Shown here: piece by piece, positions 1-64,000 of the stretch
Layout of the letters: every line of letters begins with the position of its first letter
Numbering within the stretch: the stretch's first letter is position 1
Assembly (NCBI RefSeq): GCF_017571465.1
Contig: NZ_JAGETV010000003.1
Location: forward strand, 62,001 to 126,000
Source of the DNA: Thiomicrorhabdus marina
GTDB lineage: Bacteria > Pseudomonadota > Gammaproteobacteria > Thiomicrospirales > Thiomicrospiraceae
Reading direction: 5' to 3'
DNA: 64,000 nt
The notes under the pieces: generated by a model
The model's input: only the letters and a program-made list of their open reading frames with translations
Database searches by the model: none
What the model was told of the DNA's origin: nothing
Position numbers and translations under genes: made by a program

Positions 1-422
1 CCACGGCCATGCCCGACATGCAGCGGACCGGTCGGATTGGCAGAAACGAATTCCACTAAAACCGACTTACCTTGCCCGACATTGCAGCGACCATAATCGT
101 CAGCTTTCTCGAAAACTTGCCCAACTACATCAAATTTCGCCGAGTCGTTGACAAAGAAGTTAATGAAACCCGGACCAGCAATTTCGACTTTCTCGATAAT
201 CGAGCTATTTTGCAACAAATCGATAATCTTCTGCGCCAAATCACGCGGCGGCATACCCGCCATTTTGGTGAGCATCATCGCCAAGTTAGTCGCGAAATCA
301 CCGTGCGCTTTATCGCGAGTGTTTTCAACATGGATGCGCGGTGCGGCATCTTCCGGAATCACACCTTGATCTTTAAGTTGTTGCACCACATCGGTCAAAA
401 TTTGCGCAAGTTGCTGCTTCAT
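1..422 (-). CDS. argS: Arginyl-tRNA synthetase, N-terminal part (cut by window edge)
   Basis: Reading the minus strand from an ATG at 422 gives about 140 residues of arginyl-tRNA synthetase, which charges tRNA-Arg in the cytoplasm. The start is MKQQLAQILTDVVQQL, typical of the Arg-specific N-terminal additional domain. A VEIAGPGFINFFV block follows, and near the window edge the class I signature appears as HVGHGR, the usual HIGH variant, preceded by FVSANPTGPL. The Rossmann catalytic core and anticodon-binding domain lie off the left edge. The gene is in the same direction as topA but separated from it by a terminator, so it probably has its own promoter in 423-584. Confidence 0.93.
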   Translation of the reverse strand, partial: MKQQLAQILTDVVQQLKDQGVIPEDAAPRIHVENTRDKAHGDFATNLAMMLTKMAGMPPRDLAQKIIDLLQNSSIIEKVEIAGPGFINFFVNDSAKFDVVGQVFEKADDYGRCNVGQGKSVLVEFVSANPTGPLHVGHGR

Positions 423-584
423 TTGCTGCTCTCTTTGTTGTAAATCTGCAATCTGTCGGGAAGTTTTCTGGATTTTCAAAACCGCCAATTCAAGCGGTTT
501 TACGTTTCTAAAATCAAGCCAGATATGATACCTGATTTCACTTAAGGTTTTTACGAAATCTAGCGATTGAGCGCAGCCCTAAAA

Positions 585-624
585 ACAAAAAACCACCGGC
601 CTACAGAATAGGCCGGTGGTTTTT
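585..624 (-). terminator. Rho-independent terminator of topA
   Basis: A perfect 12-bp stem (591-602 with 610-621, loop of 7) is followed on the minus strand by a T-rich tract. It lies 24 nt past the topA stop and before argS. On the plus strand only a short T run follows, so it works mainly in the topA direction. Confidence 0.9.
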
Positions 625-647
625 GCAGACAACGCTGAGCGGAAAAA

Positions 648-3128
648 CTAGCCGGAGGTTTTCGAAGCCGGTTTAGCGGTCTTCTTAGTTCCCGTTTTTT
701 TCGCCGTTGTCTTTTTGGTTGTCGTTTTTTTCGCCGCGGCTTTCTTAGCAGGCGCCTTCTTCGCTGCGGCACGACCGCGTTTCTTCGGTTCTGGCGCTTC
801 ATCCAAACGCTTGATGCACTCTTCCAATGTTAACTGCAAAGCATCTTCATCCTTGGCAATCTTGGCATTTTTCTTGGTAGTCAAGTCAGTGATATAAGGC
901 CCCCAGCGCCCTTTCAGGATTTTGACATCGGCATTTTCCGGGAAGGTTTTGACAATTTTCTCGGCTTCCGCTTGGATTTTTGCTTCCACTAAAATCACGG
1001 CTTCTTCCAGCGTGATGCTTAACGGATCATACCCCTTAATCGGCGCATATTTCTTGGTGCCATATTCCAGATAAGGTCCGAAAGGCCCCTGCTTAGCAAT
1101 CAGCTTCTGACCGGCTTCAACGCCAAACGTCGAACCGTCCACTGCCGTAGCGCTGTATGATTCTGGCATTTCACCGACTTCACGAGGCAGCTTAAACAGT
1201 TCCAACGCATCTTCCAGCTTCAGCACATCCATTTTCTGCCCTGGCATCAGGCTAGCAAACTGCGGTTTCTCTTCATTTTCACCATCGCCCAGCTGCACAT
1301 AAGGACCGAAACGACCGATTTTAACAAACATCGGCTTGCCGGTTTTTGGGTCATTCCCCAGTAAACGCGCCTGTCCGGCTTCTTCACGAGAAACGTCTTC
1401 CGCCGCTTCCACTTTCGGATGGAACTGGCTATAGAAGTCTTCCAGCATATCTTGCCATTCCAACTTACCGCTGGCGATAACATCGAATTTATCCTCAACT
1501 TTAGCGGTAAACTGATAATCCAAAACATCACCAAAATGCTTGGTCAAAAAGTTGGTAACAATACCGGCAATATCGGTCGGAAACAGCTTATTCTTTTCCG
1601 AACCCGCCATTTCCGATAAAGTTTCAGCATTCATGCCTTCCGCATTCAAAGTCAGCTGGCGGTAATCACGCGGCGTACCTTCACGATCTTCCTTGACCAC
1701 ATATCCACGCTGCTGCACAGTATCGATGGTCGGCGCATAGGTTGATGGACGACCAATACCCATCTCTTCCAAAGTACGAACCAGACTGGCTTCGTTGTAA
1801 CGTGCCGGCGGGCGAGCAAAACTTTGACGAGCCGTCAGTTCGCCAAGCGACAAGGCTTGACCAATCTGCATCGGCGGTAAAATACCGTCATCGTTTTTAT
1901 TGCCGAAATCGTAAACTTTCAAGAAACCTTCAAAAGTGATCACCTCACCTTTGGCAACCAATTTATCGTCACTCAAATTACTAATCGCAATCTCAACTGT
2001 GGTGCGTTGCAATTGTGCATCGGCCATTTGCGAAGCAATTGCACGGCGCCAAATCAATTGGTACAGTCGCTGCTCATTGCGCTCGCCAGTGACTTCACTG
2101 ACATTAAAATCAGTCGGTCGAATCGCTTCGTGCGCCTCTTGCGCATCAGCGTTTTTGGTTTTGTAACGGCGGCTATGGCTGTATTCTGCACCGTAATTCG
2201 ATGTCACAACTTCTTGCGCTTGAGCAATCGCCATTTCCGACAAGTTGACCGAGTCGGTACGCATATAGGTAATTTTCCCAGACTCATACAAACGCTGTGC
2301 AATCATCATGGTCTGCTTAACCGAGAAGCCTAGCTTTGAGGAAGCTTCCTGCTGTAGCGTTGATGTGGTGAAAGGCGCTTTCGGGCTACGTTTTGCCGGC
2401 TTTTCTTCTAACGACTGCACCGACAATTGCGCTTTGCTGATTGCCATCAGATAAGCTTGCGCTTCTTCTTCGGAGTCAAAACTCGCATTGCGTTTTACAT
2501 CAATTTCACCACATGGCTGACCGGCTTGATCAAGCAACTGCAACTTACCTTGCACTTTGAATGAGAAGCTAGCCTCGAATTTTTCAATTTCTTTTTCACG
2601 TTCGACAATTAAGCGAACAGCCACCGACTGGACACGCCCAGCCGACAGGCCGGTACGGATTTTTTTCCATAGAATTGGCGACAGTTCAAAACCGACGATA
2701 CGGTCGAGGATTCGGCGCGCTTGCTGCGCATTAACCAAATCCATATCCACAGTACGCGGATTAGCGACCGCGTTTTGAATCGCTGGTTTAGTGATTTCGT
2801 GGAACACAATACGTTTGGTGTTGCTAACATCCAGTTTTAAGGCTTCCGCTAGGTGCCAAGCAATGGCTTCCCCTTCGCGGTCCTCATCCGTTGCCAACCA
2901 AACCGCATCGGCCTCTTTAGTCAGTTTACGAAGCTCGGCAACGTTCTTCTTTTTATCCGGAGAGATTTCATAATTCGGCTCAAAACGATTCGCTAAATCA
3001 ATCCCCATGCCTTTCTTTTGAATATCTCGAATATGGCCATAGCTCGAGCGGACAACAAAATCTTTGCCCAAATACTTTTCAATGGTTTTAGCCTTGGCCG
3101 GCGACTCCACTATCACCAAATTTGTCAT
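648..3128 (-). CDS. topA: DNA topoisomerase I (type IA)
   Basis: An 826-residue type IA topoisomerase that relaxes negative supercoils. The Toprim domain opens with IVESPAKAKTIEKYLG (about residues 6-21) and has the acidic DEDREGEAIAWH motif near 80. The catalytic tyrosine is in GKITYMRTDS near residue 290. In place of the cysteine zinc ribbons of E. coli TopA, the C-terminal half carries three Toprim_C-type repeats recognisable by GRFGPYVQ, GPFGPYLE and GRWGPYIT. The last 45 residues or so are a Lys/Ala/Thr tail likely to bind DNA non-specifically. It lies downstream of dprA in the same direction with a 163-bp gap that probably holds its own promoter. Confidence 0.96.
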   Translation of the reverse strand: MTNLVIVESPAKAKTIEKYLGKDFVVRSSYGHIRDIQKKGMGIDLANRFEPNYEISPDKKKNVAELRKLTKEADAVWLATDEDREGEAIAWHLAEALKLDVSNTKRIVFHEITKPAIQNAVANPRTVDMDLVNAQQARRILDRIVGFELSPILWKKIRTGLSAGRVQSVAVRLIVEREKEIEKFEASFSFKVQGKLQLLDQAGQPCGEIDVKRNASFDSEEEAQAYLMAISKAQLSVQSLEEKPAKRSPKAPFTTSTLQQEASSKLGFSVKQTMMIAQRLYESGKITYMRTDSVNLSEMAIAQAQEVVTSNYGAEYSHSRRYKTKNADAQEAHEAIRPTDFNVSEVTGERNEQRLYQLIWRRAIASQMADAQLQRTTVEIAISNLSDDKLVAKGEVITFEGFLKVYDFGNKNDDGILPPMQIGQALSLGELTARQSFARPPARYNEASLVRTLEEMGIGRPSTYAPTIDTVQQRGYVVKEDREGTPRDYRQLTLNAEGMNAETLSEMAGSEKNKLFPTDIAGIVTNFLTKHFGDVLDYQFTAKVEDKFDVIASGKLEWQDMLEDFYSQFHPKVEAAEDVSREEAGQARLLGNDPKTGKPMFVKIGRFGPYVQLGDGENEEKPQFASLMPGQKMDVLKLEDALELFKLPREVGEMPESYSATAVDGSTFGVEAGQKLIAKQGPFGPYLEYGTKKYAPIKGYDPLSITLEEAVILVEAKIQAEAEKIVKTFPENADVKILKGRWGPYITDLTTKKNAKIAKDEDALQLTLEECIKRLDEAPEPKKRGRAAAKKAPAKKAAAKKTTTKKTTAKKTGTKKTAKPASKTSG

Positions 3129-3291
3129 AAATTCCCAATACTTCTTATCAGTCGAATCACTTGTAAATCCAAGGATTCAATTATTAATCTTTTTTTTAGG
3201 GTGCATAATTTTTTTCGGATTTGCAATCAATTTTGTTTGCGAACAGAAAAATTCGCAGAAAGGATATATAAAAATAAGAGTGCTTTTGCCG

Positions 3292-4419
3292 TTAGTGAAG
3301 ACGCTGCCAACGTCCGGCAGAAAGTTTTTCCACCTGACCTTGCAATTCCAGCATCATTAACTCGGTCTGCAATGCAGAAAGCGGCATTTTACTGAGCACC
3401 AAGAGTTCATCTAGGGAAACTGGTTCAAACTCAATAAACTGCAATAATTTACGCGCCGACTCGGATAATTGCGCACCCTTATCATCGGAACTCGCAGACT
3501 TACCTTTCTCTTCCGGCAAGAGCGACAACTGTAATAAGGCGCCAAGTTCGGCAAACACATCTTCACCGGACTCAACCAACTTGGCGCCTTGCTTGATTAA
3601 CTGGTGGCAACCCTTAGCTTGTGGATTGTGAATCGACCCCGGAATCGCAAACACTTCGCGTCCCTGCTCATTGGCAGTACGCGCGGTAATCAGAGAACCG
3701 CTTTTCAAGCTCGCTTCGACCACCAAAGTACCGACACTTAAACCGCTGATAATGCGATTACGACGTGGAAAGTTTTTTGCCAAAGGGCGTGTGCCAAGCG
3801 GATATTCGGAGACCATCGCCCCCTCGGCAGCAATTTCTCGCGCCAAAGCTTGATTAGCTGCCGGATAGACTCGGTCTAAACCCGTCCCTAAAACAGCAAT
3901 GGTTTTACCAGTACCTTTTAATCCGCCTTGATGCGCGGCGGCATCGACACCGGCGGCCAAACCGGAAGTAATGGTCAACCCCTGTGAGGAAAGAAAACTG
4001 GCAAAATCGAGAGCATTGGCGATACCGGTTTTCGAGGCGTTACGACTGCCGACTACAGCAATCTGCGGGTCATTCAATAACTCGACACTGCCGCGCACCG
4101 CTAAAATCGGCGGCGCATCATCGATCTCTTTTAATAAACGTGGATAGTCACTATCCCAATAAGTCAGCCAACGTTGCGGAAAACCGCTACTGTCTTCTTG
4201 CCAAGCCAATGCTTGTGCAACTAAAGGCTCAGCAATGTCGTCTTGCAGCTGTTGCAGCTGCCAAGCATTGAAACCGCTGATTTTTTGAATTTCGTTATCA
4301 CTGGACTGCAAAACATTGCTAAAACTGCCGAAAGCCTGCAACAGAGCCTGTAACTGCTCCAGTTTGGGCTGCGCTTGATGCAAACGCAAGAGTTGTGGGA
4401 GTTCTGAAAACGCAGACAT
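3292..4419 (-). CDS. dprA: DNA-processing protein DprA/Smf
   Basis: DprA binds incoming single-stranded DNA in transformation and loads RecA. The Rossmann-like core shows IAVVGSRNAS, the SGLAAGVDAAAH motif, FPRRNRIISGLS and VVEASLKSGSLITA. A winged-helix-like C-terminal segment (SLDELLVLSKMPLSALQTELMMLELQG, in part) is present, as in many DprA proteins. A longer frame begins at a TTG at 4428, but the ATG at 4419 is preferred because it is the first standard start codon; no strong Shine-Dalgarno sequence distinguishes the two. It is divergent from def, the common gammaproteobacterial arrangement. No other competence genes are in the window. Confidence 0.93.
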   Translation of the reverse strand: MSAFSELPQLLRLHQAQPKLEQLQALLQAFGSFSNVLQSSDNEIQKISGFNAWQLQQLQDDIAEPLVAQALAWQEDSSGFPQRWLTYWDSDYPRLLKEIDDAPPILAVRGSVELLNDPQIAVVGSRNASKTGIANALDFASFLSSQGLTITSGLAAGVDAAAHQGGLKGTGKTIAVLGTGLDRVYPAANQALAREIAAEGAMVSEYPLGTRPLAKNFPRRNRIISGLSVGTLVVEASLKSGSLITARTANEQGREVFAIPGSIHNPQAKGCHQLIKQGAKLVESGEDVFAELGALLQLSLLPEEKGKSASSDDKGAQLSESARKLLQFIEFEPVSLDELLVLSKMPLSALQTELMMLELQGQVEKLSAGRWQRLH

Positions 4420-4522
4420 AAAATTCAACTTACAATTCAGCTATAATGCAGACAATTATTGATAACCCTGATTTACAGGCGCTAAAAACCTGTAAAAAAG
4501 TATAAACGCAAAGAGCATTTTA

Positions 4523-5041
4523 ATGGAAAAACACGCCGATTTACTCGACATTGTCCTGTACCCTGAGCAAGGCCTTCGCGAGATATGCAAACCGGTCGCT
4601 GAAATGAATGACCGCATCGACAAACTAATTGACGACATGTTTTACACTATGTACGACGCGCCGGGTATCGGCTTGGCCGCGCCGCAAATCGCCGTACAAG
4701 AGCGCGTAATCGTGGTTGATGTGTCAGAAAGCAAAGACGAACCTATCGCCCTGATTAACCCGAAAGTGATTCAAGAAGCCGGTAGCATCACTTGGGAAGA
4801 AGGCTGTTTATCTCTGCCGGGCGTTTATGGCAAGGTCAAACGCCCAAGCGACATTATCGTTGAAGGCATGAACCGTGACGGCAAGATCATCCAAATCGAA
4901 GCCAGCGAACTGTTAGCAGTCTGTTTACAGCATGAAATCGATCATTTGAACGGCGTACTTTTCACCGACCATCTATCCGGTTTGAAACGCACTCGCGCTC
5001 TGCAAAAGTTCCGTAAACTGCAAGCCGAAGGCGAAAAATAA
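4523..5041 (+). CDS. def: Peptide deformylase
   Basis: Removes the formyl group from nascent N-terminal methionine using a metal ion. All three family motifs are present: GIGLAAPQ at residues 48-55, EGCLSLP at 93-99 with the metal-ligand Cys, and HEIDH at 137-141 with two His ligands and the catalytic Glu. The 172-residue length is normal. Its TAA stop overlaps the ATG of fmt by one base, so the two enzymes of the N-formylmethionine cycle are translationally coupled. A TATAAT hexamer at 4442-4447 upstream is a possible -10 box, but I see no convincing -35. Confidence 0.97.
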
Positions 5042-5979
5042 TGAGCCAGCCATTGAAGATTATTTTTGCCGGAACACCGGATTTTTCGGTCGCACCTTTG
5101 CAAGCGTTGCTTGATTCCGAACACGACGTGATTGCCGTCTATACACAACCGGATCGCCCAGCCGGACGCGGTCGAAAACTAACGGCCAGTCCGGTCAAGC
5201 AACTCGCTCTAGAACACGACCTGCCGGTTTATCAGCCATTGAGTTTGCGCGACGAAGCCGCACAAGCTGAAGTCGCCGCCCTAAATGCCGATGTCATGGT
5301 GGTGGTTGCTTACGGTTTAATTTTGCCGAAAGCGGTATTGGAGATGCCGAAATTGGGCTGTCTAAATATCCACGCTTCATTGTTGCCAAGATGGCGTGGT
5401 GCGGCACCAATCCAGCGTTCAATTCAATCCGGCGACGCGGAAACCGGCATCACCATTATGCAGATGGATGTCGGTTTAGACACCGGCGATATGCTGTATA
5501 AAATCGCAACACCAATCAGTGCCGACGACTCTTCACAAACCCTGCATGACCGTTTAATGGACATGGGCGCGCAAGCGATTATCGACACCTTAGCCGACCT
5601 GCCAAACTTGCAGAAAAAAGCTGAAGGGCAAGACGAGTCGCTCGTGACCTATGCGGAAAAACTCAGCAAAGCAGAAGCGGAAATCGACTGGACTAAACCG
5701 GCCAGCGAACTGCAACGCGCCGTGCAAGCTTATAACCCTTGGCCGGTCGCTTTCTGTAACTTCCAAGACAAACCACTGCGTATCTGGAGCAGCCGCGTTA
5801 TCGAAGCTAGCACCGATGCAACTCCGGGAACCGTATTAGCGGTCGAAAAAGACGGCGTGCAAGTACAGACCGGTGACGGCGTTCTATGCCTGACTCAAGT
5901 GCAACCGGCCGGTAAAAAAGCCATGGCAGCCTATGACTTTGCGCAAGCGCGTCAACTGCAAGGACAGCTTCTACAATGA
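5041..5979 (+). CDS. fmt: Methionyl-tRNA formyltransferase
   Basis: Transfers a formyl group from 10-formyl-tetrahydrofolate to initiator Met-tRNA. The N-terminal hydrolase-type domain holds the catalytic set matching E. coli Asn106/His108/Asp144: here Asn109 and His111 in [17 protein letters not shown], and Asp147 in DVGLDTGD. The C-terminal OB-like tRNA-binding domain follows (PWPVAF region). At 312 residues it is of usual length. It overlaps def by 1 nt and rsmB by 4 nt (ATGA). Confidence 0.97.
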
Positions 5980-7310
5980 GTGAGCAGCCAAGCCAAAACA
6001 GCGGCGCACACACTCGCTTTGTCGCGTTGAAAATGTGTCTACAAGTGGTCGAGCACGGCCGCTCTTTGAGCCAAGTATTACCGGAAGGTTTAGCACAATT
6101 CAGTGATAAGCGTGAACGCTCGTTTGTGCAAAACTTGGTGCTCGGCACCTTGCGCTGGCAATTTCGCTTAATGGCGATTCGCTCGCAACTCTTAAAGAAA
6201 AAACTGAAAGCCAAAGACGAAGACGTCAATCAACTGATTCTGCTTGGCTTATTCCAAATTTTGCATACTGAAACCGCTGAACATGCGGCGGTTTCGGAAA
6301 CCGTCAATGTCACCGCCAAGCTAAAAAAGCCGTGGGCGAAAGGTTTAGTAAATGGTATCCTGCGTAACTTTATGCGTGAAAAAGACGCCATCTGCGCCGA
6401 AGTTGATCTGAAACCGGCGCAGAAATATTCGCATCCGCAGTGGTTCTTCAAAGCGATGCGCAAAGCCTATCCTGAACACTGGCAAGAAATTCTTGAAGCC
6501 AATAACCAAATCGCGCCGCTGACCTTGCGCAATAACGCCTTGGAACAGTCGCGCGATGAATTATTGCAAGCCTTTGCAGAAGCCGACATCCAAGCCAGCG
6601 AGCATCCGCATTGTCAGCAAGGCATCGTGTTGGAACAAAGCACCGATATCACCCAACTGCCGACCTATGACGAAGGCGGTTTTAGCGTACAGGATGCCGC
6701 AGCACAACAGGCTGCGCAAATCCTGCAACCACAAGCAGGCCAAAAAATCCTAGACGCTTGTGCAGCACCAGGCGGTAAAACTGCACACTTACTGGAATAC
6801 GCCAATGCCGATTTAGATTTATTGGCACTGGAAAAAGAGCCCGAGCGCCTGGATAGATTGGCGGAGAACTTGCACCGTCTTGGATTAGAGTGCGATTATC
6901 GAGTTGGTGATGCCAGTCAAGCAAGCGACTGGTGGGACGGTCAACCTTTTGACAAAATCCTTCTGGATGCACCTTGTTCGGCAACAGGCATTATTCGCCG
7001 TCACCCAGATATTAAATGGCACCGTATCCCGGAAGACATCGAAGAGCTGGTCGAAATTCAGCAAAAAATTCTTGATGAGTTATGGCAAACTCTGAAACCC
7101 GGTGGACAGATGCTGTATGCAACCTGTTCGGTACTGCCACAAGAAAACCGCGAACAGATGCAAGCTTTCTTGGAACGTACCAACGATGCAGAGATGATTC
7201 CGTTAGCGGTGGACTGGGGTTGGCAAGACAGTGAAATCGGACGTCAAATCCTACCGGGGCAAGACGGCATGGACGGCTTTTACTACTGCTTGCTGCAAAA
7301 GCAAGCGTAA
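5976..7310 (+). CDS. rsmB: 16S rRNA m5C967 methyltransferase RsmB (Sun/Fmu)
   Basis: SAM-dependent methyltransferase that makes m5C967 in 16S rRNA. The N-terminal NusB-like RNA-binding domain spans about residues 10-140. The C-terminal Rossmann methyltransferase has [13 protein letters not shown] for SAM binding, [18 protein letters not shown] with one active-site Cys, and [14 protein letters not shown] with the catalytic Cys. Its 444 residues match the family. It overlaps the fmt stop by four bases in the standard def-fmt-rsmB order. Confidence 0.96.
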
Positions 7311-7329
7311 ACGGTAGCAGGCTCAGGGT

Positions 7330-8097
7330 ATGCAATCGGTCACAAGGCATTTCTCAATCATCTTGATAATCGCCAGCATGTTTGCCGCCCTTTCCATGCC
7401 TGCGTTCAGCGCCGACGACATCAGCAAGTCAATTCGCTTGGACCCTTTCTCACAATTAATTAGCCCAAACGATGATGACATCATCGGTTTACAGCCCAAC
7501 CAAGCCCAACCCAAAGAAGTGTTGAATATCGATCTGGATGAAATGCTCGCTGACGAGGAAAGTGTTATCGACACCATCAGCCAACCGAGCATCACTCTGA
7601 TCAAGGTGGTCGATTATCGCGATAATCAGCAACTAAAGATTGATTCGCTAAGTCGCTTTAAACTCGGCGAAGCGCAGATTGAAGCGATTAATCATGGCAT
7701 CAGCCTGAAATTCCGCACCGAAATCCTGCTGACCGAAAGCAGTTCTCTTCTCGGCTTTCCCTATCAGCGTACTCGCAAGCACTTTCGCTACCACACCGAA
7801 CTGACCAGTTTTGGCCTTAACCGCCAGTATCTTTTATTCAATAACCGCAATGACAAACGTCAACATTTCAGTTCCATTGACCGCGCTCTGGAAACCATGG
7901 GCACGCTCGATGACTTTGAAATTGCTAATTTAAAAGAACTACACCCAACCCAAAAGTATCGATTACGAGTGCGCATCTATTTGGATTACTGGGCTTTGCC
8001 GTCGCCGATGTTACTGGACGCACTGCTGGATGACTCTTGGCGCTTGGACAGCGGCTGGTTTGAAGTTAACCTAACCACTCCATTGAGTTGGCAATAA
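7330..8097 (+). CDS. DUF4390 exported protein
   Basis: A 255-residue protein with a clear N-terminal signal peptide (hydrophobic IILIIASMFAALSMPAFS, probable cleavage before ADD), so it is predicted to be periplasmic. The body resembles the DUF4390 family, with mixed beta strands such as YRLRVRIYLDYWALPSPM near the C-terminus. No enzymatic motif is visible and the biochemical role is unknown. It sits 19 nt after rsmB and 12 nt before the ntrY-like kinase. Members of this family are commonly found beside ntrYX, which hints at a link to envelope sensing by that kinase; this is inference. Confidence 0.8.
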   Translation: MQSVTRHFSIILIIASMFAALSMPAFSADDISKSIRLDPFSQLISPNDDDIIGLQPNQAQPKEVLNIDLDEMLADEESVIDTISQPSITLIKVVDYRDNQQLKIDSLSRFKLGEAQIEAINHGISLKFRTEILLTESSSLLGFPYQRTRKHFRYHTELTSFGLNRQYLLFNNRNDKRQHFSSIDRALETMGTLDDFEIANLKELHPTQKYRLRVRIYLDYWALPSPMLLDALLDDSWRLDSGWFEVNLTTPLSWQ

Positions 8098-8109
8098 CAG
8101 GAGTCGCAG

Positions 8110-10350
8110 ATGGGATCATTTGGACGCTTTTTAAAACAGTTCGGCTGGGTTAGCCTGCTGTTTAGTGTATTGATGTTGATGCTGGTGATGATGAGCCAAA
8201 TTCTGCAAAACGCCTCCAAATTCGAAGAGGCCTACTCAGTGATGCTCGTTATCACTTGGGTCGGCGTCGGGGTTCTCTTGGGTCTGTTTGTGCGCACCTT
8301 GTGGAAGCTGTATCGCCAATTTCAACAGAATATTCCCGGCATTAAAATCACTATCCGCCTAACGGTTTTGGCGACGATTTTAATGGGCATTCCGGCAATC
8401 ACCATCTTCGCCTTCTCGCTGAATTTTATCCAACAAGGCATTAACCAATGGTTTGACGTCACCACTGAAGATGCGCTCAATAAAGCCGCTAATCTCGCAA
8501 CCATCACCTTGGACAATAAAACTCGCGACAGTTTAAAACTAACGCAAAGCGTAGTCAGTCAGCAGCAAATCGGTTTGGAATTCAATCCGGTGGCAACCGT
8601 CGATACCATCCGTATTCTGCTCAATGCTCAAGAGGTTGCGCTCTATCAAACCAACCAACAACTAGCCGCTTTCAGCTCTCGTGACAACACGCAAATTTTA
8701 CCGAGTACGACACCCGGCGATAATCTGTTCCAACAAGTGCGGAAAGAGACTCCTTATGCCGCTATCGAGAGCATCCCCGGCGCCACCCTCAAAGAACAAT
8801 TCGTACGCATTCTGATTCCAGTCGGACGCTCATTGAACTCGCAATATGCGCTACAGGCAATTTTCCCAATTCCGCAAAACCTCACTGCGCAAGCCGACTC
8901 GGTAGCCGTAGCCGCACAACAATACAGCGAACTTTCATACCTAAAAGGCCCATTAACCACCAGTTTCACCTTAATCTTATCAATGGTAGTGTTACTGACT
9001 TTAGTGACAGCAGTACTGTTTACCGTGCGAGCAGTACAGAACTTCACTAGCCCGATTCGTACTTTAGCACGCGGTACCAAAGCAGTTTCACGCGGCGACT
9101 ATACCATTCGCATGCCGGTCAAACAGCAGGATGAATTCGGCGAATTGATTAGCTCTTTCAACGATATGATTAGCCGTATCGCACAAGCGCGAAACGACAT
9201 TAAACTCAGTCACCAACAAGCCGAAGTGCAAAAACTGTATCTGCAAACCGTCATCCAAAACCTGACTAGCGGCGTGATTACCATGGACACGCAACAGCAA
9301 ATTCGTACCTTGAATAGCGCCGCCGAAAGAATCCTCGATGTAAAAAGTGAACACCTTCTAGATCAGAGTATGTCGTTCCTCGCCAAGGCGAAAACCCTAG
9401 AAGAATTACCCGGCGACCAAGAACTGCATCAACAAAGCTTGCAACATCTGTTGGGACGAATCGTGCAGGAATTTTCCGATTTAGAAAGTGCCTCCAACAA
9501 ACCAGCCAACGATTCGGAAAATAGCTGGAGCATGCAGTTTGAATTCCAAGTCGCCAATGGTCAAAAAATCTTATTTTTACACGGCTCACCGCTACCGGCG
9601 CTGGATCAGAAAGCAGCTGGTTACATTATCGTTATCGATGACATTACCGAATTGGTACAAGCACAAGTACACGCTGCTTGGAGTGATGTGGCACGCCGTT
9701 TGGCACATGAAATCAAAAACCCGCTCACGCCGATACAACTTTCGGCGGAACGTCTTAATTTTAAACTTGGGCGCAAGCTAGAAGGCGAAGATCAGGCGCT
9801 ACTCGACCGACTAACGCTGACCATTATCGAGCAAGTCAGTACCATGCAAACACTGGTACAAGCGTTCAGTGATTACGCCAATACGCCGGAAGTCAAACTG
9901 CAACGTACCGAATTGTGCAGCTTGATTCAAGGCATCACCGAAATGTATCAAGACCCGAGCGCTAAGTGGCAAGTCGTCTCACATCTCGATCAAAATTGTC
10001 CGTTGGTATTAGCGGATAAATCACGCCTGCGCCAACTGTTCCACAATCTAATTAAGAACGCCTTAGAAGCCTGCGAAGAATTGCCGGCACCTAAGGTCGA
10101 AGTCCGCGCCGATGTAGTTGACAATGATCATCTCGAAATTCACGTTTGCGATAATGGCCCCGGCATTCCGCAAGAGGCGCAAAACTGGATTTTTGAACCC
10201 TATTCAACCGATAAACCGAAAGGGACGGGCTTAGGTTTAGCGATTGTCCGCAAAATTGTTGACGAACATCACGGACAAATTCGGGTTAAGACTTCACCCG
10301 CCGAGGGCACCTGCTTTATAATCACTTTACCCATCCTAGCTAGCGAGTAA
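8110..10350 (+). CDS. ntrY: NtrY-type membrane sensor histidine kinase
   Basis: A 746-residue sensor kinase. Hydrophobic segments near residues 11-35, 42-65 and 75-100 precede a periplasmic loop, and another membrane helix lies at about 285-305. A HAMP linker (SPIRTLARGTKAVSRGDY), a PAS domain (VIQNLTSGVITMDTQQQIRTLN) and a HisKA domain follow, with the phospho-acceptor His533 in RRLAHEIKNPLTPIQ. The ATP-binding domain has the N box (HNLIKNALEA), the DNGPGIP box and the GTGLGLAI box. This is the NtrY architecture, reported in other bacteria to sense redox or nitrogen status. A Shine-Dalgarno AGGAG lies upstream, and ntrX starts 2 nt after the stop. Confidence 0.92.
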   Translation: MGSFGRFLKQFGWVSLLFSVLMLMLVMMSQILQNASKFEEAYSVMLVITWVGVGVLLGLFVRTLWKLYRQFQQNIPGIKITIRLTVLATILMGIPAITIFAFSLNFIQQGINQWFDVTTEDALNKAANLATITLDNKTRDSLKLTQSVVSQQQIGLEFNPVATVDTIRILLNAQEVALYQTNQQLAAFSSRDNTQILPSTTPGDNLFQQVRKETPYAAIESIPGATLKEQFVRILIPVGRSLNSQYALQAIFPIPQNLTAQADSVAVAAQQYSELSYLKGPLTTSFTLILSMVVLLTLVTAVLFTVRAVQNFTSPIRTLARGTKAVSRGDYTIRMPVKQQDEFGELISSFNDMISRIAQARNDIKLSHQQAEVQKLYLQTVIQNLTSGVITMDTQQQIRTLNSAAERILDVKSEHLLDQSMSFLAKAKTLEELPGDQELHQQSLQHLLGRIVQEFSDLESASNKPANDSENSWSMQFEFQVANGQKILFLHGSPLPALDQKAAGYIIVIDDITELVQAQVHAAWSDVARRLAHEIKNPLTPIQLSAERLNFKLGRKLEGEDQALLDRLTLTIIEQVSTMQTLVQAFSDYANTPEVKLQRTELCSLIQGITEMYQDPSAKWQVVSHLDQNCPLVLADKSRLRQLFHNLIKNALEACEELPAPKVEVRADVVDNDHLEIHVCDNGPGIPQEAQNWIFEPYSTDKPKGTGLGLAIVRKIVDEHHGQIRVKTSPAEGTCFIITLPILASE

Positions 10351-10352
10351 AC

Positions 10353-11687
10353 ATGAAACCGGGCAAACTACTGATAGTTGATGACGAAAAAGACATTCGT
10401 AATTTAATGCACGAAATCTTTGCCGAGGAAGGTTATCAGGTTGATACCGCTGCCAACGGCGTTCAGGCCAAGCAAGCTTGGCGACAAAGTTTACCGGATA
10501 TTATGTTTCTCGACGTATGGATGCCGGACGTAGACGGCATTAGTCTTCTTAAAGATATGCAACAGGAATCGCTTCTAGAACACACCAAAGTGATTATGAT
10601 GTCCGGCCACGGTACTATCGAAACGGCAATTGAAGCCACCAAACTGGGGGCTTACGACTTCTTGGAAAAACCGCTTTCGCTGGCAAAACTGATTGTCACT
10701 GCCGAACGCGCCATGGAGAACATCCGTCTTAATCAAGAAAACCGTCAGCTTAAACAGAAGCTACCGGAGCAGTTCTTGCCAATTGGCAAAAGCAAATCCA
10801 TGGTCAGCTTGCGTGAGACCGTAGAACGCTTAGCGAAATTCACCATGCCGGTATTGATTGAAGGCGAATCCGGCAGCGGTAAACATCATCTAGCGCGAGC
10901 ACTGCACAAAACCAGTAGCCGTAAAGATGGAGCGATTGTTGAACTTTCCGCTTATGACTTTAACCGCCATTTAGAGCAAATGCAGGAATCCGCACTATTA
11001 CAGCAACTGCGTCAAGCCGACATGGGCACCTTAGTCATTGCGAATATTGAACAACTGAATCTTGACGCACAAAATATTTTGACCGATTTAATTCAAAATA
11101 AAATGGTGCAGATGGACGAACAGAAGATCGCTTTAGATATTCGCATTATCGCTCTGAGCCGAGGTGAGCTGGAACTCGCCGTCGAACACGGTAATTTCCG
11201 CGACGAACTGTATCAACGTCTGAAGGTGATGCCAATCGGCATTCCTGCCTTGCGCCAACACACTGAAGATATTCCCGAACTATTGGAGTTCTTCATCAAC
11301 CACTACGTCACCCGTGATGGTTTGGAATACCGTCATTTCAGTGTTCCTGCGCAAAATACACTGCGCCAGTACGCTTGGCCGGGGAATTTAAAAGAATTAC
11401 AAAACCTAGTACAACGTATATTAATTCTTGGCAATGGCGAAGTGACCGATGAAGAAGTGCGCAATTATCTTAAAGAATCGCAAAGCGAATCCAGTCAAGC
11501 AGCCAACGTCGATACCACTTTAAATTTAAAAGAAGCCAAAGACCGTCTGGAAGCGGCTTATCTGTCGCAACTATTACGCGAAACCGGCGGCAATGTCGCC
11601 GAGACCGCAAAACGTTCCGGCATTGACCGCACCAACCTATACCGTAAATTGAAAAATCTCGGTATAGACCCGAAAAACCCAATCTGA
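10353..11687 (+). CDS. ntrX: NtrX-type response regulator with degenerate AAA+ domain
   Basis: A 444-residue partner of NtrY. The receiver domain has phospho-acceptor Asp54 in FLDVWMPDVDG and Lys105 in LEKP. The central domain keeps Walker A (GESGSGK, 171-177), the FRDELYQRL arginine-finger segment and the WPGNLKEL sensor II block. However, the Walker B position reads GTLVIANIEQ (225-234) instead of hhhhDE, and the GAFTGA loop that contacts sigma-54 is missing, with that stretch shortened. The C-terminal Fis-type helix-turn-helix (GGNVAETAKRSGIDRTNLYRKL) is intact. It can probably be phosphorylated and bind DNA, but classical sigma-54 activation is unlikely. Confidence 0.92.
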   Translation: MKPGKLLIVDDEKDIRNLMHEIFAEEGYQVDTAANGVQAKQAWRQSLPDIMFLDVWMPDVDGISLLKDMQQESLLEHTKVIMMSGHGTIETAIEATKLGAYDFLEKPLSLAKLIVTAERAMENIRLNQENRQLKQKLPEQFLPIGKSKSMVSLRETVERLAKFTMPVLIEGESGSGKHHLARALHKTSSRKDGAIVELSAYDFNRHLEQMQESALLQQLRQADMGTLVIANIEQLNLDAQNILTDLIQNKMVQMDEQKIALDIRIIALSRGELELAVEHGNFRDELYQRLKVMPIGIPALRQHTEDIPELLEFFINHYVTRDGLEYRHFSVPAQNTLRQYAWPGNLKELQNLVQRILILGNGEVTDEEVRNYLKESQSESSQAANVDTTLNLKEAKDRLEAAYLSQLLRETGGNVAETAKRSGIDRTNLYRKLKNLGIDPKNPI

Positions 11688-11737
11688 TTTGGCTAACGGA
11701 AGGTCTCTCAAGACCATGATGTAAATCGAGAACGCAG

Positions 11738-13144
11738 ATGAACATAGTGATTTTAGGTGCCGGTCAAGTCGGCTCATCGCTGGCAGAAGTGCTAGCTAAT
11801 GAAAACAATGATGTAACCGTGGTTGATATTGACCGCCTACATCTACAGCGTCTGCAAGACCGCCTCGATATCCGCACTGTTTTCGGCCACGCTTCGCATC
11901 CAGACATTCTGACCCAAGCCGGCTTGGAAGACGCTGATATGCTGATTGCCGCAACTCAGAATGACGAAACCAATATCGTCGCTTGCCACCTTGCACAATT
12001 GATGTACAAGGTGCCGACTAAGATTGCTCGTGTACGCGGTCGTTCTTATCTTGCTCACCCTGAACTTTTTGATAGAAACCAGAACGAAAACGCCGTCAAT
12101 ATCGACCTGCTTATCAGCCCGGAAAACCTGGTAACTGAATATATCCTACAATTAATCGAATATCCCGGATCATTGCAGGTTATCGATTTCCATCACAGTA
12201 AACTACGTATGGTCGCAATGCGCGCCTATGAAGATGGTCTATTGGTTAACAAGCAGATTAATACTCTGAAAAAACATCTTCCTAGCGCAATTAAAACCCG
12301 AATTGTCGCCATTTATCGTAACCGAGACGAAATCGTTATGCCTACTGGCGACACAGTAATTCGAGCAGGGGACGAAGTATTTTTCCTAGCCGAGCCGCGT
12401 CATGTCCCGGCTATCATTGCCGAATTACGTCAGAAAAAAGAAAAACCGTCACGCAATATCATGATTGGCGGCGGCGGAAATATCGGTTTTCATCTCGCAA
12501 AAGCCTTGGAAAAAGACCATATGGTTAAATTAGTTGACCATAATATGCTTCAAGCCCGAGAAGTCGCGGAACAATTGAATAATACCGTAGTCATTCGCGG
12601 CGATATTTCCGATAAAGATTTGTTATTGGAAGAAAATATCGATGAAATCGATCTATTCGTTGCGGTAACCAATAGCGACGAAGCCAATATTATTTCCGGC
12701 ATGCTCGCCAAAAAACTCGGCGTGCGCCGTGTTATTGCTCTGGTGAATAACCAATCTTATGTCGAACTGATTCAATTGAACGGTATCGATGTGGCAATTT
12801 CCGCCGACAGCATCACAACCAGTAATTTATTGCACCATACACGCCAGGGCGACACGGTAAAAGCCGTAACCTTACGCCGTGGTGCCGCAGAAGCGATGGA
12901 AGTCGTTGCGCACGGTAGTGAAAATACCTCGGAAATTATCGGTAAGACCCTAGCTGAAATTCCTTGGCCAAGCGACATCACTGTCGGCGCGATTATCCGA
13001 AATAACGAGGTGATTATTGCTCATCGTGACTTGGAAATTGAAGCCGAAGATCATGTCATTCTCTTCCTGACCGACCCAAATAGCGCCTCGGCAATTGCCG
13101 AACTGTTTGCCACCAGCGAACCAAGCTGGTTTAGCTGGAACTAA
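11738..13144 (+). CDS. trkA: Trk potassium uptake protein TrkA
   Basis: Peripheral cytoplasmic NAD-binding regulator of the Trk K+ channel. The 468 residues form two RCK units: the first begins ILGAGQVGSSLAE, the second MIGGGGNIGFHLAK at about residue 243. Each has a Rossmann fold followed by a TrkA-C domain (for example SLQVIDFHHSKLRMV and VVAHGSENTSEIIG). This double layout is typical of proteobacterial TrkA. It is followed by trkH after 2 nt, so the complete regulator-channel pair is present. Confidence 0.96.
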   Translation: MNIVILGAGQVGSSLAEVLANENNDVTVVDIDRLHLQRLQDRLDIRTVFGHASHPDILTQAGLEDADMLIAATQNDETNIVACHLAQLMYKVPTKIARVRGRSYLAHPELFDRNQNENAVNIDLLISPENLVTEYILQLIEYPGSLQVIDFHHSKLRMVAMRAYEDGLLVNKQINTLKKHLPSAIKTRIVAIYRNRDEIVMPTGDTVIRAGDEVFFLAEPRHVPAIIAELRQKKEKPSRNIMIGGGGNIGFHLAKALEKDHMVKLVDHNMLQAREVAEQLNNTVVIRGDISDKDLLLEENIDEIDLFVAVTNSDEANIISGMLAKKLGVRRVIALVNNQSYVELIQLNGIDVAISADSITTSNLLHHTRQGDTVKAVTLRRGAAEAMEVVAHGSENTSEIIGKTLAEIPWPSDITVGAIIRNNEVIIAHRDLEIEAEDHVILFLTDPNSASAIAELFATSEPSWFSWN

Positions 13145-13146
13145 GT

Positions 13147-14598
13147 ATGCACTCCAAAATCATCCTTAAAATCATCGGTCTATTGCTGATGATTTTCAGC
13201 CTGACCCTAGTCCCTCCGATTATTGTTGCGTTGATTTATCAAGATGGCGCTCTAACGGCATTTGCTTCAGTTATGGGCGGAGTCTTAATGCTCGGCTTAT
13301 TTTTATGGCACCCGGTTCGCGATTACAAACAAGACCTGAAAATCCGCGACGGCTTCTTCGTCGTGGTCATGTTTTGGGTGGTGCTCGGCATGGTCGGAGC
13401 ACTTCCTTTATATATCGAAAAGGAGGTGCCTCTCAGCCTAACCGATTCCATTTTTGAGTCCTTCTCCGGCTTGACTACCACCGGCGCAACCGTACTGACC
13501 GGCTTAGACGATTTACCGCATGCCATTCTCTGGTATCGACAACAGCTACAGTGGCTTGGTGGCATGGGGATTATCGTTTTAGCGGTCGCAGTGCTGCCTA
13601 TGCTCGGCGTTGGCGGCATGCAATTGTATCGAGCAGAGATGCCTGGTCCAATGAAAGATTCGAAAATTGCACCACGTATATCGGAAACCGCCAAAGCGCT
13701 TTGGTACATTTATCTCGGCTTAACCATCGCCTGCGCTCTAGCCTATCGGTTTGCTGGCATGAACTGGTTTGACGCCTTTAGCCATAGTTTCTCTACCGTT
13801 GCGATTGGCGGCTTCTCGACCCATGATGCCAGTATCGGTTATTTCGACAGCTTTGAAATTGAATTGGTCGCCATCTTCTTTATGATCTTGGCAGGAATTA
13901 ACTTTGCACTGCACTTTAGCGCTTTCCGTAGCTTAAACGCCAAAACTTACCTTAGTGACCCTGAATTTAAAGTCTACGCGACCCTATTGCTCGCAATTAG
14001 CCTTATCGTCAGCGTATTTTTATATCTACACAATGTCTATCCGAACTGGTCGGATTCCATACGTTATGGCTTATTCCAAGCAATCTCCATTACCACCACC
14101 ACCGGTTTCGCCAATGCTGACTTTTCTGCATGGCCAAGTTTCTTGCCCGCGTTACTGATATTTATGAGCTTTATCGGCGGTTCTGCGGGTTCAACCGCCG
14201 GCGGTATGAAAGTGATTCGTTTCTTGCTACTTTCCAAACAAGTGTTACGTGAAATCCAAGGCTTATTGCATCCAAACGCAATTATGCCGGTAAAACTCAG
14301 CGGCCGCAGTATTCCGGAAAAAGTGATGATGGCTGTCTGGGGTTTCCTAGCCGTTTACGTCTTTACCTTCACGATTATTATGCTCGTGGTAATGGCACTG
14401 GGGGTTGACCAAGTCACCGCTTTCTCGGCGGTGGCAGCAATGATGAATAACCTCGGCCCGGGATTAGGTGAAGTTTCCGCCAACTACGCGACGCTAAGTG
14501 ATCCGGTGAAATGGGTGCTGACCTTCGCCATGCTGCTCGGGCGCTTGGAAATTTTCACCTTACTGGTATTATTCACCGCTGCTTTCTGGCGTAAATAA
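13147..14598 (+). CDS. trkH: Trk potassium channel subunit TrkH
   Basis: A 483-residue, multi-pass inner-membrane K+ translocation subunit. The repeated membrane-pore-membrane selectivity segments are visible as SGLTTTGATVLTG, STVAIGGFSTHDAS, SITTTTGFANADFS and MMNNLGPGLGEV, each with the characteristic filter Gly. The SAGSTAGGMKVIR segment is also typical. It starts 2 nt after trkA, consistent with a K+-importing complex made from one transcript with the upstream ntrYX genes. Confidence 0.96.
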   Translation: MHSKIILKIIGLLLMIFSLTLVPPIIVALIYQDGALTAFASVMGGVLMLGLFLWHPVRDYKQDLKIRDGFFVVVMFWVVLGMVGALPLYIEKEVPLSLTDSIFESFSGLTTTGATVLTGLDDLPHAILWYRQQLQWLGGMGIIVLAVAVLPMLGVGGMQLYRAEMPGPMKDSKIAPRISETAKALWYIYLGLTIACALAYRFAGMNWFDAFSHSFSTVAIGGFSTHDASIGYFDSFEIELVAIFFMILAGINFALHFSAFRSLNAKTYLSDPEFKVYATLLLAISLIVSVFLYLHNVYPNWSDSIRYGLFQAISITTTTGFANADFSAWPSFLPALLIFMSFIGGSAGSTAGGMKVIRFLLLSKQVLREIQGLLHPNAIMPVKLSGRSIPEKVMMAVWGFLAVYVFTFTIIMLVVMALGVDQVTAFSAVAAMMNNLGPGLGEVSANYATLSDPVKWVLTFAMLLGRLEIFTLLVLFTAAFWRK

Positions 14599-14612
14599 AA
14601 AGGATCGTAACC

Positions 14613-15203
14613 GTGCTTAGCAGCCAAGAAAAATGGGATCAGCGCTATGCTGACTGCACCTTACAAACACCGGCTAATCCCTGCTTTGTGCTACAACAAC
14701 ACAGCAAACTGCTGCCTTTTTCCGGCAGAGCTTTGGAACTAGCATGCGGGCTGGGCGGAAACGCTCGTTTCTTGGCGCGCTGCGGGCTGAAAACCGACGC
14801 TTGGGATATTTCCGATAACGCACTGACTATCCTGAATAACTTCGCCAACCTAAATCACTTGCCAATCACACCGCTGATTACCGACCTGGAACAGATGCTT
14901 CTTCCCTATCAACAATACGATGTTATTGTCGTCAGTAGATATCTAGACCGCGCCTTGTGCAAACAACTCGTTTCGGCATTAAAGCCAAATGGCTTGTTGT
15001 TTTACCAAAGTTTTCTCGCCCCCATGCAAAACAATGCACCGAGTAATTCTGACTTTTATCTGCAAACCGGAGAATTGGTCAAACTCTTTAAAGAATTGCG
15101 TTGTGAAGTGAATGGCGAAGGCTGGTTAGCGTCGGAAAACGCGAGCGACGGTGCTGAGAAGCACCGCTACAGCTGGTTTATTGGGCGCAAAATCAAATCG
15201 TAA
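14613..15203 (+). CDS. Class I SAM-dependent methyltransferase
   Basis: A 196-residue cytosolic methyltransferase starting at GTG 14613 with AAGGA 8 nt upstream. It has SAM-binding motif I (ALELACGLGGNARFLA, about residues 38-53) and an acidic motif II (DAWDISDNAL), followed by a DVIVVSRYLDRAL segment in the motif IV position. The overall look is the TehB/methyltransferase-11 group. The substrate cannot be told from sequence. It lies 14 nt after trkH and appears to be the last gene of the def-to-trkH run; it is convergent with the lpxL-type gene. Confidence 0.82.
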   Translation: MLSSQEKWDQRYADCTLQTPANPCFVLQQHSKLLPFSGRALELACGLGGNARFLARCGLKTDAWDISDNALTILNNFANLNHLPITPLITDLEQMLLPYQQYDVIVVSRYLDRALCKQLVSALKPNGLLFYQSFLAPMQNNAPSNSDFYLQTGELVKLFKELRCEVNGEGWLASENASDGAEKHRYSWFIGRKIKS

Positions 15204-15206
15204 AAC

Positions 15207-16133
15207 TTACTTCTGATAAATGCCCTGTGTGCCGCGGAAGCGGCGATAAGTCCACAAATATTGTTCTGGCGCCATCTTGATACACTGCTCAACTCCCTGA
15301 TTTAAAGCCATCGCAGCCTTAATAGAGTCAGCATCCGCCAAAGCATCTCGATCAGCGGGTAGGACATGCAAAACAAAACCACCTTGCGGATGGCGCAAAC
15401 CTACCATAAACAGCACTTCCGCCTCACTCTTCTGCAAGAGTTTGCTGACCAACCCCATGGTTCTGGCCGGCACACCCATAAACGGCACTTTCGGCGCGCC
15501 TTCGCCGGCATCCTGATCCGGCAAGATGGCACTTAATTTATTACTGCGCAAAGCCTTAATCAACTGACGAATACCGCGTAAATCGGTCGGCACCAATTCA
15601 GAGCCAAACCGACCGCGCGCTTCACGCATCATCTGCTCTAGACCTTGCAGATTGGGCGGTTTATACATCACCGTCGATGGATAATGAATTGCCAAATAAT
15701 TGCCGACCACTTCCCAATTACCGATATGCGGTCCAAGCATCAACACCCCTTTTCCTTGAGCGAAAGCCTGCTCCAATAGCTCCAAACCATGCACTTCACG
15801 GACTGCATTCAACAGCTTTTCCTGATTCCAGCGCCACATAGCACCGGATTCGCAAATCGCTTGTGCATTGTGTTGCAAAACCTGTTTTAACAACTTGTTT
15901 CGCTGCTCTTGCGACAATTCAGGGTAAACCGCCCGTAAATTACACTCCGCCAAAAAACGCTGACGATTCGGCAGCCAATATAGAAGCGTGCCGATGAATT
16001 TACCAATTGCCTGAGCAACACTCAGCGGCAATAGAGCAAAACCTTTAATCAGCACCACCGCAAACCCAGTCGCAAAGGACTGCTTAAAGCGCTTAGTAAA
16101 TGAAATTTTTTGTTCAGGAGTTGTCTTACTCAT
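15207..16133 (-). CDS. LpxL/HtrB-type lipid A acyltransferase
   Basis: A lysophospholipid-acyltransferase-superfamily protein of the LpxL/LpxM branch, which adds secondary acyl chains to lipid A at the inner membrane. A membrane-associated N-terminal segment (FAVVLIKGFALLPLSV) precedes the catalytic H-x4-E motif in LGPHIGNWEVVGNYL. The ILPDQDAGEGAPKVPFMG block and the C-terminal YLWTYRRFRG signature are typical. A longer frame opens at TTG 16139, but the ATG at 16133 is preferred. The start is 12 nt after the ttcA stop, so the two genes are probably cotranscribed. Which acyl position it serves cannot be decided. Confidence 0.9.
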   Translation of the reverse strand: MSKTTPEQKISFTKRFKQSFATGFAVVLIKGFALLPLSVAQAIGKFIGTLLYWLPNRQRFLAECNLRAVYPELSQEQRNKLLKQVLQHNAQAICESGAMWRWNQEKLLNAVREVHGLELLEQAFAQGKGVLMLGPHIGNWEVVGNYLAIHYPSTVMYKPPNLQGLEQMMREARGRFGSELVPTDLRGIRQLIKALRSNKLSAILPDQDAGEGAPKVPFMGVPARTMGLVSKLLQKSEAEVLFMVGLRHPQGGFVLHVLPADRDALADADSIKAAMALNQGVEQCIKMAPEQYLWTYRRFRGTQGIYQK

Positions 16134-16145
16134 TGCCAATTACTT

Positions 16146-16979
16146 CTATTCATCAGTTGCTAAATCAGCGGCGCCAGCGTGGTTATCATCAGCAATCAAC
16201 GGCTGCATTGCAGTCCAAAGATTGGCGTAAAGGTGCTTATTTTTCTTCTCTTGCTCAAGTAACAATTGCTTAGTCTCTTCACGCGCTTGCGGCTTAGCAT
16301 AACAAGCCGGACAGTTATCAGGAATCACTGGAAGTTCGGCCGTCTTAGCAAAATCGCGAGTCTGATTCTCTCTCACTCGCACCAACGGACGGATAATACG
16401 GATATCGCCGTCATCGTTCAGATAATGCGCTTTCATGGTTCGTAGCTGACCGGCGTTAAATGCCGACATAATGAAACTCTCCGCCAAATCATCTAAATGC
16501 TGCGCCAAAGCTAAGACGTTATAACCTTCACGGCGACAAGTGGTGTACAAGATGCCGCGCTTTTGACGAGCGCAGAAACTGCAAAAAGAATTGCCCTTCA
16601 TCCGTTCTTCCGCCAAAGCGACAATATCTTCACTCTCATAAAAATACGGAACATCCATCTTGGCACACCACTCTTTTAACGGCGACGGATCAAAGCCCGG
16701 GATTTCCGGATCGATAGTACAGGCCGCTAAATCAAACTTAACTGGCGCGTGACGCTGTAGATGCTTCAAAATAACCAACAAAGCCATCGAGTCCTTACCA
16801 CCCGATAAACCGAGCATCACTCGATCGCCATCACGCAACATCTTAAATTGCGCCATTGCCCGACCGACCGGTTTCATAATCGCCTTCGGGGGCTTAATCC
16901 AATCCTTGGTACGCTCTTTTTTGGTTAATTTAACTTCGTTTTCTTCGTTTGTTTTCTCAACACTGTGCGTGTCGTTCAT
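16146..16979 (-). CDS. ttcA: tRNA 2-thiocytidine biosynthesis protein TtcA
   Basis: Iron-sulfur enzyme that makes s2C32 in certain tRNAs. The PP-loop ATP-binding motif LSGGKDSMALLV is near residue 60. Two CxxC pairs, CSFC (in SFCSFCARQKRG) and CPAC (in DNCPACYAKPQ), provide the cluster ligands. The frame can be read from a TTG at 16994, but the ATG at 16979, preceded by an AGG-containing stretch, gives a normal-length N-terminus with the usual charged leader. It heads a two-gene unit with the lpxL-type acyltransferase. Confidence 0.95.
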   Translation of the reverse strand: MNDTHSVEKTNEENEVKLTKKERTKDWIKPPKAIMKPVGRAMAQFKMLRDGDRVMLGLSGGKDSMALLVILKHLQRHAPVKFDLAACTIDPEIPGFDPSPLKEWCAKMDVPYFYESEDIVALAEERMKGNSFCSFCARQKRGILYTTCRREGYNVLALAQHLDDLAESFIMSAFNAGQLRTMKAHYLNDDGDIRIIRPLVRVRENQTRDFAKTAELPVIPDNCPACYAKPQAREETKQLLLEQEKKNKHLYANLWTAMQPLIADDNHAGAADLATDE

Positions 16980-17359
16980 GAAAATGCCTGCCAACTAAAA
17001 TTTAAAACAGCGTTATTTTACCGCTTTTGCAAATTCTTAGTAGCGACACTTAAATGATCCTTGATTGACAGCTTCTTCAAACTTCATCAATGAAATTAAT
17101 TATCCACTTGTTTTACTAAAAATAATTTTATGTTAAGCATTTAAGAAATATTGACATCAATTAAGAACAATTTAAACATCACTAATAGAATGGAATTTCT
17201 GTGTAATTCTGTTTTACTTCTACCAACGTCAAGACTTTAAAACAACATGACACGTTCTGGATTTGTCGCAACTGATTATAAAAGCCCTAGCAAACGATTA
17301 ACATCCTGAACACCTCTTAAAAAATGACCACCAGCATACAGCCGTTAAAGGATACGATT
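16980..17359. other. Intergenic region between divergent ttcA and lipoprotein gene
   Basis: About 380 bp of AT-rich DNA with no plausible gene. A TTGACA hexamer at 17151-17156 is a candidate -35 box for the plus strand, but the hexamer 17 bp downstream is only a weak -10. A TATAAA at 17277-17282 is another possible -10. I see no terminator, riboswitch-like fold or repeat. The region presumably holds promoters for both flanking genes. Confidence 0.5.
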
Positions 17360-19705
17360 ATGAGCCGAACATTCAAACGTACAGCACTCGCCGCAGCGAT
17401 TCTAACTGCAACTCTAGGACTGACCGCATGCGGAAGCGGGAGTAGTAGCACAGACACTTCCACAACCACTACTTCTGGCACTGCGGCTAAAGGAATTATC
17501 AATGCCGGTGTCGTTATCGCTCAAGAACTGGATTTAACAGCAGCCGACCCATTTGCCGCGGATGCACTCATTCCCCTAACGGAAACACAAACGGGTGAGA
17601 CTGGTAGCTATAGCTTAGAACTGCCGGATAGCTACAATGGCGGTCCAATATTGTTGACACTAACAACTTCTGCAACCTCAGAAATGAAATGTGACACTGT
17701 TGGTGGATGTGGATCTTTCGCGAATGCCGATGATGCCAACGATATCCTCGTTGATAATGGAATCATTGACTTTGGTGAATGGTATAAACCCAATGTTGAT
17801 TCGGATGCAACTGCTGTAATGATGCAAACTTTGATTCCTGCAGGTTCCAGCACGACTATTTCCGCCAGCATTACACCTTTTACCAATATGGCTGTTGCGC
17901 GAGCAAAAACAAGATTTTCCAGCGACGACTCTGATTCTCTTAACAATGCTATCAGTAATGCCAACTATGAAGTAGCAACCCTTCTTAATATCAATGCGAA
18001 TACTCTGTTAGGTACACAACCTATCGATATTACCGATTCAGAATCCGTAAATGGGGCCACCAGTCCTGAACAAGTTGCCTATGCCGCTTTCTCAGCAGCA
18101 GTAGCGAATATTGCCGCCAATAACAACCAAACCTTAGGTGAAGCAATTACCGCTCTGGCAAACTCTTTTGCGACAGGTGAAATGGCAATTGATGACACCG
18201 ATGGTGCTAATACTATATCGATTCGCGAACTGGTACAAGAAGCCAATGACACCTTGGCTGAAGCCGATACCACTGATAAATCTGGCTCAATTCAAAGTAT
18301 GGAAGATGATGCTGATGAAGCTGAAGCAAATGGCCAAACTACGGTTAATCCCGAACCAAATGATACTGCTACAGCCTCTGCCGTGGATAAAGCAAAAGCA
18401 CTTGTAAAAGATTTCCGCACCTATGTTAACGCTCTAAACAACACGGTGAACGATCCTAATTTCGCATCGAGTTTTGCTGGCGAGATTGATAGCTCAATGA
18501 CATTACTATCGAATATGGAAACGGGCGACAACCCAATTGCAGCAACCGCCTATGGGTTACAAGTTATTGAAGCGGAAATTAATAACGCATCGGTGCCAGA
18601 AGCTACTTCAATAAACGTTGATATCGACTTTGCAACGGATGCACACGATTACCTATTCACAAGTGGTACTTTGACTGTAACAGCCACCCTAAACGAAGAC
18701 ACGGATGCCTATTCAGGAACTATCGCGCTTGTTAACGCTTCTGATGGAACACGAACCGGTAACTTAAACGGAAGCATTTCAGGAATTATTGAGGAAACTA
18801 TTCTTAAAGAAACAGAGACTACAGACGAAAGTGAAGGATTATTTACACTTACTAACGGCACACTTAGTGGCGATGTAACGACACCTTCTGGTTCGCTTGA
18901 ACTCAATGAAACAGCTTTCAACATTAGCGGCGAATATTATGACTACGTTAACTACGATGAAGAGAGTAAAACCTATTCAGATGAATCCAGTGAATCCATA
19001 GCGTTCGACTTTGATTCCGGAGCCACGTTAACCGTTTCAAACGAAAGCGGAACTGATGTTGTCTATGCAGGTTCATTCAATATTGATGCGATATTCAACT
19101 CAATATCCTCATCGACTAGCACTCCTGAATACTGGGAATACAGCGAAAATGGTCAGCCATTAATTAAAGAGCTTTCATACACTGGTTCAGTCACAGTAGG
19201 CGAAGAATCAAGCAGTATTGAGATTACGCTTAATTCTCCGAATGCGTTTGAGTTCTCAAACCCTGAAACGACAGATTCTAATGAAACCGAAGAAAACTTT
19301 ATGGAACTAGTCGGCTCACTTAGCTTTGATGTCGCCCTAGCTGACTTAATAGACCCTATTTCCGTAGACTGGCTTGCTGAACGTACAGGCCTTAACACGG
19401 GCTCTTCAACCTTGACATTAACTCACGGAGACCGATCAATTGTTATTGATGGTAGCGCGACGGTAAACAACGATGCAAGCATAGAAGAACTATTTACTAA
19501 CGTAAATGGAGATATTACAGTTTCGAATGTAGATGGCGTGGAGCTAATTATCAATCAACCAGAAGAAGATTCTGCTGAAACTGTTATTGGTACTATCACG
19601 GTAGAAGGTGAAGAAGTCGCTACTGTCGAAAACATTGACGGCGTCATCAAAATCACCTATCCAGGAGCAGGAGAAAATGGCGGCGATTATGTTCAATTCT
19701 TCTAA
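17360..19705 (+). CDS. Large uncharacterised surface or outer-membrane lipoprotein
   Basis: A 781-residue protein of unknown function. It begins MSRTFKRTALAAAILTATLG and continues to a lipobox LTAC with Cys24, followed by Gly-Ser, so outer-membrane sorting is expected. A Ser/Thr-rich linker follows, then a domain with carboxypeptidase-regulatory-like features (AAKGIINAGVVIAQ through GSYSLELPDS), an Ala/Asn-rich helical middle (about 200-380) and a long acidic beta-rich C-terminal half with repeated strand-turn pattern. The upstream ATG at 17324 is rejected because the start at 17360 has an AAAGGA site and gives a proper signal peptide. It is followed by a terminator, then by a barrel-like protein gene. 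No catalytic motif was seen. Confidence 0.85.
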   Translation: MSRTFKRTALAAAILTATLGLTACGSGSSSTDTSTTTTSGTAAKGIINAGVVIAQELDLTAADPFAADALIPLTETQTGETGSYSLELPDSYNGGPILLTLTTSATSEMKCDTVGGCGSFANADDANDILVDNGIIDFGEWYKPNVDSDATAVMMQTLIPAGSSTTISASITPFTNMAVARAKTRFSSDDSDSLNNAISNANYEVATLLNINANTLLGTQPIDITDSESVNGATSPEQVAYAAFSAAVANIAANNNQTLGEAITALANSFATGEMAIDDTDGANTISIRELVQEANDTLAEADTTDKSGSIQSMEDDADEAEANGQTTVNPEPNDTATASAVDKAKALVKDFRTYVNALNNTVNDPNFASSFAGEIDSSMTLLSNMETGDNPIAATAYGLQVIEAEINNASVPEATSINVDIDFATDAHDYLFTSGTLTVTATLNEDTDAYSGTIALVNASDGTRTGNLNGSISGIIEETILKETETTDESEGLFTLTNGTLSGDVTTPSGSLELNETAFNISGEYYDYVNYDEESKTYSDESSESIAFDFDSGATLTVSNESGTDVVYAGSFNIDAIFNSISSSTSTPEYWEYSENGQPLIKELSYTGSVTVGEESSSIEITLNSPNAFEFSNPETTDSNETEENFMELVGSLSFDVALADLIDPISVDWLAERTGLNTGSSTLTLTHGDRSIVIDGSATVNNDASIEELFTNVNGDITVSNVDGVELIINQPEEDSAETVIGTITVEGEEVATVENIDGVIKITYPGAGENGGDYVQFF

Positions 19706-19734
19706 AAAACATATAACACTTTAGTTACAGCATT

Positions 19735-19768
19735 AAAGGCGATATATTTCGGTACATCGCCTTTTTTA
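19735..19768 (+). terminator. Rho-independent terminator after the lipoprotein gene
   Basis: A 9-bp stem (19735-19743 with 19756-19764, 12-nt loop) is followed by TTT and an AT-rich tail. It lies 30 nt past the lipoprotein stop and 24 nt before the next start, so the following gene may be expressed by read-through or from its own weak promoter. Confidence 0.8.
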
Positions 19769-19792
19769 TTAGTCACTAATGCAGGATGCAAA

Positions 19793-20875
19793 ATGCGACA
19801 CTCTAAATTATTCGCCCATCTAATCGCTATCACAATCTCAATTTTACTAAGCCAACCTGCCCAAGCTAATGACAATATTTTTTTTCAACTCAGTAGCTTC
19901 AACCACAGTGAACCCATTGCCCTTAAAGCATTAAACGAGAGTTGGGATAGTGAATTCACAGCTGGCGAAAAAATATTGAGTTTGAGTCAAATAGAACTGG
20001 GGTTCAAACAAGATAACTGGCAAATTTCACTATTTCAAAGATTTGACTACCTAGTTAAATTCTCTAAAGACACCTCTGAATTCATTTATGCAACTGAAAA
20101 CAAATTGCCTCTTGAAGAAAACCAAGAATATCAACTCGAACTAGAGAGCCGATCTTTTGCGGCATCTGGTGTTAAATTTGCCATAAATAGCAATTGGCAA
20201 GACATTAACTGGCAGCTAGGAATAAGCTACTTACAAGGCTCAAAACTTACTGACGGAGCATTAAATGGTGTTGCAACACGCATAAATGATAACGACTATA
20301 ACTTTAACTTTGATGTTGATTATTACTACGACAATGACTTCATCTTCGATCGAAATATAGAGCAGTCACCACAAGGCTATGGCTATGCAATTGATTTAGC
20401 TTTAAACAGCCAATTAAGTGAGAAATGGTCTGTCAGACTATTTGCAAAAGATTTGCTTGCTCAAATTTTCTGGCAAGATGCACCTAGATCAGTAGTAACA
20501 GGAACGTCAGACACCAAAACCTATGACGAGGACGGTTATGTGATTTTCAATCCAGTCGCTTCCGGAACCGAAAGCACTGAAGACTTCACACAGCGAATAC
20601 CAATTAAATTAAATTTAAGTAGCACTTATCGAATCACACCGCAACACAGCATAAAATTTGGTTATCGAAACCTCGACGTAGCCGAATTTTATAATCTGGC
20701 CTACCAATATCACACTCCTCATTCGCGCTTCGACGTTGGTTATTACCTATCGGCTCAAGCTTGGAGTTTAAGTTATCAACGAAGCTGGTTTAAGCTTCAA
20801 CTACTCACCGACGATTTGGATTGGCAAGAAGCAAAAACACTCGGTGTTAACTTAGGACTAAGTTACCGTTTTTAG
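19793..20875 (+). CDS. Predicted outer-membrane beta-barrel protein, function unknown
   Basis: A 360-residue exported protein. It has a Sec signal peptide (LIAITISILLSQPAQA, likely cleavage after Ala25). The remainder alternates short amphipathic strands rich in Trp, Tyr and Phe with polar loops, as in WQISLFQRFDYLVKF, WQLGISYLQGSKL and WSVRLFAKDLLAQIF. It ends in LGVNLGLSYRF with C-terminal Phe, the usual Bam recognition signature. I cannot assign it to a named porin family. It follows the large lipoprotein, and an AGGA site precedes the ATG. A joint surface role for the two is inference from position only. Confidence 0.8.
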   Translation: MRHSKLFAHLIAITISILLSQPAQANDNIFFQLSSFNHSEPIALKALNESWDSEFTAGEKILSLSQIELGFKQDNWQISLFQRFDYLVKFSKDTSEFIYATENKLPLEENQEYQLELESRSFAASGVKFAINSNWQDINWQLGISYLQGSKLTDGALNGVATRINDNDYNFNFDVDYYYDNDFIFDRNIEQSPQGYGYAIDLALNSQLSEKWSVRLFAKDLLAQIFWQDAPRSVVTGTSDTKTYDEDGYVIFNPVASGTESTEDFTQRIPIKLNLSSTYRITPQHSIKFGYRNLDVAEFYNLAYQYHTPHSRFDVGYYLSAQAWSLSYQRSWFKLQLLTDDLDWQEAKTLGVNLGLSYRF

Positions 20876-20899
20876 CGGTTTATCTCCCTTCCGCAAACG

Positions 20900-20928
20900 A
20901 AAACGGCGCCGAATTGGCGCCGTTTTTA
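20900..20928 (+). terminator. Terminator between convergent genes
   Basis: Perfect GC-rich hairpin AAAACGGCGCC / GGCGCCGTTTT (20900-20910 with 20916-20926, 5-nt loop) followed by a T tract. It lies between the barrel gene and the convergent TSUP gene. The A tract on the left arm means it may also work for the minus strand. Confidence 0.9.
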
Positions 20929-20952
20929 TTTCTCTTCACACAAGCCTGCTAC

Positions 20953-21717
20953 TTAACCAAGCAATGCCGGAACGTTCTTATAAAGAATAAACAGTCCCAT
21001 TAGAATCATAAACACGGCGAAGCCTTTCTTAAGCGCACCTTGGTCGATTTTTGAGCTGATCTTATGCCCAATCCAACCGCCTAGAATACCAATTGCCGAG
21101 AAAATCCAGATGATGTTCCAATCCAGTTGCAGATTGAGTTTTTCCAATACCGGCAGATAACCCGCAAAGCCGGCGAAAGATTTGGCGGCAATAATCACCA
21201 AACTGGTTCCGACCGCCATGCGCATTGACAGGCCGCCAAGCAACACTAACGCTGGAATAATCAGGAAGCCGCCGCCGACACCGACTAAACCGGTGACGCC
21301 ACCAACCACAAAACCGTCGATAGCAATTTTATAGAAAGCACGAGGTTCATGCGGTTCGTCCGATAACTTAACCGGCTTATACATTAAATAAGCGGCAATC
21401 AGCAACAGCGCGGTGAAAATCAACATCTGCACTGCGTCGGTAACAAAATTGGCGGTCCAAGCACCAAAAACCGCACCGGCCATACCCGGAATACCGAACA
21501 TAAACACCGTACGCCAGTCGACTAATTTCTGTTTCGCATAGGGAATCAACGAGAACAGACTAATAATCCCGACAATCATCAAGGAACCGGCAATCGCTAC
21601 TTTGGTCTCTTGACCAACCACATAATTCAGTACCGGTACGGTGAGAATCGATCCGCCTGAGCCTAACAGCCCGAGGGTAATCCCGATAAATAAAGCGCCA
21701 ATCCAGGCTAAAACCAT
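20953..21717 (-). CDS. TSUP/TauE-SafE family membrane transporter
   Basis: A 254-residue integral membrane protein with about eight hydrophobic segments. It shows the two internal family repeats: [21 protein letters not shown] near the N-terminus and [20 protein letters not shown] (about residues 138-157). Such proteins export sulfite, sulfoacetate or related anions across the inner membrane; this substrate class is known for the family, the exact substrate here is not visible. The start has AGGAG 6 nt upstream. It stands alone between a terminator and an AT-rich gap, next to trmA in the same direction. Confidence 0.88.
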
Positions 21718-21842
21718 AATGGTCTCCTAAAATCTGTAAAAACCTATTTTTAAATCTTTTGAGCTAACTATTATATTTGCCGACTATTGTAGCCAAAGCC
21801 CCTATCACTAATCGTGACGGTATCATTAAATGCTTATATTTA

Positions 21843-22925
21843 TTATTTTCGCGTTAAAAACACACCGCTTTCAATGTGATGTGTATAGGGAAATTGGTCG
21901 AACAGCGCGGTTTGCTCAATATTATGCGTCTTGGTCAAGACTTCTAAATCGCGTGCTAAGGTTTCTGGATTACAGGAAATATAGATAATTCTGTCGTAAT
22001 CGCAAACCATCTTTCTGGTTAAATCGTCTAATCCGGCACGCGGTGGATCAACAAAAATGGTGCTAAAGTCGTAGCTGTCTAAGTCCACACCTTTTAGACG
22101 ATTAAACTCGCGCCCGCCAAACGCCTCGGTGACTTCTTCCGCCGCCATCTTAATAATCTGCAAATTGTCGATGCCGTTGTCGGCAATATTAATTTGCGCG
22201 GAAGCCACCGAGGTTTTCGAGATTTCCGTTGCCAGAACTTTGCGGTAACAATCAGCCAAAGCAATCGAAAAATTCCCATTACCGCAATACAGTTCAATTA
22301 AATCACCGTTCGACTTGCCGGAAACCGAGCGCGCCCAATGCAGCATATGTTGTGCGACATAAGGATTTGGCTGAGTAAAGCTGTTTTCAATCTGTTGATA
22401 ATGGAAGTCTTTGCCATCAACATGCAGCGTTTCCGTGACAAAATCCTGATCTAATAGAATTTTCTGCTTACGCGCACGACCCATAATATGGTTAATCGGC
22501 AACTGTGTTTTTAGAGCCTGCGCAGCTTCTAGCCATTCATTATCCCCTTCAATTTTGCGACGATAAATCAACGTAACCAGCATTTCACCAGATAGGGTGG
22601 CCAAAAAATCCACTTCAAATAAGTTTCTACGTAAGGCTTCATTGGCTTTCAGCGCGTCCATCAGCTTTGGCATTAAATCAGCAATCGACTTAAGCGCCAT
22701 CGGGCACGAATCGATTCGCACCTTCCGCTTATTCTCCTGATCGAACATAATATAGAAGCTATCGTCTTCCTCATGCCAAATACGGAATTCAGCACGTGCA
22801 CGATAATGTTCAGTCGGCGATTCAAAAACCTGCAAGTTTGGCGCTTTCGGTAATAAACCTTGTAGACGTTCGACCTTCTCGGCCAGTTGTTGCGAGTAAT
22901 TTTCAGGAAAAACTTGGCACAGCAT
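21843..22925 (-). CDS. trmA: tRNA (uracil-5-)-methyltransferase TrmA
   Basis: Makes m5U54 in the T loop of tRNAs. The SAM domain has [16 protein letters not shown], followed by [17 protein letters not shown], the nucleophile Cys in [13 protein letters not shown], and the catalytic Glu in [12 protein letters not shown] at the C-terminus. It lacks the TRAM domain and iron-sulfur cysteines of RlmCD-type enzymes, which supports TrmA. An upstream TTG (22964) extends the frame, but the ATG at 22925 gives the usual [20 protein letters not shown] start and a 360-residue protein. Confidence 0.95.
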
Positions 22926-23111
22926 AACAATTCGTTCCGTTGCGCCAGAGCTTGGCGAACACAAAAATCGGTATTATAACAAGTCATTAAAAGCGAAATT
23001 AAAGGAAACACTGAAATAACTTAACTAGGGTTTGATATTGATCGCATTTGCCCCGCCTTTATATAACAGACGAATTATCGACACTGAAAAAGTTAAGGGC
23101 AATTGGCCTGA

Positions 23112-23129
23112 TTAAGTATTAATACTTAA
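23112..23129. promoter_or_regulatory. Perfect 18-bp AT-rich palindrome upstream of the diguanylate cyclase
   Basis: TTAAGTATTAATACTTAA is fully self-complementary and lies 73 bp before the diguanylate cyclase ATG. A TATACT hexamer at 23159-23164, a possible -10 box, is 30 bp further on. The position suits an operator, but AT-rich palindromes also arise by chance and no binding protein can be named. Confidence 0.4.
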
Positions 23130-23201
23130 ATTAACTGTAATTCTCACTCAAAAATACTTATACTGGAGTAAATTTTATTTAACAAGTAATGAGCATTTAA
23201 G

Positions 23202-24446
23202 ATGTCCCAGCCAGTTTTTTTGATTGTTGATGACCAAAAATCCATCGCTCAAGTTCTGAAACAAAAACTTAGCGTGCAATCGACTCTGCCCATAAAAATT
23301 TGCCATAGTCTTGCTGAAACCCAAATGTTACTTGCAACGGGGGTCACGATTGAAGTTGCCCTATGCGACCAAAATCTAGCCGATGCGCCACATGGAGAAA
23401 CCATCAAGTATCTATTACAGCAGCATATCCCCACGGTCGTTTTTAGTGCCAGTTTTTATGATGGCAAAGATGGCGGTAACCACTATAAGAAGATTGCTGA
23501 TTTTGTAATGAAAGACAGTCCTGCCGCGCTAGATTATGCGGTCAATATAATGCTCAATCTCAGCCAAAATGCGCAACGCCAAGTCTGGCTTTTAACCTCA
23601 AACCAGTCAAATTACGCACAAAAACTAATCAACATGCTTCACCTGCAACGCTATCAGGTTCAAACCTTTGAAAAACCAGAAAAAATTCAGCAGCAACTCA
23701 CCTCAGAAACACCCAATATTATCTTAATTGAAGACGCCACCAATCTAAAACAAGAAGCCGTCTATCAATTTATCGAGGAGGTAAGGCAGGGCTACAATTT
23801 AAATCAACTGCCGATGATGATTTGCGAATCTAGCGAAAATATTTACAGCGCAATCAAAATGATGAAATATGGGGTAAACGACTTTTTTAATACCTCTTTT
23901 ACCGCAGAAGAATTTTATGTTCGTTTAAAACAGAACATCGAGTTAAGCGACTCTTACCACGCGATTGAAGATATCTCACGAACCGATGCACTAACCAAAA
24001 TTTTCAATCGACGCTACTTCTTTGAATCAGCAGAAAAAAAATTCGCCAAGTTACAGCAGGCACAAAAACCTTTCTTTGTATTGATGGCTGACATTGATCA
24101 CTTTAAACAGGTAAACGATACCTATGGACATCAAAAAGGCGATGAGGCGATTATCTTTGTAGCAAAACAACTACAAGAGTTTTTTTCAGAGTACTTGGTT
24201 GCACGGTTTGGAGGAGAAGAGTTTTGTGTCTTTGGCGAACTAAGCAACCTCGATCAAATTGAACAGCGTTGCGAAGCATTTCGAATCCATATTGAAACCG
24301 AATCCGATATCGCAACCAAGATACAATTTACTGTCAGTCTCGGTCTGTGCTCTTCCGGTATGAACATTGACCAAGCCTTTAATCTTGCTGACGAAGCTCT
24401 CTACCGCTCCAAAAATAATGGGCGCAATAAACTCTCTCATTGTTAA
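23202..24446 (+). CDS. Response-regulator diguanylate cyclase (REC-REC-GGDEF)
   Basis: A 414-residue cytosolic protein. The first receiver domain (residues 5-120) starts FLIVDDQKSIAQ, with a likely phospho-acceptor Asp in VALCDQNLAD and a Lys in FVMKDS. A second receiver-like domain (about 128-245) begins VWLLTSNQSN and lacks the acidic pair, so it is probably not phosphorylated. The GGDEF domain has DALTKIFNRRYF, the metal-binding ADIDHFKQVNDTYGH, and an intact GGEEF at 337-341, so c-di-GMP synthesis is predicted. No RxxD product-inhibition site is seen just before GGEEF. No partner kinase gene adjoins it. Confidence 0.9.
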   Translation: MSQPVFLIVDDQKSIAQVLKQKLSVQSTLPIKICHSLAETQMLLATGVTIEVALCDQNLADAPHGETIKYLLQQHIPTVVFSASFYDGKDGGNHYKKIADFVMKDSPAALDYAVNIMLNLSQNAQRQVWLLTSNQSNYAQKLINMLHLQRYQVQTFEKPEKIQQQLTSETPNIILIEDATNLKQEAVYQFIEEVRQGYNLNQLPMMICESSENIYSAIKMMKYGVNDFFNTSFTAEEFYVRLKQNIELSDSYHAIEDISRTDALTKIFNRRYFFESAEKKFAKLQQAQKPFFVLMADIDHFKQVNDTYGHQKGDEAIIFVAKQLQEFFSEYLVARFGGEEFCVFGELSNLDQIEQRCEAFRIHIETESDIATKIQFTVSLGLCSSGMNIDQAFNLADEALYRSKNNGRNKLSHC

Positions 24447-24727
24447 ACCTATTTTAAAACCGCCTAGAGACACAATAGACAACAACTGTTAAAAACCCTC
24501 GAAAACGCACTTTAACAATCATTAATCGATACAAAACGATTCGACCACTAAAACAATACCGTGCGATACAAACGTGGAAGCCACCTATAAAGTAACTGCG
24601 CTGAAACCAATACAGATATATTCTAAACCTTCCTTAATGCCCATTCTCTCAACTGCGAGCGTTTGCTGTCTAAATCAGTTAAAATACGGCCAATTATTTT
24701 TACAGCTTATTCAGGGTTCAGATTTTC
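24447..24727. other. Intergenic region upstream of metH
   Basis: About 280 bp without a gene. I looked for a cobalamin (B12 box) or SAM riboswitch, common before methionine genes, and found no convincing conserved core or terminator hairpin. A TAAAAT at about 24678-24683 is a possible -10 box but has no matching -35. The metH promoter is presumably here. Confidence 0.45.
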
Positions 24728-27700
24728 ATGAGTTCACGCGCGGATCGTATTTCATTACTAAAATCACTTCTTGCCGAAAGAGTCGTCATTCTAGATGGCG
24801 CTATGGGGACTATGATTCAAAATATGAACCTTACGGAAGAGGATTTCCGTGGCGAGCGTTTTGCCGATTACCACATGGACATCAAAGGCAATAACGACAT
24901 TTTGGCAATGACCAAGCCGGAAGTGATTCGCGACATCCATCTAGCTTTCTTACGTCAAGGGGCGGACATAGTTGAAACCAACTCGTTCAACGCCACCACC
25001 ATTGCCCAAGCCGATTACGACATGCAAGAGGTGGTCACGGAGCTTAACCTTGCCTGCGCCAAAGTCGCACGTGAAGCCTGTGAGATTGCTGAATCGGAAG
25101 ACGGCAAACCGCGTTTTGTCGCCGGTGTGCTTGGGCCAACAAACCGGACAGCCTCGATTTCGCCAGATGTCAATGACCCGGGTTTCCGTAATACTTCTTT
25201 TGACGAACTGGTTGAAGCATACAAACAAGCGACTCATGCATTACTTGAAGGTGGCGTCGATACCATTCTGATTGAAACCATTTTCGACACCCTAAACGCC
25301 AAAGCCGCCATTTTCGCGGTGAAAGAAGTGGAAATCGAAGTTGGTTATGAAGTGCCAATTATGTTAAGTGGGACGATAACGGACGCAAGTGGAAGAACCC
25401 TTTCCGGCCAAACCACTGAAGCTTTCTATAATGCGGTGGCGCACGCCGAACCACTTTCGGTCGGCTTAAACTGTGCGCTAGGGCCTGAAGAACTCCGTCC
25501 TTATGTACAAGAGCTAAGCCGCGTGTGTGAAACCTATGTGTCGATTCACCCAAATGCCGGTCTGCCGAACGAGTTTGGGGAATACGACGAAACGCCGGAA
25601 CAAATGGCGGCAGAAATCGCCGTTTGGGCAGAGCGTGGCTGGATTAATATTATTGGTGGTTGTTGTGGTACGACTCCTAACCACGTGCAAGCGATGGCTG
25701 AAGCCGCGCAAGCGCATCCGCGTCGCGAATTGCCAGAAGTCAATCCAGCTTGCCGCCTATCCGGTCTTGAGCCGCTGAATATTGATGAAAGTTCTCTGTT
25801 CGTCAATGTCGGTGAGCGTAATAACGTCACCGGTTCGGCACTGTTCAAACGTCTAATTATCGAAGAAAACTACGAAGAAGCCATCGAGATTGCCGTGAAG
25901 CAGGTGCAAGACGGCGCACAGATTATCGACGTCAATATGGACGAAGGGATGCTGGATGCCAAGGCGTGCATGGTCAAATTCCTCAATCTACTTGCCTCAG
26001 AACCGGAAGCATCGCGCGTGCCGATTATGATTGACTCCTCAAAATGGGACGTCATTGAAGCCGGTCTAAAGTGCATTCAAGGTAAAGGGGTGGTCAACTC
26101 CATCTCGTTGAAAGAAGGCGAAGAAGCCTTTATCGAACACGCACGCAAGGTAAAACAATACGGTGCAGCGACCATTGTTATGGCATTCGATGAAGACGGT
26201 CAGGCCGATACCCTTGAGCGCAAAATCGAGATTTGTGAGCGTTCGTATCGCGTATTGGTTGATAAGGTTGGTTTCCTACCGCAAGACATTATTTTCGACC
26301 CGAATATCTTCGCGGTTGCGACAGGTATTGAAGAGCACAATAACTACGGTCTGGACTTTATCAACGCGGTCACTTGGATTAAAGCCAATCTGCCGCACGC
26401 CAAGATTTCCGGCGGTGTCTCCAACGTCTCTTTCTCGTTCCGTGGTAATAATCCGGTGCGTGAAGCGATTCACTCGGTATTCCTGTACTACGCAATTAAA
26501 GAAGGTATGGACATGGGTATCGTTAACGCCGGTCAAATGGCGATTTACGATGACTTACCTGAAAAACTACGTTTAGCCGTAGAAGACGTGATTTTGAATA
26601 AAGACCCTGAAGCCGGTGAGCGTCTGCTAGAAGTCGCTGAAGAGTTCCGTGGCGATGGTTCAGCAGCGGGTAAGGTGCAAGATACCGCTTGGCGTGAAGA
26701 ATCGGTTGAGAAACGTCTGGAGCACGCGCTGGTCAAAGGGATTACCGATTTCATCGAAGAAGACACCGAAGAAGCCTATCAAAAACTCGGCTCCGGTCTA
26801 GCCGTTATCGAAGGCCCGTTAATGGACGGCATGAACGTGGTCGGTGATCTGTTCGGTTCAGGGAAAATGTTCCTGCCGCAGGTGGTGAAATCGGCGCGCG
26901 TTATGAAGCGTGCAGTCGCCTATCTTGACCCTTATCTGCTGGCGGCGAAAACCGAAGGTCAGCAGCAAGGGAAAATCGTTATGGCGACCGTTAAGGGCGA
27001 CGTGCACGATATCGGTAAAAACATTGTCGGCGTAGTTCTGCAATGTAATAACTTCGAGGTGATCGACCTTGGTGTAATGGTGCCTGCCGAGAAAATTCTC
27101 GATACAGCGGTAGCCGAAGGCGCGAATGTAATCGGGCTTTCTGGCTTGATTACCCCTTCGCTGGAAGAGATGGTCAATGTCGCCAAATTGATGAAAGAAC
27201 GCGGGATGAATTTACCTCTGCTTATCGGTGGTGCGACCACATCTAAAGCGCACACGGCAGTGAAAATCGAGCCACAATACGATCATCCAGTAGTGTACGT
27301 TAAGGATGCATCGCGTGCGGTGGGTGTGGCGCAAAGTCTGATTTCTAACGATCTGAAAGCCGACTTTGCCGCGAAGATTCGTGCCGAATACGAAACCGTG
27401 CGTGAAGAGCGTAAAGCCCGTGCCAAGCAGGTAAAACGTGTGCCTATTAATAAGGCGCGTGAAAACAAAATTGACATTGATTGGAAAGATTACCGGCCGG
27501 TAAAACCTTCATTCTTAGGTGAACGCGTCATTGAAGACTTCCCATTGGAAAAACTGCTAGAGCGTTTTGACTGGTCACCGTTCTTCCAATCTTGGGAGCT
27601 ACATGGCCTCTTCCCGCGTATTCTGGATGACAAGGTGGTCGGTGAAGAAGCGCGTAAGGTCTATGCCGATGCCAAAGAGATGCTAGAAAAAATCATCGCC

Positions 27701-28432
27701 GAAAAATGGCTGACCGCCAAAGCGGTTTACGGTTTCTATCCGGCGAATGCGATTGGCGATGACATTGAAGTTTATACTGACGAGTCGCGCACCGAAGTGC
27801 TGACTGTGCTGCATAATCTGCGTCAACAGGCGGAGAAAAAACGTGGCGGTTACAACCAATGTTTGTCCGATTATGTAGCACCAAAAGAGACTGGCATTGC
27901 TGACTATGTTGGTCTATTCGCGGTGTCCGGTGGTATCGGTTGTGACGAAAAAGCAGCGGAATTTGAAGCCGAACACAACGACTATGAAGCGATTATGTTG
28001 AAAGCATTGGCTGACCGTTTTGCCGAAGCCTTTGCCGAAACGCTACATGAAATGGTGCGTAAAGACGAATGGGGCTATGCGCCAGACGAAGCTTTAGATA
28101 ACGAAGACCTTATTAAAGAGCGTTATCAAGGGATTCGCCCTGCGCCGGGTTATCCGGCCTGTCCGGAACACACCGAAAAAGGCACCATTTGGGAACTACT
28201 GAAACCGTCGGAAGCGATTGGTCTAGACCTAACCTCTAGCTACGCCATGACTCCGACCGCGGCGGTTTCCGGTGTCTATTTCTCGCATCCAGAATCGAAA
28301 TACTTCGGTGTCGGTTCGGTCGGTCGCGACCAGGTCGAAGACTACGCCAAGCGTAAAAAATGGAGCATCGAAGAAGCCGAGAAATGGCTAGCACCGAATC
28401 TTGGATATGACCCTGAAGACTTTGCGCAGTAA
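24728..28432 (+). CDS. metH: Cobalamin-dependent methionine synthase
   Basis: A 1234-residue, full-length MetH that transfers a methyl group from methyl-tetrahydrofolate to homocysteine through cobalamin. Modules run in order: homocysteine-binding domain starting [13 protein letters not shown] and including the zinc-binding GGCCGTT; pterin-binding domain ([28 protein letters not shown]); B12-binding cap and Rossmann domain with DVHDIGKN, whose His760 is the cobalt ligand; and the C-terminal AdoMet-binding reactivation domain ([26 protein letters not shown]). It requires B12. The ATG is supported by conserved sequence from the first residues. A HepT-MntA pair follows after 27 nt in the same direction. 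Confidence 0.98.
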
Positions 28433-28459
28433 TATAAAAAACCGAGAGGTTAGAAGATT

Positions 28460-28879
28460 ATGGAATCACCCAATCAGTTAGATTTAACCGTACTAAGCAA
28501 AGCCATTAATTCATTATCAGTAGCTTTAAATGAATACAAAAAAGACACTAGCAATGAATTTGTCCGTGATTCCTGTATTCAGCGTTTTGAATATTGTTAT
28601 GACCTTTCAGCGAAGTTTATTAAACGTTACTTGGCTCTAACTTCAGAAAATCCTACGGAAATTAAAGAGCTCAGTTTTCAAAATCTGATTCGTACCGCTT
28701 ACGGCAAAGGGCTACTGAAAAACAGTTGGGATGAATGGTGGCAATATCGCGATAACCGTAATGTCACGTCTCATGGCTATGACGAAAATAAAGCCATTAA
28801 AGTCGTCACTGAACTACCGCCGTTTTATCAAGAAATGCAATACCTGCTGAACAGCCTTCAGGAGCGCAATGACTTCTGA
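28460..28879 (+). CDS. hepT: HEPN-domain toxin, HepT/HI0074 family
   Basis: A 139-residue all-alpha protein of the HEPN group (formerly 'nucleotidyltransferase substrate-binding', HI0074 family). The RNase active-site motif RX4HXY is present as RNVTSHGY, with Arg100, His105 and Tyr107. In characterised HepT-MntA systems this protein is an RNA-cleaving toxin, and the motif Tyr is AMPylated by the antitoxin. The start has a GAGAGG-type site. It lies 27 nt after metH and overlaps mntA by 11 nt, so toxin and antitoxin are translationally coupled and may ride on the metH transcript. Function here is by family and motif, not tested. Confidence 0.88.
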   Translation: MESPNQLDLTVLSKAINSLSVALNEYKKDTSNEFVRDSCIQRFEYCYDLSAKFIKRYLALTSENPTEIKELSFQNLIRTAYGKGLLKNSWDEWWQYRDNRNVTSHGYDENKAIKVVTELPPFYQEMQYLLNSLQERNDF

Positions 28880-29207
28880 CATTGACTTTGGCTTAACGCC
28901 TGCTGAACGAGAGATTATTCAAGCTATTCTGGCAAATTACCTACCAGAAAATTGCTCTGTTTGGGTCTTTGGCAGTCGCGCCAAAGGCAGGGCCACCTAT
29001 CAATCCGACCTTGATTTGGCAATTGAATGCCAATCGCTCCTCGACAGCAAAATTATTAGCCGTCTTAAATACGAATTTGAAGAATCCAAATTGCCATTTA
29101 TGGTGGATATAGTAGACTTTAATTCTGTCAGTGATTCATTTAGAGAAATTATTGAGCGGGATAAAAAGCCAATCACTTTGCAAAAGCAATCGAGTCTGAC
29201 CCCATAG
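28869..29207 (+). CDS. mntA: MNT-domain nucleotidyltransferase antitoxin MntA
   Basis: A 112-residue minimal nucleotidyltransferase. The catalytic GSX10DXD motif is exact: Gly35-Ser36, ten residues, then Asp47-Leu-Asp49, within WVFGSRAKGRATYQSDLDLA. A third acidic residue is in FMVDIVDFN. Family members neutralise HepT by adding AMP to its motif tyrosine. A strong AGGAG lies 5 nt before the ATG inside hepT. The last codons (KQSSLTP and the TAG stop) are encoded by the left arm of an inverted repeat at 29182-29211, so the original C-terminus may have been altered by insertion of that repeat. Confidence 0.88.
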   Translation: MTSDIDFGLTPAEREIIQAILANYLPENCSVWVFGSRAKGRATYQSDLDLAIECQSLLDSKIISRLKYEFEESKLPFMVDIVDFNSVSDSFREIIERDKKPITLQKQSSLTP

Positions 29208-29211
29208 CTTT
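29182..29211 (+). repeat. Left arm of a 30-nt imperfect inverted repeat
   Basis: This 30-nt stretch, with core GAGTCTGACCCC, matches the reverse complement of 29762-29792 at 28 of 31 aligned positions (one inserted base, two substitutions). It covers the 3' end and stop codon of mntA. The two arms bracket the AT-rich ORF at 29258-29761. The core resembles REP-type termini associated with Y1 tyrosine transposases, but that comparison is from memory. Confidence 0.75.
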
Positions 29212-29257
29212 CAGTATCGCAATATATCTGTACTCAAAATTAGGCTAATAACAAGTT

Positions 29258-29761
29258 ATGACCATGAAAGAATTTTTATTCATAATTCGAGAAATAATAG
29301 TCATTATTTTTACAGGTGGTATTCCGGTCTTAATTGCTTACATTATTGGCGGGGAAGATGAACTTGAAAAAACAATATCAGGCCTACTAGCTCCTGAAAT
29401 TTTTTTGTATTACAGTATAATTCCTCCAATTCTTTTTGCCACACTTCACTATACTGATAAATATTTTTATATTAATCCAACAAGTAAATTCCAAAGTACA
29501 TTAAACTTTACTATCTCGATTTTCCATGAACTAAGTTCAAACATAATCGGAATTTTTCGCCTTGCTAGTGGAATATTAATAAGCATTCCCATTCTTGTCT
29601 TAGTAGTGGAACCTGAAAGTTTTAATTCGACAATCCAATTTATTCCTTATGGAATTTTATCTGGAATAGAAGTTGTAATTTTTTATTGGTGGTTTTCCAA
29701 AATCGAAATTAAGTTCAAGTCAAAACTAAACGCTCACAACAAACTTGAACTTAAATGTTAA
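29258..29761 (+). CDS. Small AT-rich membrane protein, unrecognised
   Basis: A 167-residue protein with about four hydrophobic segments (around residues 6-28, 43-62, 90-115, 125-148) and a basic, polar C-terminus (KIEIKFKSKLNAHNK). I recognise no family or motif. Base composition is visibly more AT-rich than the flanking genes, with many Ile, Phe, Asn and Lys codons, which suggests recent acquisition. It starts at ATG 29258, with a second in-frame ATG at 29264, and no strong ribosome-binding site. It lies entirely between two inverted repeats and directly after the HepT-MntA pair, so a defence or immunity role is possible but unsupported. Confidence 0.6.
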   Translation: MTMKEFLFIIREIIVIIFTGGIPVLIAYIIGGEDELEKTISGLLAPEIFLYYSIIPPILFATLHYTDKYFYINPTSKFQSTLNFTISIFHELSSNIIGIFRLASGILISIPILVLVVEPESFNSTIQFIPYGILSGIEVVIFYWWFSKIEIKFKSKLNAHNKLELKC

Positions 29762-29792
29762 AAAGCTATGGGGGGCAGACTCCATTGCTTTT
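29762..29792 (-). repeat. Right arm of the imperfect inverted repeat
   Basis: A 31-nt stretch that pairs with 29182-29211 (28 of 31 positions). It occupies all the space between the stop codon of the membrane ORF and the end of the LRR-kinase gene apart from a few bases. In RNA the two arms could also form a long-range stem around the ORF. Confidence 0.75.
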
Positions 29793-29795
29793 TAT

Positions 29796-31082
29796 TCAAC
29801 CCATTTTCTGTAATAAGTCTGCCAGTTCAATCTCATCATTTAGCAGTTGTTGATGCCAAGTTTGCAACTGTTCTGCACATGCATTATCCACATCGGTTTG
29901 TTTCCATAGATCTTCAATAAAATGCGCTAGGGCGCGTTTTTCGATTCTGAGCATAGCTTGAATTTGTTCGGCGGTTAGGCTGTTCATATGCGATGCTGCG
30001 CCAAAGTCACCCAGCAGTAAATGCCCGCCTTTATCAATCAGCACATTGTGTGCATAAAAATCACCATGCACCAATCCTTGCTGGTGCAGGTGATGCAGTG
30101 CAGAGGTGGCTTGTTGCAGTAGTTTCAGCAAGGTGGTTTGGGTTAAAGAAAAGCCTTCGGCAAACTGGTCGCGGGTGCAGCTTTGCAAACTCGGCGGCAG
30201 TCCCAGATTTTGATAATGGCTTGGAATCAGTTCCATTACCAACCCGAGTTTTTCACCGTGAATTTTGGCTTCAACATTAACTAAATTCGGATGCGTTCCG
30301 GCAGAAATACAGGCACGCATTTCATCTTCGGGATAGCCGTCGCTAGTGACGTCGCCCTTAAAAATTTTGACCGCTTTGTGCGCGCCGGTTTCAAGTTCTT
30401 CTGCCAGATAAATATGCCCTGACGCCCCCTGCCCTAATAGCTCTTTGAGCTCAAACGCTTCGAGCTCGGAAAGCAATAATTCATCTTGCGCAGTCGGTTC
30501 AGTTCGGCAAAACGGATTACCCGCATAGGCACACCACGCTAAGCTTGGCATTTTTACCAACACATCCGGAAATTCCGTTAGCCGGTTGGCCGAGATACGA
30601 ATTAACTCTAAACGCTCACAGCTCGCCAAAGTGGTTGGCAGAGCCACCAATTGATTACTGGCTAAGGCTAACTTTTGTAGTCGAGGTGTTTTATCAAAAC
30701 AGTCCGGCAATTGAGCAATCTGGTTATCGGTCAAAATCAACCAACGCAATTTAGGCGGCAAGGCATTCTCAGAAACCCGTTTAATCTGACAGCTTTTAAA
30801 ACCAATCATTTCTAAATTCTGACATTGCCCCAACACCTCAGGAAGTTCCGTAAACGGATTATTTGAGGCAAATAGAATTTTCAGTTTTTTGAAACGCGGT
30901 AAATCACCCGGCAAAGTGCTCAGGTTATTGCCGCCTAAATCAAGAATTTCCAGTGAATTGGTGAGCGCATAAAGCTCTGGTGGAAACTCGTTTAAGTTCT
31001 CCGAAAGTTGAATTCGTAACAAACCATCACTGTTTTTCTGCACATCAAGCTGCTGTTGAATCCGCTGTTGTATATCGTTCAA
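29796..31082 (-). CDS. Leucine-rich-repeat protein kinase
   Basis: A 428-residue cytosolic fusion. Residues about 20-195 are leucine-rich repeats of the LxxLxLxxNxLxxLP type (SLEILDLGGNNLSTLP, LQKLALASNQLVALP). A Hanks-type kinase follows: glycine loop LGQGASGHIY, AVKIF lysine, catalytic loop HGDFYAHNVL with Asp and Asn in place, and GDFGAA for the DFG motif. The HRD arginine is replaced (HGD), so activation-loop phosphorylation may not be needed. No signal peptide or membrane helix is seen. The start is a TTG at 31082, chosen because AGGA lies 8 nt upstream and no suitable ATG exists near the N-terminus. Substrate is unknown. Confidence 0.85.
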   Translation of the reverse strand: MNDIQQRIQQQLDVQKNSDGLLRIQLSENLNEFPPELYALTNSLEILDLGGNNLSTLPGDLPRFKKLKILFASNNPFTELPEVLGQCQNLEMIGFKSCQIKRVSENALPPKLRWLILTDNQIAQLPDCFDKTPRLQKLALASNQLVALPTTLASCERLELIRISANRLTEFPDVLVKMPSLAWCAYAGNPFCRTEPTAQDELLLSELEAFELKELLGQGASGHIYLAEELETGAHKAVKIFKGDVTSDGYPEDEMRACISAGTHPNLVNVEAKIHGEKLGLVMELIPSHYQNLGLPPSLQSCTRDQFAEGFSLTQTTLLKLLQQATSALHHLHQQGLVHGDFYAHNVLIDKGGHLLLGDFGAASHMNSLTAEQIQAMLRIEKRALAHFIEDLWKQTDVDNACAEQLQTWHQQLLNDEIELADLLQKMG

Positions 31083-31231
31083 AATTGAGTTCCTATTATT
31101 TTGTCTGCAGGTGAGCTTTGCCTATATTTTTGTATCCACCTATCCAGTGCACATCACTTGAAGTCAAAGATAGCGACGTTATGCGACTCTATTCGCTAAA
31201 ATTAACATCTATTCGATAACCGCATTGGGCA

Positions 31232-32005
31232 ATGCACTATTTTATGACATTATTCGACAATCAAAACATCGGCTTATTTGAAAACAATGGTGCAAACTAT
31301 GCCACCTATAGGCCCGTTTATCCCCAAGAATTAGCCACGGCGCTTTCGCAACTCTGCCAAAATCATCAAACCGCTTTAGATGTCGGCTGCGGGACTGGGC
31401 AACTCACATATTTATTAAGCAAACATTTCGTTTCAGTGATCGGAACCGACACCAGCAGAAGCCAGTTGGAATTTGCGCAAACTGCAGAGAACATTCGCTA
31501 TTTGCACGAATCTGCCGAAGATACCCGTTTAGAAAATGACTCTGTTGATTTGGTTGTGGTCGCCCAAGCAGCACATTGGTTTAACTTGGACAGCTTTTAT
31601 CAAGAAGTTAAGCGGATTGCCGTGCAGGATGCCGTTATCGCTCTTATCAGCTATGGGGTTCCTTATATAGAAGCGAGCGTCAATTCCGTCTTTCAACAAG
31701 GTTACTGGCAACAAATTCACCAGTACTGGCCGGATGAACGAAAACACGTGGAAAACGGTTATATTGAACTGCCCTTCCCCTTTCAAGAAATCGACTTTCC
31801 CGAGACCTTTATTCACAAAGAAATGAACTTGGATGAATTTATCGGCTACATTCGTACTTGGAGCGCCTATAAAAAAGCGCAAGAACGACAAGAAGTAACG
31901 GCTTTTACTTTATTCTTTGAACAGTTGGAAAGGTCTTGGGGAAATAGAGCGAAAACACACAAAGTATCTTGGCCTATTTCGGTTAGAGCTGGAAAAATTG
32001 CCTGA
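31232..32005 (+). CDS. Class I SAM-dependent methyltransferase (UbiE-like)
   Basis: A 257-residue methyltransferase with a strong motif I, ALDVGCGTGQLTYLLS (about residues 49-64), an acidic motif II (VIGTDTSRSQLEFA) and a VVVAQAAHWFNLDSFYQEVKR segment typical of the methyltransferase-11/trans-aconitate-like group, where AAHWF is often seen. Either ATG 31232 or ATG 31244 could be the start; the longer is given. It is divergent from the LRR-kinase across about 150 bp and convergent with yeiH. Substrate is not evident. Confidence 0.82.
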   Translation: MHYFMTLFDNQNIGLFENNGANYATYRPVYPQELATALSQLCQNHQTALDVGCGTGQLTYLLSKHFVSVIGTDTSRSQLEFAQTAENIRYLHESAEDTRLENDSVDLVVVAQAAHWFNLDSFYQEVKRIAVQDAVIALISYGVPYIEASVNSVFQQGYWQQIHQYWPDERKHVENGYIELPFPFQEIDFPETFIHKEMNLDEFIGYIRTWSAYKKAQERQEVTAFTLFFEQLERSWGNRAKTHKVSWPISVRAGKIA

Positions 32006-32010
32006 CCGGG

Positions 32011-33039
32011 TTAAACCCCTAATAGTTTGACTAAGAAATAACCGCCAAACATCAGGAGGACAAACAGGATTGCGGCGAGAATAAAAGCGCTGGAACCAAC
32101 CTGCTTCATTTTACTGATTTGCGTTTCCATGCCCAAAGCGACCATCGCCATAGTCAATAGAAAAGTATCCAGTTGGTGAATGGCAACAACCCATTCTCTT
32201 GCTAGCAAATCCAGAGAGTTGAATCCGGCTACTGCCAGAAAACCGACCGCAAACCAAGGAATCGAAGCGACTAGCGATGATTGCTTGCCAGCAGAGGCCG
32301 TGACACGACGCGCCATAAACCACCCGACAATCAAAATCACCGGAACAATCATTAGCACACGTGTCATTTTTTCGATTACTGCGTATTCTTGTGCGATTTC
32401 CGGTAGCTCGCTAGCGGCACCAACAACTTGCGCAACCTCATGCAGAGTACTCCCAAAATAGAGCCCTTTCGCTTTGTCGCTCAAGGCAAATAATTGCATA
32501 CCATCCAAAACCGGATAGAGAAACATCGCTAAGGTTCCAAACACCACTACGGTGGCTACCGCAACAGCGGTTTGATGGCTTTGTGCTTTGGTAACCGGTT
32601 CCAATGCCAATACCGCTGCCGCACCGCAAATGCCACTGCCGGCAGAGGTCAACAAAGCCGTTTCCGGTTCCATTTTGAGCACTTTGGTTCCAATCCAAAA
32701 ACCGACCGCTAGAATCGTTGCAACAACGATCGCCGCAAGCACAACGCCTTGCCAGCCGATGGAAACAATTTCCTGAAAGGTAATCGAAAAACCGTACAGA
32801 ATAATTGCAAGACGCAAAATTTTGCGAGCCGAAAAACTGATACCAGCATGCCATTCCACAGGGATATTCTGATGCAGCGTGTTGCCATAAATTGCGCCAA
32901 GCAAAATTCCGACAATAAGCGGGCTGAGCCCTAAGGCCATCACCCATGAAGTTTGTGAAATGGAGTAGGCCGCGATGGCAAATAAAGCGACCAATAAAAT
33001 ACCGTTAAGGGTGTGTCCCCGTTGCGTTGCTGAAAACAT
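32011..33039 (-). CDS. yeiH: YeiH-family (UPF0324) putative sulfate/sulfite exporter
   Basis: A 342-residue integral membrane protein with about ten hydrophobic helices. Family blocks include LGLSPLIVGILLGAIYGN, TSAGSGICGAAAVLA and GSTLHEVAQVVGA. UPF0324/YeiH members are annotated as sulfate exporters; the substrate is inferred, not shown. It has AGGAG 8 nt before the ATG and is divergent from a LysR-type gene 101 bp away, the same arrangement as yeiE-yeiH in enterobacteria, where the LysR protein controls the transporter. Confidence 0.88.
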   Translation of the reverse strand: MFSATQRGHTLNGILLVALFAIAAYSISQTSWVMALGLSPLIVGILLGAIYGNTLHQNIPVEWHAGISFSARKILRLAIILYGFSITFQEIVSIGWQGVVLAAIVVATILAVGFWIGTKVLKMEPETALLTSAGSGICGAAAVLALEPVTKAQSHQTAVAVATVVVFGTLAMFLYPVLDGMQLFALSDKAKGLYFGSTLHEVAQVVGAASELPEIAQEYAVIEKMTRVLMIVPVILIVGWFMARRVTASAGKQSSLVASIPWFAVGFLAVAGFNSLDLLAREWVVAIHQLDTFLLTMAMVALGMETQISKMKQVGSSAFILAAILFVLLMFGGYFLVKLLGV

Positions 33040-33140
33040 AAGACTGGCTCCTAAAATAACTACCTTGTGTTAGAAGTCATTTTATCGACGGCAAACCATT
33101 GTAAAATCTTATTAATTAATTTTAATTATCGGAAAAACTG

Positions 33141-34004
33141 ATGATAAAAGCCAGCTATCTACAGACCTTTGCTAAGGTTGCCGAACTGAACAACATTACT
33201 CTGGCAGCAGAGGCCTTACACCGCTCGCAACCTGCCATTTCAGGACAACTTAAAGCTTTGCAGGATGCATTTTCGGAACCGCTTTATCTGCGCAAAGGCG
33301 CTGGAATCGAACTAACCGAATTAGGTAAATCTTTACTGCCCTACGCACAGCGACAAGCAAAACTGTTAATTGATGCTGAAACCTTCCGTATGCAAATGGA
33401 ACAGAATCAAACTATTGCCTTAAAGGTCGGCGCAACCGCCACTATTGCCAACTATGCGTTACCGACGCTGATTGCACGCTGTCATCAGGCTTATCCAATG
33501 ATTAAAATTGATCTATTAGTCGGCAACACCCAGAAAGTGCTGAGCCAACTCAATACGCTGGACGCCGCTTTTGTGGAAGGCAGGGTACAAGGCATTCGTA
33601 ATACCGGTTACTCCCCTTCTTCTTGGAAACAGGATGAGTTGATTGTCATAATGCCTAAGGATCATCCTTTAGCTAAACAGGCAGAAATCAGCTTAAAGTC
33701 ACTTATTCACTATCCGCTGATTATGCGCGAACAGGGTTCGGGAACGCGGGAAATAATTGAACTGGCGTTTAAACACAAAGGTTTGAATTTTGAACCAATT
33801 ATTGAACTTTATAGTACCGAGTCGATTAAAGAGGCGGTGCGTGTCGGACTCGGTATTGCACTTATATCCAAACTTGCGGTAGACACGCTTCCATCGACCA
33901 TTCACTGGCAGGCTTTGCGGCCAAAAGAGCAGATTATTCGCCCTCTTTCCCTTCTCTTACCGGAACTTGGAGCCAATAACCATTGGATTCAGAAATTGAT
34001 TTAA
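33141..34004 (+). CDS. LysR-type transcriptional regulator (YeiE-like)
   Basis: A 287-residue LysR regulator. The N-terminal winged helix-turn-helix covers residues 5-63 (FAKVAELNNITLAAEALHRSQPAISGQLKALQ in part), followed by a substrate-binding-protein-like effector domain (about 90-285) with MREQGSGTREIIELAF, the anion-binding-type loop seen in CysB/YeiE-like regulators. It probably binds the 101-bp intergenic region and controls both itself and yeiH; a sulfur oxyanion is the likely effector, by analogy only. Confidence 0.87.
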   Translation: MIKASYLQTFAKVAELNNITLAAEALHRSQPAISGQLKALQDAFSEPLYLRKGAGIELTELGKSLLPYAQRQAKLLIDAETFRMQMEQNQTIALKVGATATIANYALPTLIARCHQAYPMIKIDLLVGNTQKVLSQLNTLDAAFVEGRVQGIRNTGYSPSSWKQDELIVIMPKDHPLAKQAEISLKSLIHYPLIMREQGSGTREIIELAFKHKGLNFEPIIELYSTESIKEAVRVGLGIALISKLAVDTLPSTIHWQALRPKEQIIRPLSLLLPELGANNHWIQKLI

Positions 34005-34024
34005 TACTCTAAAGCGCGGTTCTG

Positions 34025-34420
34025 TTACTTATCTTTTCGCGCACGTTGGATTTCTCGCTGGGTAAACAGATAAAGCTGTTCGATTTTATCGCGTGCCCAA
34101 TCGGTTTTACGCAGAAAAGTTAAACTCGATTTGATACTTGGATTGCTTTTAAAACAATTCATTCGCGTTTTTTGCGCCAAACCTTCCCAGCCATAATACT
34201 CTTGCAATTCTATAACAATGCTTTTTAAGGTAATGCCATGCAAAGGGTTATTACGCTGAGAGGACGTCTGCCGTAAATTCGGTTTATTGGATTTTGACTT
34301 GGCTTCCTGTGTTACCGTCTGTTTAGCTTTAATCACCTGCACGGTTACTTTTTCTGCTGAGCCCTGCTGCGCTTTTAACTTAAGTGTTTTAGGTTTATTG
34401 TCTGTATTTTTATCAGCCAC
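34025..34420 (-). CDS. VF530 family (DUF2132) DNA-binding protein
   Basis: A 131-residue protein. The C-terminal 75 residues are a clear VF530 domain ([62 protein letters not shown]), a small helical fold proposed to bind DNA. The N-terminal 50 residues are a Lys/Gln/Thr-rich disordered extension absent from minimal members. It starts at GTG 34420, with GGAG 8 nt upstream. No operon partner is apparent; the cellular role is unknown. Confidence 0.85.
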
Positions 34421-34805
34421 CGGCTTTCTCCTGCAAAATTTCTTCTCCCTTACATTATTGGCAATTGAGGCTAAATCTCAATTAATAGCAACCGAGAAAC
34501 TATTCGACGCCTATCTATATGCACGGCAATCTCAGAGAAACGCCGCCTAAAATTTATCTCTTCAAACTTCTCGCTGAAGTCAATGGGGGCTTATTCTGCG
34601 CTTGCTTAGCTTTATCCCGTCCCTACTTAAAGCAGCGCTTTCCTATTTGTTTGCATAATCTTGCCAAAAATCAGTGTTAACTTATATTCGCTGGCTGTGT
34701 TGTATGCGACATCGGTCATTTTTGCAGTGACTTTATCAGGGTTTCTCATTAAATTAGATAAAACGCACTCACATCGAAATTATCTGCGTTTGCGCTCAGG
34801 AGATT
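34421..34805. other. Intergenic region upstream of the TolC-MacAB operon
   Basis: About 385 bp without a convincing gene. It contains a 7-bp inverted repeat AATTGAG/CTCAATT (34463-34469 with 34477-34483) and, at 34574-34608, a solitary copy of the arm of the inverted-repeat element found at 41796-41987. The promoter for the export operon should lie between that repeat and 34805. Confidence 0.6.
34574..34608 (+). repeat. Solitary copy of the dispersed repeat arm
   Basis: About 35 nt starting CTGAAGTCAATGGGGG and continuing CTTATTCTG. It aligns with both arms of the element at 41796-41987: nearly identical over the first 25 nt, diverging in the last 10. No inverted partner lies within a few hundred bases, so this looks like an orphan or decayed end. 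Confidence 0.7.
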
Positions 34806-36239
34806 ATGCCATTGGAGAAGAGAATAAAATTCACACTGGTTTTTAACCTTATCGCGGTGGCGCTGTTAAGTAGCTGTTCGAATACTCCAATGCGAGATAT
34901 GCCGAAAGAGCAGGCCCCGTTAAACTGGCAAAATAGCCATGCGGCAATAACAGCAAAAACGATGACCGGCATTCAAAACCCTTGGTGGTTTCAGCTAAAA
35001 GATACAACACTTAATAATCTGATAGCCGAAGCAATCAAATCTAATCCTGACCTGCTTTCAGCACAGTCCGCAATTCGCGCTGCACGCGCTTATCGAAAAC
35101 AAGTTCAAGGCAGTCTTTTGCCGGTTTTATCCGCTAATTTGGGCAGCGGAGTAAGCCAAAGCTTTAATCCCAGTGACAGCAGTCAGTCTTACTCAGCAGT
35201 ATTAGATGCGAGTTGGGAGCCGGATCTTTTCGGTACAGGACAAAGTACACTTGCCGCAGCAGACGCCGAAGGCAAAGCAGCTTATGCTGATTATGCCGAT
35301 GCCTTAATCACGTTAAGTGCAGAAGTCGCCTCCAATTACATCGCTTTACGCAACAGCCAGAAGCAATTGCACCTGACCCAAGACAGTTTGCAAAGCTGGC
35401 AGGAAACCTTGCAGTTAGTCGAATGGCAACAACAAGCAGGGATCGTTTCACAACTGGACTTGGAACAAGCCAAACGCAGCTATCAGCAAACGGTTGCCAG
35501 CATTCCATCTATTCAGCAGACCATTATTGAAAGCCAATACCAGCTGGCGGTATTGCTCGGACGTCAACCGGAACAACTACCTGAATACTTAACAGAGCCC
35601 GGCGATATACCACAAATTCCGTCGTCAGTATTTATGCCGCTACCGGCTGAAGTACTACGTCAAAGGCCAGATATAAGAGCTGCCGAACAACGCGTCATGG
35701 CTGCAATTGCGCAAACCGAACTTGCTGACAGGAATCGATTACCGAACTTCTCTTTAGGCGGCAAAATTGGTTGGAGTGCCACCTCCATAAGCGACCTATT
35801 TAATATTAATGCTCTCGCTACCTCGCTTTCGGCAAGCTTACTGCAAACCATTTTCGATGGCGGACAGTTGGATGCAAAACTGGAACGACAGCAAGAAATC
35901 GAGCTACAAACTATACTTAGTTATCGCAAAACCGTACTGGAAGCGCTCCGTGAAACTGAGAATGCTTTGGCAAACTTAGATAATACGCGACAAAGCTATC
36001 TGGCCTTGCAGCAAGCACTGCTCGCATCCGAACAAGAAGAGAAATTAGCGCTGATTCAATATCAGGCTGGTGCAATCAGTTTTTCCGATGTGCTCACCGC
36101 TCAGCGCACACGATTGACGCTCCGTAAACAGATCATCGAAACGCAAGTCGCAGAACTTGCACAAATCATTACCTTATCCAAAGCCATTGCCGGAGACTGG
36201 GCAATGCAACAAGCCGTGCAATCGGTCGGAGAACAATAG
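34806..36239 (+). CDS. Outer-membrane efflux lipoprotein, NodT/TolC family
   Basis: A 477-residue RND/ABC-type outer-membrane factor that forms the exit duct of a tripartite pump. Signal peptide with lipobox LLSSC (Cys24) shows it is a lipoprotein of the NodT/OprM type. The body has two repeated OEP domains, seen in the matching helices NLIAEAIKSNPDLLSAQSAIRAA and PLPAEVLRQRPDIRAAEQRV (the first in part). AGGAG precedes the ATG. macA starts 2 nt after its stop, so the complete pump is encoded as one operon. Confidence 0.92.
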   Translation: MPLEKRIKFTLVFNLIAVALLSSCSNTPMRDMPKEQAPLNWQNSHAAITAKTMTGIQNPWWFQLKDTTLNNLIAEAIKSNPDLLSAQSAIRAARAYRKQVQGSLLPVLSANLGSGVSQSFNPSDSSQSYSAVLDASWEPDLFGTGQSTLAAADAEGKAAYADYADALITLSAEVASNYIALRNSQKQLHLTQDSLQSWQETLQLVEWQQQAGIVSQLDLEQAKRSYQQTVASIPSIQQTIIESQYQLAVLLGRQPEQLPEYLTEPGDIPQIPSSVFMPLPAEVLRQRPDIRAAEQRVMAAIAQTELADRNRLPNFSLGGKIGWSATSISDLFNINALATSLSASLLQTIFDGGQLDAKLERQQEIELQTILSYRKTVLEALRETENALANLDNTRQSYLALQQALLASEQEEKLALIQYQAGAISFSDVLTAQRTRLTLRKQIIETQVAELAQIITLSKAIAGDWAMQQAVQSVGEQ

Positions 36240-36241
36240 CC

Positions 36242-37528
36242 ATGTCAGACACGAATCAAACAGAACAGCTAAAGAAAGAACTGCAACTCGATAAAAAACC
36301 TCACCCTAAATGGCTGACTTGGTTATTCATTACGCTCTTACTTATTGCGGGCTTGATCGGCGCTTGGTTTTATAGCGCGGGTTCAGCAGTACAAAAGCCA
36401 ATCTACAGTTTAGGTAGAGTCTCCCAAGGCGACATTCGAGTCACCGTCACAGCAACCGGAACCTTGCAACCAACCAATGAAGTTGAAGTCGGCAGCGAAC
36501 TATCTGGCACCATCGACCAGGTATTAGTCGATTACAACGATAGAGTTCACGTCGGCCAACTATTAGCACATTTGAACACCGAAAAACTACAAGCGCAGGT
36601 TTTACAATCCAAAGCCGCTTTACAAGTTGCAAAAGCCGGAGTCTTAGAAGCAGAAGCCACCTTGCAAGAAGCTCAAGCTCAACATCAGCGCTTATTGAAA
36701 GTCCGTAAAATGAGCGACGGTAAACTACCTGCACAGGCAGATATGATTGCCGCCGAAGCCAGTCTAAAAAGAGCCAAGGCGGCCAAACAGACTTCGCAAG
36801 CGCAAGTAGAGCAAGCCAAGGCCAGTTTGGAACAAAACTTAACCGATATAGCCAAAGCGGATATTGTCTCGCCGATTGACGGAATCGTATTGATTCGCTC
36901 GATAGAAGTGGGGCAAACTGTCGCTGCCTCCATGACCGCTCCGGTTCTATTCACACTTGCCGAAGACCTGAGTCAGATGGAACTGCAAGTTGATGTCGAT
37001 GAAGCCGATGTCGGCTTGGTCGAGAGTGGACAGAAAGCAACCTTCACCGTTGACGCCTACCCAAATCAACAGTTTCCAGCGACAATCAAGCAAGTACGCT
37101 ATGGCGCACAAAGCACCGATGGCGTGGTGACTTACACCACACTACTTACGGTAGATAATCCTAAATTACAACTTCGCCCCGGCATGACGGCAACCTCTGA
37201 AATACTCGTCAAAGAGCGTAATAATGTTGTACTGATACCGATTGCCGCCTTACGTTTTACTCCAGAACTATTAGGCAATGGGACGGAAGTACAATCCCAA
37301 AGCCTGATTGATTCCTTGACTCCACGGCCACGTCGCCGTGAAGCAATGACGGTTAAAAAAGAAGAACTGCCGCAAGGAATGCAACAAGTATGGCAGCTGG
37401 TCGATGGTCAACCGCAAGCGTTATTAATCAAAACCGGAGAAAGTAGCGGCAAAATGGTTGAAGTGCTAGAAAGTGATCTCGCTACCGGCGACAGCTTAAT
37501 CGTTGGTGTTGAGGTGCCGCTAAAATGA
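36242..37528 (+). CDS. macA: Periplasmic adaptor, MacA/HlyD family
   Basis: A 428-residue membrane fusion protein. One N-terminal membrane helix (WLTWLFITLLLIAGLIGAWF) anchors it. The lipoyl/barrel-sandwich halves are VTATGTLQPTNEVEVGSELSG and IVSPIDGIVLIRSIEVGQTV (each in part), separated by a long alpha-helical hairpin rich in Ala, Gln and Lys (about 105-205). A beta-barrel and membrane-proximal domain follow. It links the MacB transporter to the outer-membrane duct. It overlaps the next gene by 4 nt. Confidence 0.92.
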   Translation: MSDTNQTEQLKKELQLDKKPHPKWLTWLFITLLLIAGLIGAWFYSAGSAVQKPIYSLGRVSQGDIRVTVTATGTLQPTNEVEVGSELSGTIDQVLVDYNDRVHVGQLLAHLNTEKLQAQVLQSKAALQVAKAGVLEAEATLQEAQAQHQRLLKVRKMSDGKLPAQADMIAAEASLKRAKAAKQTSQAQVEQAKASLEQNLTDIAKADIVSPIDGIVLIRSIEVGQTVAASMTAPVLFTLAEDLSQMELQVDVDEADVGLVESGQKATFTVDAYPNQQFPATIKQVRYGAQSTDGVVTYTTLLTVDNPKLQLRPGMTATSEILVKERNNVVLIPIAALRFTPELLGNGTEVQSQSLIDSLTPRPRRREAMTVKKEELPQGMQQVWQLVDGQPQALLIKTGESSGKMVEVLESDLATGDSLIVGVEVPLK

Positions 37529-38244
37529 GTAGCACAAACGCCACCGAGCCAGCTCTAATTGAATTTTCCGAAGTGATAAAAACCTATGGCAAAGGCACTT
37601 CGGAATTTCAGGCATTAAAAGGCGTAAATTTTGTCATTCATGAAGGTGAGTTTGTGGCGATTATGGGACCAAGTGGTTCAGGCAAATCGACTGTTATGAA
37701 TACCCTAGGTTGTCTGGATACGCCCACTGCCGGTCATTATCTTTTTCAAGGCGTGCATGTCGAATCTCTCAATCGTGATCAACGCGCGCTATTACGCCGA
37801 AATTATCTTGGCTTTGTGTTTCAGGGCTTTAATCTACTGGCGCGCACTACAGCGATTGAAAACGTAGAATTACCCTTGCTGTATCGAGGCATGAAACGCC
37901 ATGAGAGACAAACTGCGGCACGCAAAGCTCTGCAACTGGTCGGGCTTGAAGAATGGGAAAACCATTCTCCCGGCGAACTTTCCGGCGGACAACAACAACG
38001 CGTTGCCATTGCACGCGCACTGGTCACCAATCCCAAAGTTCTGCTCGCAGATGAACCAACCGGAAACTTGGATACTGCGCGCAGTCAGGAAATTATGGAA
38101 CTGCTTAGCCGCCTGAATCGCGACTTAAATATCACGATCTTAATGGTCACCCACGAGGCAGAGATGGCGGCTTATGCGAATCGGCTAATTCACTTTGTCG
38201 ACGGCCTTGTTGAGCAAGATGCCTATCAGGAGCCTAAATCATGA
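37525..38244 (+). CDS. MacB-type ABC transporter ATPase
   Basis: A 239-residue ATPase of the lipoprotein/macrolide export class. Walker A is GPSGSGKST, the Q loop is in FVFQGFNLL, the signature is [15 protein letters not shown], Walker B is VLLADEPTG, and the H loop is in MVTHEAEMA. In E. coli MacB the ATPase and permease are fused; here they are separate genes joined by a 4-nt overlap, a common variant. It powers mechanotransmission to the periplasmic domain rather than moving substrate through the membrane. Confidence 0.94.
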
Positions 38245-39449
38245 TTTGGAATGCTTTTTTACTCGCCATTAGAGAGATTCGACGCAACCTAATGCGCTCA
38301 ATCTTAACCATGCTCGGCATTATTATCGGTGTCGCGGCGGTCATCACTATGGTTACCTTAGGGAATGGTGCGACTGCCAAAGTCACGGCAGAAATATCCA
38401 GCTTAGGCAGTAATTTATTAATGGTTCGTCCCGGGCAGCGCATGGGGCCAGGACGTGATTCCAGCGGCGCGAAAAGTTTTTCACTTGAGGATGCTGAAGC
38501 AATCCGTAATGGTGTCGCATCTATCGTCGCTGTCGCCCCCACTGCAAGCGCAAGTGTTACCGCTGTATTCGGCAATGATAACTGGTCAACGACGATTACC
38601 GGAACCAACAATGACTACTTTCAGACCGGTAATTGGAGCTTTGCCGAGGGCAGGCAATTCTCCGAAACCGAACTAAAATCCGGCAAACCCGTTTGCGTTA
38701 TCGGCAAAACCATCAGCAAAGAGCTATTCAATAACGAAGATGCATTAGGCGAGAAAATCCGCCTTGGCAGTTTCTCCTGTGAAGTGGTTGGCCTATTACA
38801 GAGCAAAGGGCAATCCATGATGGGCAGTGATCAAGATGACACAATCATTATGCCAATTAAAACCGTACAGCGCCGTTTAACCGGTAATCAAGACGTACGC
38901 ATGATTCGTATTTCGGTTAAACCGGATATCGATACCGATGTCGTCAATCGTGCAATCACCATGTTATTGCGTGACCGCCGCCATTTAAGTGATAACGAGA
39001 AGAGTGATTTCTCGGTTATGGACACCCAAGAAATCACCAATACCTTAACCGGAACAACCCGAGTGATGACCATGCTATTAGGAGCCGTTGCTGCTGTTAG
39101 CCTGATTGTCGGCGGCATCGGCATTATGAATATTATGCTGGTGTCGGTTACCGAACGAACCCGAGAAATTGGTATTCGTATGGCGATTGGCGCCTTGGAA
39201 AGAGAAGTACTGTGGCAATTTCTGGTAGAAGCCATCGTACTTTCTTCGCTAGGAGGAATTATCGGTATTATTCTGGCACTGAGCGCTTCCTACTTCGGCA
39301 GTATGCTCATGGGCGTGCCCTTGATTATTGACTATGCCATTGTCACTCTGGCGTTTGTGTTCTCAGCCATGGTCGGCGTCGTCTTCGGCTATTTCCCTGC
39401 CAGAAATGCCGCTCGACTCAATCCAATTGACGCCTTGCGACATGAATAG
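38241..39449 (+). CDS. MacB-type ABC transporter permease (FtsX/MacB fold)
   Basis: A 402-residue permease with four membrane helices. The first (LTMLGIIIGVAAVITMVTLG) is followed by a large periplasmic MacB_PCD domain (about 45-250), and three helices form the C-terminal FtsX domain (GAVAAVSLIVGGIGIMNIML, LVEAIVLSSLGGIIGI, and YAIVTLAFVFSAMVGVVFG). VTERTREIGIRMAIGA is the conserved coupling segment. With the three upstream genes it makes a TolC-MacA-MacB system exporting peptides, siderophores or other amphiphiles; the cargo is not evident. Confidence 0.93.
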   Translation: MIWNAFLLAIREIRRNLMRSILTMLGIIIGVAAVITMVTLGNGATAKVTAEISSLGSNLLMVRPGQRMGPGRDSSGAKSFSLEDAEAIRNGVASIVAVAPTASASVTAVFGNDNWSTTITGTNNDYFQTGNWSFAEGRQFSETELKSGKPVCVIGKTISKELFNNEDALGEKIRLGSFSCEVVGLLQSKGQSMMGSDQDDTIIMPIKTVQRRLTGNQDVRMIRISVKPDIDTDVVNRAITMLLRDRRHLSDNEKSDFSVMDTQEITNTLTGTTRVMTMLLGAVAAVSLIVGGIGIMNIMLVSVTERTREIGIRMAIGALEREVLWQFLVEAIVLSSLGGIIGIILALSASYFGSMLMGVPLIIDYAIVTLAFVFSAMVGVVFGYFPARNAARLNPIDALRHE

Positions 39450-39454
39450 CCACC

Positions 39455-39994
39455 TTAATGGTGTTCCTGCAAAATCTCCCAATGCACTTCGCACTCGCCT
39501 TTAGCGGTAGCAATATAGGCCGAGTTACCGCTAATCGTGACCGAGAAATCCATGGTGCGTTCTAGCATGGCCGAAAAGGCTTGGATTTCACTCCAATCAA
39601 AACGATAGAAGTCGGCCGCTAATTGCCCGAATTGCATTATCCCTTGCTCCCACCAAACATCGGACTTGGTATTGAAGCTATAGACTTTCACCTGTCGCCC
39701 TTTTCGCGCCGCTTTCTTTATTCGATCCACTGCCGGTTCGCCAACATCAATCCACAAGGCGATTTGCTCATCTAACGTGGTGACCGAAATCGCCGGTTCG
39801 TCCGAATCACTCAACCCGGCTCCGAACTGCAAACGCTCTTGGGCATTGATGCAGTAAGCTAACAAACGAACCATCATCCGTTCATCATTTTCCGATGGAT
39901 GTTTGGCAACCGTTAAGTTCAAGGCATCAAAGTGCGAACGATTTAAATCGGATAACGAAATTTTAAATTTATAGACAGTTGGTTTTAGCGCCAC
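39455..39994 (-). CDS. yaeQ: YaeQ family protein
   Basis: A 179-residue cytosolic protein of the YaeQ family, which has a nuclease-like PD-(D/E)XK fold of undefined function. The start MALKPTVYKFKISLSDLNR, the MMVRLLAYCINA block and the WIDVGEPAVDRIKKAARKG segment are characteristic. It is convergent with the MacB permease (5-nt gap) and stands alone. Confidence 0.9.
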   Translation of the reverse strand: MALKPTVYKFKISLSDLNRSHFDALNLTVAKHPSENDERMMVRLLAYCINAQERLQFGAGLSDSDEPAISVTTLDEQIALWIDVGEPAVDRIKKAARKGRQVKVYSFNTKSDVWWEQGIMQFGQLAADFYRFDWSEIQAFSAMLERTMDFSVTISGNSAYIATAKGECEVHWEILQEHH

Positions 39995-40110
39995 CGGAAT
40001 CCCTTTTCAAGGTTGAAAAAACAGGCGCACATCATGCCATAAAAAACGCGTCAAGTATGCCCAACTCGCTCTGTTAGAATGTCACTTTGCTCAAGATTTT
40101 CTATGCTCGG

Positions 40111-40848
40111 ATGAAAACATCAACAACGCTTTCTTTGTCTCTATACCGTTTTATCTGGGTGTGGCTAACCTTAACGCTTTGCCTCTGGCTCGGCTGGCAT
40201 CTTTTGGCACAGTTCAATTTTCTGTACCCGCTTTGGCATGACTACGCGAGTATAGGCGCAAATATCGATCACTACAGTCCATTAAACAAATTTCGACATG
40301 AGTTTGCCTTAACCGACCGAGAAACCCGTTTTGCGATGTTTGCCGGCATTGTCGAAGCGATTCATCAACATGGGCAAGGTTTACAAGATTTAACCTATCC
40401 AACCTCGAAAGGCATGGTACCGCTATTAAGATCGCCTGAGATCATCCATCTGCAAGATGTTGCCAATTTAATTGATTTATTAAACAAGTTAGCACTCTGG
40501 TTATGGGCAGTATGGCTGGTGGTCAGTTACTTAATCGTTACTCACAGCAAGACAACTTTTATTAACACCAAGAATAGCCTGCTGAACTTGATTATCGGCT
40601 TGGGTGTCGCGATAGCCGTTGTGCTGATAATCGGTGCCAAAAAGGTGTTTTACCAAATGCATATCTGGATTTTTCCGGACGACCATCAATGGTTCTTCTA
40701 TTACCAAGAATCGCTGATGTCAACTATGATGAAAGCACCGGACTTGTTTGCTTGGATTGCAGCAAGCCTATTGTTAACGGCATTAATACTGTATCTTGCC
40801 GTACACTGGATAATGAATTATTTCACAAAGCAGGCACAACACGAATGA
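40111..40848 (+). CDS. DUF1461-like integral membrane protein
   Basis: A 245-residue membrane protein with about four helices (near residues 8-28, 135-155, 165-185 and 212-235) and a periplasmic loop between the first two. The loop block PLNKFRHEFALTDRETR and the FYQMHIWIFPDDHQWFFYY segment resemble DUF1461 (TIGR01906) proteins. The reading frame opens at TTG 40087, but the ATG at 40111 is the first standard start in frame. Its stop overlaps the next start (ATGA), suggesting coupled translation with the small protein that follows. Function unknown. Confidence 0.7.
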   Translation: MKTSTTLSLSLYRFIWVWLTLTLCLWLGWHLLAQFNFLYPLWHDYASIGANIDHYSPLNKFRHEFALTDRETRFAMFAGIVEAIHQHGQGLQDLTYPTSKGMVPLLRSPEIIHLQDVANLIDLLNKLALWLWAVWLVVSYLIVTHSKTTFINTKNSLLNLIIGLGVAIAVVLIIGAKKVFYQMHIWIFPDDHQWFFYYQESLMSTMMKAPDLFAWIAASLLLTALILYLAVHWIMNYFTKQAQHE

Positions 40849-41009
40849 GTTTATTGAATGCAATTTTCCGGCTTTTCGGTTACGAATGGGTTCGTGACGA
40901 AACACCTTATGAACGGATAGAAGATGATCCTATCTCCGACGAAGGTTGGGACGATTTATATGAACATTCACCACGCTATAGACTTCGTAAGATTCAACCC
41001 GAGCAATAA
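40845..41009 (+). CDS. Small acidic protein, 54 residues
   Basis: MSLLNAIFRLFGYEWVRDET begins a 54-residue acidic protein with an amphipathic N-terminus and a charged C-terminus (SPRYRLRKIQPEQ). The ATG overlaps the stop of the preceding membrane-protein gene by four bases. The overlap and protein-like composition argue that it is real. No family recognised. Confidence 0.55.
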   Translation: MSLLNAIFRLFGYEWVRDETPYERIEDDPISDEGWDDLYEHSPRYRLRKIQPEQ

Positions 41010-41072
41010 AGTGTAGCAACAATTACACTTTTTGCTACCATAGTCACTTCATTTACTAAATTGGAGTGAAGC

Positions 41073-41312
41073 ATGATACATCCTCGCCACCAGCATATCG
41101 TTGTTGCATTTTTCATGGCGCTATTCATGTCTTTTTTAATGTCCGGCGTCATCAGTGCTTTAAACGTAGGCATTCCGGAAAACTTTTTAATGATTTGGTT
41201 CCATGCTTGGTGGACCGCTTTTATTATCGCCTTTCCATCAGTGTTATTTGTTGCGCCAATCGTACGCAGAATAAGCAACCGGTTGATTCGTAAAATTGAG
41301 CATCACCAATAA
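41073..41312 (+). CDS. DUF2798 small membrane protein
   Basis: A 79-residue protein with two membrane helices (VVAFFMALFMSFLMSGVISA and WTAFIIAFPSVLFVAPIV) and a short basic tail, matching the DUF2798 pattern. A good GGAG site lies 8 nt before the ATG. It stands alone. Function unknown. Confidence 0.75.
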   Translation: MIHPRHQHIVVAFFMALFMSFLMSGVISALNVGIPENFLMIWFHAWWTAFIIAFPSVLFVAPIVRRISNRLIRKIEHHQ

Positions 41313-41382
41313 AATTAAGCTTTATTCCTGTGATAATTCCAGTAATCTAGCTATTAACTTGATTAAACGATAGCGAACACCT

Positions 41383-41679
41383 ATGAAACAACTGTTACGA
41401 AAACTCGCCTCCCCTCTTTTTACCGCACTTGAAAACGCCGAAGGTGAATATGAATACAGCCGGTCACACCGCACTGTTCTGTATGTCATGGGTCTGCTCT
41501 TTTTACTACTGTCCGGCATCGGTTTATATTTTTCGATTTCCATTAACCAACTAGCAGGACTGTTTCCTGTCATTCTATTTGCCGGCATCGGTTTAATCTG
41601 TCTGATTGTGGCATTTGCTGGCAGTGATAAAGCGGTTGCGAAAATCTGGCGTAATCGGAATGAAACCTTCTCAAAATAG
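41383..41679 (+). CDS. Small membrane protein, 98 residues
   Basis: Begins MKQLLRKLASPLFTALENAE, then two membrane helices (YVMGLLFLLLSGIGLYFSI and LFPVILFAGIGLICLIVAFA) separated by a short loop, and a basic C-terminus. No family recognised. The ribosome-binding site is weak, but the composition is clearly that of a membrane protein. Confidence 0.6.
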   Translation: MKQLLRKLASPLFTALENAEGEYEYSRSHRTVLYVMGLLFLLLSGIGLYFSISINQLAGLFPVILFAGIGLICLIVAFAGSDKAVAKIWRNRNETFSK

Positions 41680-41795
41680 GGCAACACAATGACTTTCTTG
41701 ATGTGAGTTGAGTATGCGTCTTCTTACTTAGAAAAGTTAACGCTAAGTGCTTGACGCCTTACAATAACTACCCTAATTTTAATAGGTCATTTATC

Positions 41796-41987
41796 TAAGG
41801 AGACACAGAACAAGTCCCCCATTGACTTCAGCGAGGATTTGCAAGCCTCGCCCTTAGAGGCTTTGAATAATTTAGCTGCGCTGTGTTGCTTGTTTTTGTC
41901 AGGTCTAGACATGACTGCAAACAACCGCCTTGTTCAGCCAAATTGTTCTGTGCCTGAAGTCATTTGGACTTATTCTGTGTCTCCTTA
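41796..41987. repeat. 192-bp REPIN/MITE-like inverted-repeat element
   Basis: Long imperfect terminal inverted repeats (36 nt at 41796-41831, 34 nt at 41954-41987) begin with TAAGGAGACACAGAA and end with its complement. The roughly 120-bp interior can form two hairpins, one with GCGAGG/CCTCGC (41831-41836 with 41846-41851), the other around 41890-41924 with TTGTTT/AAACAA arms. There is no ORF. The GGGGACTTGTTCTG-type core is like REP sequences of Y1-transposase families. It fills the gap before the histidine-phosphatase gene. Confidence 0.75.
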
Positions 41988-42010
41988 ATTACGCCAAATA
42001 AGGGGAAGGC

Positions 42011-42670
42011 ATGAATTTTCATACCAAAATCAACCATTTTGCTTACTTCTGGTTATTAGTACTCGCAGGTTGGTTATTGGCTTTTTCTGCACACTGTGCC
42101 GACAAAGAAACCGAATTCAACGAAAAAATTGTTACTCCCGAGTTAATTCAGCAACTACAAACCGGTGGATTTGTTATCTATATGCGCCACGGCAATACCG
42201 ATAACAGCCGTCCGGATCAAGCCCCAAAAGTCGATTTAAACGACTGCTCAACCCAGCGAGTTCTCGACCAAAAAGGGGTTGCAGTCACTAAACGTGTCGG
42301 CAACTATGTACGCGCAGCGCGAATTCCAATCGGCGATGTTTTTGCCAGCCCGATGTGTCGTGCCAAAAACTCTGCTGAAAATGCTTTTGGCCACTACCAG
42401 CTGGATAATAAATTGATGTATACAGGCACCATGACCTCGGCAGAGAAAAAACCGGTCATCGCTAATACCCGCCGCCTTATCTCTGAGCCACAGCCTCTCG
42501 GCACTAACCGAGTTCTCGTTGCGCATGCCCCGAATATGATGGACTTAATCAATTATTTCCCCGAAGAAGCAACTCTGGTGATCTTTAAACCGCAAGGGAA
42601 TAGCCAGTTTGAATATTTAGGCAGTATCCGTCCAGGAGATTGGCCAGCTTTATTAGAACAGCTAAAGTAA
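42011..42670 (+). CDS. Exported histidine-phosphatase family protein
   Basis: A 219-residue periplasmic protein with a signal peptide (FAYFWLLVLAGWLLAFSAHC, cleavage near Ala-Asp). The histidine phosphatase fold is shown by the RHG motif in VIYMRHGNTDNS, SPMCRAKNSAENAFG with the second Arg, and VLVAHAPNMMDL with the second catalytic His. Periplasmic members hydrolyse phosphate esters, but the substrate is unknown. A lipobox is not met (SAHC). The next gene starts 15 nt later. Confidence 0.83.
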   Translation: MNFHTKINHFAYFWLLVLAGWLLAFSAHCADKETEFNEKIVTPELIQQLQTGGFVIYMRHGNTDNSRPDQAPKVDLNDCSTQRVLDQKGVAVTKRVGNYVRAARIPIGDVFASPMCRAKNSAENAFGHYQLDNKLMYTGTMTSAEKKPVIANTRRLISEPQPLGTNRVLVAHAPNMMDLINYFPEEATLVIFKPQGNSQFEYLGSIRPGDWPALLEQLK

Positions 42671-42685
42671 AGAGCTTAACTGACA

Positions 42686-44839
42686 ATGATGCGTTTAAGA
42701 CTCTCCACTTTATTGCTCTTTCTATTTCCAGCGCTGACGGTGCTGGTGTTGGTTAGCCTATTTAACACTTTCATGCTGAACCAAATTTCCAGCTCTCAAG
42801 CCGCTAATGAGAGAGCCATTAAACAGATTGTCTTCGACCTACATAACACCATGTTGTTTATCGAGGAAGTCGGCACCCAATACAACAATCTGAACGAGCT
42901 GTTAATTACCACGGACAAGCAACAACTTACACAAGCGCAAGCCTATCGCATTCAATCACGTATGGTCGATGACCTAGCCAAAGTTGAAAGCGAAATGGAT
43001 TCACTGCAAAGGCGCCTGAGTAGATTGCAACTACCCGGTTTCAACATCGATGAATGGCATCAAAAGTTTGATGACTTCAAGAACTTTGCCGTTATGGCAT
43101 CCGACATCGTCGTGATTGATGCCAATACCGCTCGAACTTATATTCACTCGGCACAAAAAGCGTATTTTCAGTTCGTGACGCAGTCCAATAAACTCTCGAA
43201 TACTTTATCGGTATATTCCGATTATATGTTCGTGCAAATTCAAGATGATTTTAAACAGTCTCTCAATACCGTCTACTTTTGGGGGGCCGCCAGTTTGCTT
43301 ATTGCGCTATTGGTGGCAATTTTGTCTGCTTTGCGACTATCTGGCTACTTACGAACCATTATGACCTCATTACGCAGCTTGGCCTCCTACCGGGATGATA
43401 TTCCTCGCCTCGGCGAATTACGCATCATGCTAAAAAGTACCCGCGGTGAACTACACCAATTGGCGAATGCAGTCCTTAAATTCAAGCGCACTCTAGAACT
43501 GAATAAAGAGGAAGAACAACAGATTTTCCAACTGGCGTTTTATGATGAATTAACAAAATTGCCGAATATGCAGATGTTAAAAAAAGAGCTGCAAAATCAC
43601 CTTATCAAAGCCAAACGGAATCGCAGCAAAGGCATACTGATAAAACTCAATATCAACGGTTTCAAGGTTTTCAATAATGCCCTAGGCTACGACTTCGGCG
43701 ATCAATTGCTAATGGCGGTTGCTAAACGTCTTCAGCATTGCACCTTAGAGAACAATCTGATTTTCCGCGGCAGTTCAGACGAGTTCTTTATTCTTATCGA
43801 ACCAATCGATAAAGTTGATACTCAATTAGTGCAGAATACCTCTGCTTTTGGCGAAACGATACAGCATTTGTTCAGTGCGCCTTTGAACATTCAAAACGAG
43901 CAAATCACCGTTACCCTGAGCCAAGGAATTGTCTGTTTCCCTGACAACACTGAAAGCAGTCAAGAGGTGATTCGTAATGCAATGATTGCCATGCATAACG
44001 CTAAGGCTCTCGGCAATAACCGCTATGTTGTTTATAACGAAGCCTTATCGGAAGCGGTCACCGAGCAGTTTACCCTTCTAAAAGATCTTGAATCGGCATT
44101 AGAAAATGACGAGCTAACCTTCTATCTGCAATCGCAAGTACATTCAAACAACACGATTCCGCGAGCAGAGGCATTGATTCGCTGGAACCACCCAACACGC
44201 GGCTGGATTCGTCCTGACATTTTTATCGGCTTAGCAGAACAACAATCCAATTTGATTATCACTCTTGATAAATGGATGCTGACCCAAGTCTGCAACTTCA
44301 TCAGCGAACAAGCCAAACACGGCATCGACATGCGTATTTCCATTAATATATCCGGCCATCACTTCGCCCATCCTCATTTTTTGAATCATGTGCAACAGGT
44401 GTTCAAAAAAACCGGCGTCAATCCACAGCAAGTCACATTAGAGTTAACCGAAAGTGTTTTCTTAAATGACTTTGTCGACGTCATCAATAAGATGAAACAT
44501 CTAAAGGCACTCGGCGCGCATTTCTCGATTGATGATTTCGGCACCGGTTATTCGTCGTTGAACTATCTGAAACGCTTGCCGGTTAATGAAATCAAGGTTG
44601 ATCAAACCTTTGTCCGTAATATCACCAGCAATAAAGAAGATTGGACACTGGTAAAAGCGGTATTCGAAATGGCACAAACCTTTAACCTTGAAGTGGTCGT
44701 CGAGGGCGTGGAAACCAAAGAACAGGAAGCGGTTATCCAGCAGTTCGGCTCAGCGATTATTCAAGGCTATCTGTACGCCAAACCGATTCCACATCAAGAA
44801 TGGCTAGAGAATCTGCCATCGCAACACTCGACAATTTAA
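42686..44839 (+). CDS. Membrane GGDEF-EAL protein, probable c-di-GMP phosphodiesterase
   Basis: A 717-residue protein with two membrane helices (residues about 5-27 and 195-215) framing a helical periplasmic sensor region, then a GGDEF domain and an EAL domain. The GGDEF site is degenerate, RGSSDEF (S363-S364-D365), so cyclase activity is unlikely. The EAL domain is complete: EAL with Glu495, SINIS, LELTES, IDDFGTGYSS, IKVDQTF and VEGVET. Net function is predicted to be c-di-GMP hydrolysis, with the degenerate domain possibly a GTP sensor. Its stop codon overlaps the stop of the convergent gene. Confidence 0.88.
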   Translation: MMRLRLSTLLLFLFPALTVLVLVSLFNTFMLNQISSSQAANERAIKQIVFDLHNTMLFIEEVGTQYNNLNELLITTDKQQLTQAQAYRIQSRMVDDLAKVESEMDSLQRRLSRLQLPGFNIDEWHQKFDDFKNFAVMASDIVVIDANTARTYIHSAQKAYFQFVTQSNKLSNTLSVYSDYMFVQIQDDFKQSLNTVYFWGAASLLIALLVAILSALRLSGYLRTIMTSLRSLASYRDDIPRLGELRIMLKSTRGELHQLANAVLKFKRTLELNKEEEQQIFQLAFYDELTKLPNMQMLKKELQNHLIKAKRNRSKGILIKLNINGFKVFNNALGYDFGDQLLMAVAKRLQHCTLENNLIFRGSSDEFFILIEPIDKVDTQLVQNTSAFGETIQHLFSAPLNIQNEQITVTLSQGIVCFPDNTESSQEVIRNAMIAMHNAKALGNNRYVVYNEALSEAVTEQFTLLKDLESALENDELTFYLQSQVHSNNTIPRAEALIRWNHPTRGWIRPDIFIGLAEQQSNLIITLDKWMLTQVCNFISEQAKHGIDMRISINISGHHFAHPHFLNHVQQVFKKTGVNPQQVTLELTESVFLNDFVDVINKMKHLKALGAHFSIDDFGTGYSSLNYLKRLPVNEIKVDQTFVRNITSNKEDWTLVKAVFEMAQTFNLEVVVEGVETKEQEAVIQQFGSAIIQGYLYAKPIPHQEWLENLPSQHSTI

Positions 44840-45732
44840 GCTGCTTGAAAATCGGTATCGTAACGTCGCAATAATGAAATAAAGCGCTGATCGTCCTGCA
44901 AATTGACTAGATGCGGGTCTTGGAAAATCGTTTCGGCATTCCCTTCCGCACCGTCCAACGACTTACTCAAAAACTGCACCGCCTTGTCTAACGCCCCCAG
45001 AATCGCGTAAGCGCTCGCCAATTGATAGTTGGCATGACTGTTTTCCGAATTCAAACGCAATGCCTGATTACATAGTGAAATGGCCCAGTGCGGCTCGTCC
45101 ATATCCAAGACAACATCGGCTTTATAGGTCATGGCTTCAACATTTTCCGGATCCCGCTCTAGAATCTGGTCGTAGATTTCAACCTTATTGCTGAGAACTT
45201 GTTCCTGCCCAGCCTTCAACCATAGACTGTAGATGTCTTGATGTTGAGAAATCTTTTTCTGGGCACTGGTTATACCTCGGGATTTGCGATTCAGTTCTTC
45301 TTCCAATTTAGCCAAACGGCCTTCATACTCGGTCACCACCTCGTCAATTTTGGTATTGGCAAGCACATGCACTTTATCTTTCACGTCGCGAATCGAATTC
45401 CAACCGACCAACACCAATACCGAACTAACCCCGGCAATCAAATAGAAAAAGTAGGTAATGGTATCGGTTGCATAGCTGACCGCTCGGGTGGTCGCCGCCA
45501 ATTCACGGTTGGTGATTTCCTTGGTCACTTCAACATGCAAATCATTCATATCCGTGCGCAATTGCTTTAATTCGTCCATCACATAGCGCTCGACAAACGG
45601 GTTATACAACGGCTCTTGCAAATTCTCGACCTCTTGCGTTTCTTTGGTATGCATCTGTGCCGCTTGCGCCCATGGCATCAACATCAATAGCATTAGTGAA
45701 AGTGTTATTTTTAGACTACAAATCGTTTTCAT
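44836..45732 (-). CDS. TPR-containing inner-membrane protein
   Basis: A 298-residue protein with a signal peptide (LSLMLLMLMPWAQA), one membrane helix near residues 92-114 (YFFYLIAGVSSVLVLVGW), a coiled-coil segment rich in Lys and Glu (about 120-160) and C-terminal tetratricopeptide repeats (AISLCNQALRLNSENSHANY, LASAYAILGALDKAVQFLSK). No named family recognised. It probably acts as a membrane-anchored scaffold. Convergent with the GGDEF-EAL gene, the two stops overlapping in TTAA. Confidence 0.75.
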   Translation of the reverse strand: MKTICSLKITLSLMLLMLMPWAQAAQMHTKETQEVENLQEPLYNPFVERYVMDELKQLRTDMNDLHVEVTKEITNRELAATTRAVSYATDTITYFFYLIAGVSSVLVLVGWNSIRDVKDKVHVLANTKIDEVVTEYEGRLAKLEEELNRKSRGITSAQKKISQHQDIYSLWLKAGQEQVLSNKVEIYDQILERDPENVEAMTYKADVVLDMDEPHWAISLCNQALRLNSENSHANYQLASAYAILGALDKAVQFLSKSLDGAEGNAETIFQDPHLVNLQDDQRFISLLRRYDTDFQAA

Positions 45733-45869
45733 CCAATCAATTCCGGTTAATTGCTAAGTAATATCACCAATTAACCCTAACATAGACGCACAAGAAATTC
45801 AGGGAAGCTCCAAACAAGTCACGCCGGAAATCCGCTAAAATAGCGGCAAATTTTATTTTTGGAGAAGCT

Positions 45870-46394
45870 ATGAAACGCGTCGAACATTTATTTGAAGGCT
45901 TGCTGTTCGCTAGCCGTTGGCTAATGGCGCCAGTCTATTTTGGTTTAGTTATCGCTATGGTTATTTTGCTGTTTAAATTCGGCAAAGAGCTGCTGGATTT
46001 AGCCCTTAGCCTTGGCGAGGCGACCAGCGGTAATATCATTATCGGTGTGCTGACTTTAGTCGACGTAGCTTTGATTATGAACCTGCTGATTATCATTATC
46101 TTCAGTGGCTATGAGAACTTTGTCTCGAAAATGGACTTAGCCAACCACGAAGACCGTCCGGAATGGATGGGACATATCGGCTTTACCGATCTGAAAATTA
46201 AAGTTATCGGCTCAATTGTCGCCATTTCCGGTATCGAACTGCTGAAAGCCTTTATGAATGTCGATCAGTACACCGATAAACACTTGGCTTGGTTAATCGG
46301 TCTGCATATCACTTTCGTGTTCTCGGGTGTAATGTACGCCTTGATGGATCGTCTAGGCCACTCGCCGAGCAAAGGCAAAGATGACACGCACTAA
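45870..46394 (+). CDS. UPF0114 family membrane protein (YqhA-like)
   Basis: A 174-residue integral membrane protein of UPF0114/TIGR00645. It has about four helices and the family blocks LFASRWLMAPVYFGL, DVALIMNLLIIIIFSGYENF and GSIVAISGIELLKAFM. GGAG lies before the ATG. The RNase gene starts inside its last 14 nt, so the two are translationally coupled. Function of the family is unknown. Confidence 0.88.
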   Translation: MKRVEHLFEGLLFASRWLMAPVYFGLVIAMVILLFKFGKELLDLALSLGEATSGNIIIGVLTLVDVALIMNLLIIIIFSGYENFVSKMDLANHEDRPEWMGHIGFTDLKIKVIGSIVAISGIELLKAFMNVDQYTDKHLAWLIGLHITFVFSGVMYALMDRLGHSPSKGKDDTH

Positions 46395-47061
46395 TCGTCC
46401 GACCGGAAAGCTTGCCACGCAAGCTTTACTGCTTTTTGTCTTCGGCTTATTCGCCTTTCAAGCCAATGCCAAATGCACAATAGACGAACACTGGTTAAAC
46501 CTCGATTACGATCATCAGATCGATTACCAGAATGCCGATGTTGCAACCGATTTCTTTCTGCTGACCTTTTCCAATTCACAGAAATTCTGTCAATACATGG
46601 AACGCAAAGGTCAAACTGATAAAGTCAAATTCCAGTGCCAATCGCCGAACCAATTCGGCTGGGTGGTGCATGGTTTATGGGGCGAATCTAAGTCAGCTTA
46701 TATCCGCGGTGATAACCAAGGCCATCCGCGTTTTTGTCGCGGCAACCTACCCAAGTTGAATTTACAAACCATAAAGCCTTATCTGTGCATGAGCCCGGGC
46801 ACGCGTTTACTGCAAGGCGAGTGGGAAAAACACGGCGCTTGCGACTTCCCAAGTGCCACGGCTTACTTTGCCAAAACGCAAGAACTATATCAGCGTTTCC
46901 AGATGCCGCCGGTTGAGTTTAAAGCAAAAAAAGCCATGCTATGGATGAAGAAAAACCACCCGCAATTGAAAGATAAATGGATGCACCTAACCAAACATGA
47001 ATTCGGCATCTGTTTCAATAAGCAATTCAATGTGATGTCTTGTCCGAAACAAAGACGATAA
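46381..47061 (+). CDS. Periplasmic ribonuclease T2 (RNase I-like)
   Basis: A 226-residue secreted RNase T2. The signal peptide (QALLLFVFGLFAFQANA) is cleaved before KCTIDE. CAS I is WVVHGLWGE and CAS II is EWEKHGACDF, both with the catalytic His; Lys and Glu of the second site are present. Multiple Cys residues fit disulfides in the periplasm. Such enzymes degrade RNA non-specifically to 2',3'-cyclic nucleotides. The start overlaps the UPF0114 gene by 14 nt. Confidence 0.92.
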   Translation: MTRTNRPTGKLATQALLLFVFGLFAFQANAKCTIDEHWLNLDYDHQIDYQNADVATDFFLLTFSNSQKFCQYMERKGQTDKVKFQCQSPNQFGWVVHGLWGESKSAYIRGDNQGHPRFCRGNLPKLNLQTIKPYLCMSPGTRLLQGEWEKHGACDFPSATAYFAKTQELYQRFQMPPVEFKAKKAMLWMKKNHPQLKDKWMHLTKHEFGICFNKQFNVMSCPKQRR

Positions 47062-47078
47062 ATGCTTAAAAAGACACG

Positions 47079-47555
47079 ATGAACTGGCAACTTTCTCCAT
47101 CCGAAAACCCGACAGCACTATGGCGCTTACAGAGAAATTCACAATGGATTGAGTTTATTGATTCAGTCGATAATCTTCCAAATGTTCGCTACCAAACTGT
47201 ATTGATCGATTTAGCAAAATGGGATCAATACTGGCAACAAGACCGTTGTAATTTTGTGCCTGCTGATCTATCCGATTTTCCTACCGAATGTTGTGCGAGC
47301 AATTCTGACTATGTAGCGGAAATCGCCATGCATCAACAAAAAATCAAGCGCTGGAAAACTGAACTCGCTTCCGGTTCAGGAAAAGTACCTGCCGTGTGTT
47401 TTTGTGAAACAACCGTTAACGGTTTACTACGAATTCGCCAAGGCCGACACCGCATCGTCTATCTAAGACAACTCGGCATACCGGCGTTCGCTGCCGCTAT
47501 CCCCATAGCACTTTTGCAAGACTTTACTGAACAACAGCTTGTTTTTAACCACTAA
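47079..47555 (+). CDS. Hypothetical protein with ParB-like GRHR motif
   Basis: A 158-residue soluble protein. The C-terminal part, GLLRIRQGRHRIVYLRQLGI, resembles the GxHR-box of ParB/sulfiredoxin-fold domains. An upstream Cys-rich patch (ECCASN, VCFCETT) is notable. No strict family assignment can be made. It lies 17 nt after the RNase gene in the same direction. Confidence 0.6.
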   Translation: MNWQLSPSENPTALWRLQRNSQWIEFIDSVDNLPNVRYQTVLIDLAKWDQYWQQDRCNFVPADLSDFPTECCASNSDYVAEIAMHQQKIKRWKTELASGSGKVPAVCFCETTVNGLLRIRQGRHRIVYLRQLGIPAFAAAIPIALLQDFTEQQLVFNH

Positions 47556-47668
47556 GCCATCAAAAACTTCACTTTTGACACTGTTTTACACAACCCTAGC
47601 CCAAACCCCCTTCAGCTCTGACTTTGCACATCCTTGCCTGAAAAAAATTCACATTTCCTTCACAAATA

Positions 47669-47708
47669 ATTAGTAAAACTAATCCATAGATTCATTGAAT
47701 CTATGGAT
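47669..47708. promoter_or_regulatory. Two adjacent perfect inverted repeats upstream of the sulfur-transport cluster
   Basis: ATTAGT/ACTAAT (47669-47674 with 47678-47683, 3-nt spacer) abuts a 13-bp perfect inverted repeat (47682-47694 with 47696-47708, single central base). They lie about 90 bp before the ATG of the membrane protein gene. Lack of a T tract argues against a terminator and for an operator or RNA hairpin. The cognate regulator is unknown. Confidence 0.5.
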
Positions 47709-47798
47709 ATAAGCCTGTATATTTCACCAAACAATAAATATAAGAATTTAATAATATTCTAATTCTGGTGCAACCGGTAATCAAAAGGAGACTTTACA

Positions 47799-49016
47799 AT
47801 GACGACTAACAAACCCCAATTTCAAGTGCTGCATATCCTTGCTGCACTCGGCGCTGGCGGAATGACTGCATCGTTTTTCTTTGTAGTGAACTTTATGACA
47901 GCACATCCAGGTGATGTATTTATCAGCTGGGATATACTTGTAGCCAACTATCTTGGCGGCACTAGCCCTCACCAATTACTAGTACAGTTTTACATGCTAG
48001 GAGCAACACTTTCGGCAATTCTGCATTTTGTCCTGCTAGCACGCTGGTTTAAAGGTTTTAATCTATTCCGTAAAACCGCAGCCTACCAGACCCTGAAAAA
48101 CTCCAATGCCGAAGTACAACTAATGGCTATTCCACTGACCCTAACCATGAGTATGAATGTGTTCTTTATCCTCGGGGCTATGTATATTCCAGGGTTATTT
48201 AGTCATATCAATTTAATGGGCATGGAAGCGCAACTTATCGACTTTATGATGGTTGGAGCCGGTGTCTATTTCAGCGCAATGCTTGTGTTAGCACTGAAAA
48301 TTTTCTCGGTTTACTGGATGCGTTTAGTTGATGGCAATCTGGACTTTGTTCAAAATTCAAACCTTGCTCAGCTTTTGGCTATTTTCGCTTTCGGGATGAT
48401 TGGCGTGAGCTTGGGCGCACTAAGTATGTCCAAAATACCAACCATCGCTCTATTCGGCATGAGCATGGCGTATATTGTTATCACTCTCACCATTATGTTA
48501 GGTCTCATTAAACTGATTATCGGCTTTAAATCGATCTTCCAAGAAGGCATTGCTCCGGCAACCAGCGTAACACTTCTGTTGCCGATGGTTATCACCGCGA
48601 TGATTGTAGTCGGTCTAATCCGCGCCGACATTGGCGCTATGCATGCTCTGGACACGACTCGTGATGCGAACTACCACCTATTGGTGACCACAATTGGTAT
48701 TGGCTTCTCAGTGATCATTGCACTATTTGCTATCAGCGTCATGCGTCGTAAAAAGTATTTCCAACTTCTAAAAGAGGGCAAGCTGGACGGTTCTTCATTC
48801 GCTCTAATCTGTCCAGGATTCGCTTTTGAAGTGCAGTTAGTAATGTGGTTAAACGTGGGCATGGTTTTCACTGGCTTTATCGCTTTCGATAGCACGGTTT
48901 ACTATGTACTGTGGACACCAATCATAGCGATTCAATTAGTGACCATCTATTACTTCGTTAAGCTACTACGCTTAAACCACTTTTTGAAGTTCGCGCCGCA
49001 GCAAGCAAACGCTTAA
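47799..49016 (+). CDS. Multi-pass membrane protein of the sulfur-transport cluster (TsoY-like?)
   Basis: A 405-residue membrane protein with about ten hydrophobic segments and loosely SLAC1/TDT-like character. It opens FQVLHILAALGAGGMTASFF, and a cytoplasmic loop is followed by ICPGFAFE with Cys338. I recall proteins of this type named TsoY, some with selenocysteine, encoded beside YeeE/YedE transporters; I give that name as tentative. A strong AAGGAG site precedes the ATG. A terminator follows, then two YeeE/YedE genes. Role in moving a sulfur compound is inferred from neighbours. Confidence 0.65.
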   Translation: MTTNKPQFQVLHILAALGAGGMTASFFFVVNFMTAHPGDVFISWDILVANYLGGTSPHQLLVQFYMLGATLSAILHFVLLARWFKGFNLFRKTAAYQTLKNSNAEVQLMAIPLTLTMSMNVFFILGAMYIPGLFSHINLMGMEAQLIDFMMVGAGVYFSAMLVLALKIFSVYWMRLVDGNLDFVQNSNLAQLLAIFAFGMIGVSLGALSMSKIPTIALFGMSMAYIVITLTIMLGLIKLIIGFKSIFQEGIAPATSVTLLLPMVITAMIVVGLIRADIGAMHALDTTRDANYHLLVTTIGIGFSVIIALFAISVMRRKKYFQLLKEGKLDGSSFALICPGFAFEVQLVMWLNVGMVFTGFIAFDSTVYYVLWTPIIAIQLVTIYYFVKLLRLNHFLKFAPQQANA

Positions 49017-49028
49017 GCCTGACAAAAC

Positions 49029-49067
49029 AAAGTCCGCTTACTCCATCTTGAGTAAACGGGCTTTTTC
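49029..49067 (+). terminator. Terminator after the membrane-protein gene
   Basis: A 15-bp stem with two G-T type pairs (49029-49043 with 49050-49064, 6-nt loop) runs into TTTTT. It separates the 405-residue membrane protein from the YeeE/YedE pair. Confidence 0.8.
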
Positions 49068-49271
49068 TCATTGCGTTTTACCTCCTATCATCTTGCCTTC
49101 TTTTCTCCGATCTTTTTCAGTGACACTTTCGCACCCATTCATAACGTCTTAAAAAAAGATTTATGCCAAATAAACTCCGTTTATTTCCCTAGTAAAAACC
49201 CTGTTTTGACCTTAGCAGTAAAACCCATAAAAATACCATCTAAAATAATAAAAACCTTAGAGGAAAATTCA

Positions 49272-49760
49272 ATGGACGTAACAGTCTGGTCGGGTTGGAT
49301 AGCCGGCATAGCGATAGGTCTTTTCGTGGTTCTGCATTTTTGGTTAATCGGTAAACCAGCAGGATGTTCTACCGGTTACGGCAATGTATGCGGCATGCTA
49401 TGTAAGAAAGTGCGTTATTACCATGAAGGCGAATACGAGAAAAAAAGCAATATCAAACTGTGGTTTTTGGTCGGCATCCCTATCGGAGGCTTACTTGCCG
49501 CTTTGACTTCGGATAATGCGTGGCAGGTCAGTTTTGATATGGGCATGTATGAACAAATTCTACCGGGTTCGGATGCCGCTAAAGCCATCTGGCTAATGTT
49601 CGGCGGCATGCTATTGGGCTTCGGCGCCCGTCTGGCAGGAGCTTGTACAACCGGTCACGCTTTAGTTGGCGGTGCCATGTTGAACCCGCCAAGCCTATTG
49701 GCTGGCGCGGTATTCTTTGCCAGTGCTTTAATCACCACACAATTGTTATTCAACACGTAA
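49272..49760 (+). CDS. YeeE/YedE family sulfur transporter, first half (PmpA-like)
   Basis: A 162-residue membrane protein of the YeeE/YedE (TsuA) superfamily. It starts MDVTVWSGWIAGIAIGLFVV at ATG 49272, with AGAGGA 7 nt upstream; an earlier frame opening at 49071 is non-coding and is rejected. Conserved Cys-containing blocks are GKPAGCSTGYGNVCGMLC and ARLAGACTTGHALVGG; in TsuA-type thiosulfate importers conserved Cys residues relay substrate. Paired with a second half-size protein 14 nt downstream, together equivalent to one full transporter. Confidence 0.87.
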   Translation: MDVTVWSGWIAGIAIGLFVVLHFWLIGKPAGCSTGYGNVCGMLCKKVRYYHEGEYEKKSNIKLWFLVGIPIGGLLAALTSDNAWQVSFDMGMYEQILPGSDAAKAIWLMFGGMLLGFGARLAGACTTGHALVGGAMLNPPSLLAGAVFFASALITTQLLFNT

Positions 49761-49774
49761 TCGGAGGAACTAAA

Positions 49775-50290
49775 ATGCCAAAAAGTCATCAATTACCGCC
49801 GATTAAAAGTGCTAGCCTGACCTTAATGAACTTCGTGCACGCCTATCGAATCAATATTTTAGGCGTGATTATGGGGATTATGTTCGGTTTCTTAATGAGT
49901 CGTGCCGGCGCAACCACTTTCGATTTTCACGCCAAGATGTTTCTGTTTGAAGACATGCAGTTAATGAAGGTCATCGGCACTGCCGTTGTCATCGCCATGC
50001 TCGGCGTGTTTATGCTGAAGAAATTTCATGTCAGCGCCATCGCTACCGGTAACGAAGTCGATTTCGTTAAAAAGCCGTACCAGCAAGGTTTAATTGCCGG
50101 CGCATTCCTGTTTGGTGTCGGCTGGGCAATGACCGCAGCCTGCCCGGGAACCATACCGGCGATGGTCGCAGAAGGCAAAATTGGCGCGGTTTTCAGTTTA
50201 ATTGGGTTATTGCTGGGCACCCTTGCCTACGGAATTTTGCAATCATTTATCGCCAATAATGGCAGCTATAAAGACGCTTTTAAACAATAA
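49775..50290 (+). CDS. YeeE/YedE family sulfur transporter, second half (PmpB-like)
   Basis: A 171-residue membrane protein starting at ATG 49775 with GGAGGA upstream; a longer frame from 49643 overlaps the previous gene and is rejected. About four helices are present; the GWAMTAACPGTIPAMVAEG block carries the family Cys in the second repeat. Likely forms a heterodimeric transporter for thiosulfate or another sulfur compound with the upstream half. Confidence 0.87.
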   Translation: MPKSHQLPPIKSASLTLMNFVHAYRINILGVIMGIMFGFLMSRAGATTFDFHAKMFLFEDMQLMKVIGTAVVIAMLGVFMLKKFHVSAIATGNEVDFVKKPYQQGLIAGAFLFGVGWAMTAACPGTIPAMVAEGKIGAVFSLIGLLLGTLAYGILQSFIANNGSYKDAFKQ

Positions 50291-50345
50291 ACGACACAAT
50301 TAAAAGTTCGCCATCTATTAACCTTGGGGCGAGTTCTGGAGTTTT

Positions 50346-50558
50346 CTAGAATTCAAGCCAAGGTTCCTTTTCTTCGTTTTCATCTACCCAGATTCCGCAA
50401 GCAGTTTGTGTCAAACCTTGCACCCTTTTACGCTTTTCACCAAAACCTAACTTATTGTTTTGTAAAAAGTTTAATTGAATACAGTTGTCGACAACCGCAA
50501 ATGGCTTAACTTGCTGATTGTGCTGTTTATAAGCGGTTTCAAGGCGTTCAATATCCAT
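50346..50558 (-). CDS. Hypothetical protein, 70 residues
   Basis: A small charged protein starting MDIERLETAYKQHNQQVKPF. The ATG at 50558 is preferred over GTG 50579 because GAGG lies 8 nt upstream. It has two or three Cys/Gln-containing segments and an acidic C-terminus (DENEEKEPWLEF). No family recognised. It is convergent with the YeeE/YedE gene. Confidence 0.55.
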   Translation of the reverse strand: MDIERLETAYKQHNQQVKPFAVVDNCIQLNFLQNNKLGFGEKRKRVQGLTQTACGIWVDENEEKEPWLEF

Positions 50559-50769
50559 AACCTCATCCTCGATAAGCACCGATTACACTTAAAAATATCT
50601 ATGGCTGAATAAAAAAGCTTCGATTAAAGCGCGGTGGTGGCTATAAATTTCAGACAATTTCATTATAATACCTTGTTTTTCAAATTCTTAGCCGCAACCG
50701 CATCGGTGAAAAACACTCATTATTTCGGTTGGCGCTAAACCTTTTTCAGAAGATAGAGAATTCTAATTT

Positions 50770-52596
50770 ATGACAACGCAGAACATTCGCAATATCGCCA
50801 TTATTGCCCACGTTGACCACGGTAAAACCACCTTGGTTGACCAACTTTTAAGACAGTCAGGCACACTTGATGAGCGCAAAGATACTGGCGAGCGTGTCAT
50901 GGACTCGAACGATCTGGAAAAAGAACGTGGTATTACCATCCTGTCGAAAAACACGGCAATCAACTGGAACGACTACCGCATCAATATCGTGGACACTCCG
51001 GGACACGCGGATTTCGGTGGTGAAGTAGAACGTATCCTATCGATGGTTGACTCAGTACTACTATTGGTTGACTCGGTTGAAGGGCCTATGCCGCAAACCC
51101 GTTTCGTAACTGAAAAAGCGCTGCAACAAGGGCTTAAGCCAATCGTTGTTATCAACAAAATCGACCGCCCTGGTGCGCGTCCTGATTGGGTACTTGACCA
51201 AACGTTCGACCTATTCGACCGTCTTGGTGCGACTGACGAGCAGATGGACTTCAACGTTCTTTATGCATCTGGTCTAAACGGTTTTGCCGGTTACGAAGAA
51301 GATGTTCGTGACGGTGACATGCAAGCGGTTTTCGAAACCATTATCGATAAAGTACCTGCACCGGATGTTGATATCGAAGCGCCATTCCAGTTGCAGTGTA
51401 TCTCGCTAGACTACGATACTTATAAAGGGGTTATCGGGACTGGTCGTATCAAGCGCGGTATCGCCAAAGTAGGTATGCAAGTTAGCATCATCGACGCACA
51501 AGGCAATACTCGTAAAGGTAAATTTGGTGAAATCTTCGGTTACCACGGTCTTGAGCGCATCAACGTTGATGAAGCACATGCCGGTGACATCATCGCCTTC
51601 TCTGGTTTCGATCCGCTGAACATCTCAGATACTATCTGTGATCCGGACAATGTTGAAGCGCTAGTTGCGCTAACGGTTGACGAGCCGACCGTAAGCATGA
51701 CCTTCCAAGTTAACGACTCTCCGTTCGTTGGTCAAGAAGGTAAGCTACTGACTTCTCGCCAAATCCGCGAGCGTCTGGACAAAGAACTACTAACCAACGT
51801 TGCTCTTCGTGTTGAAGACACTGAAGACGCGAACAAGTTCCGTGTTTCCGGTCGTGGTGAACTTCACCTTTCAGTCCTAATCGAAACCATGCGTCGCGAA
51901 GGTTTCGAAATGGGTATCTCTCGTCCGGAAGTAATCTTCCGTGAAATCGACGGTGAGATCCAAGAGCCTTACGAAAACCTAACCGTTGATGTACCTGAAG
52001 AATCTCAAGGTACCATCATGGAGAAACTAGGTCTACGTAAAGCGGAAATGCAAGACATGGTTCCAGACGGTCACGGTCGTGTACGTGTTGACTTCATCAT
52101 CCCATCACGTGGTTTGATTGGTTTCCGTACTGAATTCATGACAGCGACTCAAGGTAACGGTCTGATCTTCTCAAGCTTCTCACACTACGGACCTAAGTTC
52201 GCTGGTTCGGTTGGCGAGCGTAACAACGGTGTACTTATCTCGAACGATAAAGGTAAGGCACTTTCTTACGCGCTTTATAACCTACAGGATCGTGGTCGCC
52301 TATACATTGGTCACGGTGAAGAGGTTTATGAAGGGATGATCATCGGCCTACACAGCCGAGCGAATGACCTGACTGTTAACGCCCTGAAAGGCAAGCAGTT
52401 AACTAACGTTCGTGCTTCTGGTACTGATGAAGCGCTAACACTGGTTCCACCGGTTCGCTTCTCGCTAGAACAAGCACTAGAATTCATTGATGATGACGAG
52501 CTAGTGGAAGTAACGCCGGAAAGCATCCGTATTCGTAAGAAGTACCTAACGGAAAACGAACGTAAACGTGCGAGCCGTGCTTCTAAGGATGCATAA
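50770..52596 (+). CDS. typA: Ribosome-associated GTPase TypA/BipA
   Basis: A 608-residue translational GTPase that aids late 50S assembly and stress adaptation. G1 is [10 protein letters not shown]2 is RGITI, G3 is DTPGHADF, G4 is NKIDRP. An EF-G-like domain II, domains III and V, and the BipA-specific C-terminal domain ([17 protein letters not shown], then [20 protein letters not shown] in part) follow. Codon use is notably regular, in line with high expression. It stands alone with its own terminator. Confidence 0.98.
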
Positions 52597-52641
52597 ATCA
52601 TCTTAAAATTCAGCTAAGTCATAGACTTAGTCGAATCGTAC

Positions 52642-52683
52642 AAAAAAACCGCGTCTGGTAATTGCCATTCGCGGTTTTTTATT
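52642..52683 (+). terminator. Terminator of typA
   Basis: AAAAAACCGCG pairs with CGCGGTTTTTT (52643-52653 with 52670-52680, 16-nt loop), located 46 nt past the typA stop. The A-start and T-end suit either direction, but only typA precedes it. Confidence 0.85.
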
Positions 52684-52731
52684 GTCCGGCTTTTAGGGTA
52701 AACTTTCAGACAAGTACAGGAGTGATCAAGC

Positions 52732-53694
52732 GTGTTTAATCAGAATCTTTATCCAGCTATCGAACCCTACGTGCAGCATAGTTTGCAGGTCGACAGCACC
52801 CATTCGTTGCATGTCGAAGAGTGCGGTAATCCGCATGGCATTCCGGTACTGTTTGTGCATGGCGGCCCGGGCGGCGGCTATAGCCCGATTCATCGACAGT
52901 TCTTTAATCCGCAAGCTTATCGTATTGTGCTTTTCGACCAACGCGGCTGCGGCCAATCTCGTCCGCACGCTTGTCTAACCAATAACACCACCGCACACCT
53001 TATCGAAGATATCGAAAAAATTCGCCGCCATTTAAAAATTGATAAATGGGTTCTTTTCGGCGGTTCCTGGGGCTCAACGCTGTCGTTACTGTATGCACAA
53101 AGCTATCCGGAACGCGTGCTTGGTCTGATTCTACGCGGCATTTTTTTATGCCGAGACGAAGACGTAAACTGGTTCTATCAACAGGGTGCCGACCGCTTCT
53201 TCCCGGAATATTGGCAAGACTTTATCGCACCGATTGCACCTGAAAAACGTCATCAAATGGTCGACGCTTACTATGAAACTCTAACCAGTTCCGACGAAGT
53301 AGCACGCATGCGTGCCGCAGAAGCTTGGTCTGTCTGGGAAGGCAGAACCTGCACCCTGCAAACCGATGACGATACCGTCAACCACTTCGGCGATCCTTTT
53401 CATGCTTTAGCGATGGCTCGAATTGAATGCCACTACTTCAAGCACCAAGCCTTTATCGAAGATAATCAGATTCTTGAAAATTGTCAAAGCATCGAACATC
53501 TTCCAATCACTATTGTGCATGGCCGCTACGATATGGTCTGCCCGGTCAATCAAGCCTTCGAGCTGGCTGAACGCTTACCGCAAGCCGATGTGGTGATTTG
53601 CAACCATGCCGGTCATAGCGCGATGGAGGCGGAAATTACTCGCCAATTAGTGGCGACCACCGATGCCTTTATCAAAATGCTGGAAGCTTCATGA
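52732..53694 (+). CDS. pip: Prolyl iminopeptidase
   Basis: A 320-residue alpha/beta-hydrolase of peptidase family S33 that removes N-terminal proline. Oxyanion block HGGPGGGYSP, FDQRGCGQSRP, the nucleophile Ser in FGGSWGSTLSL, Asp in IVHGRYDMVCP and His in CNHAGHSAME are all in place. The start is GTG 52732, with AGGAG 6-7 nt upstream. The next gene overlaps its stop by 4 nt. Confidence 0.94.
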   Translation: MFNQNLYPAIEPYVQHSLQVDSTHSLHVEECGNPHGIPVLFVHGGPGGGYSPIHRQFFNPQAYRIVLFDQRGCGQSRPHACLTNNTTAHLIEDIEKIRRHLKIDKWVLFGGSWGSTLSLLYAQSYPERVLGLILRGIFLCRDEDVNWFYQQGADRFFPEYWQDFIAPIAPEKRHQMVDAYYETLTSSDEVARMRAAEAWSVWEGRTCTLQTDDDTVNHFGDPFHALAMARIECHYFKHQAFIEDNQILENCQSIEHLPITIVHGRYDMVCPVNQAFELAERLPQADVVICNHAGHSAMEAEITRQLVATTDAFIKMLEAS

Positions 53695-54128
53695 TCTGCC
53701 TGTTACAACGCGCTAAATACGGCAAGGTAGAAGTCGACGGCGCCTGCATCGGTGAAATCCAGCAAGGTTTAGTGGTGCTGGTTGGCTTTGAACCGCACGA
53801 CAACAGCGAAAAATTGGAAAAAATGGCGCATAAGCTTCTTAACTACCGAGTGTTTGCCGATGACGATGGCAAAATGAACCTAAATGTCCAACAGATCAAT
53901 GGCGGCGTATTATTAGTGCCGCAATTCACACTGGCGGCAAATACCAAAAGCGGCTTACGCCCGAGTTTTTCCAGTAGTGCTGCACCGGCTCAAGCAACCC
54001 TTTGGTTTGATGAGTTTATCGACGTCGTTAAACATAAATACCCACAAGTGCAAACCGGTGAGTTCGGAGCCGATATGCAAGTCAGCTTATGTAATGACGG
54101 GCCAGTGACCTTCTGGTTACAAAATTGA
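53691..54128 (+). CDS. dtd: D-aminoacyl-tRNA deacylase
   Basis: A 145-residue DTD that hydrolyses D-Tyr and other D-aminoacyl-tRNAs and Gly-tRNA-Ala. The PQFTLAANTKSGLRPSFS block (usually SQFTL) and the cross-subunit Gly-cisPro motif in DGPVTFWL are diagnostic. It starts MICLLQRAKYGKVEVDG, with the ATG overlapping the pip stop (ATGA). Confidence 0.95.
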   Translation: MICLLQRAKYGKVEVDGACIGEIQQGLVVLVGFEPHDNSEKLEKMAHKLLNYRVFADDDGKMNLNVQQINGGVLLVPQFTLAANTKSGLRPSFSSSAAPAQATLWFDEFIDVVKHKYPQVQTGEFGADMQVSLCNDGPVTFWLQN

Positions 54129-54306
54129 AAATGCTCTTATTTTGTATAGGCTCTCTTAAATAAGACAGTCAAAAAATGACTTGCATCACGACCAAGCTAT
54201 TTTATTCTCCTAAGTCTTTATGCTTACATTGCATTTCTCTAAAGGGTGTTTACACTGATAATTAAAACCATAAACACTCTTATGACTCCTCTCCACAGGA
54301 ACGGTA

Positions 54307-56412
54307 ATGCCAGACTCCCCTAGCAAAATCCTGATTATTGAAGATGATGCGGTTACCCGTTTGACCTTAGTCAAAGTATTGGTACGTTCCGGTTACGAGG
54401 TAATCGAAGCTCATAACGGTCGAGAAGGATTAGGGGCTTATATGGAGCACCATCCTCATCTCGTATTAATGGACGTGATGATGCCAGTGATGGATGGTTT
54501 TGATTCTACCCGAGCCATTCGCGAATACGAGCATAAGCGCGCCGTTCCAATTTTAATGCTCACCGCATTAGATGACATTGATTCGATTGATGATGCCTTT
54601 CATGCCGGTGCAACCGATTTCATTACTAAACCAATCAACTGGGGCATTTTTGTTCAGCGCGTCAAATACGCACTGCGGACTGCGCAAATCGAAGATAAAT
54701 TACGGATGCGCCAAGCAGAGCTTGATTTTGCCCAAAAACTCGCCAAATTGGGCTATTGGGAATGGGACATAGCTAAAGACCAAGTCATCGGCTCAACCGC
54801 CGTTTTCAATATTTTCGACGTGCCGATGACGGAAAAAACCTCACTCAAGCAATTTCTAAGCAACGTCATTGAAAAAGATCGCCCTATTTTGCAACAAGCG
54901 ATCTTGGAAGCAAACCAAGGGCAAACGAAAATACAGGTCAGTTTCAGGGTCGTTTCGCATGATGGCTCAATTAAACATATCGAATGTCTTGGCGAAGTCG
55001 AATTTGCTCAGAATGGCGAGCTGATTAAAATTACCGGTTCGGCTCAGGACATTAGCCGCCTACACCGAGCAGAAAGCCAAATCGAATATCAAAACACCCA
55101 CGATTCACTTACTTCACTCCCCAATCGCAACCACTTCATCAAAACGCTTAAAACGCAACTTCAAGAATACCCAAAACGGCTATGCGCTGTGATTGTGTTC
55201 GACATTGACCGTTTTAAACAGATCAACACCCATTTTGGTCAGGACTTCGGTGATGAACTGTTAACAGCCATTGCTCAACGACTCAATCGCATTACTCGTG
55301 ACGGTGATTATGTAGCTCGTATTGGTAGCGATGAGTTTAGTATTGTCGTTGTCAACTTGACCACCCTAAATGAACTCAATCATCTGGTAAACCGTTTACA
55401 GGAAAGTTTAAAAACCGCTTTTGTCATCAACAAACAAGAGTTATTCCTAAGCATCAGCGCCGGTGTTGCCGCTTTTCCAGAAGATGGAAAAGATGCCGAC
55501 TCGCTATTGAATAATGCCAATATCGCCCGTGCCAAGGCGAAAACCGAGGGCGGTAATCAATTCCTGTTCTTCAGCAGCGAGATGAACCAAGTCGCGCAAG
55601 AAAGCATGCGGATGGAAAACGAATTGCGCAATGCTTTGAAGCTTCAGCAAATCGAGGTCTACTACCAACCGCAAGTCGATGCCCAAACCCTACAACCAAT
55701 TGGCGCGGAAGCACTGGTGCGCTGGAATCATCCAAAATTCGGACTGGTCTCGCCGGCAACCTTTATTCCGCTCGCGGAAAGCACGGGGCTGATTACCGAA
55801 ATCGGCAATTTTGTGATGAGAGAAGCCGTCAAACAGACATATCAATGGTATCAACAAGGACATAACTTACGGATTGGAATCAACTTATCTAGTCGCCAAT
55901 TTACCCAAAGTAATTTAATGAAAGAAGTTCAAGAACTTTTGTCGAGTAACGATTTACCAAGCGAATTGATCGACTTAGAAATTACCGAGAGCTTAGCAAT
56001 GAGTGATGCCGAAAGCACAGCACACATTTTAAATGGACTGAAAGCAATGGGCGTCTCGATTTCGATTGACGACTTCGGAACCGGTTACTCCTCTCTCGCT
56101 TATCTACATAGTTTTCCGATAGACACCATCAAAATTGACCGCTGCTTTGTACAAAACCTAAATACTCAAGCCGGCCAAGCGATTGCCAATACCATTATTG
56201 CTATGGCAAAGAGTCTAGATTTAGAAGTCATTGCCGAAGGCATTGAATTAACCGAACAAATTGATTATCTTCAAGCGAGACATTGTGACATTCTCCAAGG
56301 CTTTAAATTCGGTAAACCGATGCCTGCAAGAGAGTTTGAGCAATGGTTGCGAGAACAGCCTAAAAAATCTGCAGCGACTAACTCAGTTGCCGAAAACTCA
56401 ACCAGACAATAA
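54307..56412 (+). CDS. REC-PAS-GGDEF-EAL response regulator, probable c-di-GMP phosphodiesterase
   Basis: A 701-residue cytosolic regulator. The receiver domain has Asp56 in LVLMDVMMPVMDG and Lys in ITKPINW. A PAS domain follows (about 148-255), starting FAQKLAKLGYWEWD. The GGDEF site reads IGSDEF (G340-S341), a changed second Gly, so cyclase activity is doubtful. The EAL domain is intact (EAL with Glu468, GINLS, LEITES, IDDFGTGYSS, IKIDRCF, AEGIEL). AGGA precedes the ATG. A phosphotransfer protein gene follows after 24 nt. Confidence 0.9.
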   Translation: MPDSPSKILIIEDDAVTRLTLVKVLVRSGYEVIEAHNGREGLGAYMEHHPHLVLMDVMMPVMDGFDSTRAIREYEHKRAVPILMLTALDDIDSIDDAFHAGATDFITKPINWGIFVQRVKYALRTAQIEDKLRMRQAELDFAQKLAKLGYWEWDIAKDQVIGSTAVFNIFDVPMTEKTSLKQFLSNVIEKDRPILQQAILEANQGQTKIQVSFRVVSHDGSIKHIECLGEVEFAQNGELIKITGSAQDISRLHRAESQIEYQNTHDSLTSLPNRNHFIKTLKTQLQEYPKRLCAVIVFDIDRFKQINTHFGQDFGDELLTAIAQRLNRITRDGDYVARIGSDEFSIVVVNLTTLNELNHLVNRLQESLKTAFVINKQELFLSISAGVAAFPEDGKDADSLLNNANIARAKAKTEGGNQFLFFSSEMNQVAQESMRMENELRNALKLQQIEVYYQPQVDAQTLQPIGAEALVRWNHPKFGLVSPATFIPLAESTGLITEIGNFVMREAVKQTYQWYQQGHNLRIGINLSSRQFTQSNLMKEVQELLSSNDLPSELIDLEITESLAMSDAESTAHILNGLKAMGVSISIDDFGTGYSSLAYLHSFPIDTIKIDRCFVQNLNTQAGQAIANTIIAMAKSLDLEVIAEGIELTEQIDYLQARHCDILQGFKFGKPMPAREFEQWLREQPKKSAATNSVAENSTRQ

Positions 56413-56436
56413 AAATTTATTTCCAGAGGTAGCTCC

Positions 56437-56778
56437 ATGCCGGTCGATCAAGAAAATCTCAACATGCTTAAAGAGGTGATAGGCGAAGACCTAAAAGAAG
56501 TCATCGAAGCCTTTTTAACCACCAGTCCTGAAATCCTCGGTCAGATTAAGCTGTCCATAGAAATTGAAGACGCCGCCGGCGTACAGCTACATAGCCATAC
56601 CCTGAAAGGCAGCGCCGCCAATATCGGCGCCATTCACCTGCCAAGTCTCTGCGCCGAGTTAGAAACGAAAGCCAAAGATGGCGTGGTTGCACCTGAATTT
56701 AACGACATGTATGCCAATATCGAAAATGAATCTCAAGCAGTCTTCAAGTTTTTACGCGAATTTTTGCAGAGTTTTTGA
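56437..56778 (+). CDS. HPt histidine phosphotransfer protein
   Basis: A 113-residue four-helix HPt protein. The phospho-acceptor His54 is in HSHTLKGSAANIGA, with the usual K-G-S triad. AGAGG precedes the ATG. It probably passes phosphate to or from the REC domain encoded just upstream. No hybrid kinase lies nearby, so the donor is elsewhere. Confidence 0.88.
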   Translation: MPVDQENLNMLKEVIGEDLKEVIEAFLTTSPEILGQIKLSIEIEDAAGVQLHSHTLKGSAANIGAIHLPSLCAELETKAKDGVVAPEFNDMYANIENESQAVFKFLREFLQSF

Positions 56779-56832
56779 GTCATTTGCGGCAAAATAAGCG
56801 TCTGATTTTCAAATAAATGTCGAGAATTTGTC

Positions 56833-57453
56833 ATGCATTACCGAGTAACAGACCGTGAAACGCACGCAGCGAAGACGCCGCACCATATCTTTAATATCAA
56901 TATCATCATCACCCACCTATTTATTTCCATGATTGTTCTGGAAATCGGTGATACGGTTGCCTTGCTATTGGTGCCGCTTATTTCTTCACTGGTCATCGCT
57001 TATCTGTATTCTCGCGCTCGCAAAATTTGTAATGAAGCGACCTGTAGCTGGTTTGTCAAAGCACACTGGACCCTAGCTTGGCGTCGCGGACGCATACTAT
57101 TAATTAGTTATGGCATCGCTTTAGGCATGGTCGCACTTTATCTGCTATTCGACATGCTGTTCCCTGGCGGTTTCAGCATGAACAACTTCTCAACCGACGG
57201 CGAACAGACTCAACTTGGCGAAATTATCACCATCCGATTTGCAGCAGTAGTGATTTTCGTCGCTGTATTGATTACCTTTATGCAAACCGGTATTTCAGTA
57301 TATGACGCCGGTAAAGGCATCATTGACCCGAAAATCGAAAAATACGCGCCACGTCATGCAGGGGCTAACGCTGAGCTTGGCGAAGGCAGTGACGAGCCTC
57401 ACCATAAAGGCGTCAAACAGATGGACGAAAGCAAGCAAGAGCAAGAGAAATAG
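56833..57453 (+). CDS. Membrane protein, unrecognised
   Basis: A 206-residue protein with about four hydrophobic helices (near 25-45, 48-65, 92-112, 140-160) and an acidic, Gln/Glu-rich C-terminal tail. The loop SWFVKAHWTLAWRRGRILL resembles DUF4870-type small membrane proteins, but I would not assign it firmly. The next gene starts 3 nt later, so the two may be cotranscribed. Confidence 0.65.
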   Translation: MHYRVTDRETHAAKTPHHIFNINIIITHLFISMIVLEIGDTVALLLVPLISSLVIAYLYSRARKICNEATCSWFVKAHWTLAWRRGRILLISYGIALGMVALYLLFDMLFPGGFSMNNFSTDGEQTQLGEIITIRFAAVVIFVAVLITFMQTGISVYDAGKGIIDPKIEKYAPRHAGANAELGEGSDEPHHKGVKQMDESKQEQEK

Positions 57454-57456
57454 TCG

Positions 57457-58110
57457 ATGGCAAGCAATAATAAAAAACGTCCGCTGCCGATGTTCTGGTT
57501 GGTGCTGATTGGCTCTTTAGTCATATTTGCGCTAATGCTGCTGATTCAGCCGCAACGTGAAGCAACCGATGAATCACACCTACCCTGGAACGCTAAATTC
57601 TCTGAAGACGGTAATCTACATACCCTTGGGCTTATCGTCGGTCAATCCACCGTTAATGACGCAGTCAAACTGTACGGCAAAGACGTGGAAATCAAGATGT
57701 TCTCAGCGTTGAACGAAAGCGATAAGAGCGTTGAAGCCTATTTTCCGGTCATGTATATCGGCTCGATCAAAGCAGCACTGGCGATGCGTATCATCGTACC
57801 GCAAGAAAGAATGCAACAAGCCTTCGATAACGGTAAGAAAATTGTCATGAGTAGCACAGGTGGCCGAGAAATCGAACTTTATAACCAAGATAAAGTCGAG
57901 TTCATGAATATGCCAGTTTCTAGCATCACTTTATTGCCGCGTAAGCATCTAACCGAGCGCGCCATCAAAATGCGTTTCGGTGAGCCAGATCGCAGAGAAA
58001 AGCAGTCTGATGGACTACAACACTGGTTCTTTGATAAGCTTGGGTTAGAAATGATTATTGACCCAGAAGGGCCGGAAGCCTTGCAGTACACCAATGGACA
58101 ATCAAAGTAA
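57457..58110 (+). CDS. Membrane-anchored hypothetical protein
   Basis: A 217-residue protein with one N-terminal membrane helix (FWLVLIGSLVIFALMLLI) and a periplasmic domain. No family recognised. The repeated G-x-S and phenylalanine-rich strands (ITLLPRKHLTERAIKMRFGE) suggest a BamE/OmlA-like small fold, but this is weak. It overlaps the patatin gene by 17 nt. Confidence 0.6.
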   Translation: MASNNKKRPLPMFWLVLIGSLVIFALMLLIQPQREATDESHLPWNAKFSEDGNLHTLGLIVGQSTVNDAVKLYGKDVEIKMFSALNESDKSVEAYFPVMYIGSIKAALAMRIIVPQERMQQAFDNGKKIVMSSTGGREIELYNQDKVEFMNMPVSSITLLPRKHLTERAIKMRFGEPDRREKQSDGLQHWFFDKLGLEMIIDPEGPEALQYTNGQSK

Positions 58111-59032
58111 AAATATCCATCTCATTTTAGGTTCAGGCGGTGCACGAGGCCTAGCGCATATCGGAGTAATCCGCCATCTTGAGAACCAAGGCTTCAATAT
58201 CACCCAGATTACCGGGTGTTCAATGGGAGCCTTGATTGGTGGAATTTACGCTGCCGGTAAATTGAACGAGTATGAAAACTGGATTAAAAGTATCAACCGT
58301 TTTGATGTTTTGCGCTTTTTGGATCTATCCCTGACCGGTAAAAACGGTTTAGTAAAAGGCGACAAAATTATGGATCAACTGCGTGAATGGATTGGCGACA
58401 TACAAATTGAGAATCTATCCATTCCCTTCACAGCAGTATCCACCGACATCCTTAGTCAAAAAGAAATCTGGATTCACCAAGGTGATTTGATTGATGCTAT
58501 TCGCGCTTCAATTTCTGTCCCCGGAATATTCACTCCGCTGGTTAAAAACGACATGGTCCTAGTGGACGGCGGCATTCTTAATCCATTACCTATTCCACCG
58601 CAATCACTGCTCAACAAACAAATTTCTATCGCTGTCAGTTTATCCGGCCGGCCAATTAAAAAGCCTTTAGGCCAAATCGAAACGATAGCAGGCCATTCCG
58701 ATGGTTCGCTAACACAACAAAAATCAGCTGTAACGCGCTTTATCGATACCTTGCAGGAATTCTTTCAGTCGGAGCATACCGAAAGCGAACAACGCACCAA
58801 AACCGATTTATCCCTGACCGATATTCTCATGGGCATGTTCGACACCATGCAGGATACTTTGGCGCGCTATCAAATCGCCGGTAACCCACCGGATATTTTG
58901 ATTGAAATACCAAGTAATATTTGTGAATCGCACGATTTTCATCGTGGAAAGGAACTTATCCCAGCTGGCACTTACTGGGCCAAGAAAGCGTTAGACGAGC
59001 AACTAAGTTATTTGGAATCGACTGACCGTTAA
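58094..59032 (+). CDS. Patatin-like phospholipase
   Basis: A 312-residue RssA/patatin-type serine hydrolase. The oxyanion motif is GSGGARGLAHIGV, the nucleophile Ser is in GCSMGALIGG, and the catalytic Asp is in LVDGGIL. A TTG at 58058 extends the frame, but ATG 58094 directly precedes the conserved IHLILGSGGARG start. The C-terminal 110 residues are helical. It probably acts on membrane phospholipids or acyl esters at the inner membrane. It overlaps the upstream gene by 17 nt and is convergent with ccoS. Confidence 0.88.
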   Translation: MDNQSKNIHLILGSGGARGLAHIGVIRHLENQGFNITQITGCSMGALIGGIYAAGKLNEYENWIKSINRFDVLRFLDLSLTGKNGLVKGDKIMDQLREWIGDIQIENLSIPFTAVSTDILSQKEIWIHQGDLIDAIRASISVPGIFTPLVKNDMVLVDGGILNPLPIPPQSLLNKQISIAVSLSGRPIKKPLGQIETIAGHSDGSLTQQKSAVTRFIDTLQEFFQSEHTESEQRTKTDLSLTDILMGMFDTMQDTLARYQIAGNPPDILIEIPSNICESHDFHRGKELIPAGTYWAKKALDEQLSYLESTDR

Positions 59033-59039
59033 AGATTCT

Positions 59040-59273
59040 CTATGACTGCGGTTCACTCTTATCGGTATTTTTTTCTGCTTGAGCAGATTCAGATTCCTTC
59101 TGAGGCGACTTCTTACCGTCCTGAGGAACAACATCATCGTCATCCATTAAGATGCGATGCGCCTGACCATCCATATCCTCGAAAAACCCTTTTTTTGCCA
59201 TCCAGATAAATGCCACAACAACTAAAAAGCCAAAAAGCAGAACAAAAGGAATTAATACATAAATAACGTCCAT
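59040..59273 (-). CDS. ccoS: cbb3 oxidase maturation protein CcoS
   Basis: A 77-residue protein with one membrane helix (VIYVLIPFVLLFGFLVVVAFIW, in part) and the conserved MDGQAHRILMDDDD block that defines CcoS. The C-terminal 30 residues are an extra Lys/Glu/Ser-rich tail. CcoS is needed for cofactor insertion into cbb3 cytochrome oxidase. It is the last gene of the ccoGHIS unit, 8 nt after ccoI. Confidence 0.93.
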   Translation of the reverse strand: MDVIYVLIPFVLLFGFLVVVAFIWMAKKGFFEDMDGQAHRILMDDDDVVPQDGKKSPQKESESAQAEKNTDKSEPQS

Positions 59274-59281
59274 AGCTCCCT

Positions 59282-61801
59282 CTAGGTTCTTACTGACTCT
59301 GGCCGAGTGGTTTTGACGATCGTTTTTTCCTGACGTTTACGCATCTGCTTTTCATTAAAGAAACTACGGATACGTGCGGCATTACCTATCACAACCAGTG
59401 AACTCAATGGCATGGTAATAGCGGCAATAAGCGGTGTTAGAGTACCTGACATCGCTAAAGGAACCATAACGATGTTGTAAGCGATTGAACTGGCGATATT
59501 CTGCTTAACAGTCCGCAAGGTACGAATCGACAAAGCAATAGCAGTATCGACAGAAATTAATTGGTTGTTCATCAAGACGATATCGGCGCTTTCCATCGAC
59601 ACGTCAGTTCCTGAACCGAGCGCAATGCCGACATCGGCACGCACCAAGGCAGGTGCATCGTTGATGCCGTCACCAACCATGGCAACTTTCTGACCGTTCT
59701 GCTGCAATTGACGAATTTGCTCATTCTTATCCTCAGGCAAAACCTCTGCAATCACATTCAAGCCACCGAGCTGGTCGGCAACACGCTCGGCAACAACCTG
59801 CAAATCGCCGCTTAACAAAGTCACTTGCTTACCTCGCGCTTTCAAACGTTGGATCAACTCCTTAGCGTCTTCACGTATTTCGTCTTCCAGATATAAAACC
59901 GCTAAGGCTTCACCGTTTTTCGCCACCCAGACCGCCGTCTGCGCCATTTTGGCGTGCGCCTCAGTCTTAGCCAATAAATTATGGGGTAGCTCAATTTCTT
60001 GGGTTTGCAGCCATTTAGCAGTACCAATGCACCAAAGATCGTCATCAATCAATCCACGTACACCACGCCCAGATAACGCTTTAAATTCAACCACTGGATG
60101 CAAATCTTTGATTTGCAGGTTTTGACGTTCGCAGATTGATTCTACCAACGCCTTCGCTAAACTGTGCTCAGAACGGTGTTCAATGGCCGCTACCGCATTA
60201 AAAATCTGCTGCTTGTCGATCCCTTCGTTTAACCATTCCGTTGCAGTTAAACGCATTTGTCCTTTGGTTAAAGTGCCGGTTTTATCAAATACGAAGTGAT
60301 CCATATCTCGTAAAGTTTCCAACACCGTACCATTTTTCACCAAAATACCATGCCGTGCGGACACACCGGATGCAACGGCAATCGCCATCGGCGTCGCCAG
60401 ACCGAATGCACACGGACAAGTGATAATCAGTACCGCGGTGGCGGTCATAATCGCAAATTCGATATCGGCATTAAAGAACCAGAAAATAAAGCTGAAAGCC
60501 GCTAACGTTAAGGTGACTGACACAAAATATGGCATGATCTTATCGGCGGTACATTGAATCGGCGCTTTTGAACCTTGCGCTTCTTCAACCATATTGACGA
60601 TTCGACCAAGTTGCGTATTTTGCAGGATCGATTCCACCTCAACCGTTAGGTTACCGTCGATATTCAAAGTTCCCGCAGCGACTTTCGAACCTTTCGACTT
60701 CAAAATCTCGCGCGCTTCACCACTTAGCATCGACTCATTAACTTGCCCTTCACCATCCAGCACCACACCATCGACAGGAAACTGTTCACCCGGTTTGACA
60801 ATAATCTGCATGCCTTTGGTCAGTGTACGCACCGGTACGATTTTTTCGCTATCCTCTTCCAGTTTGCGCGCTACTTTCGGCTGTAAATCCATTAATCTAC
60901 GTGAGGCATCAACCGCCTTATTTTTGGAAATTGCTTCCAAATAACGACCGATTAATAGTAAGAACATGAAATCGATCAGAGTATCGAAATAAACATCACC
61001 AACATTTTCTGGGTGGATCGTGACCCAGACGGAATAAAGATAGGTGGTGAGCATACCAATACTGATGGAGACATCCATGCCGACAGTGCGGCCTTTGATT
61101 GCTGTCCAAGCCCCTTTAAAGAAAGGTTGACCGGAATACACCAAAGTCACCGTGGCGATAACCAATTGAATCCAGTGGAAATAGCTACGATATTCAGGAT
61201 CCTCATTCGCTCCGGTATAAAGCGCGACTGAGAACCACATCACATTCATCATCGCAAAACCGGCAAACCCTAATCGATATAGCAAGTCACGGTTGGCTTT
61301 CTTAGTGGCCGCTTCACTGACTGATGCATCGTAAGGGGTCGCATCGTAGCCGATACTGTTAAGTTTTTTGATAATGTCGGACAGTTTGAGCTTGGCATTA
61401 TTCCAACGCAATTTAATCTGCTTATTGGTGAAATTAACGCGTGCAAGTAGGATACCGTCGGTATTCGCAAGTGTATGCTCGATTAGCCAGACACAGGCGG
61501 CACAGTGAATGGCTTCAGACATTAAGGTAATTTCACGGCGGTCACCCAGACTATCGACATACTGCTCTTGAACTTCATCATAGTCATACAGGTCAATATT
61601 CTGATTAGGAGCCGGTGGTGGAGAAAGCAATTCCCCGTCGGGGGTACGTTGATAAAAACTCTGCATTCCCGATTCGTAAATCACTTCACAAACCGAAGCG
61701 CAGCCGTGACAACAAAAAGGACGCTCAGTGCCATCAATTGGTTTAAGTATTAATTCGCCTTCAGGAATGGCCTGACCACAGTGAAAACAACTTTGCGCCA
61801 T
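59282..61801 (-). CDS. ccoI: Copper-transporting P1B-type ATPase CcoI/FixI
   Basis: An 839-residue copper ATPase supplying Cu for the cbb3 oxidase. An N-terminal Cys-rich motif (CFHCG at 5-9, CCHGC at 30-34) precedes a heavy-metal-associated domain with Cys100-Ala-Ala-Cys103. Eight membrane helices are present; the Cu-translocation CPC is in TCPCAFGLATP. P-domain DKTGTLTKG, the HP motif in EHRSEHSLAKA and GDGINDAPAL are intact. FixI-type exporters act more slowly than CopA. Sits between ccoH (12 nt) and ccoS (8 nt). Confidence 0.96.
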   Translation of the reverse strand: MAQSCFHCGQAIPEGELILKPIDGTERPFCCHGCASVCEVIYESGMQSFYQRTPDGELLSPPPAPNQNIDLYDYDEVQEQYVDSLGDRREITLMSEAIHCAACVWLIEHTLANTDGILLARVNFTNKQIKLRWNNAKLKLSDIIKKLNSIGYDATPYDASVSEAATKKANRDLLYRLGFAGFAMMNVMWFSVALYTGANEDPEYRSYFHWIQLVIATVTLVYSGQPFFKGAWTAIKGRTVGMDVSISIGMLTTYLYSVWVTIHPENVGDVYFDTLIDFMFLLLIGRYLEAISKNKAVDASRRLMDLQPKVARKLEEDSEKIVPVRTLTKGMQIIVKPGEQFPVDGVVLDGEGQVNESMLSGEAREILKSKGSKVAAGTLNIDGNLTVEVESILQNTQLGRIVNMVEEAQGSKAPIQCTADKIMPYFVSVTLTLAAFSFIFWFFNADIEFAIMTATAVLIITCPCAFGLATPMAIAVASGVSARHGILVKNGTVLETLRDMDHFVFDKTGTLTKGQMRLTATEWLNEGIDKQQIFNAVAAIEHRSEHSLAKALVESICERQNLQIKDLHPVVEFKALSGRGVRGLIDDDLWCIGTAKWLQTQEIELPHNLLAKTEAHAKMAQTAVWVAKNGEALAVLYLEDEIREDAKELIQRLKARGKQVTLLSGDLQVVAERVADQLGGLNVIAEVLPEDKNEQIRQLQQNGQKVAMVGDGINDAPALVRADVGIALGSGTDVSMESADIVLMNNQLISVDTAIALSIRTLRTVKQNIASSIAYNIVMVPLAMSGTLTPLIAAITMPLSSLVVIGNAARIRSFFNEKQMRKRQEKTIVKTTRPESVRT

Positions 61802-61813
61802 AGGGTTATCCGT

Positions 61814-62335
61814 TTACTCTGGGTCTTGAACCATAATCGAGCGACCGATGTTATATACATCATCCCCCTTGGTGATTTCCATCACCAAGTCCCACTTGCC
61901 TTTCAGCGGCAGGCTGAAATCTGCTTGATAACTTCCAATTGGCTCAACGGCTGTTAGGGCTTGTTCACCATCCAAATCACGATCCGACGGACGGTAATAA
62001 TACAAAATAGCGGAATCAACTGTCATCGGCTGGTTATCTTTATCCAAAACCTTAAGCGTGACGGTCTGCGCCTTGCCTTCTGACAAAATCGGTAGATCAA
62101 TGTCCAGTTGCCAGCCGAGCTGTTCCATGCGCTTCTGTTCAGCAAGAATTTTATCCATGTTCTTACCTTGCTCATAGAAATCATCAACCACTAACCCCGG
62201 ATTGGTAACGATTGCCATACTGACCATGAAAAAGTTGACCGCCAATACAATGGTCAGAATCACCAACCATGCAATAACAAACGGGTTTTTCCAAACATTA
62301 CTCCAATCGCGATTGTCCTGTTTATCCGCAGTCAT
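61814..62335 (-). CDS. ccoH: cbb3 oxidase assembly protein CcoH/FixH
   Basis: A 173-residue FixH-family protein. One N-terminal membrane helix ([20 protein letters not shown]) is followed by a periplasmic immunoglobulin-like domain ([20 protein letters not shown] through [17 protein letters not shown]). It stabilises the oxidase complex with CcoI. The gene lies after a hairpin that separates it from ccoG. Confidence 0.9.
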
Positions 62336-62350
62336 ACATTCCTCTTTAGC

Positions 62351-62393
62351 GTAAATAAAAAGCCCTAATACCCAGACTGGGTAAAAGGGCTTT
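62351..62393 (-). terminator. Nested hairpin between ccoG and ccoH, possible attenuator
   Basis: On the minus strand a two-tier hairpin (outer stem 62359-62366 with 62386-62393, inner stem around 62369-62382 with CCCAG/CTGGG) is followed by a T-rich tract. It lies after ccoG and before ccoH, so it should lower downstream expression or end a ccoG-only transcript, leaving ccoHIS to another promoter. Confidence 0.75.
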
Positions 62394-62460
62394 ATTATAG
62401 CGATTTTTATAGTCAGACATCGTACAAAGTCTGACTATTCATCTAACCTTTCCATCAATA

Positions 62461-63936
62461 TCAGCGTGGCTGCGGACCAATAAATACCGAATCGTAAACC
62501 GTACGGATTTCCGGTTTATTGATGTCTTCGACAATAATATCAATTGGCGTATTGGTCTCGGTTAAATCCTTACGCGGGATTTTCACTAATAGCGTGGTCG
62601 AACGCACAGTTCCAGGATGTACCAGCACATTTTCATCAACTACATAACTCAAGCTCGCTGGGCCGCCGGCGATACTCACCCTAACAACCATCTCTTCCGA
62701 TTGTTTATTCACAATCTTCAAAGTCCATTTATTCTGAATCGAACCGTCACTCATCTGCACAAATAACGGAGAACGTTCATGCAGCGCTTTAACATCAATC
62801 GGTGCCATCGTCGCCAGACCATAAAGAATTGCACCGGCGGCAAACGCCATAATCGAAGAATAGACAATTACACGAGGACGCTTCCAAATAGCCGGCAGTT
62901 TTTTGCCGGTAAATTCTTGTAATGAAGCATAACGAATCAATCCTTTCGGCTTTTTGATTTTCTCCATCACCGAATCACAGGCATCAATACACAGACCGCA
63001 GGTGATACAGCCGAACTGTTGACCACGACGAATATCTACCCCAGTCGGACACACTGCAACACACAAGTTACAATCGATGCAATCACCTAACTGCGGCGCT
63101 TCTTCACCCGGTTTTGGACGCTTCATACGACCACGTGGTTCACCGCGATCTTGGTCATAGGTCGGTACCACAGTTTGGGTATCAATCATCGCGCCTTGAA
63201 TACGCGCATAGGGACAGAAACCGATACAGGTCTGCTCACGAAGGAATCCGGCAAAGAAGTAAGTCGCAAGGCCTAAAACAACGACGACAGTGGTTTCAAC
63301 GCTACCCCATTCAAAAGCGAACAAACGCGCCCATAAGTCTAAGGCATCAGTAAAGTAGGCAACGAAGCTGAAAGAAGTCGCAAAACCGATCAATAACCAA
63401 AGAATATGTTTCGGCACCTTAATTTTGATTTTTTCAAAACTCATCGGTGCTTGATCTAATTTTTGACGCTTATTCGGCTGGCCTTCAAATTTTTCTTCTA
63501 ACCAAGTAAAAACATCAGTCCAGACAGTATGGAAACAAAAATAACCACACCAAAGTCGTCCAGCTATCGCCGTCGCCGCCGCCAGCAACAAAGCGAAAAA
63601 CAGCAGAATCATTGCCAGAATCCAAATATCTTGCGGCAAGATGGTCAAACCGAACATATGGAACTGACGATTAGCTAAGTCCCAAAGAATCGCCTGCTGG
63701 CCGTCCCAACGTAGATAAGGTCCAATAAATAGAATCAACCAGAAAGAAGCGACAATCCACTTAAATTTACGGAAAATCCCCGGAATACGTTTGGCATGTA
63801 CCGTTCCTTCGGTATGGATCGGTAATAGTTCGACACCGATATTTTCGAGGTTCTTATTGGACGTTTCTACGCCACCCAAAACGGAGGAACCTGTGCCGCT
63901 CTTCACGGTATTTGTATCTTGCTGCTTTTCAGACAT
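62461..63936 (-). CDS. ccoG: Ferredoxin-like cbb3 oxidase accessory protein CcoG/RdxA
   Basis: A 491-residue membrane-bound cupric reductase. Several membrane helices precede two 4Fe-4S motifs: CIDCNLCVAVCPTGVDIRRG and CITCGLCIDACDS. CGYFCFHTVW and CIGFCPYARIQ add conserved cysteines. The C-terminal 110 residues are an immunoglobulin-like periplasmic domain (IDV.. to YDSVFIGP). AGGA precedes the ATG. It is the first gene of ccoGHIS in this window; the ccoNOQP genes are expected past the right edge. Confidence 0.95.
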   Translation of the reverse strand: MSEKQQDTNTVKSGTGSSVLGGVETSNKNLENIGVELLPIHTEGTVHAKRIPGIFRKFKWIVASFWLILFIGPYLRWDGQQAILWDLANRQFHMFGLTILPQDIWILAMILLFFALLLAAATAIAGRLWCGYFCFHTVWTDVFTWLEEKFEGQPNKRQKLDQAPMSFEKIKIKVPKHILWLLIGFATSFSFVAYFTDALDLWARLFAFEWGSVETTVVVVLGLATYFFAGFLREQTCIGFCPYARIQGAMIDTQTVVPTYDQDRGEPRGRMKRPKPGEEAPQLGDCIDCNLCVAVCPTGVDIRRGQQFGCITCGLCIDACDSVMEKIKKPKGLIRYASLQEFTGKKLPAIWKRPRVIVYSSIMAFAAGAILYGLATMAPIDVKALHERSPLFVQMSDGSIQNKWTLKIVNKQSEEMVVRVSIAGGPASLSYVVDENVLVHPGTVRSTTLLVKIPRKDLTETNTPIDIIVEDINKPEIRTVYDSVFIGPQPR

Positions 63937-64000
63937 AGAGCATTCCTTGCTTATCAGCTAATGCGATCAATATGAATTACAGGTATATATTCAGATATAC

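Follow-up and report, generated by a model that had tools for sequence, protein, structure and literature searches.

Two repeats of RAYT type, each at a gene 3' end, probably bracket an acquired orphan gene beside a HepT-MntA-like pair in Thiomicrorhabdus marina

The described systems closest to the locus presented here are the TIRs of TIRYT genes (TIRtrons), which, according to the available portion of PMC3733652, carry the motif GGGGWSAS and have copies dispersed as singles and dimers. The same portion of that source locates REPs chiefly downstream of genes, in the gaps that separate unidirectional or convergent neighbors, and gives MITEs a length of 70-300 bp and no coding capacity. For RAYT subclass 2.1, the accessible part of PMC6006769 reports a C-terminal HTH; 20 of the 26 TIRYTs printed there fall in this subclass and 6 in others. 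We analyzed a stretch of 64,000 nucleotides of Thiomicrorhabdus marina (hereafter the window), in which two short arms in inverted orientation enclose a single AT-rich open reading frame (the ORF) between a HepT-MntA-like pair and a kinase gene. The features of the locus are as follows:

24728..28432, + strand: metH-like methionine synthase gene, named by eye from its sequence; left border of the variable segment.
28460..28879, + strand: hepT, NTase_sub_bind / HI0074 family (PF08780, 109.5 bits; TIGR01987, 82 bits).
28869..29207, + strand: mntA-like nucleotidyltransferase gene (PF18765, 49.7 bits; PF01909, 35.9 bits).
29182..29211, + strand: left arm, a degenerate type A repeat (RAYT-associated hairpin) with its GACCCC end toward the ORF.
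29258..29761, + strand: AT-rich hydrophobic ORF of 167 aa, placed by reading frame, composition and searches.
29709..29754, + strand: 12-bp perfect inverted repeat, 22 nt apart, within the last codons of the ORF (RNA fold z -4.4).
29762..29792, - strand: right arm, the other type A repeat of the pair, whose stem is strengthened and which resembles a terminator on the + strand.
29796..31082, - strand: LRR protein kinase gene, convergent with the ORF (PF00069, 66.1 bits; LRR_8, 52.8 bits).

Aligned inversely, the left arm (30 nt) and the right arm (31 nt) match in 28 of 31 columns; the remaining three are two mismatches and a 1-nt gap. Their local-alignment score of 45 exceeded that of all 300 dinucleotide shuffles of the surroundings (maximum 34, mean 22.3), and the ungapped parts of the pair were also recovered by an inverted-repeat scan of the region. 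The left arm encodes the final seven codons of mntA (KQSSLTP) together with its stop (29205-29207), and the right arm starts immediately 3' of the ORF stop, leaving a gap of 3 nt to the stop codon of the kinase (29796-29798).

In composition the ORF stands apart from its surroundings, with a G+C content of 29.8% compared to 45.5% for the window, below every one of the 635 sliding 504-base windows, and a third-position G+C of 23%. Judging by its three 19-residue hydropathy peaks above 1.6, the product looks like a membrane protein; a single-sequence structure model was uninformative (mean pLDDT 40). A search of 62 genomes of the order matched its own genome and found no relative in the 61 others. 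At the level of the class (369 genomes searched), nine other genomes gave matches at E 3e-4 to 0.009, all of them short stretches within longer frames that we attributed to chance similarity among membrane proteins. Nothing was found in GTDB contigs or viral contigs (searched by exact matches to six 8-residue peptides only), in phage and plasmid searches, or among Pfam, NCBIfam and PADLOC models at E up to 1, and PHROGs yielded one function-unknown family at E 0.032. The search for a second copy of the ORF with its arms returned this one copy only. Given the toxin-antitoxin neighbor, our guess would be a small accessory or defense role.

The neighboring hepT and mntA-like genes overlap, and no transposase gene was recognized among the ORFs overlapping 25500-34500, whose translations were read by eye. 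Most of what the original prediction had said about the layout of the locus held up: inverted arms of 30 and 31 nt with 28 of 31 positions matching, a left arm that gives mntA its last codons and stop, a right arm abutting the stop of the ORF, an AT-rich ORF of membrane-protein type between them and no transposase. Its distance of 4 nt from the right arm to the kinase stop should read 3 nt. It had also named a HepT-MntA pair; HepT is secured by PF08780 and its partner is a Polbeta-type nucleotidyltransferase, which, at 51.9 bits, falls under the cut-off of 60 of the NCBI MntA equivalog model NF047752. Neither of the two findings that it had said would count against it occurred: among the 62 genomes searched, the ORF is present in 1, its own, so that no relative has it without the repeats, and arms restricted to this one place were not the result either.

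We then considered what the arms are. Other genomic copies were found, so the arms are not confined to this site, and they belong to a repeat that we call type A, an imperfect palindrome of ~31 nt in which AAAAKCAAT and ATTGMTTTT enclose the loop SGAGTCTGACCCC. Across 40 copies, a set that includes weak copies that stricter filtering would remove, a mean of 6.0 of the 9 stem pairs are formed, compared to 3.4 at 2000 random places, and at least 7 pairs are formed in 42.5% of the copies versus 1.7% of the random places. The most plainly varying stem position holds T-A in 22 of 40 copies, G-C in 5 and no standard pair in 9, so that stem pairing is kept in most type A copies, not in all. Where ATTGM is the commonest form, both arms read ATAGC, which occurs in 2 of the 40 copies (the arms alone), with ATAGA in one more; sharing this rare variant, the arms resemble sister copies and not unrelated arrivals.

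The core of the repeat, GAGTCTGACCCC, was present in 62 of 369 sampled genomes of the class and in 54 of 271 genera, with one control match among the rows listed. With at most one mismatch allowed, the core occurred in 32 of 58 genomes, its own included, at 69 places compared to 13 for the reversed pattern; 10 of these 69 places have the form GGGTCTGACCCC, all from one distant genome. Within the genus, genomes have 1 to 4 type A copies each (in 21 of the 32 genomes having any). The host genome has three, one of which lies on contig C11; the others are the arms, so that two of the three are less than 600 bases apart. One-mismatch places of the 12-base core on its contigs C15 and C81 lack the stem sequence and were not accepted as copies, and two core matches in viral contigs, both inside longer reading frames, were taken as chance. 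The combined two-arm pattern was absent from GTDB contigs, a collection from which the host's own genome may be missing. Searched as a string in published text, the core gave, among the matches listed, apparently none on bacterial repeats. At a few loci, seen without a control, type A repeats seem to gather near toxin-antitoxin genes, a trend that we do not claim. In several genomes, type A repeats were also seen to extend into open reading frames (L042, L044, L050, L189-L192), where they give recurring peptides, among them SIESDPI, QSSLTPL and SMGSDSI.

The link to transposases came from the loci with a Y1_Tnp domain (PF01797), which was matched in 33 of 60 genomes of the order. A scan of 30 such loci (L119-L147 and L004) for flanking repeats placed type A at both ends of L130 and L132 and at one end only of L131. 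Further units with type A at both ends (L059, L189, L192, L193) bring the apparently intact RAYT units to six, and PF01797 is present in all six transposases. Two of these genes were scanned with the NCBI REP_Tyr_transpos model NF047646 and passed its cut-off of 80 (L130, 82.9 bits; L132, 86.6 bits); the transposases of L004 (78.0 bits) and L137 (76.0 bits) fell slightly under it. Only Y1_Tnp lay above cut-off in the six type A transposases, and neither a C-terminal HTH nor a DnaA_C domain was matched at E up to 1; as these enzymes are without the C-terminal HTH of subclass 2.1, they were assigned to no RAYT subclass.

Other RAYT loci have other repeats. A type B repeat, GGGTAGCGTCCCC, stands at both ends of L126, L127, L128, L129 and L004; ACTCTGACCCC stands at both ends of L137 and forms an outward pair on one side of the transposase stretch in L141 and L143. 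The repeats of L144 are of another kind (GGGTCTGTCCCC, two mismatches off the core) and were excluded from type A; one of them, behind the gene, points inward. For 15 of the 30 loci, several of them IS200-like, there was no flanking-repeat match. The sole Y1_Tnp match of the host genome is L004, which lies on contig C81, a contig other than that of the window. Adjoining this intact type B RAYT on its upstream side (L004, 1245-1430), two ACTCTGACACC-type repeats surround what by eye is the apparent N-terminal start of another RAYT.

Since type A repeats stand at both ends of RAYT genes, the arms are terminal repeats of one RAYT subfamily and, judged by sequence, are dispersed RAYT-associated repeats and not a local accident. 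The RAYT origin at which the original prediction had guessed is thereby borne out, and inverted repeats that had no explanation are now linked to a widespread RAYT-associated group that tails mntA and brackets accessory genes. We consider it extremely improbable that the arms match each other by chance, or that they are simply a terminator without a mobile origin; terminator-like as the right arm is, the pair scored above all 300 shuffles, and its arms match a core that is spread through the class and found at RAYT ends.

The orientation of the repeats was compared next. All six apparently intact RAYT units have their GACCCC ends turned outward (GGGGTC ... GACCCC), as do two internally deleted ones, L191 and L195, in which ~38 and 53 N-terminal RAYT residues remain between the repeats. 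The window pair has its GACCCC ends inward, opposite to all eight RAYT units seen with both ends. Among the matches listed, 30 type A pairs lie at most 2 kb apart, 21 of them outward, 6 direct and 3 inward, and outward pairs closer than 300 bases account for 18 of the 30. The listing for 58 genomes adds 3 outward and 6 direct pairs, and its inward pair is the window's own only. Type B pairs, again among the matches listed, were outward in 12 cases, direct in 14 and inward in 2. The three inward type A pairs are that of the window (host genome, G000), one beside a RAYT in G171 and one between two outward pairs in G255. In G171 the order is repeat, RAYT, repeat, gene, repeat, and the inward pair encloses the greater part of a gene whose PEP-CTERM match falls slightly under cut-off. 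On contig C11 of the host genome, an inward type B pair ~1.35 kb apart brackets a Sel1 gene.

As the arms of the window face the wrong way, the pair would not itself be a mobile unit; of the outward ends and the RAYT gene or remnant that mark a TIRtron, the window pair and its ORF have neither. The original prediction had taken the arms for the two ends of one such unit, which their orientation, seen in 3 of 30 pairs among the matches listed, does not support. It had further proposed that a cassette delivered the small membrane gene, for which we found one copy of the ORF with arms and no strictly matching empty site, and that the pattern was without a known name, although RAYT-flanking TIRs, TIRYTs and TIRtrons are already named in the available portion of PMC3733652.

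A modified form of the proposal deserves separate consideration. The ORF and its two inward repeats might be a non-autonomous cassette that moved as a unit after a type A RAYT had cut it in trans, for example through alternative processing of a circular intermediate with the RAYT and the ORF on its two sides; the available text of PMC3733652 prints a model in which inward or outward dimers derive from circular intermediates. We judge this unlikely. The orientation is opposite to that of eight RAYT units (two of them deleted), the cassette exists in a single copy with no matching empty site, and the host's only Y1_Tnp found is of another subfamily with GGGTAGCGTCCCC ends, yet an ORF foreign in composition and not found in 61 other genomes of the order, as well as the row of repeat, RAYT, repeat, gene and repeat in G171, would fit such a unit. 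So would the sister-like arms, and it is their shared rare ATAGC that keeps us from rating this explanation any lower. A wider version, which we hold to be decidedly unlikely, has RAYT-type transposases also carrying unrelated single genes and toxin-antitoxin pairs as inward repeat-gene-repeat cassettes. These would be made by the other way of opening the circular intermediate and would feed chromosomal turnover spots; the ORF studied here, Sel1 on C11 and the gene bracketed in G171 would count as three examples. Mobility of inward pairs, if real, would give domesticated RAYTs a gene-moving role, and with three bracketed genes found this role is testable.

The site itself varies among relatives. 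The kinase, matched in 15 of 60 genomes of the order including its own, is the right border of the variable segment. In G026, nucleotide similarity breaks off at the metH stop; in G024 it continues for 5 more bases. In both it resumes inside the kinase gene near 29822; the variable segment has no alignment over 33 bases with either locus. G026 holds two other ORFs at the site, with a ACTCTGACCCC-like repeat between kinase and cargo. G024 holds a zeta-toxin gene (PF06414), a second copy of the metH tail of ~103 bases and then HepT and MntA; this MntA shares 38% identity over 84 residues with its counterpart in the window and ends 8 nt from the kinase stop, and both the repeats and the ORF are missing there. 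A strictly matching empty site was not found, and G024, with its divergent MntA, is the nearest to one. Its metH-tail copy (L106, G024:C1:249500-257500, positions 4065-4167) spans 103 bases of the 3' end at 82.5% identity and lies between the zeta-toxin gene and HepT-MntA.

In a survey of 30 loci downstream of metH, 16 were read downstream and 7 were without a downstream stretch. Among the 16, HepT-MntA directly follows metH in G010 and G019, comes after other genes in G024 and is left as a remnant in G009. In G033, HepT-MntA lies between tandem copies of sequence containing the metH tail, and a ACTCTGACCCC repeat stands immediately 3' of the stop of the mntA-like gene. HepT of the relatives was named by eye, and MntA of G010, G019, G024 and G033 by search. 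With other genes held at the site in relatives, the spot gains and loses toxin-antitoxin genes, and the ORF is one more accessory gene at this turnover spot between metH and the kinase. We also noted that the tandem units of G033 (L115, G033:C1:2281000-2286500, positions ~1551-2179 and 2964-3134) are ~140 bases long, consist of a metH-tail copy and a AGGCTAAAGCCTGCGCCCC palindrome, and occur on both sides of HepT-MntA; the array looks like the product of repeated insertions at the metH 3' end.

A second turnover spot is present in the host genome (L110, G000:C11:22000-32000, positions 4029-7025), where a QSregVF_b gene, two tandem YefM-YoeB pairs, type B repeats, one type A repeat and the Sel1 gene between inward type B repeats follow one another. 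At the equivalent place, G024, G011, G003 and G031 have a type A repeat and other neighboring genes.

Turnover of this kind raises another explanation, in which the repeats are homology anchors and recombination at hot spots swaps the enclosed gene without transposition of the pair. The QSregVF_b locus speaks for it, as a type A repeat is found there in all five genomes with differing cargo: Sel1 in G000 and other long ORFs elsewhere, YefM-YoeB pairs in G000 and G011 (in G011 by similarity to G000) and a PemK-type pair in G024. However, we saw no exchange whose breakpoints lay in the repeats, and repeats of 30 nt are short for efficient homologous recombination, and we regard this explanation as very unlikely.

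The two arms differ in predicted folding. The right arm gave RNA fold z-scores of -4.5 on the + strand and -3.9 on the - strand, versus 0.12 for the left arm, which is no better than shuffles. The right arm has changes that lengthen the stem, and a T run follows it on the + strand. From the longer stem, the z of -4.5 and the T run, the right arm is plausibly the terminator of the ORF and, less strongly (z -3.9), of the kinase. Such a role is weakened by the frequency of terminator-like sites, which are no commoner than in shuffles: the match at 29768-29785 is one of 3 in 2.8 kb, compared to 2.9 in shuffles.

Taking these results together, we think it probable that two repeats of RAYT type, located where genes end, bracket a horizontally acquired ORFan and that the pair is not a mobile unit. 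The arms are copies of a RAYT-type terminal inverted repeat, presumably recognized by a Y1 tyrosine (HUH) transposase that was not found in the host genome. One lies at the 3' end of mntA and the other at that of the kinase, which are common locations for repeats of this type. The AT-rich membrane ORF would be a gene acquired at this turnover spot for accessory genes, which is bordered by metH and the kinase. Once in place, the left arm would have turned into the mntA tail, whereas the right arm would have gained its stronger stem and may now stop transcription of the ORF and of the kinase from both sides. The sister-like arms, the clustering of type A copies and the inward Sel1 and G171 pairs count against this reading, as they fit a paired structure. 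We conclude that the window pair probably consists of leftover repeats at a hot spot of gene exchange and is not a new mobile cassette.

Compared to known systems, the pair is like MITEs in having inverted repeats with no transposase between them, and unlike them in enclosing a gene and in being found in one copy only. With IS200/IS605 and derivatives, the type A units share a Y1 HUH enzyme and hairpin ends, but L132 (24.7) and L130 (25.4) score below the IS200 equivalog cut-off of 55. As a HepT-MntA toxin-antitoxin system, the neighboring pair has both genes in overlapping arrangement, and it differs in an MntA-like tail encoded by a repeat and in a score under the MntA model cut-off. REPs, REPINs and BIMEs with RAYT (TnpA-REP) are likewise short RAYT-linked hairpins, and close outward pairs are common for type A, as in REPINs; in contrast to canonical REPs, type A shows no conserved GTAG foot (GT[AG]G lies near either foot, on either strand, in 6 of the 40 copies examined, at no fixed position) and has few copies per genome in the genus. 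From the TIR/TIRYT system the window pair departs by its inward ends, the unrelated ORF inside and the absent transposase. The likeness to TIRs is one of description and motif, as given in the available portion of PMC3733652: both are inverted repeats around Y1 tyrosine transposase genes with dispersed copies, and GGGGTCAG, contained in the left arm and in the type A consensus, fits GGGGWSAS, with the right arm, which reads GGGGGCAG, one base off.
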